Part shown: positions 1-64,000 of the stretch, piece after piece | How positions within the stretch are numbered: position 1 is the stretch's first letter | Layout: each line of letters starts with the position of its first letter | NCBI RefSeq assembly: GCF_002843385.1 | Contig: NZ_MVDE01000007.1 | Location: 1-64,000, forward strand | Direction of reading: 5' to 3' | DNA: 64,000 nt | Origin: Labilibaculum manganireducens | GTDB taxonomy: Bacteria; Bacteroidota; Bacteroidia; Bacteroidales; Marinifilaceae | Notes under the pieces: model-generated | Told to the model about the DNA's origin: nothing | The model's database searches: none | Seen by the model: only the letters and a program-made list of their open reading frames with translations | Made by a program: the position numbers and the translations under genes

Positions 1-735
1 TCCATAAATAAGTTGATCCTGCGTTGCCGGCGTCAAAAGTGATCGTATTTCCTGAGCAAGTCTGCTGATCTGCCCCCAAATTAACTGTTGGGTTGGCATG
101 AATCGTTGCATTGGCATCGTCTGTTGCGGAACAGCCGTTGGTATCTGTTACTGTTACGCTGTAATTGCCTGAAGTAGAAACTGTAATGCTTTGAGTAATT
201 TCTCCGGTACTCCATAAATAAGTTGATCCTGCGTTGCCGGCATCAAATGTGATGCTGTTGCCCGAACAGGTTTGTTGATCTGCCCCCAAATTAACTGTTG
301 GGTTGGCATGAATGGTTGCATTGGCATCGTCTGTTGCGGAACAGCCGTTGGCGTCAGTCATCACAACAGAATAATTCCCGGAAGTGGTCACCAAAATTCC
401 TTGCAAGGTTTCTCCTGTGCTCCACAAATATGTAGATCCTGGATGGCCTGCGTCAAACATGATATTATTTCCATTACACTCCTCTTGGTCTGCACCCAAA
501 TCAACAATTGGATTTGGATGAACGGTAATATTTATATCATCAGTTCCTGAACAGCCGTTGGCATCAGTTACTGTTACGCTGTAATTCCCAGAAGTTGAAA
601 CCGTAATTGTCTGAGTGGTTTCGCCTGTATTCCATAAATAACTCGCACCAACATAACCAGCATCCAAACTAATTGTATTTCCCTGACAGATCTCCTGATC
701 AGAGCCTAAATTCAAATTCAGGTTACTATTAATAT
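1..735 (-). repeat. Tandem 210-bp coding repeats (70-residue modules)
   Basis: The same segment (tccataaata...) recurs at 1, 211, 421 and 631, an exact 210-bp period that encodes 70 residues. The first 90 or so bases of the GATCTGCCCCC block after 76 and 286 are almost identical, while the other half of unit 1 resembles unit 3 more than unit 2. The copies are therefore mosaics, which suggests recombination or gene conversion between units. The array continues past the left edge. Confidence 0.9.
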
Positions 736-3421
736 CGACCCTCACAGTATCCAATGCAGGATTTACACAAGGAACAATTGGTTGCGCACTTAGCTCTAAA
801 TCAATAAATCCATTTAAAATATCAGCACTACCAGGTGTATAAGTAGGATTCAAAATTCCGGTATTGTCAAAAAAACCATCCCCTAGACTTCTCCAGATAA
901 ATGAAGATTCATTGCTTACAACACCGCTCAAACTTGCTGTCCCTGATTCACAAATAGCAAGATCTGAACCTGCATCAGCAGTTACATGCTGAATAACTTC
1001 AACCGTTACATCTAATGGAATCTCAGATAATTTATACATACTAATACCATCCAAAGCAAAAGCATTGTCAACACCTGTTGTACTTGTATTATTGATTTGA
1101 ACATTTAAAGAACTTGAGCTGTCAGAATAAACCAGTCTTTGATATTTATCCCAATTACAAGGAGAATTGGTACTAAAGCTTTCGATTACAACACCATTAA
1201 CAACCAGCTCAAAATCATCAAAACTATCATTTTTAAGATTTGTAATATTCAATGCAAATACGTAATAGCTATCTGGATCTACAGTAATATTCTGTTCCCA
1301 AACTGTATTATTTACAGATCCACCTTCAACAACCATTACATTATCGGGAGAATTTCCAGTAACACCTATACAACTGCTTTTATCTGATCCAAATGTCCTA
1401 GTATTACTACTAACCGTATATTTACTTGAACGGCTTCTACACGACCAACTTGAAGTACTTGAACAATAGTAGTAGTCACTTTGAAAACCTATATTCCCTA
1501 AAGTAAAATCACCATTCTCAACCAACTCTAGAGTTTCATCAATATAAAAAACACGAAGATGATATGTTGTTGTTGAATCCGGCGATACAACTACCCTTGA
1601 AGAAAGACCATCAACATCCCAATTAAACAGAAAATCATTTCCAGCATAAAGCTCAACCGATTCGTCTCTGCAAATAATGGTATCATTTAGAGTAACATCA
1701 GGAATATTTCCGGTTGCACTGGTTATATTAATCATATCCATAGCAGAACAACCATTCATATCATAAACACGAACAGCGTACAAACCTGGCTTATCAACAT
1801 CCAGATATCTGTTTCTTGATCCATCATCCCAAATATAGAAGAAGTGACTTCCTGCATCCAATCGAATTACGTCACCTGCGTTCAAAACCTGATCAGGCCC
1901 CAAATCAACCACCGGAGGTGGAACCAAAGTCACGTTAATATCATCTGTTGCATTACAACCATATGCATTTGTGACAGTAACGGAATAATTACCATCACCA
2001 TATACAATAATCTCTTGTGTTGTTTCACCTGTACTCCAAAGATAAGTTGCTCCTGAAATTCCCGCATTTAAAACCACTGGACTTCCGGAGCATACTGTGC
2101 GGTCAGGTCCCAAGTCAATTGTTAGATTTGCATAGAAACCAACATAAACATTATCAGTCTTAACACAATTAAAAGAATTTGTCACTTCAACAGAATAGGT
2201 TCCGGCTGTTGACACTTCAATGGTTTGGGAAGTTTCCCCTGTATTCCATGAATAAACTGAACCTGCATTCCCCGCATCTAAAATAACATTTCCACCACCA
2301 CATGATGCCTGATTATCACCAAAACCAATAACAGGAACAGGATTCAGATTAAGAGTTAAAAAATCAGAGACAGCTCCGCAAGGTGAATTCGAATTAGCTG
2401 TTGCTGTAAGTATTACACTGCCAGCGGCTGCATCATTACTTCCCGGAGTATAACTAGAATTAACATTTGAAGGATTAGAAAAAGTACCATCACCTGAAGT
2501 TGACCACAAGAAACCTGTTTGGTTGGAAACTGTTGCGCTCAAACCTGCAGTTTCATTACCACATATAGTAATATCTGAACCCGCATCAATAGCCGCAGGT
2601 TCAATTACTGTAACTGTTCTGCTGTCCGGCACTTCAACCAAAGGATTAAAAGAAATACCATCTAAGGCATAATCGTTACCACTTCGGATTAAATTTTTAT
2701 TTACAATTGATATTTCAATAGATGTTTTTGTACCTGAATACCACAAAGAGTAAAACTCTTCCCAGTTACAAGTTAAACCAACACCAGGTTCAATATAATC
2801 CCCCATTAAAACTCCATCAATCATAAATTCCAATCGAGCCGGATTGGTTGGATGAACATTTGCAGCCCAAGTAGAAAATGCATAATATTGATTCGGATTT
2901 ACCGTAATGGTCTGGCTCCACACAACTACGTTTTCATCGGGAGCACCATTAACAATCAACATTTTATCAGGATTATTTCCTGTATGACCAGAGCATGCGG
3001 AAAAATTGGGGTGATAAGCCTGAGGATTACTGTCAACAGCATATCGTCCCTCTTGATATAAAGATTCACTAGCTGAAGGATTGGCAAGAGAAAATACTGG
3101 ATCCGGACAATAAATATATTCACTATAAAAGCCAATGTTTCCAAAATCAAAGTCACCATTGGAAATTAACTCAGTTCCTGTATCCGGAACAAAAACACGA
3201 AGATTGTATGTGGTTGTTACTGCCGGAGAAACACTAATTGCAGATGAAAGTTGTCCTGTACTCCAATTGTACATGTATGAACCTGTTTGTGCTTCTAAAA
3301 TAACAGATTCACCAACACAAATAGTTGTATCATTAACTGGCCGCACAATTTGTGCTGTTCCAGAATGATAACTAAATCCTATAACTATCGTAACACCAAT
3401 AAGCTGTAGAAATCTTTTCAT
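1..3421 (-). CDS. Large secreted repeat adhesin (SprB/gliding-motility-associated type), C-terminus outside window
   Basis: Starts at ATG 3421 and stays open to the left edge, giving at least 1140 residues. An N-terminal signal peptide (MKRFLQLIGVTIVIGF, cleavage near GTAQ) is followed by a short Ig-like stretch, a jelly-roll-like domain that begins with an NGDF..GNIGF motif, a PKD/Ig-like segment, several copies of a roughly 70-residue module (core D-x-G-x-x-Q-x-x-C, DAG, YLWSTGETTQ, YSVTVTDANGC), a second NGDF..GNIGF domain, and then more 70-residue modules. This build is typical of Bacteroidota cell-surface proteins exported by type IX secretion, which carry a gliding-motility-associated C-terminal sorting domain; that domain would lie left of position 1 and is not seen. 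The likely role is surface adhesion or glycan contact. Type is confident, exact function is not. Confidence 0.85.
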   Translation of the reverse strand, partial: MKRFLQLIGVTIVIGFSYHSGTAQIVRPVNDTTICVGESVILEAQTGSYMYNWSTGQLSSAISVSPAVTTTYNLRVFVPDTGTELISNGDFDFGNIGFYSEYIYCPDPVFSLANPSASESLYQEGRYAVDSNPQAYHPNFSACSGHTGNNPDKMLIVNGAPDENVVVWSQTITVNPNQYYAFSTWAANVHPTNPARLEFMIDGVLMGDYIEPGVGLTCNWEEFYSLWYSGTKTSIEISIVNKNLIRSGNDYALDGISFNPLVEVPDSRTVTVIEPAAIDAGSDITICGNETAGLSATVSNQTGFLWSTSGDGTFSNPSNVNSSYTPGSNDAAAGSVILTATANSNSPCGAVSDFLTLNLNPVPVIGFGDNQASCGGGNVILDAGNAGSVYSWNTGETSQTIEVSTAGTYSVEVTNSFNCVKTDNVYVGFYANLTIDLGPDRTVCSGSPVVLNAGISGATYLWSTGETTQEIIVYGDGNYSVTVTNAYGCNATDDINVTLVPPPVVDLGPDQVLNAGDVIRLDAGSHFFYIWDDGSRNRYLDVDKPGLYAVRVYDMNGCSAMDMINITSATGNIPDVTLNDTIICRDESVELYAGNDFLFNWDVDGLSSRVVVSPDSTTTYHLRVFYIDETLELVENGDFTLGNIGFQSDYYYCSSTSSWSCRSRSSKYTVSSNTRTFGSDKSSCIGVTGNSPDNVMVVEGGSVNNTVWEQNITVDPDSYYVFALNITNLKNDSFDDFELVVNGVVIESFSTNSPCNWDKYQRLVYSDSSSSLNVQINNTSTTGVDNAFALDGISMYKLSEIPLDVTVEVIQHVTADAGSDLAICESGTASLSGVVSNESSFIWRSLGDGFFDNTGILNPTYTPGSADILNGFIDLELSAQPIVPCVNPALDTVRVDINSNLNLNLGSDQEICQGNTISLDAGYVGASYLWNTGETTQTITVSTSGNYSVTVTDANGCSGTDDINITVHPNPIVDLGADQEECNGNNIMFDAGHPGSTYLWSTGETLQGILVTTSGNYSVVMTDANGCSATDDANATIHANPTVNLGADQQTCSGNSITFDAGNAGSTYLWSTGEITQSITVSTSGNYSVTVTDTNGCSATDDANATIHANPTVNLGADQQTCSGNTITFDAGNAGSTYLW
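1827..2330 (-). repeat. Older, diverged copies of the 70-residue module
   Basis: Three further modules with the same protein pattern (LGPDQ, DAG, YLWSTGETTQ, YSVTVTNAYGC) sit here. Two of them show the 210-bp spacing (2035 and 2245), but their DNA has diverged from the copies at 1-735. The third, near 1827, has one extra residue in its FYIWDDG segment. They separate the two NGDF-type domains of the adhesin. Confidence 0.75.
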
Positions 3422-4034
3422 ATTCACTCTTTCGTTAAAACCTTCTACTCCAAACCTCCAAGCATCTGCCTTTTGATGAAAGGCTATTTTTTTTACTTTA
3501 ATTACGCAAATTTAACGATTAAAGTTTGGCTTTTTGTAACTTGATTTGCTTTACTCTTCAAAAAAACACCTAACCAACAGGATATGAACAAATTGCTCGT
3601 TTGTTTAATTTTTATTAAAATACAGACTAAATAAAAATGCGGCTGGATTTGTTGATTAATAAGTCTGAACAATCCTATTTTTTCAGTACCTTAAATACAG
3701 CCACAAATCCGAAAACGATTTCGTAAAATGATACTTTTCAGCCCTCCATAATTTAATTATGATTTATTAAACCGAACTAAAATTCAAATTATCACCCCAA
3801 CATACTCACTACCCAAATATAAAAATATCGTTTAAATACATTATCACCTCAAAATATTTCACATTTTTAAACATAGATAAAGTATCTAATTAAAAGACAC
3901 TTAACAACCATACGTAGTGGCAATGTTGTGTTAATTTTTATTTCTGTTGAGGTTTAATAAACACGATCAATTTGGAACAAACACCTATATAAGCCGACCT
4001 TTATGAGGTTATTAACAATCAAAAATAAAAGAGC
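3422..4034. other. Divergent intergenic region between adhesin and PUL
   Basis: About 610 AT-rich bases separate the minus-strand adhesin from the plus-strand SusC gene. I see no ORF with coding character and no clear TAnnTTTG element in front of susC. The region must hold the PUL promoter and probably a regulator site, but I cannot place them. Confidence 0.5.
3507..3514 (-). promoter_or_regulatory. Candidate -7 element for the adhesin gene
   Basis: The minus strand reads TAAATTTG, a match to the Bacteroidota -7 consensus TAnnTTTG, 86 bases upstream of the ATG at 3421. I see no good TTG at the usual distance for -33, so this is weak. Confidence 0.3.
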
Positions 4035-7000
4035 ATGAGATTACTATTATCTAACCTAATTCTTTTGTTGTTTTCTATATCTGTATTTGCACAAAGCAGT
4101 ACTAACATTACAGGTATAGTTACAGACCAATCTGAAATGCCATTAATTGGTGTTACCGTATTTGTTAAAGGAACCACTTCAGGAACTGTAACAGATATTG
4201 ATGGGAACTACAGCATTGAAGCTTTAAGCAATGCTACACTCGTTTACAGTTTTATAGGTATGAAAACACAGGAAATTCCTGTAAATAATCAAACCTTAAT
4301 CAATGTGTCTTTACTTGAATCTACCACAGGTCTGGATGAAGTAGTTGTTATTGGATACGGAAAGATGAGCGTAAAAGATCTAACGTCATCAATAACAACA
4401 GTAAAATCAGAAGACTTGGTTAAAACTCCTTCTGGTAACGTTATGCAATCGTTACAAGGGAAAGTTGCAGGACTTCAGGTTATTAGTTCCGGTGAACCGG
4501 GTAAATCACCAACCATACGCCTTCGTGGTATTGGTTCTTATCCCGGACATGACAATGAAGGGCCTTTGTATGTTGTCGATGGAGTATTTTACGACAACAT
4601 CGATTTTTTAAATACGGCTGATGTTGAATCAACCTCAGTACTTAAAGATGCGTCAGCGGCTGCAATTTATGGAGTGCGGGCTGCAAATGGAGTTGTATTA
4701 ATTGAAACCAAATCCGGTAAACGAAATCAAAAAGCCAAAATTAATTACAATGGCTATTACGGATATCAAGTGGCTCAGAATGTATTGAAAATGGCAAATG
4801 CTGAACAATACACGAATATGGCCTTAGAATCAGGATCGGCGGCAGATGAACAATTCATATTAAATGCGATGCAGCGATACGGCAGAAGTCGTATAAATCC
4901 AAATGTACCAAACGTAAATACAGATTGGTATGACGAAATTATGCGCACTGCAGCTATTCAAAACCATAGTTTAAGCGTATCCGGAGGCAACGAGAATACG
5001 ACCTACTCAATTGGAACAAGTTTCTTTACCCAGGAAGGTATTTTGAATATGAAGAATGAGTATGAACGTTTTAACCTTCGTTCAAAAATTGACTTTCAGG
5101 CAAATGAGTGGTTCACAATTGGAGGAAATGTAATACTGAGTAATTCGACCAAATATGAACCCGAATCGGCTGCTTGGAATGTGGCTTATTTTGCGGTACC
5201 AATTATGCCTGTTTACGATGAACTAAATACTGCTGCAAGCCCAACAAAATATGCGAGTGCTGAAGACTTAGGGTATCGGGGAGGTAAAAACCCGTTTCCA
5301 ACAATGGATTTAAGTGAAAATCGTATTAGAACAAAAAAAGTACTTGCAAATTTCTATGCTAAACTGGATCTAATACCAAAAAAATTAAATTTCAAAACCA
5401 CTTACAGTCAGGATTTCACTTCACAGGAAGGACGTTTTGTTGATCTTGCCTATTTTGTCAGCACTAATTTTAAGCGTACTGATGACTCGGTTCAAAAAAA
5501 CTCTCAAACCACAACAAACCAAACATGGGATAATATTTTAACCTATGCCGACAGCTTTGGAGGGCACAACCTTGTCCTTATGGCTGGATCATCATACAGA
5601 GATGAAACCTGGAATTATCTTAGTGCAACCGGTTTAAATTTCCCATCTGGACTTGAAGAAAACTGGTACATTAGTAAATCACAGAGTAAACCATCTGATA
5701 GTGTTAATGATGACGGAAGAAAACAGTATGGGATGTCCTATTTTGGAAGAATGTCTTATAATTTCAACAACAAATATTTACTTTATGGAACAATGAGGGC
5801 TGATGGCAGCTCAAAGTATCAGGAGAAATGGGGTTATTTCCCAACTGTTGGTGCTGGTTGGGTTCTTTCAGAAGAAAACTTCATGAAGAATGTAGAACTT
5901 GTTGATTTTTTAAAATTTCGCGCAAGTTGGGGTAAACTGGGAAATAATAAAATCGCGGCCAGCGATGGTGCAAATTCAACCAACGTTGTAACAACTGCAA
6001 TTGATGGTGTTTTAGTTTCCGGAACAACAACCTCGAGTACCTACTCTTCTCTTAAATGGGAAGTTACCGAAGAAACAAACTTTGGTATTACAACAACTCT
6101 TCTTGCCAACAGATTATCTGTAGATGCTGATTATTATATCCGCGACACAAAAAATGCAGTTATAGATGTTACCAATCCTCTTATAGGAGGCACTGTAAGA
6201 AGAAATGCCGGAGAAATAAGAAACTCGGGATTCGAGCTGGCTTTAAATTGGAGTGACAATATTACGAAAGATTTAAAATACTCAATTGGAGCAAACTTTT
6301 CTACTCTTAAAAACGAAGTAAGGGATTTGTTTGGTCAGCCATATATAGACGGAGGACAAGCAGAATTTCGTCAACGTTCGATTGTAGGTGAACCATTATT
6401 GGCATTTTTCGGACGTGAGGTAGTTGGTGTTTATCAAAATGAGGCTGAAGTCGCCGCTGATCCTGTTGCCGTGGAAAATGGGTTAGCTCCCGGGGATTTA
6501 AAATACAAAGATCAAAACAAGGATGGAAAAATTGATGATGACGACAGAGTTGTTTTAGGCTCTTATTTTCCAAATTTCATGTACGGTGCAAATCTTGGCA
6601 TAACTTACAAAAACTGGGAATTCACAATGAACATTTTAGGACAAACCGGAAACAAAATTCTCAATCGTAAACGCGGTGAGTTAATCTGGACAAATGATGG
6701 CAACCTGGATGCTGATCTTGCAAAAAACCGTTGGCATGGTGAGGGAACATCAAATAAATATCCTTCATCTGCAGGATTAAGAAAAGGCTGGAACCAAAAG
6801 ATGAGTGATTATTTTGTTGAAGATGGATCCTACTTCAGAATTCAGAACATTCAAGTTGCTTACAATCTAAGACAAAAGGTAGTGTTTGGTGTAAAAGTTC
6901 CTGATGCTAGAATTTCATTCACTGCAGATCGTCCTTTAACCGTATTTAGCTACAATGGATTTAATCCTGAAGTAGAAAATGGAATTGATACACAAACCTA

Positions 7001-7046
7001 TCCTATTCCTGCAGTATATACACTTGGCTTAAATGTTAATTTTTAA
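4035..7046 (+). CDS. SusC/RagA-family TonB-linked outer-membrane transporter
   Basis: 1003 residues, normal SusC length. A signal peptide (MRLLLSNLILLLFSISVFAQ) leads to a carboxypeptidase-regulatory-like domain (about 25-105; GIVTDQSEMPLIGVTV), then the plug domain with the SusC signature LDEVVVIGYG (about 100-110) and the VVDGV...VLKDASAAAIYG segment (about 185-215), and a long 22-strand-type barrel ending in an aromatic-terminated strand (LGLNVNF). It imports glycan oligosaccharides across the outer membrane with TonB energy, in complex with the SusD protein encoded next. Its stop lies 19 bases before the susD start. It heads the PUL operon, which ends at the terminator near 16852. Confidence 0.96.
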   Translation: MRLLLSNLILLLFSISVFAQSSTNITGIVTDQSEMPLIGVTVFVKGTTSGTVTDIDGNYSIEALSNATLVYSFIGMKTQEIPVNNQTLINVSLLESTTGLDEVVVIGYGKMSVKDLTSSITTVKSEDLVKTPSGNVMQSLQGKVAGLQVISSGEPGKSPTIRLRGIGSYPGHDNEGPLYVVDGVFYDNIDFLNTADVESTSVLKDASAAAIYGVRAANGVVLIETKSGKRNQKAKINYNGYYGYQVAQNVLKMANAEQYTNMALESGSAADEQFILNAMQRYGRSRINPNVPNVNTDWYDEIMRTAAIQNHSLSVSGGNENTTYSIGTSFFTQEGILNMKNEYERFNLRSKIDFQANEWFTIGGNVILSNSTKYEPESAAWNVAYFAVPIMPVYDELNTAASPTKYASAEDLGYRGGKNPFPTMDLSENRIRTKKVLANFYAKLDLIPKKLNFKTTYSQDFTSQEGRFVDLAYFVSTNFKRTDDSVQKNSQTTTNQTWDNILTYADSFGGHNLVLMAGSSYRDETWNYLSATGLNFPSGLEENWYISKSQSKPSDSVNDDGRKQYGMSYFGRMSYNFNNKYLLYGTMRADGSSKYQEKWGYFPTVGAGWVLSEENFMKNVELVDFLKFRASWGKLGNNKIAASDGANSTNVVTTAIDGVLVSGTTTSSTYSSLKWEVTEETNFGITTTLLANRLSVDADYYIRDTKNAVIDVTNPLIGGTVRRNAGEIRNSGFELALNWSDNITKDLKYSIGANFSTLKNEVRDLFGQPYIDGGQAEFRQRSIVGEPLLAFFGREVVGVYQNEAEVAADPVAVENGLAPGDLKYKDQNKDGKIDDDDRVVLGSYFPNFMYGANLGITYKNWEFTMNILGQTGNKILNRKRGELIWTNDGNLDADLAKNRWHGEGTSNKYPSSAGLRKGWNQKMSDYFVEDGSYFRIQNIQVAYNLRQKVVFGVKVPDARISFTADRPLTVFSYNGFNPEVENGIDTQTYPIPAVYTLGLNVNF

Positions 7047-7065
7047 TTCGAAAAAACATTTCATC

Positions 7066-8601
7066 ATGAAACTATTTAAATATTCTATACAGATCACCCT
7101 TGCAGCAGCTGCAATTCTATTTGCAACGGCCTGCGATGACAAATTAGACGAACCAGCCGAGAATATTGCCATTACAGACAGCACTGATTATTCTATTGCT
7201 GAAAATATGATTTCACCCTTACTTGGTCTTTATGCTGAATTCAACAATAAAGGCTGGGAAACAAATCCATTAATGTCTGTTCGGGGAGATGATGTGAATG
7301 CAGGAGGTTTAGGTGATCAGCAAGATTTTGCCGAGACTGACCGATACAATTACAACAAAGATTTCTGGATGTACAATTCGGCCTGGGAAGGTGAATACCG
7401 CGATGTAATCACCTCTCACAGTACCATGGAGCAAATTCAATTGTATGCCGACAAAACAGGAAACCAAAACTTAGGAGACCAGTACATTGCAGAAGCAAAA
7501 ACAATTCGCAGCTGGATTCTCTTTAATATATCCCGAACATGGGGAAATATTCTGGTTCCAACGAGTTCAGATCCTACAGAATTATTGGTTGCAGATATCA
7601 CATCAAAAAATGATGTAATGCAGCACATCTCTGATCAAATGGACGAGGCAATTCCTTTTTTACCGGATATGAATCCGAATCAAAGAACTGATATTCGTGG
7701 CGGCGTAACCAAATACACCGCACTTGCGATAAAAGCTCTTGCAAATTTGGAATTGAAAAACTATCAGGCTGTTGCTGATGCTACTTCGCAAATTATCAGT
7801 TCAAATAAATTTAGCTTGGAAGCTGATTTTTACGAGCTGTTTAAAATTCCCGGGAAGCTAAACAATGAAAATTTGTTAGAAATGCAATATTCTGACTTCG
7901 GACAAGGTTCAGGCGACAGTAAAAGTTACCTTTTCGAATTCTTTGGCCCTCAAAGTTGGACTCCAGCAGTTGAAGGAGCCGGCAGTGGCTGGGGATTTTG
8001 GGAACCTAGTTTGAAATACATCAAATTCATGCTTGACAGAGGTGAAACTGTTCGTTTGGAAACCAGCGTACTCTTTACGGACCGAGGCATTGCAGAAATT
8101 CAAAAAGATCCGAACTACACAACTCTACCTTCGTGGATTTCAAACACAACCCGATCGGGAGATGTAATTAATGATTATGCACGTGCACTTTTTGCAAGCG
8201 GCAAGCACTATTTACCATCAGATCAGCTTACACCTGGACGTACTACATATGGCACAAACAAAAACTTCACCTGCATTCGTTATGCTGAAATATTATTAAT
8301 GCATGCCGAGGCTATAACACAAGGAGCTTCAAGCACTTCAATATCTGCAGATGCTGCGGTTAATTTAGTTCGGGAAAGAGCTGGTTTAACAGCAATTTCA
8401 GGAGTTACAAATGAACAGGTTATGGATGAAAAATTTGCTGAGTTAGCCATGGAATGGGGAACACGCTTTTTTGATATGGTTCGTCTTGAAAAATACAACG
8501 AGCTAAGCTACGAAGGAAGAACCTTTAACGCCGATTTGATTTATTTACCATATCCTCAAAATCAAGTTGATTTACTTCCAGTCTTAAAAGGCAGCAACTA
8601 A
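7066..8601 (+). CDS. SusD/RagB-family surface glycan-binding lipoprotein
   Basis: The ATG at 7066 is chosen over an in-frame ATG at 7033, which overlaps susC, because it gives a clean lipoprotein signal peptide (MKLFKYSIQITLAAAAILFATAC). The acidic residues just after the lipid Cys (CDDKLDE) fit the Bacteroidota surface-export signal. The body has the SusD pattern: an N-terminal TPR-like helical region with AEAKTIRSWILFNISRTWG, and a C-terminal part with CIRYAEILLMHAEA and FAELAMEWGTRFFDMVRL. It forms the lid of the SusC transporter and captures oligosaccharide at the surface. About 511 residues, usual for the family. Confidence 0.95.
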   Translation: MKLFKYSIQITLAAAAILFATACDDKLDEPAENIAITDSTDYSIAENMISPLLGLYAEFNNKGWETNPLMSVRGDDVNAGGLGDQQDFAETDRYNYNKDFWMYNSAWEGEYRDVITSHSTMEQIQLYADKTGNQNLGDQYIAEAKTIRSWILFNISRTWGNILVPTSSDPTELLVADITSKNDVMQHISDQMDEAIPFLPDMNPNQRTDIRGGVTKYTALAIKALANLELKNYQAVADATSQIISSNKFSLEADFYELFKIPGKLNNENLLEMQYSDFGQGSGDSKSYLFEFFGPQSWTPAVEGAGSGWGFWEPSLKYIKFMLDRGETVRLETSVLFTDRGIAEIQKDPNYTTLPSWISNTTRSGDVINDYARALFASGKHYLPSDQLTPGRTTYGTNKNFTCIRYAEILLMHAEAITQGASSTSISADAAVNLVRERAGLTAISGVTNEQVMDEKFAELAMEWGTRFFDMVRLEKYNELSYEGRTFNADLIYLPYPQNQVDLLPVLKGSN

Positions 8602-8648
8602 TAATTTTGATCATTAAAATGAAGAAAATGAAACGACCATGTAAAAAA

Positions 8649-8676
8649 AATTACACCCAAGAGAATGAGTGTAATT
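8649..8676 (+). other. Small hairpin between susD and the LamG lipoprotein gene
   Basis: AATTACAC and GTGTAATT form an 8-bp perfect stem around a 12-nt loop in the 115-base gap after susD. No U-run follows on the plus strand, so it is not a classical terminator; it may affect mRNA stability. Confidence 0.4.
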
Positions 8677-8716
8677 GGGGAGTTCCATCTGATCATAAAA
8701 TAAAAAATATAAACAG

Positions 8717-10432
8717 ATGAAATTATTTAAAAATATACTAATCACAATGATTGCTCTCGTATTTGCTACGGCATGCGACGAAGGAATTGATCCAATTACA
8801 GCAGTGAAACCAGGAGTGGATGAAACTGCCCCTGTAATCAAAATAAACTACCCTACCGAAGGAACAATCTTAAAAGTTCTTGATCTGGTTACCTCAATTG
8901 ACATTGATATTAAAGTAACCGATGATATTGAAATTGGAAGCATATCTGTGCTAATGGATGGAAATGAGATAGCCGGTTTTAATACTTTTACTGATTATCG
9001 GATAGCTCTTGAAAAATTTACCTATGACAATGTAGCAACAGGAAATCACATTATGACTGTAACAGCCACCGATTTGGAAGGCAAAAGCACTACTTCCTCG
9101 GTAAATTTCTCAAAAGAACCTCCTTATACACCACTATTTGAAGGTGAAGTGTTCTATATGCCATTTGATGGTGATTATTATGAATTGGTAAATATAGTAC
9201 AGGCAACTAAGGTTGGATCTCCAGGATTTGCAGGAGAAAGTATAATCGGAACTGATTCTTATTCGGGAACTACCAATTCTTACCTAACCTACCCAATTGC
9301 CTCATTACTTTCATCTGAATTTACTGCTGCATTCTGGTATAAGGTGAATCCATCGCCGGATCGGGCAGGAATTCTTGTTGTGGGAGATGATGAAACTGAT
9401 CGTAATCAGGGATTCAGATTATTCCGTGAAGGAAATGGTGCCGAGCAAAGAATTAAGCTTAATGTAGGTATTGGTACTGCAGAGGTTTGGAATGATGGCG
9501 ATGTTATTGACGTAGCTGCCGGAGAATGGGTACACGTCGCTTTTACCATTTCACAAACACAGTGTACAATATTCTTTAATGGTGTTGAAATGAGATCTTC
9601 CCCTTTGACTGCTGCTGTTGATTGGACCGGTTGCGAAACAATGACAATTGGTGCCGGAGGCGAAACATTCAGCTATTGGAATCATCTTTCGGATAACAGC
9701 GCAATAGATGAATTACGTTTATTCAATAAAGCGTTAACTGCAGGCGAGATTCAAGATATGATTAATGTTACCAATCCGTACCAGCCAAAATATGGTGAAA
9801 CATTCTATATGCCTTTCGATGGAAACAATACCGATTTAATCAGCTACAATGAAGCCACAGTAGTAGGTACAACAGGTTTTGCAGGCGAAAGTGCACTTGG
9901 AAGTGATGCTTTTGCCGGAGCTGCTGACTCATACCTTACTTTTCCTACAGAAGGGCTGTTTGGAGAAGAGTTTAGTACTGTATTTTGGTACAAAGTAAAC
10001 CCTGGTCCGGACCGGGCAGGAATTCTTGTAGTTGGAAATAACATTCCCGAAAACCGCAGCCAGGGCTTTAGATTGTTTCGGGAAGGAAGTGCAACCGAAC
10101 AAAGAATAAAATTAAATGTTGGCACCGAAACAGCAGAAGTATGGAATGATGGCGGTGTTATTGATGCAACTGCCGGCGAGTGGGTGCAAATTGCAGTCAC
10201 CGTTTCCTTAACAAAATGCACAGTTTATTTCAACGGTGTGGAAATGTTATCCTCAGATCTTTCGAAAGGTATTGATTGGACCGGATGTACCACGATGACG
10301 ATTGGTGCCGGAGGTGAAACTTTCAGTTACTGGAATCATTTGTCAGATTCAAGCTTCCTTGATGAATTACGTATTTTTAATACGGCTCTTTCGCAGGAAG
10401 AAATTCAAACAATATATGATGCAGAGAAGTAA
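8717..10432 (+). CDS. Surface lipoprotein with Ig-like domain and two LamG/ConA-like domains (SusE/F position)
   Basis: 571 residues. The lipoprotein signal resembles that of the SusD protein (MKLFK start, FATAC lipobox, CDEG acidic tail), so surface display is expected. Residues about 35-135 form an Ig/cadherin-like domain (DETAPVIKINYPTEGT...VTATDLEGKS). Two concanavalin-type jelly-rolls follow, about 140-355 and 360-571. They are clear duplicates: FYMPFDG, AGESxxGxDxxxG, FWYKVNPxPDRAGILVVG, GFRLFREG, RIKLNVG, FSYWNHLSD and LDELRxFN occur in both. The gene takes the place of susE/susF and probably encodes a second surface glycan-binding protein. There are no catalytic motifs, so a binding role is inferred. 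Confidence 0.85.
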   Translation: MKLFKNILITMIALVFATACDEGIDPITAVKPGVDETAPVIKINYPTEGTILKVLDLVTSIDIDIKVTDDIEIGSISVLMDGNEIAGFNTFTDYRIALEKFTYDNVATGNHIMTVTATDLEGKSTTSSVNFSKEPPYTPLFEGEVFYMPFDGDYYELVNIVQATKVGSPGFAGESIIGTDSYSGTTNSYLTYPIASLLSSEFTAAFWYKVNPSPDRAGILVVGDDETDRNQGFRLFREGNGAEQRIKLNVGIGTAEVWNDGDVIDVAAGEWVHVAFTISQTQCTIFFNGVEMRSSPLTAAVDWTGCETMTIGAGGETFSYWNHLSDNSAIDELRLFNKALTAGEIQDMINVTNPYQPKYGETFYMPFDGNNTDLISYNEATVVGTTGFAGESALGSDAFAGAADSYLTFPTEGLFGEEFSTVFWYKVNPGPDRAGILVVGNNIPENRSQGFRLFREGSATEQRIKLNVGTETAEVWNDGGVIDATAGEWVQIAVTVSLTKCTVYFNGVEMLSSDLSKGIDWTGCTTMTIGAGGETFSYWNHLSDSSFLDELRIFNTALSQEEIQTIYDAEK

Positions 10433-10453
10433 TCTCTCAGTATAGAATTTTTA

Positions 10454-10490
10454 ATTCCAGAGGTTTCTCACAACCAGAAACCTCTGGAAT
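10454..10490 (+). promoter_or_regulatory. Perfect 15-bp stem-loop inside the PUL operon
   Basis: ATTCCAGAGGTTTCT (10454-10468) pairs without mismatch with 10476-10490 across a 7-nt loop. No T-run follows, so it does not look like an intrinsic terminator. It sits exactly between the capture/import genes and the hydrolase genes, where a step-down in mRNA level would make sense. Confidence 0.7.
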
Positions 10491-10519
10491 ACAATATTAC
10501 TCAACCAGAATTAAAACCA

Positions 10520-12226
10520 ATGCTCAGACTATTAACCATCCTTTTAACTTTTGTAAGTGTTGCAGCTTTTTCTCAGCGTACAGCAGAAACTTATTGCAAT
10601 CCGCTGAATATTGACTACACCTACATGATTTACAATTCCCAAAACGACCTTTCCTATCGCTCTGGAGCAGATCCTGCTGTAGTGGAATTTCGCGGCGAAT
10701 ACTACCTGTTTGTAACACGGTCATTGGGTTACTGGCATTCTACAGATTTGCTAAACTGGGATTTTATTCAGCCCGAAAAATGGTATTTTCAAGGATGCAA
10801 TGCTCCTGCCGCACACAACTACAAAGACTCAGTTCTCTACATGACCGGAGATCCTTCGGGACAAATGAGTGTCTTATATACCGATAATCCGAAAAAAGGA
10901 GATTGGAAAATTGTCCCTGCCATTCTCAATAATCTTCAGGATCCTGATCTGTTTATTGATGATGACGATCAGGCTTATATTTTTTGGGGCTCTTCCAACC
11001 TGTTTCCGATCAGAGGCAGGAAGTTAGATAAAAACAAAAGATTCATTGCAGAAAAAAATACCACTGAATTATTCAGCCTTAACCAGAAAATTCACGGATG
11101 GGAACGATTTGGAGAAAACCATTCCGATACCCTGCTTAAAGGATATATGGAAGGTGCTTGGCTAACAAAGCACAATGAAACCTATTACATGATGTATGCT
11201 GCACCGGGCACGGAGTTCAATGTTTATGCTGATGGTGTTTACACAGCGAAAAGTCCAATGGGACCCTATACTTACCAAGCTCATAATCCGGTAGTGTACA
11301 AACCTGGTGGATTCATGAACGGAGCCGGACATGGAAGCATCGTAAAAACAACCTTAGGTGCTTACTGGCATTTTGGATCGATGGCTCTTTCTGTCAACGA
11401 AATCTGGGAACGAAGACTTTGTATGCATCCTGTTTTCTTTGACGAAGATGGACTGATGTACAGCAATACCCGATTTGGAGATTACCCACATTATGCCCCA
11501 AATTCGAAAGAAAAAACCGGCGAATTTCGTGGATGGATGCTTCTGTCTTACAATAAACCGATTAAAAGTTCATCTCCCGAAGGAATTGAAAACCTTACGG
11601 ATGAAAATGTAAAAACATTCTGGTTGTCAAAAACCAATACTGGAGGAGAATGGTTTACAATCGATCTGGAAAAACCAATGGATGTAAAAGCAGTTCAAAT
11701 CAATTTTCACGATTACAAATCGAATATGTACGGCAGATATAAAAATTTGAAACATCGGTATCTGATTGAATACTCTGTTGACGGATCAAATTGGAAATCA
11801 TTAATTGACAAATCCAAAAGCTTTAAAGACACTCCCAACGATTACGTTGAACTGGATCATGCTTATAAGGCCAGATTTATAAAGTATACCAATATTGAGG
11901 TTCCTACTCCATCGCTTGCAATATCTGATATTCGAATATTTGGAAATGCTTCAGTCAAAGCACCATCAACAGTAAAGAACTTTAGCGTTGAACGCTTAAA
12001 AGACCGACGCGATGCAAAGATCAGCTGGAAACAAATGGAAGACTGCCAGGGATATAATATCATTTGGGGAATAGCTCCGGACAAGCTATATAATTCATGG
12101 ATGATTTATGGTAAAAATGAACATTTGCTTAAATCACTTGACTCTGACAAAACCTACTACATCACAATTGAAGCATTTAACGAAAATGGCATTTCGAAAA
12201 CCTCTCAGGTTATTGAAGTAAAATAA
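10520..12226 (+). CDS. Glycoside hydrolase family 43 protein with F5/8-type C and Fn3-like domains
   Basis: 568 residues with a Sec signal peptide (MLRLLTILLTFVSVAAFSQ). Residues about 25-330 form a five-bladed GH43 propeller: Asp51 in SGADPAVV fits the general base, Asp141/Asp143 in LQDPDLFIDDD the pKa modulator, and Glu211 in YMEGAW the general acid. Residues about 345-475 look like a discoidin/F5-8C carbohydrate-binding domain (ENLTDENVKTFWLS, LAISDIRIFG), and a fibronectin-type domain ends the protein (about 480-568). GH43 enzymes remove arabinose, xylose or galactose-type side groups; I cannot assign the subfamily. Only 11 bases separate it from the next gene, so they are co-transcribed. 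Confidence 0.85.
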   Translation: MLRLLTILLTFVSVAAFSQRTAETYCNPLNIDYTYMIYNSQNDLSYRSGADPAVVEFRGEYYLFVTRSLGYWHSTDLLNWDFIQPEKWYFQGCNAPAAHNYKDSVLYMTGDPSGQMSVLYTDNPKKGDWKIVPAILNNLQDPDLFIDDDDQAYIFWGSSNLFPIRGRKLDKNKRFIAEKNTTELFSLNQKIHGWERFGENHSDTLLKGYMEGAWLTKHNETYYMMYAAPGTEFNVYADGVYTAKSPMGPYTYQAHNPVVYKPGGFMNGAGHGSIVKTTLGAYWHFGSMALSVNEIWERRLCMHPVFFDEDGLMYSNTRFGDYPHYAPNSKEKTGEFRGWMLLSYNKPIKSSSPEGIENLTDENVKTFWLSKTNTGGEWFTIDLEKPMDVKAVQINFHDYKSNMYGRYKNLKHRYLIEYSVDGSNWKSLIDKSKSFKDTPNDYVELDHAYKARFIKYTNIEVPTPSLAISDIRIFGNASVKAPSTVKNFSVERLKDRRDAKISWKQMEDCQGYNIIWGIAPDKLYNSWMIYGKNEHLLKSLDSDKTYYITIEAFNENGISKTSQVIEVK

Positions 12227-12237
12227 GACAACAAGTT

Positions 12238-13671
12238 ATGAACTATACAATTTTACTATCTCTTTTCATGCTCCTTTCATCATGTGGTAAAGATAAAGAG
12301 GTAAACATTCCCGAAGAGGAAACCGGCAATAATGGCCCAAAAATTTATCAGGGATTATCCGATGAAATGTTATTGGATACCATTCAATATTATACTTTTC
12401 AGTATTTCTGGGATGGTGCAGAACCCAATTCGGGTTTGGCTCCTGAGCGAATTAACCTGTCAGGTATTTATCCGCAAAACGATCAGCATGTTGTAACAAC
12501 CGGAGGTTCGGGTTTCGGGCTTATGGCTGTACTTGTTGGTATCGACAGAGGTTTTATTTCGCGCGAAGAAGGCGTGCAGCGATTCGAAAAGATAGCCGGT
12601 TTTTTGGAAGAAGCAGATCGTTTTCATGGCGCCTGGCCACATTGGATGGATGGAAAAACAGGGAAAGTAGTTCCCTTTGGACAAAAAGACAACGGCGGCG
12701 ATTTGGTTGAAACATCCTTTCTTGCGCAAGGCTTGATCTGTGTTCAGGAATACTTTAAAACCGGATCGGAAAAAGAAAAACAACTGAGCGAAAGAATTAA
12801 AAATCTTTGGCACGGCATTGAATTTAATTGGTACGAGAAAGACGGCAGCGATGTCCTTTACTGGCATTGGTCCCCAAATTATGCCTGGGAAATGAATTTC
12901 CCTCTGGAAGGCTATAATGAGTGCTTAATTACGTACATCACAGGAGCCTCATCGCCAAACTATTCCATCAAAGCCGATTCATACCACAAAGGCTGGGCAC
13001 GAAATGGAGACATTGTTCAGCCAAGTTCAAAATACGGATATACATTAAATCTAAAACACAATGGCAATCCATCTGCCGGAGGCCCTTTGTTTTGGGCACA
13101 CTATTCCTATTTAGGTTTTAATCCAAGTATCAGTTCTGATAAATATGCCAACTATTGGGATATTAATGTTGCTCATACAATGATGAACCGGGCCTATTGC
13201 ATTCAAAATCCTAAAAAATTTGATGGATACGGCGAAAATCTGTGGGGATTAACAGCCAGCTATTCCATAAAAGGGTACAGCGAATGGGAACAAGGAGGCG
13301 GAAGAGAACGAAATGATTTGGTTGCAAATGATCTCTATTTGGGTTATGCTGCTCATAATCCCGATAAAGACTATGGAATCATCGCTCCCACCGCAGCTCT
13401 GTCCTCTTTTCCTTATGCGCCGGAAGAATGTATGAAGGTGGCAAAAAATATTTACTTCAATCTGGGAGACAAAACCTTTGGTAAATATGGCCCATACGAT
13501 GCTTTTAGTGTTGAACACAATTGGTATCCGAGAAGTTATTTAGCCATCGATCAGGGGCCGATTGTATGCATGATTGAAAACTACAGAACTGGTTTGCTTT
13601 GGAATTTGTTCATGAACTGTCCGGAAGTAAAAGAAGGATTAAACAAACTGGAATTTACTATTCAACAGTAA
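12238..13671 (+). CDS. GH144-type glucanase lipoprotein ('glucoamylase' family PF10091)
   Basis: 477 residues. The lipobox LLSSC near residue 16 gives a lipoprotein. The body is the (alpha/alpha)6-barrel family often named glucoamylase-like: LLDTIQYYTFQYFWDGAEPNSGLAPER, GGSGFGLMAVLVGIDRGFI, WPHWMDGKTG, GGDLVETSFLAQGL, WHWSPNYAWEMNFPLEGYNECLI, YGENLWGLTASY, IIAPTAALSSFPYAPEE and NWYPRSYLAIDQGPIVCMIENYRTGLLW are all visible. Characterised members of GH144 are beta-1,2-glucanases or release sophorose, so a beta-1,2-linked or related glucan is the best guess for this locus. The neighbouring GH3 would split the resulting disaccharides. Confidence 0.85.
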   Translation: MNYTILLSLFMLLSSCGKDKEVNIPEEETGNNGPKIYQGLSDEMLLDTIQYYTFQYFWDGAEPNSGLAPERINLSGIYPQNDQHVVTTGGSGFGLMAVLVGIDRGFISREEGVQRFEKIAGFLEEADRFHGAWPHWMDGKTGKVVPFGQKDNGGDLVETSFLAQGLICVQEYFKTGSEKEKQLSERIKNLWHGIEFNWYEKDGSDVLYWHWSPNYAWEMNFPLEGYNECLITYITGASSPNYSIKADSYHKGWARNGDIVQPSSKYGYTLNLKHNGNPSAGGPLFWAHYSYLGFNPSISSDKYANYWDINVAHTMMNRAYCIQNPKKFDGYGENLWGLTASYSIKGYSEWEQGGGRERNDLVANDLYLGYAAHNPDKDYGIIAPTAALSSFPYAPEECMKVAKNIYFNLGDKTFGKYGPYDAFSVEHNWYPRSYLAIDQGPIVCMIENYRTGLLWNLFMNCPEVKEGLNKLEFTIQQ

Positions 13672-13712
13672 GTTATAAATCGTGATCAAACATTATCTAA
13701 GAAACATTCACA

Positions 13713-14501
13713 ATGAAAAAAATTAACACTATATGTCTCGGACTGATCCTTTTTTTGAGTTTAGGGCATACTTATGCTCAAGACTTAAACCAGTATCAGA
13801 AAGCCAATTTTATTCTTGGACAGGACACTTTAAAATATCGAATCCTTTATCCTGAAAACATGGAAAAAGGAAAGACATATCCATTGGTATTATTTCTTCA
13901 TGGTTCCGGTGAAAGAGGGACTGACAACCAAAAGCAGCTGACTCATGGAGCGAAGCTTTTTCTGGATCAAACAAACAGAAAAGAGTATCCTGCTATTGTT
14001 GTTTTTCCCCAGTGTCCCCCAGATATTAAATGGACACATCGATTAAAAGAAAAATCAGCAGAAGGAGACTGGATTTTTAAATTTCCTACGGAATCAGGCC
14101 CCACAAAACCAGCTTACATGGCCGATCAGTTAGTAAATAAAATAGTAGAGGAAGGAAATATTGACCCGAAGAGAATTTACATCATGGGCTTATCAATGGG
14201 AGGAATAGGAACACTTGAGTTTTTGTACCGTTGGCCGGATAAGTATACGGCTGCTGCTGTGATTTGCGGCGGACACAACCCGAAATTGGTCACAAAATAT
14301 TCCCATGTTCCAATTTGGTTTTTTCATGGTGGCAAAGATGATGTTGTACCCGGAAAGTATTCTAAACTAGTCTACGATGAGCAAAAAAAATACAATGCTG
14401 AATCAAAATACACACTTTATCCGGAAGCCAATCACAATAGCTGGGATCAGGCATTTGCAGAACCTGATTTAGTAAAGTGGCTCTTTAGCAAGAGCAAATA
14501 A
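13713..14501 (+). CDS. Secreted alpha/beta-hydrolase, PHB-depolymerase/CE1-like esterase
   Basis: 262 residues with a Sec signal peptide ending near TYAQ. The fold signature is PLVLFLHGSGERG (oxyanion region), the nucleophile elbow GLSMGG, the acid in GGKDDVVP, and the catalytic His in EANHNSW near the C-terminus. The family includes PHB depolymerase-like and feruloyl/acetyl esterases. Here it lies between GH144 and GH3 genes on the same strand with gaps of about 40 bases, so it probably removes an ester substituent from the glycan. Substrate unknown. Confidence 0.85.
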   Translation: MKKINTICLGLILFLSLGHTYAQDLNQYQKANFILGQDTLKYRILYPENMEKGKTYPLVLFLHGSGERGTDNQKQLTHGAKLFLDQTNRKEYPAIVVFPQCPPDIKWTHRLKEKSAEGDWIFKFPTESGPTKPAYMADQLVNKIVEEGNIDPKRIYIMGLSMGGIGTLEFLYRWPDKYTAAAVICGGHNPKLVTKYSHVPIWFFHGGKDDVVPGKYSKLVYDEQKKYNAESKYTLYPEANHNSWDQAFAEPDLVKWLFSKSK

Positions 14502-14539
14502 TTAATTACAAATAAACAATAAAGCGATTACAGATTACT

Positions 14540-16825
14540 ATGAAAATGATTAGAAAAATGAAAACAAAGCTTACACTATTCAGCATATTGGTATCCATTG
14601 CAATGTTTTCATGCAATACATCCAAACCGAAATACAAGAGTTATAGCGGCGATGCCGAAATTGAACGAAAAGTTGATTCTGTTCTCTCTTTAATGACATT
14701 AGAGGAAAAAATTGGACAAATGACTCAGTTCTCCGGAAGAGGTGATATTACAGGACCGGAAATGCAAAATGAGGTAATGCCCTATCTTAAAAAAGGTTTG
14801 GTAGGAAGTATGTTTAACGAAGCAACTGTTGAAAAAGTCCGGCCGCTTCAGGAGGCTGCATTGGCAGAATCAAGACTAAAAATTCCTGTGCTTTTCGGAT
14901 ACGACGTCATTCACGGCTTTAGAACCATATTTCCTATGTCGCTTGCAGAATCATGTTCCTGGGATCTTGATTTAATAAAAGAAAGTGCCCGGATAGCTGC
15001 AACAGAAGCTGCCGCCGAGGGCATTTCATGGACTTTTGCACCAATGGTTGACATTGCCAGAGATGCTCGCTGGGGACGCGTAATGGAAGGTGCCGGAGAA
15101 GACGTTTATCTTGGAAAACTGGTTGCCACAGCAAGAGTTAAAGGTTTTCAGGGCGAAGCTTGGAAAGATTTAAAATCGACCAATACGGTGCTGGCCTGTG
15201 CCAAGCATTTTGCTGCCTACGGAGCGGCAGAAGCTGGTCGTGACTACAATACAGCTGAAGTTTCGGAACGCACACTAAATGAAATCTATCTTCCTCCTTT
15301 TCTGGCTGCAAAAGAAGCCGGTGTTGCAACCTTCATGACTGCTTTTAACGAAATTGGCGGCGTGCCATGTTCTGCCAGCAAATATTTATACAAAGATATT
15401 CTTAGAGACCGATGGGACTTTAGAGGTTTCGTAGTTACCGACTATACTGCAATTAACGAATTGGTAGAACATGGCATTGCAAAAGATGAAGCTCAGGCTG
15501 CAGAACTGGCAGCAAATGCCGGAATCGATATGGACATGACAGGTGGTGTTTATCTGGAGAACCTAAAAGCTCAGGTTGAAGCCGGAAAAGTAAGTGTGGA
15601 AAGCATAGATATCGCGGTAAGTCGAATTCTGGAAATGAAGTTTTTACTTGGCCTTTTCGACGATCCGTATCGTTACATGGATGAAGCCAGACAAGAATCA
15701 ACCCGAATGAAACCGGCATTTCTGGCATCAGCAAAAAATATTGCGAAACGTTCTGTTGTTTTACTAAAAAACGAAAACATATTTCCAATCGATAAATCTT
15801 CAAAGAAAACGATCGCTTTAATTGGTCCGATGATTAAAAATCAGAGCAGTTTAAACGGAGAATGGGCTGGCCGTGGAGACAGAAATCAAAGCATTTCACT
15901 GTTTGATGGATTACAAGAAAAATACAAAGGTTCAAATATTCAATTTACCTATGCTCAAGCATGTGATTTAACGGGAAATGATAAATCAGGATTTAAACCG
16001 GCACTAAGTGTTGCAGGCAAAGCTGATCTTGTTCTTGTTGCCATGGGAGAAGATTTTAATTGGTCAGGCGAAGCTGCCTGCAGAACAAATATTCAGCTGC
16101 CAGGCGTTCAGCAGGATTTTCTAAAAGAGCTTAAAAAACTAAATAAACCAACAGGTTTAGTACTTATGAACGGTCGTCCGTTGGATTTATCGTGGGAAAA
16201 TGAGAATGTGGATGCCATTGTAGAAGCCTGGTATTTGGGTACAACAGCAGGAGATGCTCTTGCCGATGTTATTTCCGGAGATTACAATCCTTCCGGAAAG
16301 CTAACCTTATCTTTCCCCCGCAACATTGGTCAGGTTCCAATTTATTACAATGCGAAAAACACAGGTCGCCCAATCCCTAAAAATGATCCTGATGCAGATT
16401 ACAAATCCACTTATATCGATGTTGAAAACTCTCCTCTTTATCCTTTTGGATATGGTTTAAGTTATACCACATTTTCGATAAAAGATGTGAAATTAAATGC
16501 AAATACTCTTAAATCAGGAGAGCAATTAACGGTAAATGCCACGTTAAGCAATACTGGTAATGTTTACGGAGAAGAAGTGGTGCAATTGTATGTTCAGGAT
16601 TTATACGGAAGCGTAACCCGTCCGGTGAAAGAATTAAAAGGATTCGAAAAAGTAGGATTAGAGCCGGGAGAAAGTAAAGAAATACAATTTACAATTTCGG
16701 AAGATGATTTGAAATTCTTCGATATTAACATGAATTTCGTTGCCGAGGATGGTGATTTTAAACTTTGGGTAAGTACCAGCTCATCCGACGAATCGAACGA
16801 ACGTTCATTTAACTTTAAGCATTAG
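14540..16825 (+). CDS. bglX: GH3 beta-glucosidase (BglX-like), lipoprotein
   Basis: 761 residues, typical of BglX. Lipobox AMFSC near residue 24. The GH3 N-terminal barrel (about 40-365) carries GYDVIHGFRTIFP, APMVDIARDARWGRVMEGAGED, CAKHFAAYGAAEAGRDYN and the nucleophile Asp301 in GFVVTDYTA. The GH3 C-terminal domain (about 395-620) has RSVVLLKNENIFPI and SGEAACRTNIQLPG, and an Fn3-like domain ends the chain (LYPFGYGLSYTTF onward). It releases glucose from beta-glucooligosaccharides in the periplasm. Last gene of the PUL operon; two further in-frame ATGs (14546, 14558) make the exact start uncertain. Confidence 0.93.
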   Translation: MKMIRKMKTKLTLFSILVSIAMFSCNTSKPKYKSYSGDAEIERKVDSVLSLMTLEEKIGQMTQFSGRGDITGPEMQNEVMPYLKKGLVGSMFNEATVEKVRPLQEAALAESRLKIPVLFGYDVIHGFRTIFPMSLAESCSWDLDLIKESARIAATEAAAEGISWTFAPMVDIARDARWGRVMEGAGEDVYLGKLVATARVKGFQGEAWKDLKSTNTVLACAKHFAAYGAAEAGRDYNTAEVSERTLNEIYLPPFLAAKEAGVATFMTAFNEIGGVPCSASKYLYKDILRDRWDFRGFVVTDYTAINELVEHGIAKDEAQAAELAANAGIDMDMTGGVYLENLKAQVEAGKVSVESIDIAVSRILEMKFLLGLFDDPYRYMDEARQESTRMKPAFLASAKNIAKRSVVLLKNENIFPIDKSSKKTIALIGPMIKNQSSLNGEWAGRGDRNQSISLFDGLQEKYKGSNIQFTYAQACDLTGNDKSGFKPALSVAGKADLVLVAMGEDFNWSGEAACRTNIQLPGVQQDFLKELKKLNKPTGLVLMNGRPLDLSWENENVDAIVEAWYLGTTAGDALADVISGDYNPSGKLTLSFPRNIGQVPIYYNAKNTGRPIPKNDPDADYKSTYIDVENSPLYPFGYGLSYTTFSIKDVKLNANTLKSGEQLTVNATLSNTGNVYGEEVVQLYVQDLYGSVTRPVKELKGFEKVGLEPGESKEIQFTISEDDLKFFDINMNFVAEDGDFKLWVSTSSSDESNERSFNFKH

Positions 16826-16851
16826 TTTATCAATAGTTGGTTTTATTAGTT

Positions 16852-16890
16852 ACAGCGGTACAGTTTCTTAATTGTACCGCTGTTTTTTTT
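16852..16890 (+). terminator. Rho-independent terminator of the PUL operon
   Basis: ACAGCGGTACA (16852-16862) pairs perfectly with TGTACCGCTGT (16873-16883) and is followed by an uninterrupted T-run, 27 bases after the GH3 stop. Confidence 0.93.
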
Positions 16891-16958
16891 TGCTTTACAG
16901 CCAACAACAAATAAGATTCTCACAAGTTAAAAAGAATACCAAATTAATATCAATAGTA

Positions 16959-17267
16959 TTATTTGTTGCCGCCCAAAAGGCGGATTACCTCTTTCAGAAT
17001 TTCATTTTCAGTGGTAAGCTTCTCTATTTGCGGATTGACAGGGTTTTCGATATTGAGCTCTCCGGCGAGTATCTTAAAAAAATTAACCTGAAGTATCTCA
17101 CTAATCTTAGCCAGACGATCGATTTGAATGTCTGGCTTTTTTAGGATGTTGTAAGTGGCATTTAAACTTAAGCCAAGCTTTTTAGCCATTGCAGCTATGC
17201 TCACTTCCTGCTTTTTCATTTCTGATAAGATCAGCTCGTTGATGGGAATCGTTTTATTCGAAGTCAT
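16959..17267 (-). CDS. Small XRE-type helix-turn-helix regulator with C-terminal coiled coil
   Basis: About 103 residues from the ATG at 17267; an in-frame ATG at 17309 would add 14 residues without regulator character. Residues about 18-60 form an HTH (VSIAAMAKKLGLSLNATYNILKKPDIQIDRLAKISEILQVNF). Residues about 80-100 are a short leucine-zipper-like helix (IEKLTTENEILKEVIRLL) likely used for dimerisation. It is divergent from, and about 130 bases away from, the 21-bp repeat array that starts at 17400, so it is a candidate to bind that array. Its target is otherwise unknown. Confidence 0.75.
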   Translation of the reverse strand: MTSNKTIPINELILSEMKKQEVSIAAMAKKLGLSLNATYNILKKPDIQIDRLAKISEILQVNFFKILAGELNIENPVNPQIEKLTTENEILKEVIRLLGGNK

Positions 17268-17399
17268 GCTTAAAAATAGTGATAATAATTTACATTTTGC
17301 AATAATCAATCAACTTAAATGGTAATTTATTCCAGTAATAAGATAATTAATCACGGAAAAATAGTATTAACATACATTATTTTTGCAATAATACATATT

Positions 17400-17630
17400 C
17401 CCGTGGTTGCATCATACTGTCCCGAGGTGGTATCGTATAGTCCCTTGGTAGCATCACACCGTCCCGAGGTGATATCATATAGTCTCTTGGTAGCATCACA
17501 CTGTCCCGAGGTGGTATCATATAGTCCCTTGGTAGCAAGTTGCATTCCTATGGTAACATATTGCATTTCCGCAGTAGTAAGTTACATTCCTATGGTGGAA
17601 ACATACAGATCTGCAGTAATAATAGTAAAT
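17400..17630. repeat. 21-bp-period tandem repeat array, 11 units
   Basis: Eleven consecutive 21-base units run from 17400 to 17630 with no insertions. Units share a CC-x2-aGGTa-x2-ATC-type core. The first seven alternate between two subtypes (CCCGAGGTGGTATC and CCCTTGGTAGCATC), giving a 42-bp higher-order unit; the last four are more diverged. The period is a multiple of three, so ORFs stay open on both strands with seven-residue repeats, but I see no sign that these are genes. No transposase or CRISPR spacer pattern is present. Confidence 0.9.
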
Positions 17631-17726
17631 CACCAACAAACCTATGCCAAAATGTTTCTTTTAGATTCAAGTCATCCCCTGGCATAGACGGCTTGATTGC
17701 AGTGAGAATATTAGCTGACAAGTCAA

Positions 17727-20585
17727 TTAATACCTCATAATCACTTTGGTGAGATTTTCATCGGGTTCCAGCTCCATTTTTTTTCGTAGTCTGTATCTGC
17801 TCACCTCCACACTTCGAACTGTAATTCCCAAAAGCATCGAAATTTCTTTCGAATTCATATTCATTTTCAAGAGAGAACACAATCGCAGATCCGCAGGAGT
17901 TAAATTTGGATAATTCTGTCTCAACCCATCGTAAAACCCACTTTGAGATGCGGCAAAATGCCGCTCAAAATCGAGCATGTCCTTTTTCTGAGTCAGCTGT
18001 CCGTTTATTACTTTCAAAATCTTATCGTAATCGCGGTGAGGAAAACGCCCTTCCAATTTGTGGAACATGATATCCAATTCGCGTTTTATTGTATTTAACG
18101 ATCTGTCCTTCTCAACCAGAGCATTGGCTGAAACCGTTAATTTTCCCTGCAGATTCTCCAGTTCTTTCTGTAAAACATCATTCTGAAGCTGCTCTATTGT
18201 CGATTCGTTTTTTTTGTGTTGATCGGTATGTTTTTTCTCAATGATATTGGTCTGTTTCTCCAAAATGCGTTTGTTAAAAACAATCAGTAAACCAACACAA
18301 ACCACCAGCGATAAAATGATAACAACAACGCCTGTTTTTGAAGCAAACCAAGGAGGCAAAATTACGAATGGGTATTCTACCACATTTGATCTGCTGCCGT
18401 CGGAAAATACAGCTCTGGCCTGATATACATATTCTCCGTGCGGGATATCATTTATTGTATTTACACTTTCAGTTTCTCCTTCAATCCAATCATCGTAAAG
18501 ATTTACAATACGGTATTGATAGGTCACATCGTTAGGACCATAGTTAACCGAATTAATAGTAAATTCCAGAGAATTATCTCTGTTCTTAAGTTCCAAAACC
18601 TTGTTGTTGTGCAAAGGCAGTAAAATTCCCTTATTACCGACACCTTTTTTCCCCTTTACAACTTGGGTGATGACCAATGGCTGATGCTTGTATACATCAT
18701 TCGATTCATTGGGAAGGATAGCAAAACCATTCTCCAAACATAAAACACTGGCATCTTTGTTAATTGAAATATTCTGATACTTATCGGGAAATGAAAATTG
18801 TTTATCCAAGGTGAAAGCACTTACAAAACTCATCGAATCTGCTGTGTTTTTCATGTAAACCGCCTCATTATCGGTGATAACCCAAAAATGGTTTTGATCG
18901 GCATTTACAATATTTACAGCCTTTTTAAAACGTCCCAAAGTGTTATTCAACTTGTTAAAAGGCAGCATTCTGTCCGTGAGATCATCATAAGTGTAAATCT
19001 CCTCTCCTGTTGTTACAACCACCCGGTTGTTAACTGTAAAAACATTCAGCTGATATTCTGTAGGCAAGCCTGATTCCAATCCAAAATACTTGTTGGATAC
19101 TACCTTTCTAAAATCACCAGACAGCGTCAAACGATTCAAGCCTTTTATTTCATGACTGATCCAAACATAACCTGCATGATCAACCTCAATAAACCGACAT
19201 GCACCTTCAAATCCATCAACAAAATGAGAAAAAACCCACTGGTTATTTTCTCTTTTAAACATTCTAATCTTAAAGTAGGTAGACTCTATTAACCATTCCT
19301 GCCCGTTTTTTTCAATAATTTCAAAATCAGTACCTCCGATTGCTGTTGACAATGGATAAGCATTTCCCTGATCCAGTTTGAAGATACCATTATTGCTGCC
19401 ACACAAGAGTTCGCCCCTCAAAATTTCCAATTTCCAAATGTGCCCGGTAATTCCCTCTAAAAGGGATAATTCCCTAAAATCCAGGTCTGCATAATCCTTA
19501 TCAAATTTTGAGCAAAGAACCCCGTTATTTGTTCCAATATAAATGTATCCATTGTGTTTTATGACAGAATAAATTGCTGACGGAGCATTATCCATATCTA
19601 TTTTATACTCAATGGTCGAATTTAAGTCGACATAAGACAATCCATTATCCATTCCCAGCCATAAATCTCCTGAATGATCGAGAGCCATTCCCAAAACAGT
19701 ATTGTTTTCCAGTTTAGACTGCCGGTCGATGTGACTAAGGATTTTACCATCATGATTAATAATGTATAAACCACCCAATAAAGTTCCTATTGCATATGCA
19801 GTATCACCAATGGAAACGGCAGAATTTACATCTTTTGAAGACAATACCTCATTGGCTTCACAATTCCATTTCTTAGTTTTTCCATCCTTTAAAATATGAA
19901 GTCCTGATTTCCCATCGCCAACAATAATACCCCGCTCGTTGGGCAAATAAAAACGGATGGTTGCATTTTTTGCAAAATCGGAATCAGCAATAACTTTAAT
20001 CTCTCCGGCTTCTATTTTACAAATTCCCCGACCGCTGATTCTTGAATAGACTGTATCATTTACCTTTCCTAAAAACATCAGTTCACCTCCCGGCGCTGCT
20101 GATTTTACCTCTTCGGTTTCCGTATTGTATATAAAAAGTGTTGGGAATGACTGAAAAAGAATTTCTTTTCCGCTCTTAACAATGGACCAGATTCTCTCAC
20201 TGGAAAACTTGTAATCGTTTAATTTTTCGGCTAATGAATAATAATTTAATACGCCTAAACTGTCCCTCTTCCAATATCCAAAATCTTCATAACAACCGGA
20301 ATACAATCTTTGGCTCTGCTCATCAAACAGCAGAGATCGAATTGCCGATTTAGATCTGTGCTGATGCAAAACCCAATCTTTCCCGTTGTATTCAAGTACA
20401 CCGCCGCTGTTCCCAAAATAAGCCCTCCCAAGCTCATCAAATGCTACAGCCCAGTTCTGGCTCATTGCCTGATACTCACTTCGATCGTGATTAATGACAA
20501 AAATCCCAAACGGCTTTTCGATTGCGGATATAAAAGTCGTCTGAAAGAGTAAAAATAAAAGAAGAATTAAATTGGCAGGTTTCAT
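17727..20585 (-). CDS. Membrane-bound beta-propeller/Y_Y_Y sensor with LuxR-type DNA-binding domain
   Basis: 952 residues. A signal peptide leads to a large periplasmic sensor built from two-component-regulator propeller repeats (LWLGMDNGLSYVD, IYIGTNNGVLCSK, LLCGSNNGIFKLD, YVWISHEIKGLNRL), then a Y_Y_Y domain (about 660-735; VTYQYRIVNLYDDWIEGE). One membrane helix (about 745-765; VVVIILSLVVCVGLLIVF) is followed by a coiled coil and a C-terminal LuxR-type HTH (LTPADLRLCSLLKMNMNSKEISMLLGITVRSVEVSRYRLRKKM). There is no kinase domain, so signal and DNA binding are in one chain, as in SusR-like regulators. It is close to the PUL and is a good candidate for its regulator. Confidence 0.88.
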   Translation of the reverse strand: MKPANLILLLFLLFQTTFISAIEKPFGIFVINHDRSEYQAMSQNWAVAFDELGRAYFGNSGGVLEYNGKDWVLHQHRSKSAIRSLLFDEQSQRLYSGCYEDFGYWKRDSLGVLNYYSLAEKLNDYKFSSERIWSIVKSGKEILFQSFPTLFIYNTETEEVKSAAPGGELMFLGKVNDTVYSRISGRGICKIEAGEIKVIADSDFAKNATIRFYLPNERGIIVGDGKSGLHILKDGKTKKWNCEANEVLSSKDVNSAVSIGDTAYAIGTLLGGLYIINHDGKILSHIDRQSKLENNTVLGMALDHSGDLWLGMDNGLSYVDLNSTIEYKIDMDNAPSAIYSVIKHNGYIYIGTNNGVLCSKFDKDYADLDFRELSLLEGITGHIWKLEILRGELLCGSNNGIFKLDQGNAYPLSTAIGGTDFEIIEKNGQEWLIESTYFKIRMFKRENNQWVFSHFVDGFEGACRFIEVDHAGYVWISHEIKGLNRLTLSGDFRKVVSNKYFGLESGLPTEYQLNVFTVNNRVVVTTGEEIYTYDDLTDRMLPFNKLNNTLGRFKKAVNIVNADQNHFWVITDNEAVYMKNTADSMSFVSAFTLDKQFSFPDKYQNISINKDASVLCLENGFAILPNESNDVYKHQPLVITQVVKGKKGVGNKGILLPLHNNKVLELKNRDNSLEFTINSVNYGPNDVTYQYRIVNLYDDWIEGETESVNTINDIPHGEYVYQARAVFSDGSRSNVVEYPFVILPPWFASKTGVVVIILSLVVCVGLLIVFNKRILEKQTNIIEKKHTDQHKKNESTIEQLQNDVLQKELENLQGKLTVSANALVEKDRSLNTIKRELDIMFHKLEGRFPHRDYDKILKVINGQLTQKKDMLDFERHFAASQSGFYDGLRQNYPNLTPADLRLCSLLKMNMNSKEISMLLGITVRSVEVSRYRLRKKMELEPDENLTKVIMRY

Positions 20586-20610
20586 AGTTGCAATTCGATC
20601 TGGTTTCCTA

Positions 20611-20618
20611 CAAATATA
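20611..20618 (-). promoter_or_regulatory. Candidate -7 element for the LuxR-type sensor gene
   Basis: The minus strand reads TATATTTG, matching TAnnTTTG, 26 bases upstream of the ATG at 20585. A matching -33 TTG is not clear. Confidence 0.4.
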
Positions 20619-20709
20619 AAAAAATCAGAGACGATATTACCTGATTTAATTGATCTTGCAACAACATAGTAAAGAAAAAAGGAATTAAAAATTTAAGAAT
20701 ATTACTATT

Positions 20710-21435
20710 TTAAATCTCATCGAAGGTTTTAGCGGAATCCTCGCACAAATTAAGCAAGGTTTGTAATTCAGTTTTAGTAAATGAACGGTACTTTCCAACT
20801 TTTAAGCTGCCTAAGGAGATGTTCATAATCCGAAGCCGCTGCAGGGTTTTCACATTGTAATCCAGATATTCGCACATTCTGCGAATTTGTCTGTTTAATC
20901 CCTGAGTCAGAATTATTTTAAATGTAAAATCATCAACTCTCCAAACTTTACATTTCTTAGTTACGGTATCTAATATAGGAACACCATTTCCCATTTTTTT
21001 TATAAAATCGGATGTAATTCTTTTGTTTACCCGAACAAGATATTCCTTTTCGTGATTGTTTCGTGAGCGAAGTATTTTATTCACGATATCGCCATCATTG
21101 GTGAGAAAAATAAGTCCTTCACTCGGTTTATCCAATCGCCCGATTGGGAAAATCCGCTCCGGATAATTAAGGTAAGTTATGATATTCCCTTTTATATGAG
21201 TATCTGTAGTGCAGGTGATGCCAACTGGTTTGTTAAATGCCAAATAAATATTTCCTACTTGCCTGGTAATGGTTTGTCCTTTTACCTTGATCGTATCCTC
21301 GCTGGTAACCTTAACACCTAAATCGGCTGTTGTTCCGTTCACCTTAACTCTCCCACTTTCAATCAGCTTATCAGCCTCTCTTCGTGAACAATATCCTGTT
21401 TCGGCAATTGCCTTATTTAGTCGTTTTAATTCCAT
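20710..21435 (-). CDS. rluF: 23S rRNA pseudouridine synthase RluF
   Basis: An S4 RNA-binding domain (RLNKAIAETGYCSRREADKLIESGRVKVNG) is followed by the RsuA/RluB/E/F-type catalytic domain with IFPIGRLDKPSEGLIFLTNDG; the Asp in GRLDK is the catalytic residue. LTQGLNRQIRRMCEYLDYNVKTLQRLRI is the RluF-like C-terminal signature. RluF modifies U2604 of 23S rRNA in E. coli. The start at 21435 is preferred to an ATG at 21456 because a TAGTTTTG -7 element at 21465-21472 would place the transcript start almost on top of 21456. Confidence 0.9.
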   Translation of the reverse strand: MELKRLNKAIAETGYCSRREADKLIESGRVKVNGTTADLGVKVTSEDTIKVKGQTITRQVGNIYLAFNKPVGITCTTDTHIKGNIITYLNYPERIFPIGRLDKPSEGLIFLTNDGDIVNKILRSRNNHEKEYLVRVNKRITSDFIKKMGNGVPILDTVTKKCKVWRVDDFTFKIILTQGLNRQIRRMCEYLDYNVKTLQRLRIMNISLGSLKVGKYRSFTKTELQTLLNLCEDSAKTFDEI

Positions 21436-21464
21436 TTTTTCTCTACTTCCATCCAATTGAAATG

Positions 21465-21472
21465 CAAAACTA
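21465..21472 (-). promoter_or_regulatory. Candidate -7 element of rluF
   Basis: Minus strand TAGTTTTG fits TAnnTTTG. It sits about 30 bases before the ATG at 21435. No convincing -33 TTG is seen. Confidence 0.35.
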
Positions 21473-21555
21473 CAGTAATTAATTAATTATCTGAAAAGAA
21501 GAAGCTTTTCTTTGAAAAAACCTATTTAAAAATGCCGAGGCTGTTCCTAAAAACA

Positions 21556-21582
21556 ACACCTCAACCCGAAAGGTTGAGGTGT
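21556..21582 (-). terminator. Terminator downstream of the siderophore-reductase operon, possibly bidirectional
   Basis: ACACCTCAACC (21556-21566) and GGTTGAGGTGT (21572-21582) form an 11-bp perfect stem around CGAAA. The minus strand continues with TGTTTTTAGG. It lies 64 bases after the stop of the diflavin reductase gene. Confidence 0.85.
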
Positions 21583-21646
21583 ATTTTATTATTATGAGGC
21601 TAAAAATAAGGAAGAAACAAAAGTTGTATTTTGCCGAATAGGGAAA

Positions 21647-23278
21647 TTAATACAAATCTTCACGGTACCGACCAGCACCAATCAGGCGATCAAGATAAAA
21701 ACCTGGTACTTCCGATTCCCCCTTATGTTTCTTCTCATACAATTTAAGGATTGTCTGACGAACGCCCATTCCCATTTTTAAAGATCCGCAAACATAAATG
21801 CAAGCGCCTTTGTTTAGCCATTGATAAATTTCATCAGCATTCTCATGAATTTTATCCTGCACATAAATCTTGTTTTCATCATCTCTTGAAAAAGCCGGAT
21901 CAAAACGGGTAAGAACACGGTGATTCAACCATTTTTTTATTTCTTTTTGATAAAGAAAATCAGATTCCTGATGTTTCTCGCCAAATATCAACCAATTATC
22001 ACCGCTTTTTTGCAATTCCTTTTCCTGTAAAAAAGCCCTGAAAGGAGCAATCCCAGTACCTGACGCAATTAAAATAACCGGTACATCTGATTTTTCAGGA
22101 AGACGAAACGAATTGCCTGACATCAATTTAAACTGCACTTGTGTGCCTACTTGTAAGCATTGATTCAAGTAAGTTGAACATGAACCTTTCCTTGTTCTTT
22201 CCCTTACATTAAATTGCACTTGTTTTACAGTTAGGTGAATTTCTGCAGGATTGCATTGCTGACTGGATGCAATTGAATAATACCTGGGAAGAATTCCCGG
22301 CAATACCGAAACAAATTCCTGAGCATTCATCTCACAAGGAAAGTCGATCAACAAATCCAACAAATCATGTTCACCAAGATATGCATTCAATTGATCCTCT
22401 GCTGAGATTAGCTCTTCCAACTGCTTGTGTTGAGCAAATTGCTGATATTTACAGATTACACTCTTACGTAGAGTTGTTATTTCCAGTTTGTTTTGCAAAA
22501 GATGCCCCAGCTGAAATTCAGCTTTGTCGAAAATAACCGATTGCTCTCTTGACCAGTGAACCGTTTTGAGAATTTCAGTGACCAATTCGCAAGGATTTTG
22601 GGGAATAACACCAATAGAATCGCCTGGTTGATAAGACACCTGCAATGAATCAATGCCCAAAACAAGATGATATATCCCGTCAGAAGAACCTTCATTCAAA
22701 CGGTATTTTTCTTTGATCAAAGCATTGTGATAGTGAACCTCTTGATCAGTTTTGATTGTGATTTCCTCTGTTGCTGAGGTTGAAAGGTGCTGATTCAGAA
22801 TTCCGGTAATCCAACTGACTGCATTCGGTCCAAACTCCGCATCGCAGTCAGCCCGTGGGTAAAAACGGCTGGCTCCAAGTTCGTTTAAACGTTCATCAAT
22901 ATCTTTACCTGTTTTACAAAAGAACTCATAACTTGAATCGCCCAAAGCACATACCGAATATTGCAGATTTCCCAAGTATTCTTCCTGAGAAAACAAATAA
23001 TTGTAAAAACGAATAACTGATGGCGGAGGATCTCCTTCGCCATGTGTGCTTGCAACAATCAGAAGCATTTTTTCATTCTTTACTAAATGAACCGGATAGC
23101 TTGACATGTTGACAACTCTTGCTGCCAATCCGTGTTTTACAAATTGTTTTCCGGCCTCTTTGGCAACAAAAGCAGCATTACCTGATTTTCCTCCGTAAAG
23201 AATTGTAATGTCACTTTTTCCTGAATCAGATCTCCAAAAAAATAATTTTCGAATAGCAGACTTTATCATTTTTATCAC
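21647..23278 (-). CDS. Diflavin reductase (CysJ-like, FMN-FAD-NADPH)
   Basis: 543 residues. A short N-terminal segment precedes a flavodoxin domain (about 22-165; ILYGGKSGNAAFVA, ASTHGEGDPPPS, CALGDSSYEFFCKTG), then a CysJ-type FAD domain (RYYSIASS for FAD, RKGSCSTYLN) and an NADPH domain (ASGTGIAPFRAFLQE, YVCGSLKMGMGVRQTI). CysJ supplies electrons to sulfite reductase, but no CysI is here. Its neighbours are a PepSY membrane protein and a siderophore receptor in the same direction, 10 bases away, so the more likely role is ferric-siderophore reduction. A second ATG at 23269 is possible. Confidence 0.88.
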   Translation of the reverse strand: MIKMIKSAIRKLFFWRSDSGKSDITILYGGKSGNAAFVAKEAGKQFVKHGLAARVVNMSSYPVHLVKNEKMLLIVASTHGEGDPPPSVIRFYNYLFSQEEYLGNLQYSVCALGDSSYEFFCKTGKDIDERLNELGASRFYPRADCDAEFGPNAVSWITGILNQHLSTSATEEITIKTDQEVHYHNALIKEKYRLNEGSSDGIYHLVLGIDSLQVSYQPGDSIGVIPQNPCELVTEILKTVHWSREQSVIFDKAEFQLGHLLQNKLEITTLRKSVICKYQQFAQHKQLEELISAEDQLNAYLGEHDLLDLLIDFPCEMNAQEFVSVLPGILPRYYSIASSQQCNPAEIHLTVKQVQFNVRERTRKGSCSTYLNQCLQVGTQVQFKLMSGNSFRLPEKSDVPVILIASGTGIAPFRAFLQEKELQKSGDNWLIFGEKHQESDFLYQKEIKKWLNHRVLTRFDPAFSRDDENKIYVQDKIHENADEIYQWLNKGACIYVCGSLKMGMGVRQTILKLYEKKHKGESEVPGFYLDRLIGAGRYREDLY

Positions 23279-23288
23279 TTGAAAAGAA

Positions 23289-24437
23289 TTAGAAAAGAGA
23301 GATTTGCTGACGATTCCTGCGGCGTTTCCACCACATCAAAAACCCGGTGACAGGTAATGAAGCACAAATCAGGCTAACTAAGAAAGCGAGTATTTTGCCA
23401 GGAATCCCCAAAATAGCACCCACATGAATGTCGTAATTGGCTGTTATCAGCTTTTCACCAAAATTTTTATCGGAATGTTTGCGTTCCTTAAGCAGTTTTC
23501 CTGAATACTGATCAAATTGCAGTTGGTGACTAATGTAATACATGCCTTCTTTTTGCTGCACGTAAACATTTATCACTCCAAGACTATCGGTCGGAAACGA
23601 AATACGAAAGGCATTTGCATCAGCATATTTTTTTCGGGTTTGACTATACGCCTCATCAACCGGGTTTGTCACAATGTAATTTTCGGGCGATGATTTTTCC
23701 ATGCTTACATCAGGAGGACTCGTTGTTCCTGCGGCCACGACATAAACTGTAGTCTGAAACCACCTGAATGCCCAAACCATCCCGGTAAGGGAAATTAGTA
23801 AGGCAAAAACAATGCTGTAAAAACCAAATACATTATGCAGATCGTATAATTTCCGGTACAATTTTGTTGGTTTCTTCCATTTTATTTTGAATCTGTTTTG
23901 AGCTGTTTTAAAACTTTTCGGCCACCATAAAACCAATCCGGAAATTAGCAAAATCACAAAAATAAATGTACTCCAACCTACTATGGGCTGCCCTATTTCT
24001 GTTTTCAACAACAAACTCCAATGCAAATATTTCACAATATTGAAAAAATCTAACTTTTCGTTGTAAACAGCTTTTATTTCCCCTTTGTAAGGATCAATAA
24101 ATAAAGACTCATAATGCTCGATGGAACTAAAATAGGTCAATCCTCCGGGATTAGGCTTATAAGTATAAAACATCCATGTTTTTTTAGGATCATTATAAAT
24201 ATTCACCCAACTTATTTTTTTCTCAGTACCAAACTCTTCCTCTGCCTTTTCCCACAATTTACTTACTGGAATTGTGCTGTCAGCCTGTTTTTCCACATAA
24301 CTTGCATCCAGCCGTCTCCATTCCGTAATTTCTTTACTAAAAGCATAAATACATCCAGTAAGAGAAACAATCAAAACGATAACTCCTGAAGTTAAGCCTA
24401 ACCAAAGATGAATTTTAGCAATTGCATTTTTTATCAT
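23289..24437 (-). CDS. PepSY-associated membrane protein (PepSY_TM)
   Basis: About 382 residues from the ATG at 24437, chosen because MIKNAIAKIHLWLGLTSG is the canonical start of the family; the upstream in-frame ATG at 24470 adds an unlikely tail. Four membrane helices are visible: about 10-35 (LGLTSGVIVLIVSLTGCIYAF), 155-175 (TFIFVILLISGLVLWW), 200-220 and 345-365 (AFLVSLICASLPVTGFLMWW). Two periplasmic PepSY-like regions lie between them, with His residues (IHLWLG, YLHW, DLHNVFG, DIHVG) that could hold heme. Such proteins accompany siderophore receptors and are thought to act in ferric-siderophore reduction. Confidence 0.9.
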   Translation of the reverse strand: MIKNAIAKIHLWLGLTSGVIVLIVSLTGCIYAFSKEITEWRRLDASYVEKQADSTIPVSKLWEKAEEEFGTEKKISWVNIYNDPKKTWMFYTYKPNPGGLTYFSSIEHYESLFIDPYKGEIKAVYNEKLDFFNIVKYLHWSLLLKTEIGQPIVGWSTFIFVILLISGLVLWWPKSFKTAQNRFKIKWKKPTKLYRKLYDLHNVFGFYSIVFALLISLTGMVWAFRWFQTTVYVVAAGTTSPPDVSMEKSSPENYIVTNPVDEAYSQTRKKYADANAFRISFPTDSLGVINVYVQQKEGMYYISHQLQFDQYSGKLLKERKHSDKNFGEKLITANYDIHVGAILGIPGKILAFLVSLICASLPVTGFLMWWKRRRNRQQISLF

Positions 24438-24491
24438 GATAATCAATTTAAATAAACAGAAAACATTCATCTGTTAGAAATAGTTATTGCA

Positions 24492-24524
24492 AATCTCCTT
24501 TCCGCTTTAAGCAGAAAGGAGATT
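24492..24524 (-). promoter_or_regulatory. Perfect 11-bp stem-loop between the siderophore receptor and PepSY genes
   Basis: AATCTCCTTTC (24492-24502) pairs with GAAAGGAGATT (24514-24524) around an 11-nt loop. On the minus strand no U-run follows, so read-through or mRNA-end protection is more likely than full termination. Confidence 0.65.
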
Positions 24525-24548
24525 AGATCATACAAAATTTATAAAGTC

Positions 24549-26906
24549 TTAAAATTTATAGCTGACATTTAAGCGGAAGTTGGTTCCCGGCTCTGTTTGC
24601 CAATAATAGAATCCCGAATATCCACTTCCTGAATACAAATATTTATCCAGTAAATTATTAATGTTTAAGCCAACTGAAAAATCTTCGTTTTTCCACGAAA
24701 CGGCACCGTCAAGTCTAAAATAATCGGGCAAAATAGATTCGTTGCCGGACCCCCAGGCCCACGATGACCGATCAACCTGATATTGATAACCAAGTCCCAG
24801 ACCCAAGCCTTTTAATCCCCGAGATTTAAATTGATATTTTAACCAACCATTTGTCATGTGTTTGGCATGTCCGGCCATGCGGGTGCCAACTTTGGTTGGA
24901 TCGCTGTCTTTTGAAACCTTTACATTAGTATTTGCATAGTTCAAAATCAGGTTCAAACCGCTTACAATCTCTCCCTGGATGTCAAACTCAAAACCTTTTG
25001 ATTCTGCCTCACCCAATTGAATGCTGTAATTCACGTCTTCCGGATCACTTGTCAGTACATTTTCTTTGGTGATTTTATAAAAGGTAAGAGATGAATTCCA
25101 TCGTCCATTAGCCCATTTGCGTTTAATCCCGGCTTCCAGGTCATGACCTTCAACCGGATCAAAGGCTTTTCCATTTTTATCGCTTCCCGATTGTGGCAGG
25201 AAAGATTGATCGGACAAGGCATAAACCGACGTATTTTCATCAATAGAATAGCTGATTCCAACACGTGGAGTTACCACCTCATCATCAGTAGATGCACCAT
25301 AAACGTCCGTTTTGTAAGAAGTATATCTCCCCGCCAGGGTTAATCTTAAATGATTATCAAAGAAACCCAATTCATCTTGTACATATAAAGATGAATAGCG
25401 GGTCATTTGTGATGCCGGATAACTTCCATTATAAGCACGCTGGCGAATACTCATACTTCGGTCAAAAACAGGCATAGCCGATGTGTGTACACTGTGAACC
25501 GGATTGTAAATATCAATAGGATTATCTACTCCGCCCAGAGAACCTCCCTGAAACCAGTCTGCATAATACTCTTTGTCACCGATGTCAACTCCCGCCAGAA
25601 TGCGATGGTTGATTGCCCCTGTTTGAATTTCGCCATTTACAAAAGCTTGTCCCAATTTCGCAGTGCTAACAGCATCACCAATACTTATGTTGCGATAAAC
25701 AAGACCTTCGGTTGATACAGAGTCAGCCCATAATGACGAACCAATCTGTTCGTAATTTACATATCCTAACTGGGCAGTAAATGTCCAGTTTTCGTTTAGT
25801 TTGTGCTCCAAATTAACAAAAGCATTGTGTTCACTGATGTTGGTAGGGTCTATATTAGGCTCCAGTAAAGTAAAATCACGTGGCAAATCGCCAAAGCCAT
25901 TTGGAGAAAAAACATAGGCCGACCCAATATTAGACATTTTAGAATGCTGATAAATATATTCTGCTGTTAGTGTCGTTTTTTCATCAATCAGAAATTTAAT
26001 TGATGGTGCTATGGTGTAACGATCATTAAACTCATAATCGCGGTGAGAATCTTTTGTAGAGCCCATTAAGTTTAAACGAAATAACAAACGCTCATCTTTG
26101 CTTAATTTACCCCCCAAATCAACAGCCGTTCTTAACGTATTAAAGGAACCCATCATCAATGAGATTTCATTGGTTTGATCAGCTTCGGCCTTTTTGGTAA
26201 CCACATTATAAAAACCACCCGGTTCACCTGAAGACAGCATAAAACCGGCAGGTCCTTTTACAAACTCAATACGTTCCACAATAGACATATCCTCGGTAAG
26301 TGGTCCCCATGGTAAATCTACATTCATTCCATTCCGAAAGGCAGGAATTTTAAATCCCCGCATATTGATCCTGGCAAAACTACCCCAATGTTCAATCATT
26401 TGTGCCCCACTGATATTCCTGGTTATGCTTTCACGCATATCGACCAGTTGCTGATCATCCAAAAGATCTTTCGTGACTACCTGAATGTTTTGAGCCGCTT
26501 CGAGCAAAGGTGTATTAAAACGCAAACTTTGTGATGATTTATCGGCAATGTAGCTTGAGTATCGATTCCCCATAATTAAAACTTCGCCAATCTTTTCGTC
26601 TGTTTTTTCCATATTGAAAGCCGGCACAACTGTTTCCTGTCCGGCAATCACACTAACGTTTATTTTTTGTGTTTTTAAACCAATAGATGAAGCTTCGAGA
26701 AGATATGATCCTTCGTCAACTTTAGAAATAATGTAATTTCCTTTTTCATCTATAATTGTTCCCTTATTTGTTCCGTTTAGTCCAATATTTACCAAAACAC
26801 CTTCATTATCATCAGGAATGTTCACCTTTCCTGAAATTGTTCCGGTTTGAGCGTGTAATATTGTTGTAATAGTAATACATACTATCAAAAAAATTAACTT
26901 CTTCAT
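24549..26906 (-). CDS. TonB-dependent siderophore receptor
   Basis: 785 residues. A signal peptide ending LHAQ is followed by a carboxypeptidase-regulatory domain (about 22-105), a plug domain of the FhuA/FpvA type (about 120-250; NIQVVTKDLLDDQQLVDMRESITRNISG, INMRGF, IERIEFVKGPAGFM, EPGGFYNVVTKK) and a 22-strand barrel ending NVSYKF. VKGPAGFMLSSGEPGG is the hallmark of siderophore rather than glycan receptors. It is the first gene of an operon with the PepSY protein and the diflavin reductase, which suggests import followed by reductive iron release. Confidence 0.93.
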   Translation of the reverse strand: MKKLIFLIVCITITTILHAQTGTISGKVNIPDDNEGVLVNIGLNGTNKGTIIDEKGNYIISKVDEGSYLLEASSIGLKTQKINVSVIAGQETVVPAFNMEKTDEKIGEVLIMGNRYSSYIADKSSQSLRFNTPLLEAAQNIQVVTKDLLDDQQLVDMRESITRNISGAQMIEHWGSFARINMRGFKIPAFRNGMNVDLPWGPLTEDMSIVERIEFVKGPAGFMLSSGEPGGFYNVVTKKAEADQTNEISLMMGSFNTLRTAVDLGGKLSKDERLLFRLNLMGSTKDSHRDYEFNDRYTIAPSIKFLIDEKTTLTAEYIYQHSKMSNIGSAYVFSPNGFGDLPRDFTLLEPNIDPTNISEHNAFVNLEHKLNENWTFTAQLGYVNYEQIGSSLWADSVSTEGLVYRNISIGDAVSTAKLGQAFVNGEIQTGAINHRILAGVDIGDKEYYADWFQGGSLGGVDNPIDIYNPVHSVHTSAMPVFDRSMSIRQRAYNGSYPASQMTRYSSLYVQDELGFFDNHLRLTLAGRYTSYKTDVYGASTDDEVVTPRVGISYSIDENTSVYALSDQSFLPQSGSDKNGKAFDPVEGHDLEAGIKRKWANGRWNSSLTFYKITKENVLTSDPEDVNYSIQLGEAESKGFEFDIQGEIVSGLNLILNYANTNVKVSKDSDPTKVGTRMAGHAKHMTNGWLKYQFKSRGLKGLGLGLGYQYQVDRSSWAWGSGNESILPDYFRLDGAVSWKNEDFSVGLNINNLLDKYLYSGSGYSGFYYWQTEPGTNFRLNVSYKF

Positions 26907-26941
26907 TTTTTACTATTTTAATTAGGATTTATTTTAGATAG

Positions 26942-26972
26942 CAAATCTATTAGTTACTTAAACAGCTATCAA
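26942..26972 (-). promoter_or_regulatory. Bacteroidota-type promoter of the siderophore operon
   Basis: The minus strand has TTG (26970-26972), a 20-base spacer, then TAGATTTG (26942-26949), matching the -33 TTG / -7 TAnnTTTG consensus, 36 bases before the receptor ATG. I did not find a convincing Fur-type palindrome over it. Confidence 0.6.
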
Positions 26973-27538
26973 TCCCAATAAATAGTGATTTACAATAAAC
27001 AGGCGGCGAGCAATCCGATACTTAAATTACCCGATTATGACACAAGTAAAAAGCCATGACAAACACAGACACAAGATTGACTAACAGCAAATTAATTTAC
27101 AAGCCAAATTCAAGTTCATTTGATTTTAACAGAAAAAAAATCATTCTGCGAACAGTTCATACATATCACTAAATACAGCTACTCTTAAAATATATTTGGG
27201 AGAATTTCACTCATTACAAAAATCACAAAAGCATTTGGAATAAATAATTGTGAAATTTTGAACTTTGACCTGGAAGGAAATAAATAAATTATAGTTACTG
27301 TAAGGATGAGCTATCAACTTCCTGAACAGTAAAAAATCGTATGCGAATTTTGATGACCTCGAAAAACAGACTTTCAGGACACTTTTAATGGAAAGCGAAA
27401 CTGTAAAGCAAGCTTTAAAAACTTTATTTTACACACATTAATCTTTTGTGTGACATTGCAATGAAAGTATTTTTATTTTGAAAGTATTTTAAGCCTCAGC
27501 CGGCTGTATTATTACCCGTTCACCCATCGACTGTATTT
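26973..27538. other. Intergenic region with a short coding-like remnant
   Basis: The region is AT-rich with no full gene. At 27310-27441 (+) an open stretch of 43 codons without a suitable start reads like a real C-terminus (SYANFDDLEKQTFRTLL...ALKTLFYTH, then stop). It may be a gene remnant; I do not recognise its family. Confidence 0.35.
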
Positions 27539-28078
27539 TTATTCTTCCACAATCGACAAACGGTTGGTTTCCACATGATAAAACAAAGGAGCAACTGTAA
27601 TTTTCGGATATTTCACACGCAATCGCTTGGCTTCAGTCACTACAAATTCTATTTCATTTCCTATTTCGAACATGGGAGCAAAATTGGTAAAATGTTCTTC
27701 GGCTCTTTCAGGAGTCCAGCCGGCAGTACCAACCAAACCACTTATAAATTCATCCTTTCGGGAATGCAGATTAACCATGCCACAATTGTTGTGACCTATC
27801 AATGCAATATGCTTAATTCCTCCTACCGAAATTGCGTATGAAACTTTAAATTCGCTGTAACGAAGGTTAGCTCCTCCCGACCGAATAATGTATGAAAAGT
27901 TTTCTGGAATGTGCAGATGTTTGCGATTATCCATACACATACCAACCAAAAGCTGGGCTTCGGTATAAGTGGCAAAAGGCCGTTTTAAGTTATGGAACTC
28001 CAGCAGCAATCCAATGGGTGTATGTCGGTATTCCGGTAAAATATCCTCAATACAATTAACAGGTAGCAGTCGATTCAT
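27539..28078 (-). CDS. Beta-class carbonic anhydrase-like protein
   Basis: 179 residues. Zinc ligands of beta-carbonic anhydrases are present: Cys48 in CMDNR with the Asp50-Arg52 dyad, and His96/Cys99 in GHNNCGM. RSGGANLR follows the usual ..R.AGN. position, and the YAISVGGIKHIALIGH strand matches the family. It should bind zinc; CO2 hydration is likely but the class includes divergent members. No close operon partner: the next gene starts 118 bases upstream on the same strand. Confidence 0.82.
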   Translation of the reverse strand: MNRLLPVNCIEDILPEYRHTPIGLLLEFHNLKRPFATYTEAQLLVGMCMDNRKHLHIPENFSYIIRSGGANLRYSEFKVSYAISVGGIKHIALIGHNNCGMVNLHSRKDEFISGLVGTAGWTPERAEEHFTNFAPMFEIGNEIEFVVTEAKRLRVKYPKITVAPLFYHVETNRLSIVEE

Positions 28079-28196
28079 GATTACGATAGATATTTCATTT
28101 CCACTAAAAAATCATCATTTTACAGTGGTATGGTTTAGAATGATTCTAAAGATAGCCAAATGATTCTTCTGTGCAAATCAGAAATACAAAGAAGAA

Positions 28197-29042
28197 TTAT
28201 TCGACCGGATAATTTTCCAACTGTCCCCATTCCGCCCACGAACCATCATAAAGATATTTGCTGTTGGTTCGCACCAGCTCGCAGGCCAGCAAAACAATGC
28301 AAGCACTTACTCCCGATCCGCAGCAAAAAACCAAGGGTTTATTCTTTACGGATAAGCGTTCAAAAATCTCATTTAATTCATTTTTCGGCAGAAACATTCC
28401 TTTAGCCAAAACGCGGCTAAAAGGAAGATTAATGGATTTTGGAATGTGACCACTTTTCAAATTTTCCCTGGGTTCGGGAACTCTGCCCAAAAACCGGTCT
28501 TCTGAACGAACATCAATTACAAGGCTCTGCTCACTATTGATATTTTCGAGAATTTGTTCCGAATTCAAGACTGATTCCAGATTAAAATCAGCTTGAAAAT
28601 CGCCCGGTTCCAATTCGATGGATTTCTGGGTCTCAACGTCAAAATTTTCTTTACTCCAAACCGGCAAACCACCATTCAAAACAGCAACATCATTATGCCC
28701 CATTGCTTTAAACAACCACCAAACCCTTGGGCTTGAATAGGTACCTAAATTATCGTAAACAACTATTTTACTATTCTTATTAATTCCCAGTTTACGGCAC
28801 TCTGCGGTAAAACGATCCGGACTTGGAATCATATTTGAAATTGGATTGTCAGGATCACAAAATGTATTTTTCAAATCGAAAAAACGCGCATTTACAATTT
28901 GAACACCTTCGTATTCTGATTTTAACCCGGCCTTATTATCCTTTAGACTAGCATCAAGAATAAGCAGATTAGGATCATGCAAATGCTGAGAAAGCCATTT
29001 GGCTGAGACTACCGGTTGCAATTTGGTTTGAGTTTTTAACAT
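28197..29042 (-). CDS. sseA: 3-mercaptopyruvate/thiosulfate sulfurtransferase (double rhodanese)
   Basis: 281 residues with two rhodanese domains. The first, inactive one (about 10-130; DPNLLILDASL, RVWWLFKAMGHNDVAVLNGG) is followed by the active one (about 155-278) with LVIDVRSEDRF, GHIPKSINLPF and the loop CGSGVSA beginning at Cys241, which matches the CG[ST]GVT loop of mercaptopyruvate sulfurtransferases. It transfers sulfur from mercaptopyruvate or thiosulfate to a thiol acceptor or cyanide. It follows glsA by three bases, so the two are one transcript. Confidence 0.92.
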   Translation of the reverse strand: MLKTQTKLQPVVSAKWLSQHLHDPNLLILDASLKDNKAGLKSEYEGVQIVNARFFDLKNTFCDPDNPISNMIPSPDRFTAECRKLGINKNSKIVVYDNLGTYSSPRVWWLFKAMGHNDVAVLNGGLPVWSKENFDVETQKSIELEPGDFQADFNLESVLNSEQILENINSEQSLVIDVRSEDRFLGRVPEPRENLKSGHIPKSINLPFSRVLAKGMFLPKNELNEIFERLSVKNKPLVFCCGSGVSACIVLLACELVRTNSKYLYDGSWAEWGQLENYPVE

Positions 29043-29045
29043 GAA

Positions 29046-29960
29046 TTAAAAAATTGAAGATTCAGTTTCGCTGGTAAACAGTTCCAAAAATTTCATTCCC
29101 TTACTCGAATTTCCCTTTTTATTCAACCTTGGACTCCATACTGCAATGCTGTATTGATTAGGAAGAATGGCAACAATACCACCGCCAACACCACTTTTCC
29201 CTGGCAAACCAACTTTAAACGAGAATTCACCAGCTTCATCGTAAAAACCACACAATTGCATCACAGCATTAATTCTTTTCGATTTACTGGAACTTAAAAA
29301 TTTCTCATTAGTTATAGGATCTTTCCCATACGAAGCCAGAAAAAGGAATGTTCTGGCCAGCTCACTACAAGTCATTTCTATGGAGCACAAATTAAAATAA
29401 AAGTCCAAAACTGTATCAATGTCGTTACGGATATTCCCTAAATCCTTCATCAAATTGATTAGAGAAGCATTTCGATAACCTGTTGATTTTTCAGATTCTG
29501 CAATACGGGAACAATATTCAAGCGCAGAATTACCCGATAGACTTCTCACAAAATTCAGAAATTCTTCCTTCGGATTTTCCAGATGCTCCACCAAAACATC
29601 ACAAACAACCAATGCTCCTGCATTTATAAATGGATTACGCGGAATTCCCTGATCGTATTCCAACTGAACCAAGGAATTGAAAGGAGTACCGGATGGTTCA
29701 ACCCCCACTCTCTTCCATAAATCCTCATCTTCCAACTTGTATGCCATTACCAAGGACAAAACTTTTGAAATACTTTGTATGGAGAACTTTTCTTCTGAAT
29801 CTCCAATGCTGTAATTTTCGTTCGTATTCGTGATCAAATGAACTCCAAATTTACTTGGATCAACATCACGAAGTTCCGGAATATACGACGCAGGACTCCC
29901 GGAATCCTTATAATCGTCCATCTTTTTTAAAATCTCCGTAAATATCTCTTGGTATTCCAT
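29046..29960 (-). CDS. glsA: Glutaminase A
   Basis: 304 residues, the family's usual length. The serine-dependent glutaminase motif SISK (Ser63, Lys66) sits in EEKFSIQSISKVLSL; EPSGTPFNSLVQLE, GIPRNPFINAGALVV and SGVGGGIVAILPNQYSIAVWSPRLNKKGNS are signatures of the family. It hydrolyses glutamine to glutamate and ammonia and is often linked to acid resistance. Cytoplasmic, no signal peptide. Confidence 0.95.
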   Translation of the reverse strand: MEYQEIFTEILKKMDDYKDSGSPASYIPELRDVDPSKFGVHLITNTNENYSIGDSEEKFSIQSISKVLSLVMAYKLEDEDLWKRVGVEPSGTPFNSLVQLEYDQGIPRNPFINAGALVVCDVLVEHLENPKEEFLNFVRSLSGNSALEYCSRIAESEKSTGYRNASLINLMKDLGNIRNDIDTVLDFYFNLCSIEMTCSELARTFLFLASYGKDPITNEKFLSSSKSKRINAVMQLCGFYDEAGEFSFKVGLPGKSGVGGGIVAILPNQYSIAVWSPRLNKKGNSSKGMKFLELFTSETESSIF

Positions 29961-30225
29961 AAACCAGCTTATTAAGTTGGCTTAAAGTTACATTTTGAAC
30001 TGTAAAATCCTAATAGATTAAAATGAGTGTACAATACTCTATTTCCCATATGCAATACAAAGACAATAAGGATTTTGATCTAACTCTCTTCCAGTTTGTA
30101 TTTTGTGGTGATTGAGAGTCATAATGCAATTTCCGGCTTTCTTAAATTGATTATTATTGGAAAAATGCTGAAAAGCTATCAAACAACCGAAAATTATGTT
30201 CCTCTTTTTAGTCAAAGGTCAGTAA

Positions 30226-31557
30226 TCACCTTGTATTTTCCCTGATCTTATTCAACAGTTCTTCTCTCTTAAAAGGCTTTGCGATGTAATCGTTGCAACC
30301 AACATTCAAAGCCTTCTTTTTTTCGTTTCCAATGGCAAAAGCAGTTTGAGCAATAATGGGAATTTTATTGTGAAGCCCCCGAATTATCTTAACAGCTTCG
30401 TAACCATTTAAAACCGGCATTTTAATATCCATCAAAATCAATCCTAAATTTGCGTTCTTCCGACAAATGTCCACTGCTTCCTGTCCATTTTTTGCTCTTA
30501 AAAAATCGATTCCCGCATCGTTTAATATTCTTGATATGTAAAGAAAATTATATTCTTCATCTTCTGCAACAAGTACACAGCCAGGCCTTAAAACACTATT
30601 CAAATCTGCTTTTTCCTCTACTGTAGGTTTCTGAACAACGAAATCACCAGGAATTGTAAAATAGAATTTGGAACCAATTCCAAGATTGGATTCTACCCAA
30701 ATATCCCCACCTAATAAATTCACATTACCCCTGCAAATGGCTAAACCTAAGCCTGCTCCACCAATCGTTTTTGTTGTTTCAATCTCTGCCCTGTGAAAAC
30801 GATCAAAAATTTTCTCATGATATTCCGGAGCAATCCCAATTCCTGAATCCTTTACATAAAACAGCAATCGATCTTCCTTCGTCTCACACCCCAATTCAAC
30901 CTCTCCTTTTGGGGTATACTTTATTGCATTACTAATGAGATTATCCAGAATTTGTCCCAACTTTACTCTGTCGGAAAAAACAATGTGATCTGAACCGGAA
31001 AGAGTATTATTTAACCGAAGAGAAATATTTTTCCTTAAAATTGTTCCGTGAACTGAATAAATCTGTTCCAAAAATTCATTAAGATTAAACTGAGTTTTAT
31101 TAATGATCACATTTCCCGAATCTATTAGTGAAACATCCAATACATCATTAACTACATTAAGCAATTGATCCGAACTTTTAGTAATAATATCAAGGTACAT
31201 TTCCTTTTGATCTTTGGTCAGATCATTTTCTTTTAGAAGGCCTGCAAAACCTACAATCCCATTCATAGGAGTTCTTATTTCATGCGATATGTTCTGCAAA
31301 AAAGCAGTTTTCAACTGATCGCTCTCTCTGGCTTTCTTTTCTGCATTTCGAATTTTAATCAAATGCTTCTTTAGTAAGAAGTAAAACAAAATTCCAGTCA
31401 CCAAAACATAAAACCAACCTTTATAAGTTTGTATTTCTGTCAGATAATTGGGATCAGAGATTATCTTTTTCGCTAATTGATCAGAGAATGTGATCCATAA
31501 TCCTCCTATCAATAAGTATGAAATAAGAATTTTATATTCAAATTTTACTTTTACCAT
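30226..31557 (-). CDS. Hybrid histidine kinase with C-terminal receiver
   Basis: About 443 residues from the ATG at 31557 (an in-frame ATG at 31590 adds 11 residues). Two membrane helices (about 8-25 and 45-65) with a short periplasmic loop leave almost no sensor domain. HisKA has His92 in NISHEIRTPMNG; HATPase_c has NLISNAIKYTP (N box), KDSGIGIAP (G1) and GGAGLGLAI (G2); the receiver has Asp377 in LILMDIKMPVLNG. It should autophosphorylate and pass the phosphate to its own receiver, but no output domain or cognate regulator is next to it. Confidence 0.93.
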   Translation of the reverse strand: MVKVKFEYKILISYLLIGGLWITFSDQLAKKIISDPNYLTEIQTYKGWFYVLVTGILFYFLLKKHLIKIRNAEKKARESDQLKTAFLQNISHEIRTPMNGIVGFAGLLKENDLTKDQKEMYLDIITKSSDQLLNVVNDVLDVSLIDSGNVIINKTQFNLNEFLEQIYSVHGTILRKNISLRLNNTLSGSDHIVFSDRVKLGQILDNLISNAIKYTPKGEVELGCETKEDRLLFYVKDSGIGIAPEYHEKIFDRFHRAEIETTKTIGGAGLGLAICRGNVNLLGGDIWVESNLGIGSKFYFTIPGDFVVQKPTVEEKADLNSVLRPGCVLVAEDEEYNFLYISRILNDAGIDFLRAKNGQEAVDICRKNANLGLILMDIKMPVLNGYEAVKIIRGLHNKIPIIAQTAFAIGNEKKKALNVGCNDYIAKPFKREELLNKIRENTR

Positions 31558-31669
31558 ATCTAGTCTTCCTAATATCTGAAATGCCAACAATAGTACGCAG
31601 GCAAAACATTAAAGTTGAGCTTTTTGCAAAAAAAACAACAAGATCAATTGCAATTCTTTTTTTAGCTTA

Positions 31670-34057
31670 TCAGTTTATTTCGTTATCATTTTTTCCCACT
31701 ACGGTAAATTTCTTGTACAAAGTGTTGCCATGATTGTCAACCAAACTAAGCAGATGCTCTCCTTCATCCGGACTTAATTCCATCTGATGCAGATGAACCG
31801 TTGCCCCAATAAATTCACCATCCAAGTGCCAAAAAACTTCAGCTTCCGGATCGTGGTGAGCCATCTCGAAAACAACTTTCCCACGAATTCCATCCAAATC
31901 GATGGGAACAAAAATCTGATCGTTTCCTTTCGGATAAATCAGCTCCATCACTTCATGATTCCGGGCTCCGGAACAATCATCCCGAAAGGGGGGCAAAGGT
32001 CGGTACAACGCATTTCTTTTTTTATAGTACCATTCCATTGCCGGCGGCAAAACAAACCAGTTTACATGTTGCATATTAGTCACTTTCTCGCATTCAGAAT
32101 TCACCTGATACCTCTTGCCTGCATCCAAATGTACAAGTCTGTGATAAGGACAGGAATTGGTCTTCAAACCTGTCTCACAAACCAACATTGTATCAACAGT
32201 CTCGCACCACCTTCCTGCTCTGTATCCACTTTGCCTGCATACAGGAATCTCTTCCATCTCCTCAAACGGAATATCAAACCAAGAACCTGAAGGAAGTAAA
32301 TTAAATACATCGAACATGACAGGCGCTGCTGAACTTACACCTGTTAAGCCCGGCCGGCCTTCTCCATCAGCGTTGCCAACCCAAACCCCAACTACAAAAT
32401 CAGGTGTAGTCCCAATTGCCCAGGCATCGCGAAAACCAAAACTGGTTCCGGTTTTCCAGGCCACTTTACGTGATGAAGAAAAAGATTTCCACCCATTTTC
32501 ACCATCCGGTCTGTTGACTTCCAGCAAGGCTTCAAATGTTTGATAAACGGAAGCAGCACTTAGTCTTGATTGGATTTCAGGATTCCCTTTTTTTACAGAA
32601 TCCTGAAGTCGGTAAACTGGTTCACGAATATCATTCGGATAATAAGTTTTATTGTATTGATTGTAATGATTTAAGCTTCTTGCCAGTCCGGAATACATCC
32701 CGCATAAATCCCACAATGTACCTTCTGCCCCTCCCAAAATTAAAGACAATCCATAATGCCCTGCCGGACGATTAAGCGTACTCATTCCCAATATCTTCAA
32801 TAGGTGGTGAAACCGCTCTACACCGTAATTGCGAAGCATACGAACTGCAGGCACATTTAAAGACCGTGACAGCGCCTTTTGAGCAGGAACGGCACCATCG
32901 TAGCGAAGATTAAAATTCTTAGGCGAGTATCCTGCTATCTGAGTTGGAATATCAGGAATGAGCGTATTGGGAAGAATTTCTCCGCTATTCAGCATACCGG
33001 CAAATAAAAATGGCTTTAAAACACTACCTGTACTTCTCGCAGCACGAATAACATCTACCTGATTTCCATGATTTTCCTCATCCAATTTATCAGTATTTCC
33101 AACATAAGCTATGCTTTGACCAGTTTCCACATCTAAAACCAAAACAGCCATATTGTGAATTTGATTGGCCTCTAAATTCCGCTGATATTTTCGAACCAAC
33201 TCATTTACCTGCAATTGAAGCCGATAGTTTAAAGAGCTTGTAATTCGTTCGCCTGTATGTTCAACATTTGCCTGATCCAATAAATGAGGAGCCAACATTG
33301 GCAATGAATGAATTTTAGAAGGTATTTCTTCTAATTTTGCCAATTTACAAGTGATGGAATCAATAACTCCTCTTTCCACCAACCGATCCAAAAGGCGATT
33401 GCGTTTATCATGAAGTTTCCTGCTGTTTCTTCCCGGATAAATTAATGAGGGAGCATTTGGCAATACTGCTAAAGCAGCAGCTTCTGCCCATGATAAATCT
33501 TTGGCATTTCGTGCAAAAAAACGCCACGAAGCAGCTTCCAATCCAACTACATTTCCTCCAAATGGAGCATGAGATGCGTACAAGGCAAGAATCTCCTTTT
33601 TAGAATATCCCAACTCTAAGCGAATCGATTTTATCATCTCAACCAGTTTCTGATAGAGGTTTCTGCTCTTGCCTTTGCGGGAAATACGAACCAACTGCAT
33701 GCTTAACGTACTTCCGCCGCTCACCACATGGCCAGCCTTTATATTTTGAATTAAAGCTCGTCCTAACGAAACCGGATTCACTCCCGGATGGTAATAAAAA
33801 TACTGATCCTCGAATGCCAAAAGCGATTGCTCAAACTTGTCCGGTATTTGTTCCGATTCCGGAAACCGCCATTGTCCGTCAGCAGCAATTCTGGCTCCAA
33901 GTAACTTTCCTTCTCTGCTATAAAGAATAGTTGATGTGGGATCGTGAAATAATTTTGATGGCAGAGAAAACCAGAAACTTACGCACAACAGCAAAAATGC
34001 CAACATTAAAATGCGGCATTTTTTAGATTGGCAATATTTTATTTTTGGTATTTTCAT
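31670..34057 (-). CDS. pbpC: Penicillin-binding protein 1C
   Basis: 795 residues. One N-terminal membrane anchor (ILMLAFLLLCVSFWF) is followed by a GT51 glycosyltransferase domain (about 60-235; FEDQYFYYHPGVNPVSLGRAL, GGSTLSMQLVR), a transpeptidase domain with the three active-site motifs SVLK (in STGSVLKPF), SLN (in SRSLNVPA) and KTG (in KTGTSFGFRDAW), and a C-terminal BiPBP_C domain (about 695-785). It makes and crosslinks peptidoglycan. In many Gram-negatives pbpC sits beside an alpha-2-macroglobulin gene, and so it does here. Confidence 0.95.
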   Translation of the reverse strand: MKIPKIKYCQSKKCRILMLAFLLLCVSFWFSLPSKLFHDPTSTILYSREGKLLGARIAADGQWRFPESEQIPDKFEQSLLAFEDQYFYYHPGVNPVSLGRALIQNIKAGHVVSGGSTLSMQLVRISRKGKSRNLYQKLVEMIKSIRLELGYSKKEILALYASHAPFGGNVVGLEAASWRFFARNAKDLSWAEAAALAVLPNAPSLIYPGRNSRKLHDKRNRLLDRLVERGVIDSITCKLAKLEEIPSKIHSLPMLAPHLLDQANVEHTGERITSSLNYRLQLQVNELVRKYQRNLEANQIHNMAVLVLDVETGQSIAYVGNTDKLDEENHGNQVDVIRAARSTGSVLKPFLFAGMLNSGEILPNTLIPDIPTQIAGYSPKNFNLRYDGAVPAQKALSRSLNVPAVRMLRNYGVERFHHLLKILGMSTLNRPAGHYGLSLILGGAEGTLWDLCGMYSGLARSLNHYNQYNKTYYPNDIREPVYRLQDSVKKGNPEIQSRLSAASVYQTFEALLEVNRPDGENGWKSFSSSRKVAWKTGTSFGFRDAWAIGTTPDFVVGVWVGNADGEGRPGLTGVSSAAPVMFDVFNLLPSGSWFDIPFEEMEEIPVCRQSGYRAGRWCETVDTMLVCETGLKTNSCPYHRLVHLDAGKRYQVNSECEKVTNMQHVNWFVLPPAMEWYYKKRNALYRPLPPFRDDCSGARNHEVMELIYPKGNDQIFVPIDLDGIRGKVVFEMAHHDPEAEVFWHLDGEFIGATVHLHQMELSPDEGEHLLSLVDNHGNTLYKKFTVVGKNDNEIN

Positions 34058-34110
34058 TTACTAAAAGAAAGCTTCCTTTTTGAATTTATTATTTTCCATT
34101 TAAAAAAACG

Positions 34111-34136
34111 CTGTCAGGTCTTTCAGACTCTGACTG
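34111..34136. repeat. REP-like palindrome A
   Basis: CTGTCAG, GTCT, loop TTC, AGAC, a single bulged T, then CTGACTG: a 7-bp stem (one mismatch) on a 4-bp stem. It has the same build as palindrome C in the same orientation. Confidence 0.7.
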
Positions 34137-34158
34137 ACCTGTTGTAATTGTTTGAAAC

Positions 34159-34183
34159 CTGACGGAGTCCTTGGACCCGTCAG
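34159..34183. repeat. REP-like palindrome B
   Basis: CTGACGG, a single bulged A, GTCC, short loop, GGAC, then CCGTCAG. It has the same architecture as A and C but the bulge is on the opposite arm, so it is inverted relative to them. It adjoins the transposase remnant. Confidence 0.75.
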
Positions 34184-34193
34184 AGTTTAACGA

Positions 34194-34367
34194 CTAATGA
34201 AAATGATTAGGCATTAAACACCATGCATAAACCTCGGCAATAGAATTAAGATACTTTTCAAAGAGTTCAAGGAATCTCTCATAATCACCTTCTTCAGAAA
34301 ATAAATCGCAAGAATTTATCCCACGATTATAAATATGATAATAATTTCCAGACTCTACCGGCTCCAT
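34194..34367 (-). pseudogene. N-terminal fragment of a REP-associated tyrosine transposase (RAYT, Y1_Tnp)
   Basis: 57 codons from ATG 34367 read as MEPVESGNYYHIYNRG...YERFLELFEKYL...VYAWCLMPNHFH and then stop. YHIYNRG and CLMPNHFH are the first strand and HUH metal site of Y1 transposases; the intact family is about 170-200 residues with a catalytic Tyr further on, so this copy ends exactly after its HFH motif and is inactive. REP palindromes lie on both sides, as expected for RAYTs, which are thought to mobilise REPs. Confidence 0.85.
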
Positions 34368-34394
34368 ACCTTCTCATTTATTACCTAAATAAAT

Positions 34395-34420
34395 CTGACA
34401 GGTGCTTCGCACTCTGTCAG
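34395..34420. repeat. REP-like palindrome C
   Basis: CTGACAG, GTGC, loop TTC, GCAC, a bulged T, then CTGTCAG: perfect apart from the bulge. It lies just past the stop codon of the alpha-2-macroglobulin gene and may also end that transcript. Confidence 0.8.
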
Positions 34421-34435
34421 GTTAACCTTTATATT

Positions 34436-37400
34436 TTACTTTACAACTTCGACCCATTGACCCGGATTGCGGGCATGAATACGATCATCGTACATAGCTT
34501 CACAATTTACTGTTGGCAGGTAATATTTTCCAACGTAAGCGACATTCATAGTAATCGAGAAGGTTTTGCTCTTGTTTCTATCCAAGTCAAAATAAGTATA
34601 CACACGATCGTCACGAATATCCTGATAAGTGGGAACATCAGATTTTACAAGTTCATCAACATCTCCGAAACGAGTATTAACAATCTCCCAACCCGATGGG
34701 AATATCTGAGTCAAAGCCATTTGCTCATAATTGTCCATCACACCCGGGTTTTCAATCCGAACTTCTACTTTAAAATCAGTTCCCTGATGCAGGTTTTTCA
34801 CATCAATCGGATTTCCCTGCATATCTTTGTAAGAAATCTTCATTTTCAGATTCTCCTCGGCAGAGGTCTGGTCACCCGTTGCAGGAATTCCACTCATACT
34901 TACCCGTGCATAAAGAACTCCATCGGATAGGTTGTTGACTTTTACACTTGGTTTTCCTGTTTTTAAATCCAAAGGAATTTGAATAAGCGGATTATTGCTC
35001 TTTAATTCCTGCATTTCACCACCATTTAGGGAATAGGAAATATTCAATTGCTTTGATTCTCCACGCCCTGCAAATTCTGCCATCCCAATTAAACAAAAGG
35101 CGGTTGTTTGTGTACTCATCCAGGACTTACTTGATAATTCTGCTGATAATTTCTGTACCAAAGGAAAAGCCTTAGTTTTTTTATCAAGCAAACTTAAAGT
35201 TTCCAGAATCATCGCTCTGTCACGGGTATCAGACCCAAAAGAACCTGAATTTTCACGATAAGCTTCCACTTCCGTTCCCAGATTTTCAATCAGATTCTCT
35301 GCAACTTCTGTTTGTCCTATTAAACGATAAGCTGCCGCCAATCTCCATTTTGCAGCTGATGAAAGTTTTGTTTGTTCTCTCATTCTGTTCATTGAAGCCA
35401 AGTCAGGCGTTTCAGCTTCGGCAAGAGTATATAAGCGGTATGCCTGCAGTAAATCATGACGGGAATAGTAAACACCACCGCGGTAAGAAGCATTCTCCCA
35501 GCTTTTAGCTGCAGATTTTTGATATCGTAACCAGGCAGATTTCAAGCCAATTGGTAAAGTATAGCCCATCTCCTGAGCCTTCAGCATAAAATGCCCTGCA
35601 TAACTGGTTCCCCAATCACTTTCGTAATCTCCTCCCGGCCAGTAGCTAAAACCGCCGTTTGGCATTTGAAAACTCAACAAGCGATTCAATCCTGCCTGAA
35701 CGTTTTTAGAAATCCGGGCTTTTTGTTCTGAATCCAGAGTCACTACCTTATCTAAAAATAACTGAGGAAAAACCGACGAAGTTGTTTGTTCAATGCATCC
35801 ATGAGGATATCCGATAAGGTATTCTAAACGACGGCCAAAATCGATAGGTGGAATATTCGACAATTCCAAAATCCCTTTGTTGGTTCCTTCCATTCCGGGT
35901 AGTTTCAATATATTAGCCCAGCTTTCACCTGCTTTTAACAAAGTGTCACTAACATTTACCACACGTGGATTCGGATTACGCACATCCAATTCAATATCAT
36001 ATGTTGTTTTTACATTTCCACTTTCTGCAAAAACTTTTACTTTGGCAACCCCCAATTTAGAAACCACTTTCAAATCAAAATCAATTACCTGCTCTCCCGT
36101 TTTTTCAAAAACCACGCTCTTTTCAAGACCGCCTTCGCTGATAAGAAATTCATTGGGTTCAATTCTAACTTTTACATTCTTAATTTTAGGATCCATAGCA
36201 AAAACAGTAACGGGTAATTTTACTGATTCGGCAGGACCAACCACTCTAGGCAAGGTTGCCAGTATCATTAAAGGCTTGCGGACCTGAATCGTTTTCTCGG
36301 CAGAACCATAAGCTCCCTTATTTCCTGCAACTACCATAGTACGAACAGAGCCAACATAGTTAGGCATGGTAATTTTATGCAATTTACTATCACCGGCATG
36401 TAATGTGTAAGGGCCATAAAACATTACCACAGGTTTAAACCGATTTGCCTTGGCTTGCTTCTTTTCACCCAAATCTTCATCACCTCCAATGGCAAATGCT
36501 TTTTCCAATCTGGCACCAAATGCCCCCATCACCAAATCGTACATGTCCCAGGTTTTCACTCCAAGAGCTTCGCGGGCATAAAATGTATTCCAGGGATTTG
36601 GTGTTTTAAAGCGTGTTAAATCAAGTAAACCATCATCAACAACAGCTAAAGTATACGTCATTGCCTTTCCATCCTTCTCCAAAACTGTCACCTCAAATTC
36701 TTTCTCCGGCTCCAACACATCAGGCATTTTAATTTCCGGATTCAATCGGGTATTTGGATCTTCCACCAAAATTGGAATCACACCATACATCCGAATTGGC
36801 AAATCGTTCTCGGTTTGAGCATGAGGCTGAACCAAACTTACACTAACATATGCATTGGGTGACATTTCCGAAGTTATCTCAAATGAAAACTCAGATTCAT
36901 TGGTTTTTGTATCAATCCAAAATGCTTGTAAAACTTTTGCTCCGGTTTCGATACTTACCAAAGCCTTACCCAATTTTGAAGAAGGAATTGTTACTGCAGC
37001 TTTTTCGCCAACGCTGTATTTGTCTTTATCAGAAGTAAAAGAAAGCATTGCGGCATTGCCTGGCATTCCTTCAGGAGTCCGGCCATACCATTTCGAAAAA
37101 TAAGCTGTTTCGCCGGTTGAATGTCCACTTACCGGATCAGTCACCCGAATTAAATAACGTCCGTAATCGTTCCAATCGTTGTATTTTATATTCAGCTTAA
37201 ATTTCGCTTTTCCCCCTTTGATGCTTACCCTTTGATGCGAAACAATCCGGGTTGATGAGCGGCTAATGTACGAAGCCAGATTTTCCTCGCCTGCATCCCA
37301 CCACCAACGCCAGTCAATCTTGTAAACTTTCACCTCCAAATCTTTCCGGTCAACAGGAGCTCCGTCGGAATTTACTGTGGCAATTTGAATTTCATGATCT

Positions 37401-40000
37401 GTGTCCGTTAAATACCATCCTCTCTCCGATTCCGGCATTTTTACCCCAACAAATGACTGATAAGGAGCAAACTTCACTCTTTGCATATCAATACTAAAAT
37501 CACCGCCTTTTTCAAATACACGGGTTATAAAATTGGCATTCAACATTCCGGGAGCAGATTTGTTTCCTTTTAAATCCAAATCCACAACTGCTTTTCCATT
37601 CTGATCTACTTTTCCATCAAAAATTACTTGTTCGTCGGCATAAAATTCTTTCGACGGATCATCAAAAATATAGCGGGGATATTTATCAAATGAGGTTTTA
37701 GCTGGAGTCAGCCGCAGGCTGATATTTGATTGTAAATCGCGGGCAATCGCTCCGTGCAGCCATTTAACATCCAGATTAGCTTTTTGATTCGCTGCCGCAG
37801 ATTTTAAAACTTCAGATTCAAATTCGAGCTTTATTTTTAACCTGTTTGGTTTAACTGTTTCTATTTTTATCGTTTTTGTAAAAGATGCACCTCCTACTTG
37901 TATTCTGGCAGACCAGGTTCCTGTTGGTGCATCAGCATCTGTTGAGCAGGTGAATGAATAAAATCCATTGGTTCCACCTGTGCTTATTTTATGAGTAACA
38001 GCTTGTCCCTGAGGATTTATCAACTCAAAAACAACCGGATGATTATCTGGTAACACATCATCAGAATCCTCTAAAACAAAAGTCAGGTATAAATTATCTC
38101 CCGGACGCCAAACACCACGTTCTCCGTACAAATATCCTTTTATCCCCTTTTGAACTACTTGTCCGCCAACATCAAAATTACTAAGCGAAAGAGATGATCC
38201 ATCATCCAAACGTAAATACCCCCGCTGAGTTCCTTTTTTTGCAACCAAAAGGAAAGGCTGCCTGTCCAACTGCACTTTAGCCAAACCATCTTTATCGGTT
38301 TTACTTCGGGCCATCAGCTGTTTTTGATAATTGTACACTTCCAGTTCAACATTAGCTTCCGGCTCTGCTGTAATCAGATTGGAAACTGCAAAAGTGATCG
38401 ATTTATCAGTTCCCCCTTTTGCAATAATCCCCAAATCGGAAGCAAATAAATTCCGGCTAACAAACCGTTCTCCGTTATAATAGGATACATGACAAGGATT
38501 CTCTTCTTCTCTCCATGTGTATCCGGCAGGATAATAGTAAGACTCATACCATCCCGGCCGATCCCAATCCTGCATTTCTTCCTCTAACTGTTGCTCTGCA
38601 ACTATATCATCCAGACTATTTAACTGATCCCCGCTTTCCTGTTCTGCTCCGCAGGCATACAATGAATACTCTTTTCTAAAGCGCAATTCAATTCGGTAAA
38701 TAGATCCTGGTTTCACATCAATGTAATTCGAAATATCCAAGGTGTATGCATTCCACTTACGAAGATCAACAGCACGATTGGTTCCCAAATCGATTCGTTT
38801 TTGCAAAATTAAACGGGCTACTCTTCGAATATTACCCGATTCGCCCATTCGGTTATCCTGCAAAAACTGATGTACATTGTTCTCGAATATTTCTACAACT
38901 CTTACATCAACAGCATTCAAACTAACAGCCTCGAATGGCAAAATCAATCCTTGCGATGAAGGAGAAATAACTCCTTTTCCGATTAACCGGACTGCAGGTT
39001 TAATGTCCTCAAAAGTGAGTTCCATCTTAGTGCTTTTCATCAAAGCGTATTCCATTGCATTTCTAATTCCTTCTTCAAAACTTATTGTTTTGATTCCAGA
39101 TAACCGATAGCCGGGATAAGCCCTGACTTCATTTCCTTCTACAATAAATTTCAAAGAAGATACTCCGTCAATACGAATTAAACCATTCAGATTTTGATTC
39201 TTTTTCAGTGGATCAGAAAAACGAACCGACACATATTGCTCTGGTTGCTGAATCACCTTTGCACTCATCACTTTAAAAACATTTAATGCAGGAATCTCAA
39301 TTTCTTTCTCCCCTTTTTCATCCACTCCAATGGCTGCCCCGTTCCACACCAAATTCAATTCTCCTTTGTCTTCTTCTCTTTTCAAGCTATCCACAACAAA
39401 ATGATGCTGTTTTCCATCAGCAGAATGCATCCACTCAATATTTTTTTTCTGAGAATTAATTGTGGCAGCCAAAACCGATTCAATCTCATCATCAACAATT
39501 ACATCAGCAGTTGTGATGTATCCTTTGTATTTCTGATAAAGCATATCTGTTTTATCGTAAGATTGCAGTCCTTCTCCAGTAAAGGCAAAACTTTGTTTTA
39601 TGGTTTGAAAATTGAATTTCAGATCGGCATATTTCGCAGGAACCTCCATCAATTTCGATAGCTTCACATTCACTTTATATTCTTTTCCCGATTCCATTCT
39701 GATTTCTGGTCGGAATTCAATACAACGAGGATCTTTCCAATATGCTTTTCCCTTTACCGAAGGAGCAATACTCACAATCCCCTCTTCCAATTCCTGACCA
39801 GATTCAATCTTTTGATCGTAATCATTTACCAGTCTTATTTGAATCACCGACTCGACAGAAACAACTCCGGAAGTAAAAGCCGAAATATATTGTCCAAAAC
39901 CAGGATCAACTTTTTGTTTTACACTCTGTTTGTCTTTACAGGAAAACGTCGCAAGGATCAATATTGACAACGAAATCAGGAGGTAGAATTTTTTTCTCAT
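34436..40000 (-). CDS. Bacterial alpha-2-macroglobulin lipoprotein (MG1-type, thioester-containing)
   Basis: 1854 residues. A lipoprotein signal (LILATFSC, lipid Cys near 21) anchors it. MG domains fill the first 1200 residues (SIRGVWRPGDNLYLTFVLED-like MG2/3 segment near 640, RMYGVIPILVEDPNTRLNPEIKMPD bait-region-side near 1080). The thioester motif CIEQ starts at Cys1402 in GYPHGCIEQTTSSVFPQL, followed by an alpha/alpha thioester domain (about 1380-1690) and a receptor-binding-like C-terminus. It is a periplasmic trap that captures attacking proteases, paired with PBP1C for wall repair. No membrane helix beyond the signal. Confidence 0.94.
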   Translation of the reverse strand: MRKKFYLLISLSILILATFSCKDKQSVKQKVDPGFGQYISAFTSGVVSVESVIQIRLVNDYDQKIESGQELEEGIVSIAPSVKGKAYWKDPRCIEFRPEIRMESGKEYKVNVKLSKLMEVPAKYADLKFNFQTIKQSFAFTGEGLQSYDKTDMLYQKYKGYITTADVIVDDEIESVLAATINSQKKNIEWMHSADGKQHHFVVDSLKREEDKGELNLVWNGAAIGVDEKGEKEIEIPALNVFKVMSAKVIQQPEQYVSVRFSDPLKKNQNLNGLIRIDGVSSLKFIVEGNEVRAYPGYRLSGIKTISFEEGIRNAMEYALMKSTKMELTFEDIKPAVRLIGKGVISPSSQGLILPFEAVSLNAVDVRVVEIFENNVHQFLQDNRMGESGNIRRVARLILQKRIDLGTNRAVDLRKWNAYTLDISNYIDVKPGSIYRIELRFRKEYSLYACGAEQESGDQLNSLDDIVAEQQLEEEMQDWDRPGWYESYYYPAGYTWREEENPCHVSYYNGERFVSRNLFASDLGIIAKGGTDKSITFAVSNLITAEPEANVELEVYNYQKQLMARSKTDKDGLAKVQLDRQPFLLVAKKGTQRGYLRLDDGSSLSLSNFDVGGQVVQKGIKGYLYGERGVWRPGDNLYLTFVLEDSDDVLPDNHPVVFELINPQGQAVTHKISTGGTNGFYSFTCSTDADAPTGTWSARIQVGGASFTKTIKIETVKPNRLKIKLEFESEVLKSAAANQKANLDVKWLHGAIARDLQSNISLRLTPAKTSFDKYPRYIFDDPSKEFYADEQVIFDGKVDQNGKAVVDLDLKGNKSAPGMLNANFITRVFEKGGDFSIDMQRVKFAPYQSFVGVKMPESERGWYLTDTDHEIQIATVNSDGAPVDRKDLEVKVYKIDWRWWWDAGEENLASYISRSSTRIVSHQRVSIKGGKAKFKLNIKYNDWNDYGRYLIRVTDPVSGHSTGETAYFSKWYGRTPEGMPGNAAMLSFTSDKDKYSVGEKAAVTIPSSKLGKALVSIETGAKVLQAFWIDTKTNESEFSFEITSEMSPNAYVSVSLVQPHAQTENDLPIRMYGVIPILVEDPNTRLNPEIKMPDVLEPEKEFEVTVLEKDGKAMTYTLAVVDDGLLDLTRFKTPNPWNTFYAREALGVKTWDMYDLVMGAFGARLEKAFAIGGDEDLGEKKQAKANRFKPVVMFYGPYTLHAGDSKLHKITMPNYVGSVRTMVVAGNKGAYGSAEKTIQVRKPLMILATLPRVVGPAESVKLPVTVFAMDPKIKNVKVRIEPNEFLISEGGLEKSVVFEKTGEQVIDFDLKVVSKLGVAKVKVFAESGNVKTTYDIELDVRNPNPRVVNVSDTLLKAGESWANILKLPGMEGTNKGILELSNIPPIDFGRRLEYLIGYPHGCIEQTTSSVFPQLFLDKVVTLDSEQKARISKNVQAGLNRLLSFQMPNGGFSYWPGGDYESDWGTSYAGHFMLKAQEMGYTLPIGLKSAWLRYQKSAAKSWENASYRGGVYYSRHDLLQAYRLYTLAEAETPDLASMNRMREQTKLSSAAKWRLAAAYRLIGQTEVAENLIENLGTEVEAYRENSGSFGSDTRDRAMILETLSLLDKKTKAFPLVQKLSAELSSKSWMSTQTTAFCLIGMAEFAGRGESKQLNISYSLNGGEMQELKSNNPLIQIPLDLKTGKPSVKVNNLSDGVLYARVSMSGIPATGDQTSAEENLKMKISYKDMQGNPIDVKNLHQGTDFKVEVRIENPGVMDNYEQMALTQIFPSGWEIVNTRFGDVDELVKSDVPTYQDIRDDRVYTYFDLDRNKSKTFSITMNVAYVGKYYLPTVNCEAMYDDRIHARNPGQWVEVVK

Positions 40001-40111
40001 TTTGTAAATTATGCGGATTAATTAAATCAGCATAATATTAAGGATAAGAAATGATTTATCAAAGTTTACAAACGATCATAATCCATACTATTTTTCAATA
40101 ATAACCGAATT

Positions 40112-40146
40112 AAAAAAAAGCCGAAAAGGATCTCCTCTTCGGCTTT
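40112..40146 (-). terminator. Terminator of the DEAD-box helicase gene
   Basis: AAAGCCGAA (40117-40125) and TTCGGCTTT (40138-40146) form the stem; the A8 run at 40112-40119 gives a U-run on the minus strand. It lies 36 bases after the helicase stop. Confidence 0.9.
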
Positions 40147-40181
40147 GCATATATTTTAGAATTAACTTCTATTTCGGTTTC

Positions 40182-41549
40182 TTACTCAGCTCGTTTCTTG
40201 GACGCAGAATTGCCACGTCTCCATTCTTTATTTCCTGAATATGACGGTTTCGAAGAATTTGGCGTTCTCGAAGAACCTGAAGACTTTGAAGAATTCGATG
40301 ATCTTGAACTGGACGATCTGGATGAATTTGATGGTTTTGAAGATTTAGATGACCTGGGCTGTTGCCTTCTTCTATCCGACTTCACTTCCTCTACAGCATT
40401 ATCCTCTACTCCACCCGGAAGAAAAGGATGATCCTTAACCACGTCAATATCTTGTCTTATTAACTTCTGGATATCTTTAAGATATGGTTTTTCTTCTGTA
40501 TCACAGAATGAAATTGCATTGCCGCTCGCACTTGCACGACCTGTTCGTCCGATACGGTGAACATACGTTTCAGGAATATTTGGCAAATCGTAATTTACAA
40601 CCAAAGACAATTCCGACACATCAATCCCTCTGGCTGCAATATCTGTTGCAACAAGTACCTTTGTACTTCCATTTTTAAAATTGCTTAAAGCAAGCTGTCT
40701 GGCATTTTGAGATTTATTCCCATGAATTGCTTCGGCCGAAATACCAGCCTTTTGCAAGCCCTTAACTACCTTATCAGCACCGTGCTTTGTTCTCGAAAAC
40801 ACCAAAGTAGAATCAGTTTCTTCGGTTTTTAAAAGAAAAATCAGCAATTTTGGCTTTGCTTTTTTACTCACATAATAAAGCGATTGCCCTACTTTTTCGG
40901 CTGTAGTCTGCTCCGGCTTTACCGTTACTCTATCAGGATTACCTAAAATTTTACCAGCCAAGCTTACGATGCTTGCCGGCATGGTTGCAGAAAAAAACAA
41001 GGATTGTCTTCTTTTTGGCAAAAGATCAATAATTCGACGAATGTCATGAATGAACCCCATGTCGAGCATCTGGTCTGCCTCATCCAAAACAAAATACTTA
41101 ATGTCTCTTAATGAAATATACCCTTGCTGTATTAAATCCAGCAATCGACCCGGAGTGGCAACCAACACATCAACACCTCGGTTTAAAGCCTGTGTTTGTG
41201 CGCCTTGTTTCACTCCCCCAAAAATAACTGTATTCAGAATTCCTGTATACTTTCCGTACTCTGAAAAACTATCCTTAATCTGAATAGCCAATTCGCGGGT
41301 TGGAGTTACCACCAAAGCCTTAATTTTGCGACGACCTTTTTCTGGTGTTGCATCATTGTAAATATGCTGTAAAATTGGAATTGCAAATGCTGCAGTTTTA
41401 CCCGTTCCTGTTTGTGCACAACCTAATAAATCTCTTTTGCGAAGTAAAATGGGTATTGATTTTTCTTGAATTGGAGTGGGATGTGTATAACCTTTTTCCC
41501 CAATCGCTTTAAGAATGGGATCTATAATCTCTAATTTGTCAAATGTCAT
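40182..41549 (-). CDS. DEAD-box RNA helicase, RhlE type
   Basis: 455 residues. Motifs in order: TPIQEKSIPIL (Q motif), AQTGTGKT (I), PTRELA (Ia), GVDVLVATPGRLLD (Ib), VLDEADQMLD (II), FFSATMP (III), VATDIAARGIDV (V) and HRIGRTGRAS (VI). The last 65 residues are a Ser/Arg/Lys-rich low-complexity tail (SSKSSKPSNSSRSSSSR...) that likely binds RNA non-specifically, as in other RhlE proteins of the phylum. It acts in the cytoplasm on RNA duplexes, in ribosome assembly or mRNA decay. Confidence 0.93.
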   Translation of the reverse strand: MTFDKLEIIDPILKAIGEKGYTHPTPIQEKSIPILLRKRDLLGCAQTGTGKTAAFAIPILQHIYNDATPEKGRRKIKALVVTPTRELAIQIKDSFSEYGKYTGILNTVIFGGVKQGAQTQALNRGVDVLVATPGRLLDLIQQGYISLRDIKYFVLDEADQMLDMGFIHDIRRIIDLLPKRRQSLFFSATMPASIVSLAGKILGNPDRVTVKPEQTTAEKVGQSLYYVSKKAKPKLLIFLLKTEETDSTLVFSRTKHGADKVVKGLQKAGISAEAIHGNKSQNARQLALSNFKNGSTKVLVATDIAARGIDVSELSLVVNYDLPNIPETYVHRIGRTGRASASGNAISFCDTEEKPYLKDIQKLIRQDIDVVKDHPFLPGGVEDNAVEEVKSDRRRQQPRSSKSSKPSNSSRSSSSRSSNSSKSSGSSRTPNSSKPSYSGNKEWRRGNSASKKRAE

Positions 41550-41571
41550 AAATGTACTTAAAATTGAACGG

Positions 41572-41604
41572 CAAAGATAGTCTAATAGTTTGGATTAACA
41601 GCAA
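41572..41604 (-). promoter_or_regulatory. Candidate promoter of the DEAD-box helicase gene
   Basis: Minus strand TATCTTTG (41572-41579) matches TAnnTTTG, with a TTG at 41602-41604 (22-base spacer). The -7 element is 23 bases before the ATG. Confidence 0.45.
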
Positions 41605-41832
41605 GCAGAGTAAAATAGCTGATTATCAACGAAATTAAATATCAATTATTCGTTTTTATTTTACTGATACTAAAACAAATCTAGGTTGCTGCAATCTATA
41701 TTTTTAACATTCTAAACCATTCCATGATTTATATGACTCGTTAGATTTGATCTAAGTAACAAAGGTTTTCTTCAAATAGTTTTAATGCAACGATCCTTCC
41801 TCAAATTAAAAATTATTTTTCTCAGGCAACCT

Positions 41833-41861
41833 TTTGAAATGAATCTGCATTATTAAGTTTG
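41833..41861 (+). promoter_or_regulatory. Candidate promoter of the ECF sigma operon
   Basis: TTTG (41833-41836), 17-base spacer, TAAGTTTG (41854-41861), 26 bases before the GTG start. The spacer is slightly short for the consensus. Confidence 0.35.
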
Positions 41862-41886
41862 TAGGAAACAATTATGATCTCTACTT

Positions 41887-42429
41887 GTGAAAAAATTAAT
41901 AAAAGCTCTTAAAAATAAAAACCCAAAAGCTCAGGAACAGCTATTCAAACAGTATGCTGATTACTTGTATCGTATTTGCTATCGATATCTAAACAATCGA
42001 GACTTATGTCAAGACGTACTTTCCCAGAGTTTTTTAAGCATTTTTAATAGCATTGGAAAGACCAACATTCAAGAAGAGAATCTACTAAAGGCCTGGATGA
42101 AAAAGATCGTGATTAATCAATCTCTCATGGAAATAAGAAAGAACATTCGGTTTTCGGACACTTTAGAATTGATTGAAGATATAGAAGAATCAGAACTAAC
42201 AAGTGATGAAAAATTACTGGAAGACGATTTAATACAGATGGTATTGAATCTGCCTGATGGTTACCGAACTGTTTTCAGCCTGTACGCAATTGAAGGCTAT
42301 AAACATGAAGAGATTGCACAAAAGCTTAACATTGCCGTTGGAACATCAAAATCGCAATTGAGCAAGGCTAGAAAATTATTAAAGGAAATGATTTCAAAAA
42401 CAGAGGTGAGATATGAAGCAATCCGTTGA
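41887..42429 (+). CDS. ECF RNA polymerase sigma factor
   Basis: 180 residues, starting with GTG at 41887 (no in-frame ATG fits). Sigma-70 region 2 spans about 10-80 (KQYADYLYRICYRYLNNRDLCQDVLSQSFLSIF) and region 4 about 115-170 (LPDGYRTVFSLYAIEGYKHEEIAQKLNIAVGTSKSQLSKARKLLKEM). It overlaps the next gene by 17 bases, the typical arrangement of a sigma factor with its membrane anti-sigma partner. Confidence 0.92.
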   Translation: MKKLIKALKNKNPKAQEQLFKQYADYLYRICYRYLNNRDLCQDVLSQSFLSIFNSIGKTNIQEENLLKAWMKKIVINQSLMEIRKNIRFSDTLELIEDIEESELTSDEKLLEDDLIQMVLNLPDGYRTVFSLYAIEGYKHEEIAQKLNIAVGTSKSQLSKARKLLKEMISKTEVRYEAIR

Positions 42430-43129
42430 GAAAAAAATAAAGAATGCATTCGAATCTTGGGATAATAAAAATAATTTCGTTGGTTTCGACAAAACTGCTC
42501 TGTGGAGTTCCATACAAATGCCCCACAAAAACAAGACCTTTGCCTGGTTTAGGGTTGCATCGATTGCTATTATCCTAATCTTAATGGGGGGTTTGAGCTA
42601 TTCTTACCGAGTAAATCAATGCTTACAAATAAGCCAAGATCAATTAAGAATTGAATTGAATCAGGCAAAAGCACGTATACCTCAAGTTGCACAAAAAGAA
42701 GTTGAGACAAAGATCATTTATAAAACACAGATCAAAACAGTTGAATCAGAACAGGCGAAAACAGCCTTGACTAATCTATCTGAAAAACTGGAAAGTATTA
42801 CTTCTAACAACACAGTCTTAATAAAACAATTAAACGAACAGCAACTTGTAAACAATTCGTTAAATGACAGCATTATTAGTCTGAAAAATTATTTAGACGA
42901 AACGAACAAATGGTATGCTCAACAATTAAAAAACAGTGAAAATAAAAACCAAGTAAAAGGGCTATCGATTGATATTAATGAAGAAGCTTTAATGGCTTTA
43001 TCTAAAAACAATTCAAAACTTAAAACCACAACAAAGAATCCAAACAGGAAGTTTAAAATCACATTTAAAAATAACTCACGTGAATCTGAAACATCGGCAC
43101 CATTGTTTAAAGACCTCACGATGAAATAA
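42413..43129 (+). CDS. Single-pass membrane protein, probable anti-sigma factor
   Basis: 238 residues. A charged cytoplasmic N-terminus of about 40 residues (FESWDNKNNFVGFDKTALWSSI) precedes one membrane helix (about 45-65; VASIAIILILMGGLSYSY) and a long helical/coiled-coil periplasmic part (about 75-175) with a basic tail. No zinc HHCC anti-sigma motif is seen. The start lies inside the sigma gene, so the two are translationally coupled, and this position and topology are the evidence for the anti-sigma call. Confidence 0.65.
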   Translation: MKQSVEKKIKNAFESWDNKNNFVGFDKTALWSSIQMPHKNKTFAWFRVASIAIILILMGGLSYSYRVNQCLQISQDQLRIELNQAKARIPQVAQKEVETKIIYKTQIKTVESEQAKTALTNLSEKLESITSNNTVLIKQLNEQQLVNNSLNDSIISLKNYLDETNKWYAQQLKNSENKNQVKGLSIDINEEALMALSKNNSKLKTTTKNPNRKFKITFKNNSRESETSAPLFKDLTMK

Positions 43130-43167
43130 TCATAAACTCGGTTCATTCACTTCTTAAAAGAAAACAC

Positions 43168-44193
43168 ATGACAAATAAAATCATACTACTTAGCGGACTT
43201 CTATTTCTATTTTCGATAAAGATATTTGCTGCCAATGAAAACAAATTTCATTCTGATACCATTCGCATGCAGATGCCCAATGAAACCACCATTGAAAGCA
43301 GAAGCACTTATGATGGCAAACATGATTTGGCAGGGAATCTAGAAATCAAAGATCTTCTAAATGTTTTCCTTACACGCTGGGCTGTTTTAAACATTGCAGA
43401 ACTAGAAGCGAACAAAGCCATTCTTATTAAATGTTCTACAATAAAGGAGTATGATAAAGATATCCTACACACAATCACAATAGAAGAGATTGCCTCAACC
43501 ATGAGCATTTCTTTTCCTACAGATACGGCTATTGCATTGGTAATAAAAGGCAACAATAAACTTGAATTAAACTCGAAAGTTGCCATTTATTTTAACACGA
43601 TGAAGCAATTAGAAGAACTTACAAAATATGACTTCTCGCAAATTCTAAAAAATACAGACCAACAATTAAAAAAGAAAAGTGATTGGTACCTTAAAGCTTC
43701 TCCTTTTGTTGCTTGGGTAAAAGTAAACGAAGACAATTCCGCAAAACTGCTTCACCAAATAAATACGATGGCAACTACAAACGATCAAATTATTCTGAGT
43801 GCAGGCACTTCTCTTGAAAATGTTAAAGGAACTTGGAATGGTAGTTTTTATACCCGTATGACAGTACAACTAGGGAACAAAAACTTAGCCAAACAAGCTT
43901 TTTCTCTAGGCTATGAATGGATGTACGATTTCTCATCAGGTAAAGAAAACATCAATCATTGGGTAGATTTGGGGTATCAACGTAATTTTTCTAAAAATCC
44001 GAATAAAGGAGACTGGTACGGGTTAAATTTAGGGTATTTAGCTAAACAAAATGGAGATTTATTTGAAAAAGACTCTTTTCGCTTGGGTATAGAAAAGAAA
44101 GTAACCGAAAATATAAGTATTGTTCCTCAAATCTATTTTAACGATTTTTTCAAGAATCCGTATCCTGGTTTTAAAATCAAGATTCACTTGTAG
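43168..44193 (+). CDS. Secreted protein of unknown function, beta-barrel-like C-terminus
   Basis: 341 residues with a signal peptide (ILLSGLLFLFSIKIFAA). The first 180 residues look globular; the last 130 have alternating hydrophobic strands with aromatic ends (GSFYTRMTVQLGNK, QAFSLGYEWMYDFSSG, HWVDLGYQRNFSKN, YGLNLGYLAKQ, DSFRLGIEKKV, ISIVPQIYF, PGFKIKIHL) as in an outer-membrane barrel. I do not recognise the family. It follows the sigma/anti-sigma pair by 38 bases and is probably a member of that regulon. Confidence 0.7.
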   Translation: MTNKIILLSGLLFLFSIKIFAANENKFHSDTIRMQMPNETTIESRSTYDGKHDLAGNLEIKDLLNVFLTRWAVLNIAELEANKAILIKCSTIKEYDKDILHTITIEEIASTMSISFPTDTAIALVIKGNNKLELNSKVAIYFNTMKQLEELTKYDFSQILKNTDQQLKKKSDWYLKASPFVAWVKVNEDNSAKLLHQINTMATTNDQIILSAGTSLENVKGTWNGSFYTRMTVQLGNKNLAKQAFSLGYEWMYDFSSGKENINHWVDLGYQRNFSKNPNKGDWYGLNLGYLAKQNGDLFEKDSFRLGIEKKVTENISIVPQIYFNDFFKNPYPGFKIKIHL

Positions 44194-44246
44194 GCTATAA
44201 GAACACATAAATTAGCTAAGTTATTTTAAATCTATAATTTCAAGAG

Positions 44247-44270
44247 ATGGCTCTTCGTTTGATGAGCCAT
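44247..44270 (+). terminator. Possible weak terminator
   Basis: ATGGCTC and GAGCCAT form a 7-bp stem between the unknown secreted gene and the S41 gene, with only a short T-stretch after it. Confidence 0.35.
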
Positions 44271-44317
44271 TTCCGAACCCTTGATCCCCAAAATCATACA
44301 AATTCGAATCAGAACAA

Positions 44318-45679
44318 ATGAACAAATTATATTTTATCATACTGGTTGCAATAAGCGTATCTAGTTGCCAATCTATCAAAATTACCGAAAGTACTGACTA
44401 CTCAACTTATTTAAAAAATGATAAGATGATCATCACAAAAGATAGTCTTCTACACACAAAAGAGTTGATAAAAAAGTATCATCCCAATCCATTTAATTCA
44501 ATATCCGAAGCTAAATTTGATTCCTTAATAGATGAAATCTCTAAATCTTTTCCGACTGATTTTATTCCCGAGACAGAATACATCTACCAGTATCGAAAAG
44601 CTTTTGATAAAATCACTAATGGAGATCCTCATTTTCTAATATTGCCTCAACTAAGAAGATATCCAGAATACAAACTCAAGGGCAAACACATTAGAGTTTG
44701 GCCATTTAAAATGCTATGTATCAATGATACTCTTATAATAGACCAATCAATCTCTCCCGAATTACAAAAAGGAGATCAAATTATTTCTATCAATGAAAGA
44801 TCTGCAAAAGAGATTGTGAAATACACCTATCATCATCGTTTTCTCGATTCTCCTTTTACACAAGCCCAAAATCATTTTTGCTTTGCGCCAAACTACAAGA
44901 TTCAATTCCTAAGAAAAGGCCAAAAACACAAAATTAAGATACCCGGAGTTCCTTTGAACAAGTATAATTTTAAAGAAAAATACTATCCAGAAACAATCTA
45001 TAGCGATTACGAAACAGGCTATTTTGGCATTAAGAACTTCGACAACAACAAATTCATGATTAAACAGCTGGCAAAATTCATAACAAAAGTTCAATCCAAA
45101 GGTTATACTAATATCATTATTGATGTTAGAGATAATCCGGGAGGAAATGGAGATCGTTTTGATGAATTAATATCCCTTTTTACCGACAAGGATAGCATCG
45201 GCTACCAAAGCGGATCACAAGTTATGGTCTCAAAAGCAACACTTGATTATGGCTTTTCTGAAGACTCAATTGGAAAAGTTTGCAACATGCCCGAAGCAAA
45301 TATTATAAAATCTTGTCCTCTGGATAAATCAAAGTATGCTGGAAAGATGAATTATTATGTGTTGGTAAGTGAATATACTGCTTCGATGGCATCAACCTTT
45401 GCCAATATCATGCAGTACAATAAATTTGCCACATTAGTAGGAGAACCATTGGCTCATAATGCTCTTAGATATGGAGAGATTACAACTTCTGCCTTTAATA
45501 ATTCCTTACTTGTTATTTCTACTGTAGAAATAGACGAATACAGTAATCAAAAAAATGGCATTATTATGCCTGATGTGTTTATTCCATATAGAGCTGAAGA
45601 ATATAAAAACGGTGGCGATCCTGTTTTGGAAAAATGTTTGGAATATATCACCCCAAATAAATCTTTAAGTTACAAGTAA
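44318..45679 (+). CDS. S41-family peptidase-like lipoprotein
   Basis: 453 residues with a lipobox (ISVSSC, Cys about 17). An N-terminal helical region (KELIKKYHPNPFNSISEAKFDSLID) precedes a PDZ-like segment (LQKGDQIISINERSAKEIV) and the S41 catalytic core (about 225-430): GYFGIKNFD, IIDVRDNPGGNGD, YYVLVSEYTASMASTFANIMQYN (catalytic Ser region), GEPLAHNALRYGE. Family members cleave C-terminal tails of periplasmic or surface proteins. The 124-base gap and weak hairpin in front allow either co-transcription with the ECF cluster or its own promoter. Confidence 0.85.
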   Translation: MNKLYFIILVAISVSSCQSIKITESTDYSTYLKNDKMIITKDSLLHTKELIKKYHPNPFNSISEAKFDSLIDEISKSFPTDFIPETEYIYQYRKAFDKITNGDPHFLILPQLRRYPEYKLKGKHIRVWPFKMLCINDTLIIDQSISPELQKGDQIISINERSAKEIVKYTYHHRFLDSPFTQAQNHFCFAPNYKIQFLRKGQKHKIKIPGVPLNKYNFKEKYYPETIYSDYETGYFGIKNFDNNKFMIKQLAKFITKVQSKGYTNIIIDVRDNPGGNGDRFDELISLFTDKDSIGYQSGSQVMVSKATLDYGFSEDSIGKVCNMPEANIIKSCPLDKSKYAGKMNYYVLVSEYTASMASTFANIMQYNKFATLVGEPLAHNALRYGEITTSAFNNSLLVISTVEIDEYSNQKNGIIMPDVFIPYRAEEYKNGGDPVLEKCLEYITPNKSLSYK

Positions 45680-45699
45680 CCTCAAATGTATACAAAACA

Positions 45700-45735
45700 A
45701 AATCCCCCTTGAGTTGTTGTACTCTCTGGGGATTT
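45700..45735. terminator. Bidirectional terminator between convergent genes
   Basis: AAATCCCC (45700-45707) and GGGGATTT (45728-45735) pair, with T-rich sequence on the plus side (ATTATTTTATTTT) and A/T-rich on the other. It serves the S41 gene (+) and the Myb-like gene (-). Confidence 0.75.
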
Positions 45736-45752
45736 ATTATTTTATTTTGCTT

Positions 45753-45995
45753 CTATTTCTTCGAAGAATCGGATGAAGGAGAAGCCTTTTTCTTAATATG
45801 TATCAGTTCCATTTTGCGGATTCGTGCGCGAATGGCTCCCTTGGTACGTTTTAATTTAATAGCCATTTCACCAACAGGAACACCATCAAAAAACAGATTA
45901 ATCAATTCATCATCATCCTTTCTTGACCAAGGATTATAGGCCTGCTTATTTTCTTTTTTAATCTTCTTGATGGTATCGAAATCGTCCTGGTCCAT
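45753..45995 (-). CDS. Small Myb/SANT-like DNA-binding protein
   Basis: 80 residues. WSRKDDDELINLFFDGVPVGEMAIKLKRTKGAIRARIRKMEL is a single Myb/SANT-like three-helix motif with the expected Trp, an acidic first helix and a basic third helix (RTKGAIRARIRK); the tail is Ser/Lys-rich. Small proteins of this kind are common in Bacteroidota. DNA binding is inferred; the target is unknown. A TATCTTTG -7-like element lies upstream at 46030-46037 (minus). Confidence 0.75.
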   Translation of the reverse strand: MDQDDFDTIKKIKKENKQAYNPWSRKDDDELINLFFDGVPVGEMAIKLKRTKGAIRARIRKMELIHIKKKASPSSDSSKK

Positions 45996-46062
45996 GGTTT
46001 TAAATTGTTTGATGGTATTGTCTTTAGCACAAAGATAGTCAGAAGAATCTATTTTGAAGAGA

Positions 46063-46101
46063 AAGAGCCACCAAATGAAATGAATTCACTCAATGGCTCT
46101 T
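46063..46101 (-). terminator. Probable terminator of the DJ-1/PfpI gene
   Basis: AAGAGCCA (46063-46070) and TGGCTCTT (46094-46101) form an 8-bp stem 31 bases after the stop; the minus strand continues with a short T/C-rich run. Confidence 0.6.
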
Positions 46102-46131
46102 GATTTATTTAAAACCGATAAAACAATCAGT

Positions 46132-46836
46132 TTACTTCTTTTGAAGCATCTTTAACAGCATTTCAGCTACAAGTGCTGATGATGCCGGATTCTGACCGGT
46201 AATTAAATTACCATCCTGAACGGCATAAGCAGCCCAATTATCACCTTTGCTGTAAATACCTCCATTTTCCTTCAACATGTCTTCTACCAAAAAAGGAACA
46301 ACCTTAGTCAACTGAACAGCTTCCTCTTCTTCATTGGTAAATCCGGTCACTTTTTTGCCTTTCACCAGGAATTCACCTTGTGCATTTTTCACATGTCGCA
46401 AGGCTGCCGGTGCATGGCAAACAAAGGCAATTGGTTTCTTAGCCGCATTAAAATCCTCAATCAATTTTGCAGAAGTTGCATCTTCCGCCAAATCCCAAAG
46501 AGGACCATGTCCGCCAGGATAGAATACAGCATCGTAATCTTCAAAATTGATATCTGCCAAAGCAATGGTTTCATTAATCTTTTTCTGAACTGCCGCATCT
46601 TCGTTAAAACGCTTGGTATCTTCGGTCGCATTCTGCGGCAAATCCGAAGTTGGATCGATTGGTGCAACACCTCCCTTTGGAGTTGCAATTGTTATATCAA
46701 CCCCCTGATCAACTAATGTATAGTAAGGATTGGCAAATTCTTCTACCCAAAATCCTGTTTTGTGACCTGTATCTCCCATTTGAGAATGAGAAGTCAGCAC
46801 GAATAATATTTTCAAAGCTCCTGTTGTTATCGTCAT
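46132..46836 (-). CDS. DJ-1/PfpI family protein (class I glutamine amidotransferase-like)
   Basis: 234 residues. The nucleophile elbow AFVCHAPAAL carries Cys140-His141, and an acidic residue in GFWVEEFA (about 32) fits the DJ-1/Hsp31 active site; YDAVFYPGGHGPLWDL is the family signature. Members act as glyoxalase III, deglycase-type or chaperone proteins in carbonyl stress. It follows the oxidoreductase gene by 36 bases and so belongs to the TetR-controlled cluster, consistent with a role in aldehyde/electrophile detoxification. Confidence 0.88.
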   Translation of the reverse strand: MTITTGALKILFVLTSHSQMGDTGHKTGFWVEEFANPYYTLVDQGVDITIATPKGGVAPIDPTSDLPQNATEDTKRFNEDAAVQKKINETIALADINFEDYDAVFYPGGHGPLWDLAEDATSAKLIEDFNAAKKPIAFVCHAPAALRHVKNAQGEFLVKGKKVTGFTNEEEEAVQLTKVVPFLVEDMLKENGGIYSKGDNWAAYAVQDGNLITGQNPASSALVAEMLLKMLQKK

Positions 46837-46872
46837 ATCTATTAAATTTAAACCTGTTTATTTTTCTTAAAA

Positions 46873-47865
46873 TTATATTTTCACAATCATTTTTCCCTTG
46901 TTCTTTCCTTCGAAAAGATCAAGAAAAGCCTGTGGCGTATTTTCAAATCCTTCAACAATTGTTTCGGTAGATTTTAATTTTCCTTCCTGCAGCCATTTTG
47001 CCAATTGAGGAATTGCTTCTCCCCATTTTTCCATATAATTGGATACTACAAATCCTTGCATCAGTACCGAATTCTTAATCAGTATGGGCTGAACTCTGGG
47101 TCCCATTGGTACGCTGGTCGCATTATACATCGAAATTGCTCCGCAAACAATGATTCGTGCAAAACGATTCAAATTCATCATCACACCATCTGAAATTTCT
47201 CCGCCTACATTATCGAAATAAACATCTACTCCATTAGGACAAGCTTCTGCAATTGCCTGACTCATGTTCCCGGCTGTATTGTAATTAATTGCAGCATCGA
47301 AACCAGATTCAGAAACCAGTTGTTCCACTTTCTCGTCGCTGCCGGCAATCCCAATCACGCGACAGCCCTTCAACTTTGCAATTTGTCCCACAATGCTTCC
47401 CACAGCACCTGCAGCTCCCGAAACTACAACGGTCTCTCCTGCTTTAGGCCTGCCAATTTCCAACAATCCGAAATAAGCAGTTAAACCTGTCATTCCCAAC
47501 ACACCTAAGTAAGAAGATAATGAAGCTTTCTTTGCATCTACCTTTAACAAGCCTTCGCCTTTAGATACCTGAACCTCTTTCCATTCCAGTAAGCCTGATA
47601 CAAAATCACCTTTACTGAAGCCAGTCAATTTTGATTCAACAACTTCAGCAATCATACCCGAGCTAATTGCTTTATTTAACTCGAATGGCTCGATATACGA
47701 TTTACCTTCCATCATTCTTCCCCTTAAGTAGGGATCAACAGAAATATGTGTTGCTTTTAAAAGTATTTCTCCTTCTGCAATTTGTGGCTGTTCTTCAGTC
47801 ACAAATTTAAAATCGGATAATTTTGGTACGCCTACCGGTCTGCTTTTTAATTGTATTGTTTGCAT
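46873..47865 (-). CDS. NADP-dependent medium-chain oxidoreductase (CurA/leukotriene-B4 dehydrogenase type)
   Basis: 330 residues. The zinc-free MDR fold shows in ISVDPYLRGRM (substrate side), VVSGAAGAVGSIVGQIAKLKGCRVIGIAGSDEKV (Rossmann AxxGxxG), GVDVYFDNVGGE and ARIIVCGAISMYNA. Relatives reduce alpha,beta-unsaturated ketones and aldehydes with NADPH. A TGAATGTTCA site 21 bases before the ATG matches the operator in front of the tetR gene. Confidence 0.9.
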   Translation of the reverse strand: MQTIQLKSRPVGVPKLSDFKFVTEEQPQIAEGEILLKATHISVDPYLRGRMMEGKSYIEPFELNKAISSGMIAEVVESKLTGFSKGDFVSGLLEWKEVQVSKGEGLLKVDAKKASLSSYLGVLGMTGLTAYFGLLEIGRPKAGETVVVSGAAGAVGSIVGQIAKLKGCRVIGIAGSDEKVEQLVSESGFDAAINYNTAGNMSQAIAEACPNGVDVYFDNVGGEISDGVMMNLNRFARIIVCGAISMYNATSVPMGPRVQPILIKNSVLMQGFVVSNYMEKWGEAIPQLAKWLQEGKLKSTETIVEGFENTPQAFLDLFEGKNKGKMIVKI

Positions 47866-47885
47866 CTTATTTTGTTTTTTATATT

Positions 47886-47899
47886 AATGAATGTTCATT
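47886..47899 (-). promoter_or_regulatory. Second putative TetR operator, before the oxidoreductase gene
   Basis: AATGAATGTTCATT is a near-palindrome that differs from the site at 49257-49270 only at two positions (AATGAAYGTTCAYT). It is 21 bases upstream of the oxidoreductase ATG, where bound protein would block transcription. Confidence 0.65.
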
Positions 47900-47935
47900 C
47901 TCTTTCGAGGATAAAAAAAGCCTTACCTATGAACT

Positions 47936-48598
47936 CTACAGATAAGCACCAATCTCTTGTATTTTGTCTGATTCAATTATTTTATAATCTGGTTTTGCCT
48001 GCGCCAAAGCGTGTAATGCATTTGCAATTGTCTCTGCCTCAATTGCCCGGTATTTTTTCCATTTTCCCAATAAAAACGGACTTAGCACTTTCATGATAAT
48101 CGATCCAATTTTTTCACCCAATCGATCTTCATCTCTTTTCCCGTTAATTAAAGAAGGCCTTAAAATATAGGTATTTGCAATCTCCTGACTTAAAACAGCC
48201 TGCTCCATTTCTCCTTTTGTTTTGTTGTAGAAGATATTGCTCCCGGCATCTGCACCTAAGGCTGAAATTACAAGGAAACTTTTAATTCCATTTGCCTTAG
48301 CCAAACTTGCAGCTGTCGCAGGAATACCAAAATCAATCTTCCTGTAAATGGTTTTATCCTTCGTTTTCTTAGCAGTAGTTCCAATGCAGCAAAATACTTC
48401 ATCGCCGGTGAAATCCTTCTTAAATTCTTCTAAACTAAGCAGGTCTCCAATAAACTCTTTTAACTTGGGATGAACCAAATCTAAACCTCGGCGGGTAAAA
48501 ATTTTCACTCTCGTATAGGCTTCATCTTCCAAAAGCCGGTTCAACAGAAGCTTCCCTGTTAATCCGCTTGCTCCCAATATGATTGCTGTCTTTCCCAT
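47936..48598 (-). CDS. NAD(P)-binding atypical SDR (NAD(P)H-binding family)
   Basis: 220 residues. N-terminal Rossmann motif IILGASGLTGKLLLNRLL (GxxGxxG), FTRRGLDLVH, VFCCIGTTAKKTKDKTIYRKIDFGIPATAASLAKANGIKSFLVISALGAD and YNKTKGEMEQAV (YxxxK) place it among HTATIP2/YwnB-like atypical short-chain dehydrogenases. Substrate unknown. It starts 8 bases after the tetR stop, so the pair is one operon. Confidence 0.88.
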   Translation of the reverse strand: MGKTAIILGASGLTGKLLLNRLLEDEAYTRVKIFTRRGLDLVHPKLKEFIGDLLSLEEFKKDFTGDEVFCCIGTTAKKTKDKTIYRKIDFGIPATAASLAKANGIKSFLVISALGADAGSNIFYNKTKGEMEQAVLSQEIANTYILRPSLINGKRDEDRLGEKIGSIIMKVLSPFLLGKWKKYRAIEAETIANALHALAQAKPDYKIIESDKIQEIGAYL

Positions 48599-48605
48599 AA
48601 GTGTA

Positions 48606-49184
48606 TTATATTCGAATGCTATCCCAGGCGGACTGAAATGCCTGTTCCAAACTTTCTTGATTTATCTGGTAAAGGCCGCGTTTTTGCATATTCATTAAAA
48701 AGGCCAATGGATTGATGGCATAAGCATAGAGAATATATGGCGAAACATCTTTAATGATACCTTCCTTCTGTCCCCTTTCCCATAAATCCAGCAAGGGCTG
48801 TAAATGCTTCAACCCTTCCTGTACGCTGACCTCATCGATCATCGTTGTGTTATCGCACTGCGATAAAAACCATGCTTCCTCAACCTGTTTCAACTTATAA
48901 TCAGCAATATTGTACCAGATAAATTCAAAGGCTTTTTTTACGGGCATATTTTCAGAATAATCTTTAAATGCCTGCTTGGTATATGATATTTTCAGTTCCA
49001 GATACAACTGATTGATCAGATCCTGTTTGTTTTCGAAATAAATGTAAATAGTTGCCGGTGACACATTGGCCATCTTGGCTATTTTAGACATTGGAGCATC
49101 ATGAAAGCCGTTATTATTCACCAAATTCAAGGTAGCTTTTAACAACGCATTCCGTTTCTCCTTACTTTTTTCTCTGATTGCCAT
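48606..49184 (-). CDS. TetR/AcrR-family transcriptional repressor
   Basis: 192 residues. The HTH domain spans about 5-52 (KRNALLKATLNLVNNNGFHDAPMSKIAKMANVSPATIYIYFENKQDLINQLY), the rest is the helical ligand-binding/dimer domain. A perfect palindrome TGAACGTTCA lies upstream of its own gene and a variant of it before the oxidoreductase gene, so it probably represses both transcripts and responds to a small electrophile or similar ligand. Confidence 0.92.
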   Translation of the reverse strand: MAIREKSKEKRNALLKATLNLVNNNGFHDAPMSKIAKMANVSPATIYIYFENKQDLINQLYLELKISYTKQAFKDYSENMPVKKAFEFIWYNIADYKLKQVEEAWFLSQCDNTTMIDEVSVQEGLKHLQPLLDLWERGQKEGIIKDVSPYILYAYAINPLAFLMNMQKRGLYQINQESLEQAFQSAWDSIRI

Positions 49185-49227
49185 ATTGGAAATTCTGATT
49201 TGATAGTCTTTTTTGATTTTGATGAAA

Positions 49228-49270
49228 CAAATATAAAATAAATAATCCGCAAAGTGAATGAACGTTCACT
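49228..49270 (-). promoter_or_regulatory. tetR promoter with overlapping operator
   Basis: Minus-strand TATATTTG (49228-49235) is a good -7 element. The operator AATGAACGTTCACT (49257-49270, perfect inner palindrome TGAACGTTCA) covers the place where the -33 element should be, which fits autorepression by steric block. Confidence 0.65.
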
Positions 49271-49405
49271 TATTTTAACATTTAAAATATAAAAACCCGG
49301 TATCAGAGGATTTCAGAAGTATTCTATGCAGGAAAATTAATATACAGAATAAAAAGAAGCTTGTAATCTCCACTTCTAAGACTAAACAAGGAAAACAACA
49401 GGCAA

Positions 49406-49990
49406 TTAGTTTGTATCGGAGTAGGTGTAATGCCCAATAATCGGAAACTCAAATAAACAATCCTCAATTACCTGACCAGCGCCAATGTTGTGCACTATTA
49501 AGAAGCGTTTACCATCTCTGGATTTTTTATTAATTACGATACCAATGTGTGTTATAGCACCACCTAAATTCCAGCAAACAATATCGCCCGGAGAATAATC
49601 AATGGAATTTTGACTTAATGGTTTCTCCTGTCCGTTTCGCTCAAAAAATTTCATCAGGTTGGGTACTCTTCGGTGATCAATATTGGTATCGGCATGTTTC
49701 AAACCCCAAATTGCCGGATACAAACTAAAATTAGCTTTCATATCCTCATGAACCTCCTTCTGCAAATCGATTCCCAATTTTCGGTAAGCACGAATTACAA
49801 CATCAGTGCAAACGCCTCTATCCGCAGGAATATCTCCGTTGGGATAAGCTATTGAAAAGTAAGAAGCATCGTAGATTACTCTCTGTTCGGTTAACTTTAT
49901 TGCTTCATCTGATAAGCGCTCCGAAAAAATTTGCGCCTTACATGTAATTGAGAGAAGACAAAAAATCAGTACATAAAAAAGTAGTCTCAT
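49406..49990 (-). CDS. DUF1287 secreted protein (NlpC/P60-like fold)
   Basis: About 194 residues from the ATG at 49990, which gives a signal peptide (MRLLFYVLIFCLLSITCKAQ); an upstream in-frame ATG at 50083 would bury it. The DUF1287 core is clear: IADRGVCTDVVIRAYR-like segment with Cys (GVCTDVV), DHRRVPNLMKFFER, YSPGDIVCWNLGGAITHIGIVINKKSRDG with His, and IVHNIGAGQVIEDCLF. The Cys/His arrangement resembles papain-like NlpC/P60 peptidases; enzymatic activity is inferred. Confidence 0.87.
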   Translation of the reverse strand: MRLLFYVLIFCLLSITCKAQIFSERLSDEAIKLTEQRVIYDASYFSIAYPNGDIPADRGVCTDVVIRAYRKLGIDLQKEVHEDMKANFSLYPAIWGLKHADTNIDHRRVPNLMKFFERNGQEKPLSQNSIDYSPGDIVCWNLGGAITHIGIVINKKSRDGKRFLIVHNIGAGQVIEDCLFEFPIIGHYTYSDTN

Positions 49991-50089
49991 TTGTGAATGT
50001 ATCAGGTTTCTATTTCGGGACTGCCGGCCGGCAAGTAATTTTACATTATAACCAGACCGCCGCAGATCAATGAAATATTGCATGCAGGC

Positions 50090-51043
50090 TTATACCTCTT
50101 TGCCAATTAAATAAACCGTGTAAGCCAGATAACTTACCAAAAGAAGAGCCGCTTCCCATCTGTCCAGCTTCTTCTTTACTCCTGTAAACATGGCAATAAA
50201 TAAAAATATTGTGCCGCCTGCCAAAATATAAAGATCGATATTGAACAAAGGTTTAAATTCGATGGGTCTGATAAAAGAACTGACAGACAGAATTAAGAAA
50301 ATGTTGAAAATATTTGAACCGATAATATTCCCTATCGCAATATCATTATTCTTACGCAGCACAGCCACAACCGAGGTTACCAGTTCGGGTAATGATGTTC
50401 CGACAGCAACAATTGTTAATCCTATAATCTTTTCACTTACCCCCATGCCTGAGGCTACTTCAACAGCATTATCCACAACCAGTTTACCTCCCATAATCAA
50501 TCCTGAGAAACCAATAAGAATAAGACTCCATATTTTAAGAACTGACATTGGTATTATTTCGATTTCGGGCACAAGAGTTTCTGTTTTTAATTGTTTGTAA
50601 ACGTAAAACAGGAAAAGCCCAAACATCACAAGTAGTATAAGTCCATCCACCCGCGTAAGCACCGCAGTATCCTGAAAAAAACTATTGCAAAGCAGATATA
50701 AAATTACAACCGCAAAAAGAGAGAGCGGAAGCTCCTTCCAAACAGTATTCGACTGAACAACAATTGGAGAAATAAGTCCTGCAATTCCCAAAATAATGAA
50801 CAAATTAAAATTGTTGCTTCCAATTACATTACCAAACACAATATCGGAATACCCGTGAAATGAGGCGAACGAATTCACTACCAATTCAGGTGCCGACGTT
50901 CCAAAAGCGACAATGGTAAGGCCAATAGCGATATTCGAAATATTATTCTTTTTAGCCAATGCTGAAGACCCGCTAACCATCCAGTCAGCCCCTTTAATCA
51001 GCAATACAAAACCCAGTAAAATTAATAGAATTGATACAATCAT
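50090..51043 (-). CDS. Calcium/sodium antiporter (CaCA family, YrbG-like)
   Basis: 317 residues, about ten membrane helices in two inverted halves. Each half has the alpha-repeat motif: GTSAPELVVNSFASF with GNVIGSNNFNL near residues 47-80, and GTSLPELVTSVVAVLRK with GNIIGSNIFNIFL near 210-250. The acidic residues in PEL bind the cation. It exports calcium in exchange for sodium or protons across the inner membrane. Confidence 0.94.
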   Translation of the reverse strand: MIVSILLILLGFVLLIKGADWMVSGSSALAKKNNISNIAIGLTIVAFGTSAPELVVNSFASFHGYSDIVFGNVIGSNNFNLFIILGIAGLISPIVVQSNTVWKELPLSLFAVVILYLLCNSFFQDTAVLTRVDGLILLVMFGLFLFYVYKQLKTETLVPEIEIIPMSVLKIWSLILIGFSGLIMGGKLVVDNAVEVASGMGVSEKIIGLTIVAVGTSLPELVTSVVAVLRKNNDIAIGNIIGSNIFNIFLILSVSSFIRPIEFKPLFNIDLYILAGGTIFLFIAMFTGVKKKLDRWEAALLLVSYLAYTVYLIGKEV

Positions 51044-51293
51044 ATTTTTAACTAGTAAACTAAGACCATTCCTTTTTACAATTCACTTCTCATTATTCTC
51101 GATCGAAGTTATCATTTTTTCAATATCCAAATGTATTTCCTACGGGAATATTTTCCGGCTCCTTACTTTATACAATCATGTATGCGCTGCGCGGTATATT
51201 TCAATCTTATAATATCATAAGTTCATACAAAGACAGCACATCCTAAGCAAATTTAAATCACCGGAACATGCTGTCTGTTATCATTTTCATCCA

Positions 51294-51980
51294 TTACTCT
51301 TTCTCAGGAGACATGTACTTATATACCAACCCGGCCAAAATTGCACCTGCAATAGGAGCCAGCCAAAACAACCACAATTGATCCAAAGCCCAATCGCCAA
51401 CAAAAAGTGCCTGACTTGTGCTTCGCGCCGGATTCACAGATGTATTTGTGACCGGTATGCTGATTAAATGAATCAGAGTCAACCCCAGACCAATTGCCAA
51501 TCCGGCAAAACCAGCCGGTGCTTTTGAGTGTGTTGCTCCTAAAATAATCAGTAAAAACATAAAAGTCATTACCACTTCGCTCACCAAAGCTGCCAGCATG
51601 CCATATCCACCAGGCGAGTGCTCGCCATATCCGTTCGCAGCAAAACCTCCCATATCAAAACCAGCTTTACCACTTGCAATCAAATACAAGATTCCTGCAC
51701 CTGCAATTCCTCCCAATACCTGAGCCACAATATAAGGCCCCAGATCTTTCAGTTCAAAACGTCCGCCAGCCCAAAGACCGATAGAAACAGCCGGATTCAG
51801 GTGACAACCAGAAATATGCCCAATTGCATAGACCATAGTAAGCACAGTTAATCCAAAAGCAATTGCCACACCAACAAATCCAATTCCCAATTCGGGATAT
51901 GCGGCCGCCAAAACAGCACTTCCACATCCACCCAGAACCAACCATAGGGTTCCTATAAATTCTGCGACTAATTTTTTCAT
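51294..51980 (-). CDS. aqpZ: Aquaporin Z
   Basis: 228 residues with six membrane helices and two NPA half-helices (NPA62-64 in [12 protein letters not shown]183-185 in SVNPARS). The selectivity filter reads Phe42, His171, Thr180, Arg186, the water-specific set found in E. coli AqpZ. Water channel of the inner membrane. Confidence 0.95.
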
Positions 51981-52321
51981 ACGTTCATATTTTTAAGGTT
52001 TAAAGTAAAATAAACAAGGTTTGATTGTAAACAGATACTTTTCATCTTACCGAACAATAAATATAATAAATTCTTTTTTTACGGCTATGTATTTATCAGT
52101 GGATTCTAATAATTGACTAGTCAAGTTCCTAAGTTACAAACCAGTGGTTCTATACGTATATTTCCTCCAAAATGAAATAGAAAATTCTAAACCCAGCTGG
52201 GATTGGAGCAACAGCATTGATTCAAGCAACATAATTTTCAGATAAACATTGGAGGAATCTCAAAATTATTGCTAAATTCAAGCTGTTTTTTTAGATATAA
52301 AACCTCATATTCTACCATACA
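51981..52321. other. Intergenic region, divergent promoters presumed
   Basis: 340 AT-rich bases between aqpZ (-) and the frameshifted gene (+). No ORF, clear promoter or hairpin stands out. Confidence 0.4.
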
Positions 52322-53072
52322 ATGTCAGATCAATCAGATTTAGAAATCCTCATGGATGAAATCAATGCCATAGAAAATAAAAACATAAAGCATTGCGACA
52401 TGCCATTCGAAATTTACATCTATGAAGCCGAACGGCTGCACACACGTGCAACAGAAGATCTGTCGAAACTTTCTGCCGTAAATATGCCGGTCGGTTTAAT
52501 CGATAAACTGCATGTCCGCACCAAGGCACTGAGCCGTGCACAGCTAAACTGGGTTGAACTGACAGGTGAAAAGAAACAGGCAATGACCAACCTTAAAGCC
52601 GAAACCCCCACCCTGCTAAAACTGCGCAAATACCTGATTGACAACATGCAGTTTGCTTTTAGAAATGATAAAGATCTGCTGAAAAAAAATCAGAGATATT
52701 AAAAAAGGCAATTCGCTGGCCAGTATCATTTTCGATTTGGCTTTATTGGCCCGACTGGGAAAAAGTAATGTTGAAGCCCTGCAAGCCATCAACTTCGATT
52801 TAAGTCTGTGCGATAAAGCCACCGAAGAATATGAACGAATAAGTAATTTACTGGCTATAAAAGACAGCAAAATGTACATTCCCGACGAGATGCTGCTAAT
52901 CCGAAACAAGGCCTTCACTCTACTTAAACAAGTGGTTGATGAAATCCGACGCTATGGTAAATTTGTTTTTCGGGATAAGCCCGGGATCGTAAAGGCTTAC
53001 CAAAGTGAACACCACTGCAAACGCAATGCTGAATACTATAACAACAAGAAAAACAACAGCTCTCAGAGTTAA
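52322..53072 (+). pseudogene. Helical protein of unknown function split by a frameshift
   Basis: A 126-codon ORF (52322-52702) stops soon after an A8 run at 52682-52689. Skipping one A joins it without a stop to the second ORF: LLKKIRDIKKGNSLASIIFDLALLARLGKS..., ending at 53072, about 249 residues in all. The joined protein is rich in helices, with Leu/Ala heptads (EAERLHTRATEDLSKL, LARLGKSNVEALQAI, ISNLLAIKDSK) and a C-terminal GKFVFRDKPGIVKAYQSEHH segment. No domain I recognise, no signal peptide. The join could be a real mutation, a sequencing slip, or transcriptional slippage on the A-run. Array 2 starts 126 bases after its end. Confidence 0.7.
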
Positions 53073-53197
53073 ATGAATACTTACCATACAAAAAAAGTCT
53101 GATCTTATTCCATTTTTATACATCCAGCCTAATAATTATTTGCTAACGCTTACTAATTAGATTTCTCTGCTGAGAATATTATGTGTTCATTTTATTA

Positions 53198-53407
53198 AAT
53201 AACATCATCAGATGAATAAATGATTATATCAGATAACAAAATGAATAAATCAGCTGTCATCTGATGGTATTAAATATTCATCTGAAGTAATAAAATTATC
53301 AGCAGTCAATGTGGTTTATTCATCTGACGATATTGTTTTTTACGCAAACTATATCATTTTATCTTCTGATATAGTAATAAAATCAGCAATCGTTCTGCAA
53401 TTCGTAA
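53198..53407. repeat. Second 21-bp-period repeat array, about 10 degenerate units
   Basis: CTGA recurs at 53261, 53282, 53324 and 53366, and TCAG at 53208, 53229 and 53250, all on one 21-base grid. Units such as CTGATGGTATTAAATATTCA and those from 53282 and 53366 (CTGA..AATAAAAT..TCAG) are alike, and CTGA-type units alternate with CA-type units (53303, 53345, 53387), again a 42-bp super-period. Period, alternation and the ATGGTA core match the array at 17400, but the units are far more diverged and AT-rich. Confidence 0.7.
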
Positions 53408-53500
53408 CTTAAAAGGGAAAACAACCCGGGACAACTACAGATTTGTAATCCAAATAAAATTTCAGAGGTAAAAATTCTAATCCCGAGGGACAAACGAATA

Positions 53501-53529
53501 AAAAAAGGACAGCAAATCTGCTGTCCTTT
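53501..53529 (-). terminator. Terminator of the EFR1-type gene
   Basis: AAAGGACAGCA (53504-53514) and TGCTGTCCTTT (53519-53529) form an 11-bp stem around a 4-nt loop; the minus strand continues as a U-run from the A6 at 53501. It lies 21 bases after the stop. Confidence 0.92.
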
Positions 53530-53549
53530 CTATTCTTTTCTGAACTCTT

Positions 53550-54329
53550 TTAGATAAAAAACCCAGGTTCTTTGCGTTCAGAACAGTTTTCGAAGAGATT
53601 ATTTGTGATCTGATTGATAAGCGGTGCATCAAAAATCCGGGCATCCTCCGGGCAGGCTTTAACACATGCACAACACCAAATACAAGCCTTTGCATTTGTA
53701 ATTACTGTTTTGTTTACCTCAATAACATCAACGGGACAAGCATCGGCACAAACACCACACAGCGTACATTTCGCGGCAATGGTTCCTGGCGACATTACCG
53801 GGGCATTCGGCAATTCTTTGTATGGATAGTTACCCGAAACGTTTAGCTCCAGACCATCGTTTTTCTCCAATTTAGTTAAAATCGCTCCTGCAAATTGTTT
53901 TGCTTTAAGAAGATCGGCCTCATCAGGACGATTTTTTGCTATGGGTTTACTTTCTGTTGAATAAGAATGCTCTCCGATAAAAGTGGCTGCGGCTACAGGT
54001 GTAAAACCTAATGCTGTACTTACATCTTTTAACTCAAGCAGAGCGTCATCGTAATCTCTGTTTCCATAAACAGCTACTAAAACCACAGGTGTGTTTTCAG
54101 CATTAAAATGTTTCAATCGCGGAATTACTTCAACGGGCAAACGTCCTTTGTAAACAGGCACACCAATAATGGTCAATTCATTACCAAAATTCTTACACTC
54201 AAAATCGGTTTGTGTAATGTCAAACTCATTGATTTGTTTTGCTTCCAATCCCTGCCCAATGGCTTTAACTACTTTCCTGCTTGTTCCTGTTGGAGAAAAG
54301 TAGATTAGATTTACTGATGGTAAATTCAT
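53550..54329 (-). CDS. EFR1-family flavodoxin-ferredoxin fusion
   Basis: 259 residues. A flavodoxin-like domain fills about 1-160 (IYFSPTGTSRKVVKAIGQGL binds FMN phosphate; GVPVYKGRLPVEVI). Two [4Fe-4S] cluster motifs follow: CTLCGVCADACPVDVI (about 190) and CIWCCACVKACPEDAR (about 215). It carries electrons in the cytoplasm in strict or facultative anaerobes; the partner is unknown. Monocistronic, with its own terminator. Confidence 0.92.
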   Translation of the reverse strand: MNLPSVNLIYFSPTGTSRKVVKAIGQGLEAKQINEFDITQTDFECKNFGNELTIIGVPVYKGRLPVEVIPRLKHFNAENTPVVLVAVYGNRDYDDALLELKDVSTALGFTPVAAATFIGEHSYSTESKPIAKNRPDEADLLKAKQFAGAILTKLEKNDGLELNVSGNYPYKELPNAPVMSPGTIAAKCTLCGVCADACPVDVIEVNKTVITNAKACIWCCACVKACPEDARIFDAPLINQITNNLFENCSERKEPGFFI

Positions 54330-54397
54330 AGAATATCATTTGTTCTTACTACTGTCCGAAGGTAAGAAGTCTTGCTATAATTTTAATTTATCAGAAC

Positions 54398-54434
54398 AAA
54401 AAATCTCCCTATCCAAAATAGAAAGGGAGATTTT
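54398..54434 (-). terminator. Terminator of the beta-barrel receptor gene
   Basis: AAAATCTCCC (54400-54409) pairs with GGGAGATTTT (54425-54434); the minus strand runs on into U-rich sequence. It lies 36 bases after the stop. Confidence 0.85.
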
Positions 54435-54469
54435 CAACTTAAATAAATGTGTATTATTGATCTAAGGGT

Positions 54470-56944
54470 TTAAATAAATCCACCACCACCTTGCGTTTCC
54501 TGACTATCTCTTTGCTTTCTTCTTTTGGCTTTGTTTTTACCGCTGCCAAACCGGTACGAAAAGCCAAGATATGCTGTCCTACTCTCCCAATGAAATTCAC
54601 CTTCCTGGTTGTAAGGTACTTTTGAATCAAACTTAAACTTCATTCCTTCAAAAATATCGTTTACTCTAAAGGTTAGTGTTCCTTTTCCTTTCAGCACCGT
54701 ATAACTTGCTCCTGTATTGATCATCCACATTGGATCCACTTTAAATTGTAAATCTTCACCACCTCCGCGGTACATTGCGAACAACTGAAATTTCAATTTT
54801 TTAGTAGCCGTAAAGCTATTGGATACCCGGGCATTAAAGGAACTATTGGTAATTTCAAGATTCTCACCATTCGAAACACCGGTTTCTTTCTGAACATACA
54901 AATCGGAACTTGCATTCATCGACCACCATTTAAAGAATTGATAATTTGCTGACAATTCTATTCCATAACGATCATTGCTATCAGTATTATAATAAGATAG
55001 CTCAACCTTTTCAACATCCAAAGGATCCTTATTTAAAACTCTGGAAATATTATCAGTAACACGTCTATAAAATGTTCCTAAAGTAACGGAACCTTTCGCC
55101 AATCCTTTTGTATAATTGAATTCGAATGAATTTGTAAACTGAGGATTTAAATTGGGATTACCAAAAGAACTAATTAGAGGCGTACTCCATTCTCTAATTG
55201 GGTTAACCTGCTGTATAGAAGGCCTGTCAACCCTTCGACTGTAACTTAACTGCAATTGGTTTTTTTCGCTGGGTGTAAAGGTGAAAAATACGGATGGATA
55301 AACTGTAAATTTACTATCTGTATACTTAGCACTTTCATCTCCTTTACTAAATTTTCCATCTACTTCGTACTGCTCTATTCTAGCACCCAGCTGCATAGAA
55401 AATTTATTCATTTTTTGATTTAAATTCACATATCCGGAATAAATGTTTCTATCGTATGTAAATGCTGAATTGGGTTTTAGAACAGTTTCATACCAGTCGC
55501 CATCGGGAATTCTATTTCCCAAATTATCATATACAAACTCGTGCTGATTACTTGCTTTTGAATTTTCCGTATCGTTAATCCTAAGCTCCAAACCCATTTC
55601 TAATTTTGTATTTTCTGATAATGGATTTGTATAATCTAAATTCAAAAGACTGTTGGTATAATCATTTTTTACATCATCAAAATAATTAGATGTCAAATCA
55701 GTCGAATTTAATAATTCAGTGTATGCAGCATCCTCAGGCGAATCACTCTCACTGTAGGTTGCTTCAAACTCTAAACTATGCCCCTTTTTCTCGAAATCGA
55801 TTTTATAATTTAAGTTATAAGTTCCTGCAGTATTGTCAGATTCCGATTTCATTAAATTGTGATTATCCAGGGCGCTTCCTCTAAATATTTTGGTATCTCC
55901 ATTCATTAAATTGTCAGAGAAATTCTGTGTCGTATAAAATGAAAGTGTATTTTTTTCATTTAAATAAATATCAGCTCCAACTTTTAATAACTGAGAGTTA
56001 TTGTCGCTGTTAAATTCAAATTTTTGAAGAATGTCATCAGCTAAAATAATTTCTCCATCTCCACTTTCTGAATGTCTTAAAACTTTACCATAATTATTTC
56101 TTTTTCCGCCATTTGCTCCAAAGTTTAAAAAGAAATTAACGGCTCCGGTTTTGTAATTTAAATCTATCGATCCATTAGCACGTGTGTTCACGCCACGTGT
56201 TACGCCCAAATTCACATTACCATTAAAGCCAATATTTGCGTTCTTATTCAATACAATATTTATAATCCCACTCATCCCTTCAGGGTTGTATTTTGCTGAT
56301 GGATTGGTAATCAACTCAATACTTTTAATTGATGTAGAAGGAATCTGCTGCAACAATTGAGCTGCACTAATATTAGTAGGCTTGCCATCCACCAATATTC
56401 TCACATTCTCGTTTCCTCTTAAGCTCACTGTTCCCGTTTGACTATCAACACTAACCGATTGCACATTGTTTAAAACCTCCGAAGCTGTGGCTCCGGCAGC
56501 GGTTAAATCTTTACCAACATTTATAACCTTTCTATCCACTTTCTGAGTTACGCTGGACAGCTCTGCTCTTACCGTTACTTCTCCAAGAAGTTCAGTATCC
56601 TCTTCAAGTTCAACAGTTCCCAATTTATACGCTGATACTTTAGATGAGAAATCCAACTTTCTAACATATGACTTGTAGCCCATGTATTGAATCTCAATTG
56701 TGTTTTTTCCTTCGGTAATTTTCTTAATAATGAACTCTCCTTTGTCATCTGTAATACCTCCGGTAATTATTTTATTATTGGCATCTCTTATCACCACATT
56801 TACATATGGTAATGGCAACTTGGTCTTAACATCTATAATAATACCAGTTAACGATCCATTCTTAATTTCCACTCCCATATCAGCTTGTGCGTAACTGGAA
56901 ATACTGCATATCATTAATATGATTATCAATATTCTTTCTCTCAT
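54470..56944 (-). CDS. Outer-membrane beta-barrel receptor with carboxypeptidase-regulatory domain (OMP_b-brl_3 type)
   Basis: 824 residues. Signal peptide (ILIIILMICSISSYAQA), carboxypeptidase-regulatory domain (about 30-115; GIIDVKTKLPLPYVNVVI), plug-like domain (about 125-235; ATASEVLNNVQSVSVDSQTGTVSLRGNENVRILVDGKP, STSIKSIELITNPSAKYNPEGMSGIINIVLNK) and a barrel ending in YLGFSYRFGSG with a basic, Gly-rich tail. NVRILVDGKP and PSAKYNPEGMSGIINI are typical of the PF14905 barrel family, which is TonB-related but not SusC. Ligand unknown; no partner genes nearby. Confidence 0.92.
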   Translation of the reverse strand: MRERILIIILMICSISSYAQADMGVEIKNGSLTGIIIDVKTKLPLPYVNVVIRDANNKIITGGITDDKGEFIIKKITEGKNTIEIQYMGYKSYVRKLDFSSKVSAYKLGTVELEEDTELLGEVTVRAELSSVTQKVDRKVINVGKDLTAAGATASEVLNNVQSVSVDSQTGTVSLRGNENVRILVDGKPTNISAAQLLQQIPSTSIKSIELITNPSAKYNPEGMSGIINIVLNKNANIGFNGNVNLGVTRGVNTRANGSIDLNYKTGAVNFFLNFGANGGKRNNYGKVLRHSESGDGEIILADDILQKFEFNSDNNSQLLKVGADIYLNEKNTLSFYTTQNFSDNLMNGDTKIFRGSALDNHNLMKSESDNTAGTYNLNYKIDFEKKGHSLEFEATYSESDSPEDAAYTELLNSTDLTSNYFDDVKNDYTNSLLNLDYTNPLSENTKLEMGLELRINDTENSKASNQHEFVYDNLGNRIPDGDWYETVLKPNSAFTYDRNIYSGYVNLNQKMNKFSMQLGARIEQYEVDGKFSKGDESAKYTDSKFTVYPSVFFTFTPSEKNQLQLSYSRRVDRPSIQQVNPIREWSTPLISSFGNPNLNPQFTNSFEFNYTKGLAKGSVTLGTFYRRVTDNISRVLNKDPLDVEKVELSYYNTDSNDRYGIELSANYQFFKWWSMNASSDLYVQKETGVSNGENLEITNSSFNARVSNSFTATKKLKFQLFAMYRGGGEDLQFKVDPMWMINTGASYTVLKGKGTLTFRVNDIFEGMKFKFDSKVPYNQEGEFHWESRTAYLGFSYRFGSGKNKAKRRKQRDSQETQGGGGFI

Positions 56945-57599
56945 AATTAGTTTATTTACTTGGTTTGTTCTGTGGTTAATTAGACTACAATAAAAACTGA
57001 ATGGTTACAAATAGATTTTTACAATTGTTCTGAACTACTACATTGGACTTAAGTTAAAGCCCCCGGCAAAATGACATAAAACTCTATTATAACACATATC
57101 TGGCTTGTCTTATCACATATGATGCCGAAAAAGGTAACAGACTTACATCCAACACAAAGAACCTAACTTAGCTTTAAAATAAAATGTGCGATAACGAACA
57201 CAAATTGTACGATTGCGACTTTAATTTTAAAAATAACAGGGAAGCACAAAGGCAAGGCACTGTAAATGCAATCTCTCAAAGGTCCCCAATTCAATCGGTA
57301 TTAGGGACTTTTGCAAACAATTTAATTCCAAGTAAAAACGATACTTTATTAACCTTTTTTTTCAAAAGACGTACATTAACTATTGTGTTAAGTTTGGCAG
57401 GATGTTGCTTTATTATAATTGTTGATGGGATTCTAGTTGATGTAGATCTTGAAATTATGATTCTGTCATGCATCTGCAGCAGTTAAGCTAGTTTGTATTT
57501 GCAGAGAAACGGATATATAAGGCATTAAAAATCATAAGTGTTTTTATTAAATACCGCTTATTGAATTGAAGATAGTTTTAAATTAATACACCGAATAGA
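56945..57599. other. Intergenic region before the kinase pair
   Basis: 655 AT-rich bases. An ORF of 100 codons at 57184-57486 (+) has a possible membrane segment but no ribosome site or family match, so I do not call it. A short CACATAT repeat at 57093 and 57114 is noted only. Confidence 0.4.
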
Positions 57600-60500
57600 A
57601 TGAAGAATGTTAACAACTTGAAAGCAAACTTGTTATTTATATTAACATTACTATTCACAATATTTGCTTCAATTTTTGTAAAGTTTCAAATTGATAAAAA
57701 GGATGAAGCTGAATTTAGGTTCGAATGTAAGGAAATCAGCAGTAGAATAGATTTGCGGTTGCATGCTCATGCACAACTGCTTCGCAGCGGGGCTGCATTT
57801 TTTAGTGTATCAGACACCGTACGGCGTGAGACTTGGAGTAATTTCATAAAACAGTCAAAAGTAGACCTGAATTTGCCAGGAATATTAGGAACAGGATTTT
57901 CCTTACTTGTACCTAAGAATCAGTTGGAAAATCATATTTTACAAATCAGAAATGAGGGATTTCCTGACTATAAGGTCTGGCCCGAAAATTCGGGTGATAC
58001 ATCTACTGCAATTATTTTTCTTGAACCTTTTTCAGAACGCAACTTACGTGCCTTTGGTTATGACATGACAACCGAGCCCGTGAGAAGGGAAGCAATGGAA
58101 CGTGCGCGTGATTTAGATATAGCTGCCCTTTCAGGAAAAATACTTTTAGTTCAGGAAACAAAAACAGACGTACAGGCAGGAAACTTAATGTATGTTCCCG
58201 TTTTCCGGAAAGGAGCCGTAACAAACACTGTTGAACAAAGACGTTCGGCTATCATAGGATGGGTTTACAGTCCTTACCGCATGACTGACCTGATGTTGGG
58301 TATCTTGAAAGACTGGGAATTAAACGATAATAAAAAATTGTTTAGCTTAAATATTTTCGATGGAAAGATTTGTTCTGCAAAATCACTTTTGTTTAATTCA
58401 CTTAAAGATGAAAAACAGGAAGACCTCAAGAATATACGTTTCTCTTTAAAAGTACCTATTGAGTTTAATGGACATCAATGGACATTGGTATTTGTTCAAA
58501 AAAAAGAAAATTTTATTGTTGAATACATTGCCTCATGGTTGGTATTTATTGGAGGTTTAATTATTAGTATTTTACTATTGTTGCTCTCCAAATCAATGCT
58601 TAGCACAAAGCTTAAGGCACAACAAATCGCAGAAGAATTAACCTCTGAACTAAAAGAAAGTGAGCATTTACTGAAAGAATCACAAGAAATTGCACGCCTG
58701 GGAACCTATTCGCTGGATTTAAAAACGGGTATGTGGAAGAGTTCCGAAATACTCGATGCTATATTTGGGATCGATGAAAATTATACACACACAATTGAGG
58801 GATGGAGTGCTATGATTCATCCAGAACACAGCAATGAATTGAAAGAATATTTAAATAATGTGATAAGGGAAGAAAAATTTTTCGATAAAGAATACAAAAT
58901 TGTCAGAAATAACGATAAGGAGGAGAGGTGGATACACGGCTTGGGTAAATTAGAATTTGACAGGAAGCATAATCCTGTAAGATTAATAGGAACGATAAGC
59001 GATATAACAGACAAAAAACTGGCGGAGAGAGAAATCCATAATATAACCAGCCGTTTGCAACTTGCTGCAAGTGCAGCTAATATCGGAATTTGGGATTTCG
59101 ATATAGTTAATGATAAACTTGTTTGGGATGGTACAATGTACAGGCTTTATGGTATTTCTGCAGAGATGTTTACTGGTGCATATGAGGCCTGGAATACAAC
59201 CCTTCATCCAGATGATCTAATCCGTGGACATGAAGAAATTCAAATGGCATTAAAAGGTGAAAAAGAGTTTGATACTGAATTTCGGGTGGTTTGGCCGGAT
59301 AAATCTATTCGCTACTTAAAGGCTTCGGGTATTGTTAGTTATGATGCATTAGGAAATCCTGTACGTATGCTGGGTATTAACATGGATATTACCGATCGAA
59401 AAAGGTCGGAAGAAGAAATAATAAAGCACCGTGAAAATATGGAAGAAATGGTTTCTGAAAGAACACAAAAGTTGACCATCTCGGAAAAAAAATTAAAAAA
59501 GAGTCTGAAAGACATTTCTGATTATAAATTTGCTCTTGAAGAATCAAGCATTGTAGTTATAACCGATAACAAAGGAATCATTAATTTTGTAAATGATAAT
59601 TTTTGTAAAATATCAAAATTTAGCAGAGAAGAGCTTCTTGGGCAAACCCACCAAATTATAAATTCAGGTCATCATTCGACAGATTTTTTTATTGATTTGT
59701 GGAGTACTATTTCAAAGGGGAAAGTCTGGCGGGGAGAAATTAAGAATAAAGCTAAGGATAAAAGCTTTTATTGGGTCGATTCTACTATAGTTCCTTTTCT
59801 CGATGAAAATGGAAAGCCTTATCAATATGTTGCAATTAGATTTGATATCACCCCTAAAAAAATTGTTGAAGCTGATCTTATTAATGCAAAGGAGGAGGCT
59901 GATTCTGCAAACAGTGCAAAAAGTGAATTTCTTGCCAATATGAGCCATGAAATCCGTACTCCCATGAATGCTATTATTGGGTTTTCTGATTTGTTGTCCA
60001 AATCGGTAAAAGAAGAAAAGCAACGTTCACAGATAGAGTCTATTCGGAGCAGTGGGAAAAACTTATTGAAAATTATTAACGATATTTTGGATCTGTCAAA
60101 GGTTGAAGCAGGTAAGATTGAAATAATTCCTGTACCAGTGGATCTTCAGAATTTGGTGCGTGAGATAGAAAATATGTTTCTTCAAAAAGTGGATGAAAAA
60201 GGAATCCTGTTTTCAGTCGAATATGCAAGTGTAATGCATAAAATGATTCTACTTGATGAAGTTCGTATACTTCAGATCCTGTTCAATCTTATTGGAAATG
60301 CAATTAAATTTACGGATAAAGGCCATGTTATTTTAAGCTTGGATATACAAACAAACCATAAGGAAAATAAGAATTTTGACATTATATTTCAGATCGAAGA
60401 TACTGGTATTGGCATCCCGATTGATCAACAGAAATTAATTTTTGAGCCTTTCAGTCAGCAGAAAGGACAAAGTGCAAAATATGGTGGAACTGGTTTAGGC

Positions 60501-61364
60501 TTACCCATCACTAAAAAATTGATTGAAAAAATGGGGGGTACTATTCATCTTGAAAGTGAAGCAGGTAAAGGGAGTAACATAAGGGTTATTATTCCAAACA
60601 TACCTATTTCTGAGATTGAGATCGAACCCGAGGAGAGCTTGATTGACTTATCAATAATAAAATTCAATAAAGCAAAAATTCTTCTTGTTGACGACAATGA
60701 ATTAAATCGTGAACTGATTAAGGATATGTTAGAACATTCACAGCTTGATGTCTTTGAAGCAGAAAATGGCGAAGAAGCTGTGCAGTCAGCAACAAAAAAT
60801 CTGCCCGATTTAATTCTGATGGATTTGCGTATGCCAGTACTGGATGGTTATAAGGCCACAGAAATACTGAAGCAAACAAAAAGTACCAAATCCATTCCGG
60901 TTATTGCAATCTCAGCTTCTGCAAAAAGTATAATAACTGGAAATAGAAATGTAGAGATATTTAATGAGTTTTTAATGAAACCATTGGATGCTTCTGACTT
61001 GTTTGATAAAATGAAGAAGTATCTCACATATCAGGTTAAAGACGAAGCAGCTACAGCTGATTCCAAACAAATTGACATTGCACTGACTGAGGAACAATTA
61101 AATCAGCTGCCTGAACTCATACCAGTTCTTGAAAATAAGTTTGTTCCTTTTTGTCAGAATGCTATCCAATCGCAAATGATTGACCAAATTGAAGAATTCG
61201 GTAAAGAATTAATTAAACTAGCTGAAGAAAATAAGATTGAATATCTTAAAGATTATGCAAGCGAAGTTTGCAGTTTGGCAGATAATTTCGAGATCGACAG
61301 ATTGTTGAAAACTCTGGTAAAATTCCCGAAAGTAATAGAACAACTTAAAATGAACAAAATATAA
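57600..61364 (+). CDS. Hybrid sensor histidine kinase (CHASE-PAS-PAS-PAS-HisKA-HATPase-REC)
   Basis: 1254 residues. Two membrane helices (about 9-25 and 310-333) bracket a periplasmic CHASE domain (LRSGAAFFSVSDTVRRETWSNF, GYDMTTEPVRREAMERARD). Three PAS domains follow (about 360-475, 485-600, 640-765), then HisKA with His783 in NMSHEIRTPMNAIIGFSDL, HATPase_c (NLIGNAIKFT, EDTGIGIP, KYGGTGLGLPI), and a receiver with Asp1075 in LILMDLRMPVLDGY. A helical C-terminal region of about 110 residues has no conserved HPt histidine. The next gene starts 11 bases later and should be its partner. Confidence 0.95.
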   Translation: MKNVNNLKANLLFILTLLFTIFASIFVKFQIDKKDEAEFRFECKEISSRIDLRLHAHAQLLRSGAAFFSVSDTVRRETWSNFIKQSKVDLNLPGILGTGFSLLVPKNQLENHILQIRNEGFPDYKVWPENSGDTSTAIIFLEPFSERNLRAFGYDMTTEPVRREAMERARDLDIAALSGKILLVQETKTDVQAGNLMYVPVFRKGAVTNTVEQRRSAIIGWVYSPYRMTDLMLGILKDWELNDNKKLFSLNIFDGKICSAKSLLFNSLKDEKQEDLKNIRFSLKVPIEFNGHQWTLVFVQKKENFIVEYIASWLVFIGGLIISILLLLLSKSMLSTKLKAQQIAEELTSELKESEHLLKESQEIARLGTYSLDLKTGMWKSSEILDAIFGIDENYTHTIEGWSAMIHPEHSNELKEYLNNVIREEKFFDKEYKIVRNNDKEERWIHGLGKLEFDRKHNPVRLIGTISDITDKKLAEREIHNITSRLQLAASAANIGIWDFDIVNDKLVWDGTMYRLYGISAEMFTGAYEAWNTTLHPDDLIRGHEEIQMALKGEKEFDTEFRVVWPDKSIRYLKASGIVSYDALGNPVRMLGINMDITDRKRSEEEIIKHRENMEEMVSERTQKLTISEKKLKKSLKDISDYKFALEESSIVVITDNKGIINFVNDNFCKISKFSREELLGQTHQIINSGHHSTDFFIDLWSTISKGKVWRGEIKNKAKDKSFYWVDSTIVPFLDENGKPYQYVAIRFDITPKKIVEADLINAKEEADSANSAKSEFLANMSHEIRTPMNAIIGFSDLLSKSVKEEKQRSQIESIRSSGKNLLKIINDILDLSKVEAGKIEIIPVPVDLQNLVREIENMFLQKVDEKGILFSVEYASVMHKMILLDEVRILQILFNLIGNAIKFTDKGHVILSLDIQTNHKENKNFDIIFQIEDTGIGIPIDQQKLIFEPFSQQKGQSAKYGGTGLGLPITKKLIEKMGGTIHLESEAGKGSNIRVIIPNIPISEIEIEPEESLIDLSIIKFNKAKILLVDDNELNRELIKDMLEHSQLDVFEAENGEEAVQSATKNLPDLILMDLRMPVLDGYKATEILKQTKSTKSIPVIAISASAKSIITGNRNVEIFNEFLMKPLDASDLFDKMKKYLTYQVKDEAATADSKQIDIALTEEQLNQLPELIPVLENKFVPFCQNAIQSQMIDQIEEFGKELIKLAEENKIEYLKDYASEVCSLADNFEIDRLLKTLVKFPKVIEQLKMNKI

Positions 61365-61375
61365 CCTAAAAGCAT

Positions 61376-62554
61376 ATGGAAACAATTAGCAATAATAAAA
61401 TTAAGATACTCGCAGTTGACGATAATCCTAAAAATATTCAGGTAATTGGCAGCATCCTGCGCGATGAGGGATATTCTGTTGGATTTGCTTATGACGGTCA
61501 GCAAGCCTTACATCTTTTAAATAAAATACAAGATTTTAATCTGGTCCTTTTAGATGTAAATATGCCCGTAATGAATGGTTTCGAGACCTGTAAAGCCATG
61601 CGTGAAAACGAAAACATGAAGGAAATTCCAGTCGTATTCCTGACTGCACTTAACGAATCTGAAAATGTGGTTAATGGCTTTGAAGTTGGAGGGCAGGATT
61701 ATATTATCAAACCTTTTAATTCAAAAGAAGTATTGGTGAGAGTGAAAACTCATATCGATCTGAAAAGGAGTAAAGACCAACTTAAAAAAATAAACCAATG
61801 GCTTGAAGAAAAAGTAACAGAGCGCACCAAAGAGCTCCAGAAAGCAAATAGTGAACTTGAAGAAGTCAATCAGGAATTAGAGGTGTTGGATAAAGCAAAA
61901 TCAGATTTTCTGTCCATAATTAGCCATCAAATTAACACACCTTTAAATGGCATAATTGGTTTCATTGGCATATTGAAAAATGAATTAGTCGATTCTAATG
62001 TTACAGAAATGTTACATTATCTTGAAATTTCTGCCAATCGGCTTCATCGCTTTGCTAAAATAAGTTTGAAAATTACCGAGTTACGCACTAAAAAACAGAC
62101 CCTTCAAAAAAGTGAAATTAGATTAAGCGATTTAATTGAATCAACCAAGCTTAATCTTTCGGAACAAATTAAAGCAAAAAAGGCGAATGTAGTTTTTGAT
62201 GGCAAGATTGATAATACGCACATAAATGGTGCTCAAGAACTAGTTGAATTTTGCTTTGAAAGCATTCTTGACAATGCGATCAAATATTCACCCAATGGTG
62301 GGCTTGTTCGTGTGAACATAGATTCTGATATAAAAAAAACAACCTGTTCTTTTATTGATCAAGGTGAAGGCTTTACCCCACAGACACTAAAAAACAGATT
62401 TAAATTATTTGCTACTAACTCCCAGTATCATGATGATCAAAATGGTCTTGATTTGGCTACAGTGAAACTTATTATGGATGCCCATAACGGAGAAATTATA
62501 GCAACAAATAATGATGAGATCGGAGCTACTGTAGTATTAACTTTTCCAAACTAA
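61376..62554 (+). CDS. Receiver-kinase hybrid (REC-coiled coil-HisKA-HATPase)
   Basis: 392 residues, soluble. A receiver (about 8-125) has Asp60 in LVLLDVNMPVMNGF; a coiled coil (about 135-175) leads to a HisKA-like helix pair with His184 in IISHQINTPLNGIIGF and a HATPase_c domain (ESILDNAIKYSPNG, DQGEGFTPQTLKNRF). The usual H-box SHE.RTP is SHQINTP here, and the second glycine box is degenerate (HDDQNGLDLATVKLI), so catalysis may be weaker. It is co-transcribed with the CHASE kinase and probably receives its phosphate. Confidence 0.93.
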   Translation: METISNNKIKILAVDDNPKNIQVIGSILRDEGYSVGFAYDGQQALHLLNKIQDFNLVLLDVNMPVMNGFETCKAMRENENMKEIPVVFLTALNESENVVNGFEVGGQDYIIKPFNSKEVLVRVKTHIDLKRSKDQLKKINQWLEEKVTERTKELQKANSELEEVNQELEVLDKAKSDFLSIISHQINTPLNGIIGFIGILKNELVDSNVTEMLHYLEISANRLHRFAKISLKITELRTKKQTLQKSEIRLSDLIESTKLNLSEQIKAKKANVVFDGKIDNTHINGAQELVEFCFESILDNAIKYSPNGGLVRVNIDSDIKKTTCSFIDQGEGFTPQTLKNRFKLFATNSQYHDDQNGLDLATVKLIMDAHNGEIIATNNDEIGATVVLTFPN

Positions 62555-62634
62555 AATTAGATTGTAAATATTGAACTCAATATATGATATTAAAAATAGG
62601 AAGTATACAAAGGATCATTTTCTGAGCCCGCAAC

Positions 62635-62663
62635 AAAAAAGCCGATACTTTCGTATCGGCTTT
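62635..62663 (-). terminator. Terminator after the tRNA-Arg pair
   Basis: GCCGATAC (62641-62648) and GTATCGGC (62653-62660) with flanking A/T pairs form the stem; the minus strand ends in a U6 run. It lies 2 bases past the end of the first tRNA. Confidence 0.9.
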
Positions 62664-62664
62664 G

Positions 62665-62739
62665 TGATCCAGCCAGGGCTCGAACCTGGGACCTATAGCT
62701 TAGAAGGCTATTGCTCTAATCCAACTGAGCTACTGGACC
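62665..62739 (-). tRNA. tRNA-Arg (anticodon TCT), copy 1
   Basis: The minus strand folds into a full cloverleaf: acceptor GGTCCAG/CTGGATC, D arm AGCTCAGTTGGATTAGAGC-like, anticodon stem ATAGC/GCTAT with loop CTTCTAA (anticodon TCT), and T arm CCAGG-TTCGAGC-CCTGG. CCA is not encoded. Confidence 0.95.
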
Positions 62740-62777
62740 GTCCTTGTTTTTTTTCTATTTTTGCCTTTAAAAATGAG

Positions 62778-62852
62778 TGATCCAGCCAGGGCTCGAACCT
62801 GGGACCTATAGCTTAGAAGGCTATTGCTCTAATCCAACTGAGCTACTGGACC
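62778..62852 (-). tRNA. tRNA-Arg (anticodon TCT), copy 2
   Basis: Identical 75-base sequence to the first copy, 38 bases upstream of it on the same strand. The two share a transcript and the terminator at 62635. Confidence 0.95.
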
Positions 62853-62953
62853 ATTCCTTTAAAAGGCGATGCAAATATAGGTATTTATTACATTCCCAAA
62901 CAAGTATTTTCGCGTTTTTTTTCAGTAAAAATCAACTACAGACCAGTAAGAGC

Positions 62954-64000
62954 TTATATCACAGTTCTTATCCAGTTTACAAGGCCTTTGCATTTTATTA
63001 TCTGCTGTAATTTATCGGGTAAAACAGGTATTTCGAATCGTTTTTCACCAACCTGAACGACTCCTTCCTGAAAATCAAGCACAAGCACATCATTTCTATG
63101 GTATGATTCAACAATTTCGCGGTTCACAATGAGTAATAAACCCTGATTAATTGCCGACCTGTAAAAGATCCGGTTTACCGATTTTACGATCACCGCACGT
63201 ACTCCTGCATGAGCCAATCCAACTGCAGGATGTTCTCTTGAACTGCCGCAACCAAAATTTTCCCCGGCAATCAAAATATCACCTTCCTCTACTCCATCAG
63301 CAAAAGAATCATCAAATCCTTTGAACAAATGTGGACGAATTCCATCCGGATCGGAACTCAAAACCTCGTAAGTTAAGTTTCCTGCAAACATTTGGTCGGT
63401 ATTTAAATGATCAACATCGGAGTAATCCCAAACACCATTCGATTTTCGTTGGTCTGATTCCTGAATCAGAATTGTGGCACTTTGTTCTTTCTGAAATGGA
63501 AATTTTATCTGATGGGAAGCATCTGTTCTTGGATCTGTTATTTCACCAGTGAGAGCCGAACAGGCTACCGCAGCAGGAGAAGCAAGATAAATCTGAGCAT
63601 TTTTATTGCCCATTCTACCTAAAAAATTTCGGTTCGCGGTGGAAATCACCGTAAATCCATCAGCAGGAATTCCTTGTCCGGTTCCCAAACACGGACCGCA
63701 GGAAGAACCCAAGATAGTGGCACCGGCTTTCATCAATCTGGTGATAATTCCCTCTTTAATCGCATCCAAATATATTTCTTTGGAAGCTGGAGCCACCAAC
63801 AACTGAAAACCACTGACAATCTGTTTACCATCCAGTATTTTGGAGGCAATCCGCAAATCTTCCAATCTCCCGTTCGTACAGGTTCCTATTAATCCCTGAT
63901 TTAACTTTACTCCTTTAACTTCTGATATGCTTTTTACATTGTCGACATGATGCGGCGCAGCAACCAGTGGAACTAAATCGCTTAAATTAATTTCGTATTC
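62954..64000 (-). CDS. Fused aconitase-family dehydratase (LeuC-LeuD type), N-terminus outside window
   Basis: At least 348 residues, open to the right edge. An aconitase-type core with cluster cysteines in LIGTCTNGR and GSSCGPCLG is joined in one chain to the swivel domain (FGCGSSREHPAVGLAHAGVRAVIVKSVNRIFYRSAINQGL). In most bacteria these are separate LeuC and LeuD subunits; one-chain forms are homoaconitase/isopropylmalate dehydratase-like or aconitase-like. The likely reaction is isomerisation of 2- to 3-isopropylmalate or a similar hydroxyacid; which one cannot be decided from this part. Confidence 0.85.
   Translation of the reverse strand, partial: EYEINLSDLVPLVAAPHHVDNVKSISEVKGVKLNQGLIGTCTNGRLEDLRIASKILDGKQIVSGFQLLVAPASKEIYLDAIKEGIITRLMKAGATILGSSCGPCLGTGQGIPADGFTVISTANRNFLGRMGNKNAQIYLASPAAVACSALTGEITDPRTDASHQIKFPFQKEQSATILIQESDQRKSNGVWDYSDVDHLNTDQMFAGNLTYEVLSSDPDGIRPHLFKGFDDSFADGVEEGDILIAGENFGCGSSREHPAVGLAHAGVRAVIVKSVNRIFYRSAINQGLLLIVNREIVESYHRNDVLVLDFQEGVVQVGEKRFEIPVLPDKLQQIIKCKGLVNWIRTVI

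Follow-up and report, generated by a model that had tools for sequence, protein, structure and literature searches.

What purpose is served by an unbroken run of 21-bp repeats lying beside the gene of a small XRE regulator? The question is raised by a locus in Labilibaculum manganireducens (source genome G000; 5.32 Mb in 97 contigs), on the first 64,000 nucleotides of contig NZ_MVDE01000007.1. The whole of that stretch was analysed and is called the window below.

The array and its neighbouring XRE gene

The window array consists of eleven consecutive 21-mers on the plus strand (17399..17629) that abut in a single register, as a preliminary description of the window had claimed, and 21 bp amounts to two helix turns of B-DNA. 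Over positions 17400-17625 the array matches itself best at lags of 21, 42 and 63 (identities 0.59, 0.74 and 0.57), and all remaining lags from 10 to 69 stay at or below 0.36. Tandem Repeats Finder reports both a period of 21 (17399-17537, score 110) and a period of 42 (17395-17537, score 230). The earlier observation that seven units alternate in two subtypes holds for the first seven. As the units abut and unique spacers are absent, a CRISPR array can be rejected, in agreement with the preliminary description. The 42-bp super-period is strongest in the source genome (z 16.2 at lag 42 versus 9.0 at lag 21). Since the two lags score about equally in four same-locus orthologues, the super-period seems to reflect the recent duplication of a block of two units and is rejected as the functional unit.

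The XRE gene lies on the minus strand (16959..17267) with its start codon at 17267, so that the array occupies its upstream region at a distance of 131 bp. The leader between them (17268..17398) is the probable, though unmapped, XRE promoter and contains weak in-phase units; on this side the array fades without a sharp stop. Beyond the far side of the array is the 3' end of a gene for a 952-aa Y_Y_Y-domain regulator, and the 3' end of the XRE gene faces a GH3 gene. The 102-aa protein combines a Cro/C1-type helix-turn-helix (HTH), identified by its match to Pfam HTH_26 (24.4 bits, cut-off 22), with a C-terminal tail of heptad-like Leu/Ile. Its score against HTH_3 (17.8 bits) is under the cut-off of 23, and it matches PHROGs transcription-regulation families with E-values of 9e-6 to 8e-4. 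A phage or plasmid origin was rejected, as no phage or plasmid relative was found at E 1e-5. No PDB match to profile A1 was obtained at E 0.01, and a weak PADLOC match to PDC-M69A (E 7.6e-5) is probably due to the shared HTH. The AlphaFold model, built with only 7 close sequences, is helical but too poor (pLDDT 48.6) to judge the C-terminal tail.

The array recurs upstream of related XRE genes

Orthologues of the window XRE were matched in 8/8 same-genus genomes, G005 aside, and homologues in 15/59 relatives and 35/198 members of the class. A protein scan of named genomes gave 8 loci, in three Labilibaculum, two Marinifilum, two Marinifilaceae MAGs and, weakly, one Clostridiales MAG. The locus set used here contains 97 XRE loci, namely 103 less four duplicates (L091, L092, L093, L096) and two with misplaced starts at contig ends (L063, L151); it also excludes L038, L056, L061, L077, L098 and some further homologue matches. 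Many of these loci are paralogues or near relatives and are therefore not independent. Periodicity was scored as lag identity over 480 bp on either side of the gene, with dinucleotide shuffles as the background and z>4 as threshold.

Upstream of the XRE gene this threshold is passed at lag 21 in 47/97 loci, at lag 42 in 46/97 and at lag 63 in 38/97, and no lag between 10 and 64 off this ladder passes in more than 4/97. Downstream, lag 21 passes at only 1/96 loci, and HTH_3 control regulators from the same class show it in 0/30, with one locus each at lags 22 and 41 among their top three lags. (The HTH_3, PQLLE and DUF6261 comparisons were scored on the top three lags plus lag 21, and the poorly anchored loci L202 and L217 were kept in the denominators.) The absence of any other array from the genome and its relatives had been named as the main result that would refute a functional reading, and the outcome is the opposite. 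Related XRE arrays include periods of 22 and 41 bp, and when lags 21, 22, 41, 42 and 44 are all counted, a phased array is present at 56/97 loci, which come from 25 genomes and 8 taxonomic families, and absent at 41/97. In the 41-bp array of L097 (MAG BB29) the offset of the motif alternates between about 18 and about 23 bp.

The same layout of gene and array thus recurs in many relatives, and the sequence of the sites changes from case to case. We found no published account of such an XRE gene with its array, in a search that lacked preprints and most subscription journals.

The unit motif follows the protein while the array changes

When upstream regions are scanned with a matrix made from the window units, those of the XRE gene in G002, G006, G007 and G008 each contain 8 or 9 sites that exceed the 95% shuffle level and keep register and strand. 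The match is weaker at a second locus, where the neighbours differ, with 2, 5, 2 and 2 such sites in contig C5 of G000, in G004 and in two Marinifilum; a further copy, in MAG BB29, has its best match on the opposite strand, so that the strand is kept in 4/5 copies. The unit motif therefore follows the XRE protein between two loci. It is absent from all 30 other XRE arrays tested (7 XRE2 loci, 6 other XREs of the genus and 17 arrays from other families), and G003, whose XRE is 75% identical, also lacks it. At the C5 copy (L058, G000:C5:143061-143522) the XRE gene is shortened to a 54-aa ORF and the array is still strongly periodic; G004 and Marinifilum retain a full-length XRE at this locus.

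A comparison of G007 with G008 shows 30/168 differing positions in the array, 1/146 and 0/146 in the two flanks and 4/306 in the XRE gene. The array thus turns over much faster than its flanks with motif and period held constant, which argues against neutral decay. The preliminary description had suggested comparing unit number, and had taken a fixed number together with decay typical of neutral sequence to be evidence against function. Counted by one rule, the five same-locus genomes have 13, 9, 9, 8 and 8 units, so the number varies between species, and the decay, confined as it is by motif and period, is not of the neutral kind.

Dyad symmetry of the units, assessed by column permutation over 50 arrays, is present in a subset. 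It reaches p<0.05 in 17/50 and p<0.01 in 9/50; outside the window's family the counts are 12/22 and 9/22, and inside it 5/28 and 0/28. The window array itself has no significant dyad (p 0.83). Palindromes can be seen unit by unit in, for example, L066, L161, L168 and L172.

Gln48 marks the proteins that own arrays

With 96/97 proteins aligned, an array is present for 46/48 of those with Gln at position 48 and for 3/36 of those with Asp48. The split persists outside the window's family, where 15/16 Gln48 proteins and 3/32 Asp48 proteins have an array. As Gln48 tracks array ownership, the proteins with an array seem to make up a subfamily. In the low-confidence AlphaFold model position 48 comes after helix 35-43, which may, by inference, be the recognition helix.

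Placement and proposed mechanism

At 42/53 array-positive loci the upstream neighbour is co-directional with the XRE gene and turns its 3' end toward the array; at 11/53 it is divergent. (These 53 include the misplaced-start locus L063, and neighbours are uncurated ORFs of >=90 aa.) Downstream neighbours are convergent at 32/52 loci. Control of a divergent neighbour was rejected as the rule, given its 11/53. Of the features of a repressor's multi-operator autoregulatory region, the position ahead of the gene for the regulator itself is present, and dyad symmetry is seen in only part of the arrays. We prefer autoregulation because the upstream neighbour mostly presents its 3' end, although no promoter has been mapped.

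We consider it reasonably probable that the units are operators of the adjacent XRE protein in an autoregulatory array. There are no binding data, and binding, co-operativity, autoregulation and its sign are all inferred. In this model the XRE gene would form one self-contained cassette with the array ahead of it, and each 21-bp unit would be the operator for one XRE dimer. With the two-turn spacing, six to fifteen dimers would line up next to one another along a single face of the DNA, where they might co-operate once loaded, perhaps via the C-terminal helix. The promoter most directly served would be the XRE gene's own, as most loci have the array flanked by the XRE start on one side and by the 3' end of an unrelated gene on the other. 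The result could be a steep, dosage-sensing autoregulatory switch, with repression likelier than activation. Units would be gained, lost and exchanged rapidly, 21 bp at a time, and the protein would drift together with its site, which would give each XRE clade a private code. The idea first put forward for this locus, a landing strip for a protein that binds repeatedly along one face, possibly the XRE protein, is supported, with binding, polymerisation and a leucine zipper in the tail all untested.

One close comparison is with the operator regions of phage CI and Cro (lambda OR/OL and 434), where three dyad operators, at intervals of about two helix turns, precede the gene of the regulator itself. 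The Cro/C1-type HTH and the spacing and position of the sites are shared, as are dyads in a subset of the XRE arrays, to which the window array does not belong. Unlike the phage regions, the XRE arrays comprise 6-15 contiguous units, need no divergent cro-like partner and, for the window XRE, have a protein without phage or plasmid relatives at the threshold used. Plasmid iterons and centromere repeats (parC, tubC, the omega heptads) are contiguous direct repeats by the gene of a small DNA-binding protein, as here, but the XRE arrays are chromosomal and their unit sequence differs from clade to clade. No replication initiator or partition NTPase was noticed by eye in the window or among the listed, unannotated neighbour ORFs.

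Other phased arrays in the genome and alternative explanations

Phased arrays in this genome are not confined to XRE genes. Within 2.46 Mb of G000 non-coding arrays peak, apart from 7-bp microsatellites, at lags 21, 42, 63 and 84 (18, 24, 11 and 16 arrays), and 34/52 non-coding arrays have a phased period. Three unrelated families besides XRE own similar arrays, some with same-unit partners elsewhere. Genes for PQLLE proteins (NF052641), which have no HTH, pass at upstream lag 21 in 11/12 loci, such as L188 (G000:C1:82752-83864); six of the 12, all from the source genome, are above the family cut-off and the other six are weak matches. The top signal at PQLLE locus L181 is a 7-bp microsatellite. 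DUF6261 genes (PF19775) pass at upstream lags 41-42 or 82-84 in 9/13. In a fourth family, of about 255 aa, the top lag on the 3' side is 21, 41 or 63 with z>4 in 5/6 loci and on the 5' side in 0/6; these six, of which two are nearly identical, were drawn from a total of 8 copies in G000. The window holds a copy split into two ORFs (52322-52702 and 52737-53072), which is a single frame of 256-258 aa in four relatives. A second, weaker 21-bp phased array 3' of this split gene (~53170-53400) is accounted for by the family's habit of carrying one on that side.

Dyad symmetry was found in 1/10 PQLLE arrays and in 3/11 of the other 21-22-bp arrays of the genome, these three having one unit in common. 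Two trios of phased arrays without an owner each repeat one unit, a 42-bp trio at C2:236370, C3:186742 and C6:105307 and a 22-bp trio at C10:130809, C12:32127 and C6:75507. Two further repeats are of other kinds: a dispersed repeat upstream of L189, present at 49 places in the searched part of the genome, and a 210-bp tandem repeat at the start of the window (1-568).

A different role for the XRE protein is conceivable, in which it would cover its array and so assemble a fixed body of DNA and protein, centromere-like or for anchoring or silencing, with autoregulation secondary. The XRE arrays, at 6-15 units, do exceed the needs of a promoter in length, and the intergenic space upstream is wide, with a median of 460 bp. 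Other families, moreover, have same-unit partner arrays distant from the gene: in the searched part of the genome 5/8 DUF6261 and 3/7 PQLLE gene arrays have their unit at another place, although one such place, C5:124709, is non-periodic by a short test. Partners of the DUF6261 loci L199, L193, L197 and L200 lie at C1:264113, C2:77411, C4:96958 and C13:92725. For the five XRE arrays of the source genome, however, no phased partner was found in the 46% of the genome searched, nor one for the window array in the whole genome except the homologous C5 copy. Nor was any ParA- or ParM-type gene noticed among the listed neighbours, which were inspected by eye and not systematically annotated. We regard such a scaffold as unlikely, without dismissing it.

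It could also be that a general mechanism independent of any particular protein makes phased intergenic repeats, for which the XRE upstream regions are merely a frequent landing place. The abundance of phased arrays in G000 would fit this, as would the position of some of them between convergent genes with no evident owner. Against it, the motif follows the XRE protein between loci, and upstream regions at large are seldom periodic. Only 9/569 regions in G000 (genes of >=120 aa with a gap of >=250 bp) reach a lag-21 identity of 0.56, compared with the 47/97 XRE loci that are periodic by the shuffle test. By the former, cruder threshold only 2/5 of the XRE loci of the same genome pass at lag 21. 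Such a process seems to us a still weaker candidate than the scaffold.

Like bacterial minisatellites (VNTRs), in which unit number varies and turnover is fast, the XRE arrays vary in unit number and change quickly. A neutral minisatellite should have neither a tie to a gene nor constraint on its motif, and the XRE arrays keep motif, strand and 21-bp register and are tied to one protein subfamily across 8 taxonomic families, so we reject this explanation as very improbable. Least tenable of all is a heptad-peptide coding repeat or an RNA element: a 122-aa plus-strand ORF does span the window array and 21 bp is seven codons, but no reading frame across the array stays open in every orthologue, as the preliminary description's doubt about a coding repeat had anticipated, sister arrays have periods of 22 and 41 bp, and neither strand folds better than shuffled sequence (z 0.09 and 1.26).

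An autoregulatory operator array remains the reading we prefer for the XRE loci. Because families without an HTH own similar phased arrays, the phasing needs more than an HTH explanation, and it may serve something more general.

Implications

The recurrent layout of a gene with its private array points to an undescribed self-targeted DNA switch or scaffold. A wider and more speculative proposal, which we hold only tentatively, is that Bacteroidia contain a general, undescribed class of such gene-and-array cassettes, in at least four unrelated families (the Gln48 XREs, PQLLE, DUF6261 and the ~255-aa family). The arrays would be arbitrary in sequence and fast-changing, and the proteins, as private binders, would use mutually exclusive, evolving codes to address or organise the chromosome. 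If this is true, natural families of DNA-binding proteins come paired with their own fast-evolving arrays of sites, and would offer material for work on the HTH recognition code, on the co-evolution of proteins with their sites and on orthogonal DNA addresses. It also raises the question of what leads several unrelated proteins in a single lineage to retain private arrays that are phased to the helical repeat.
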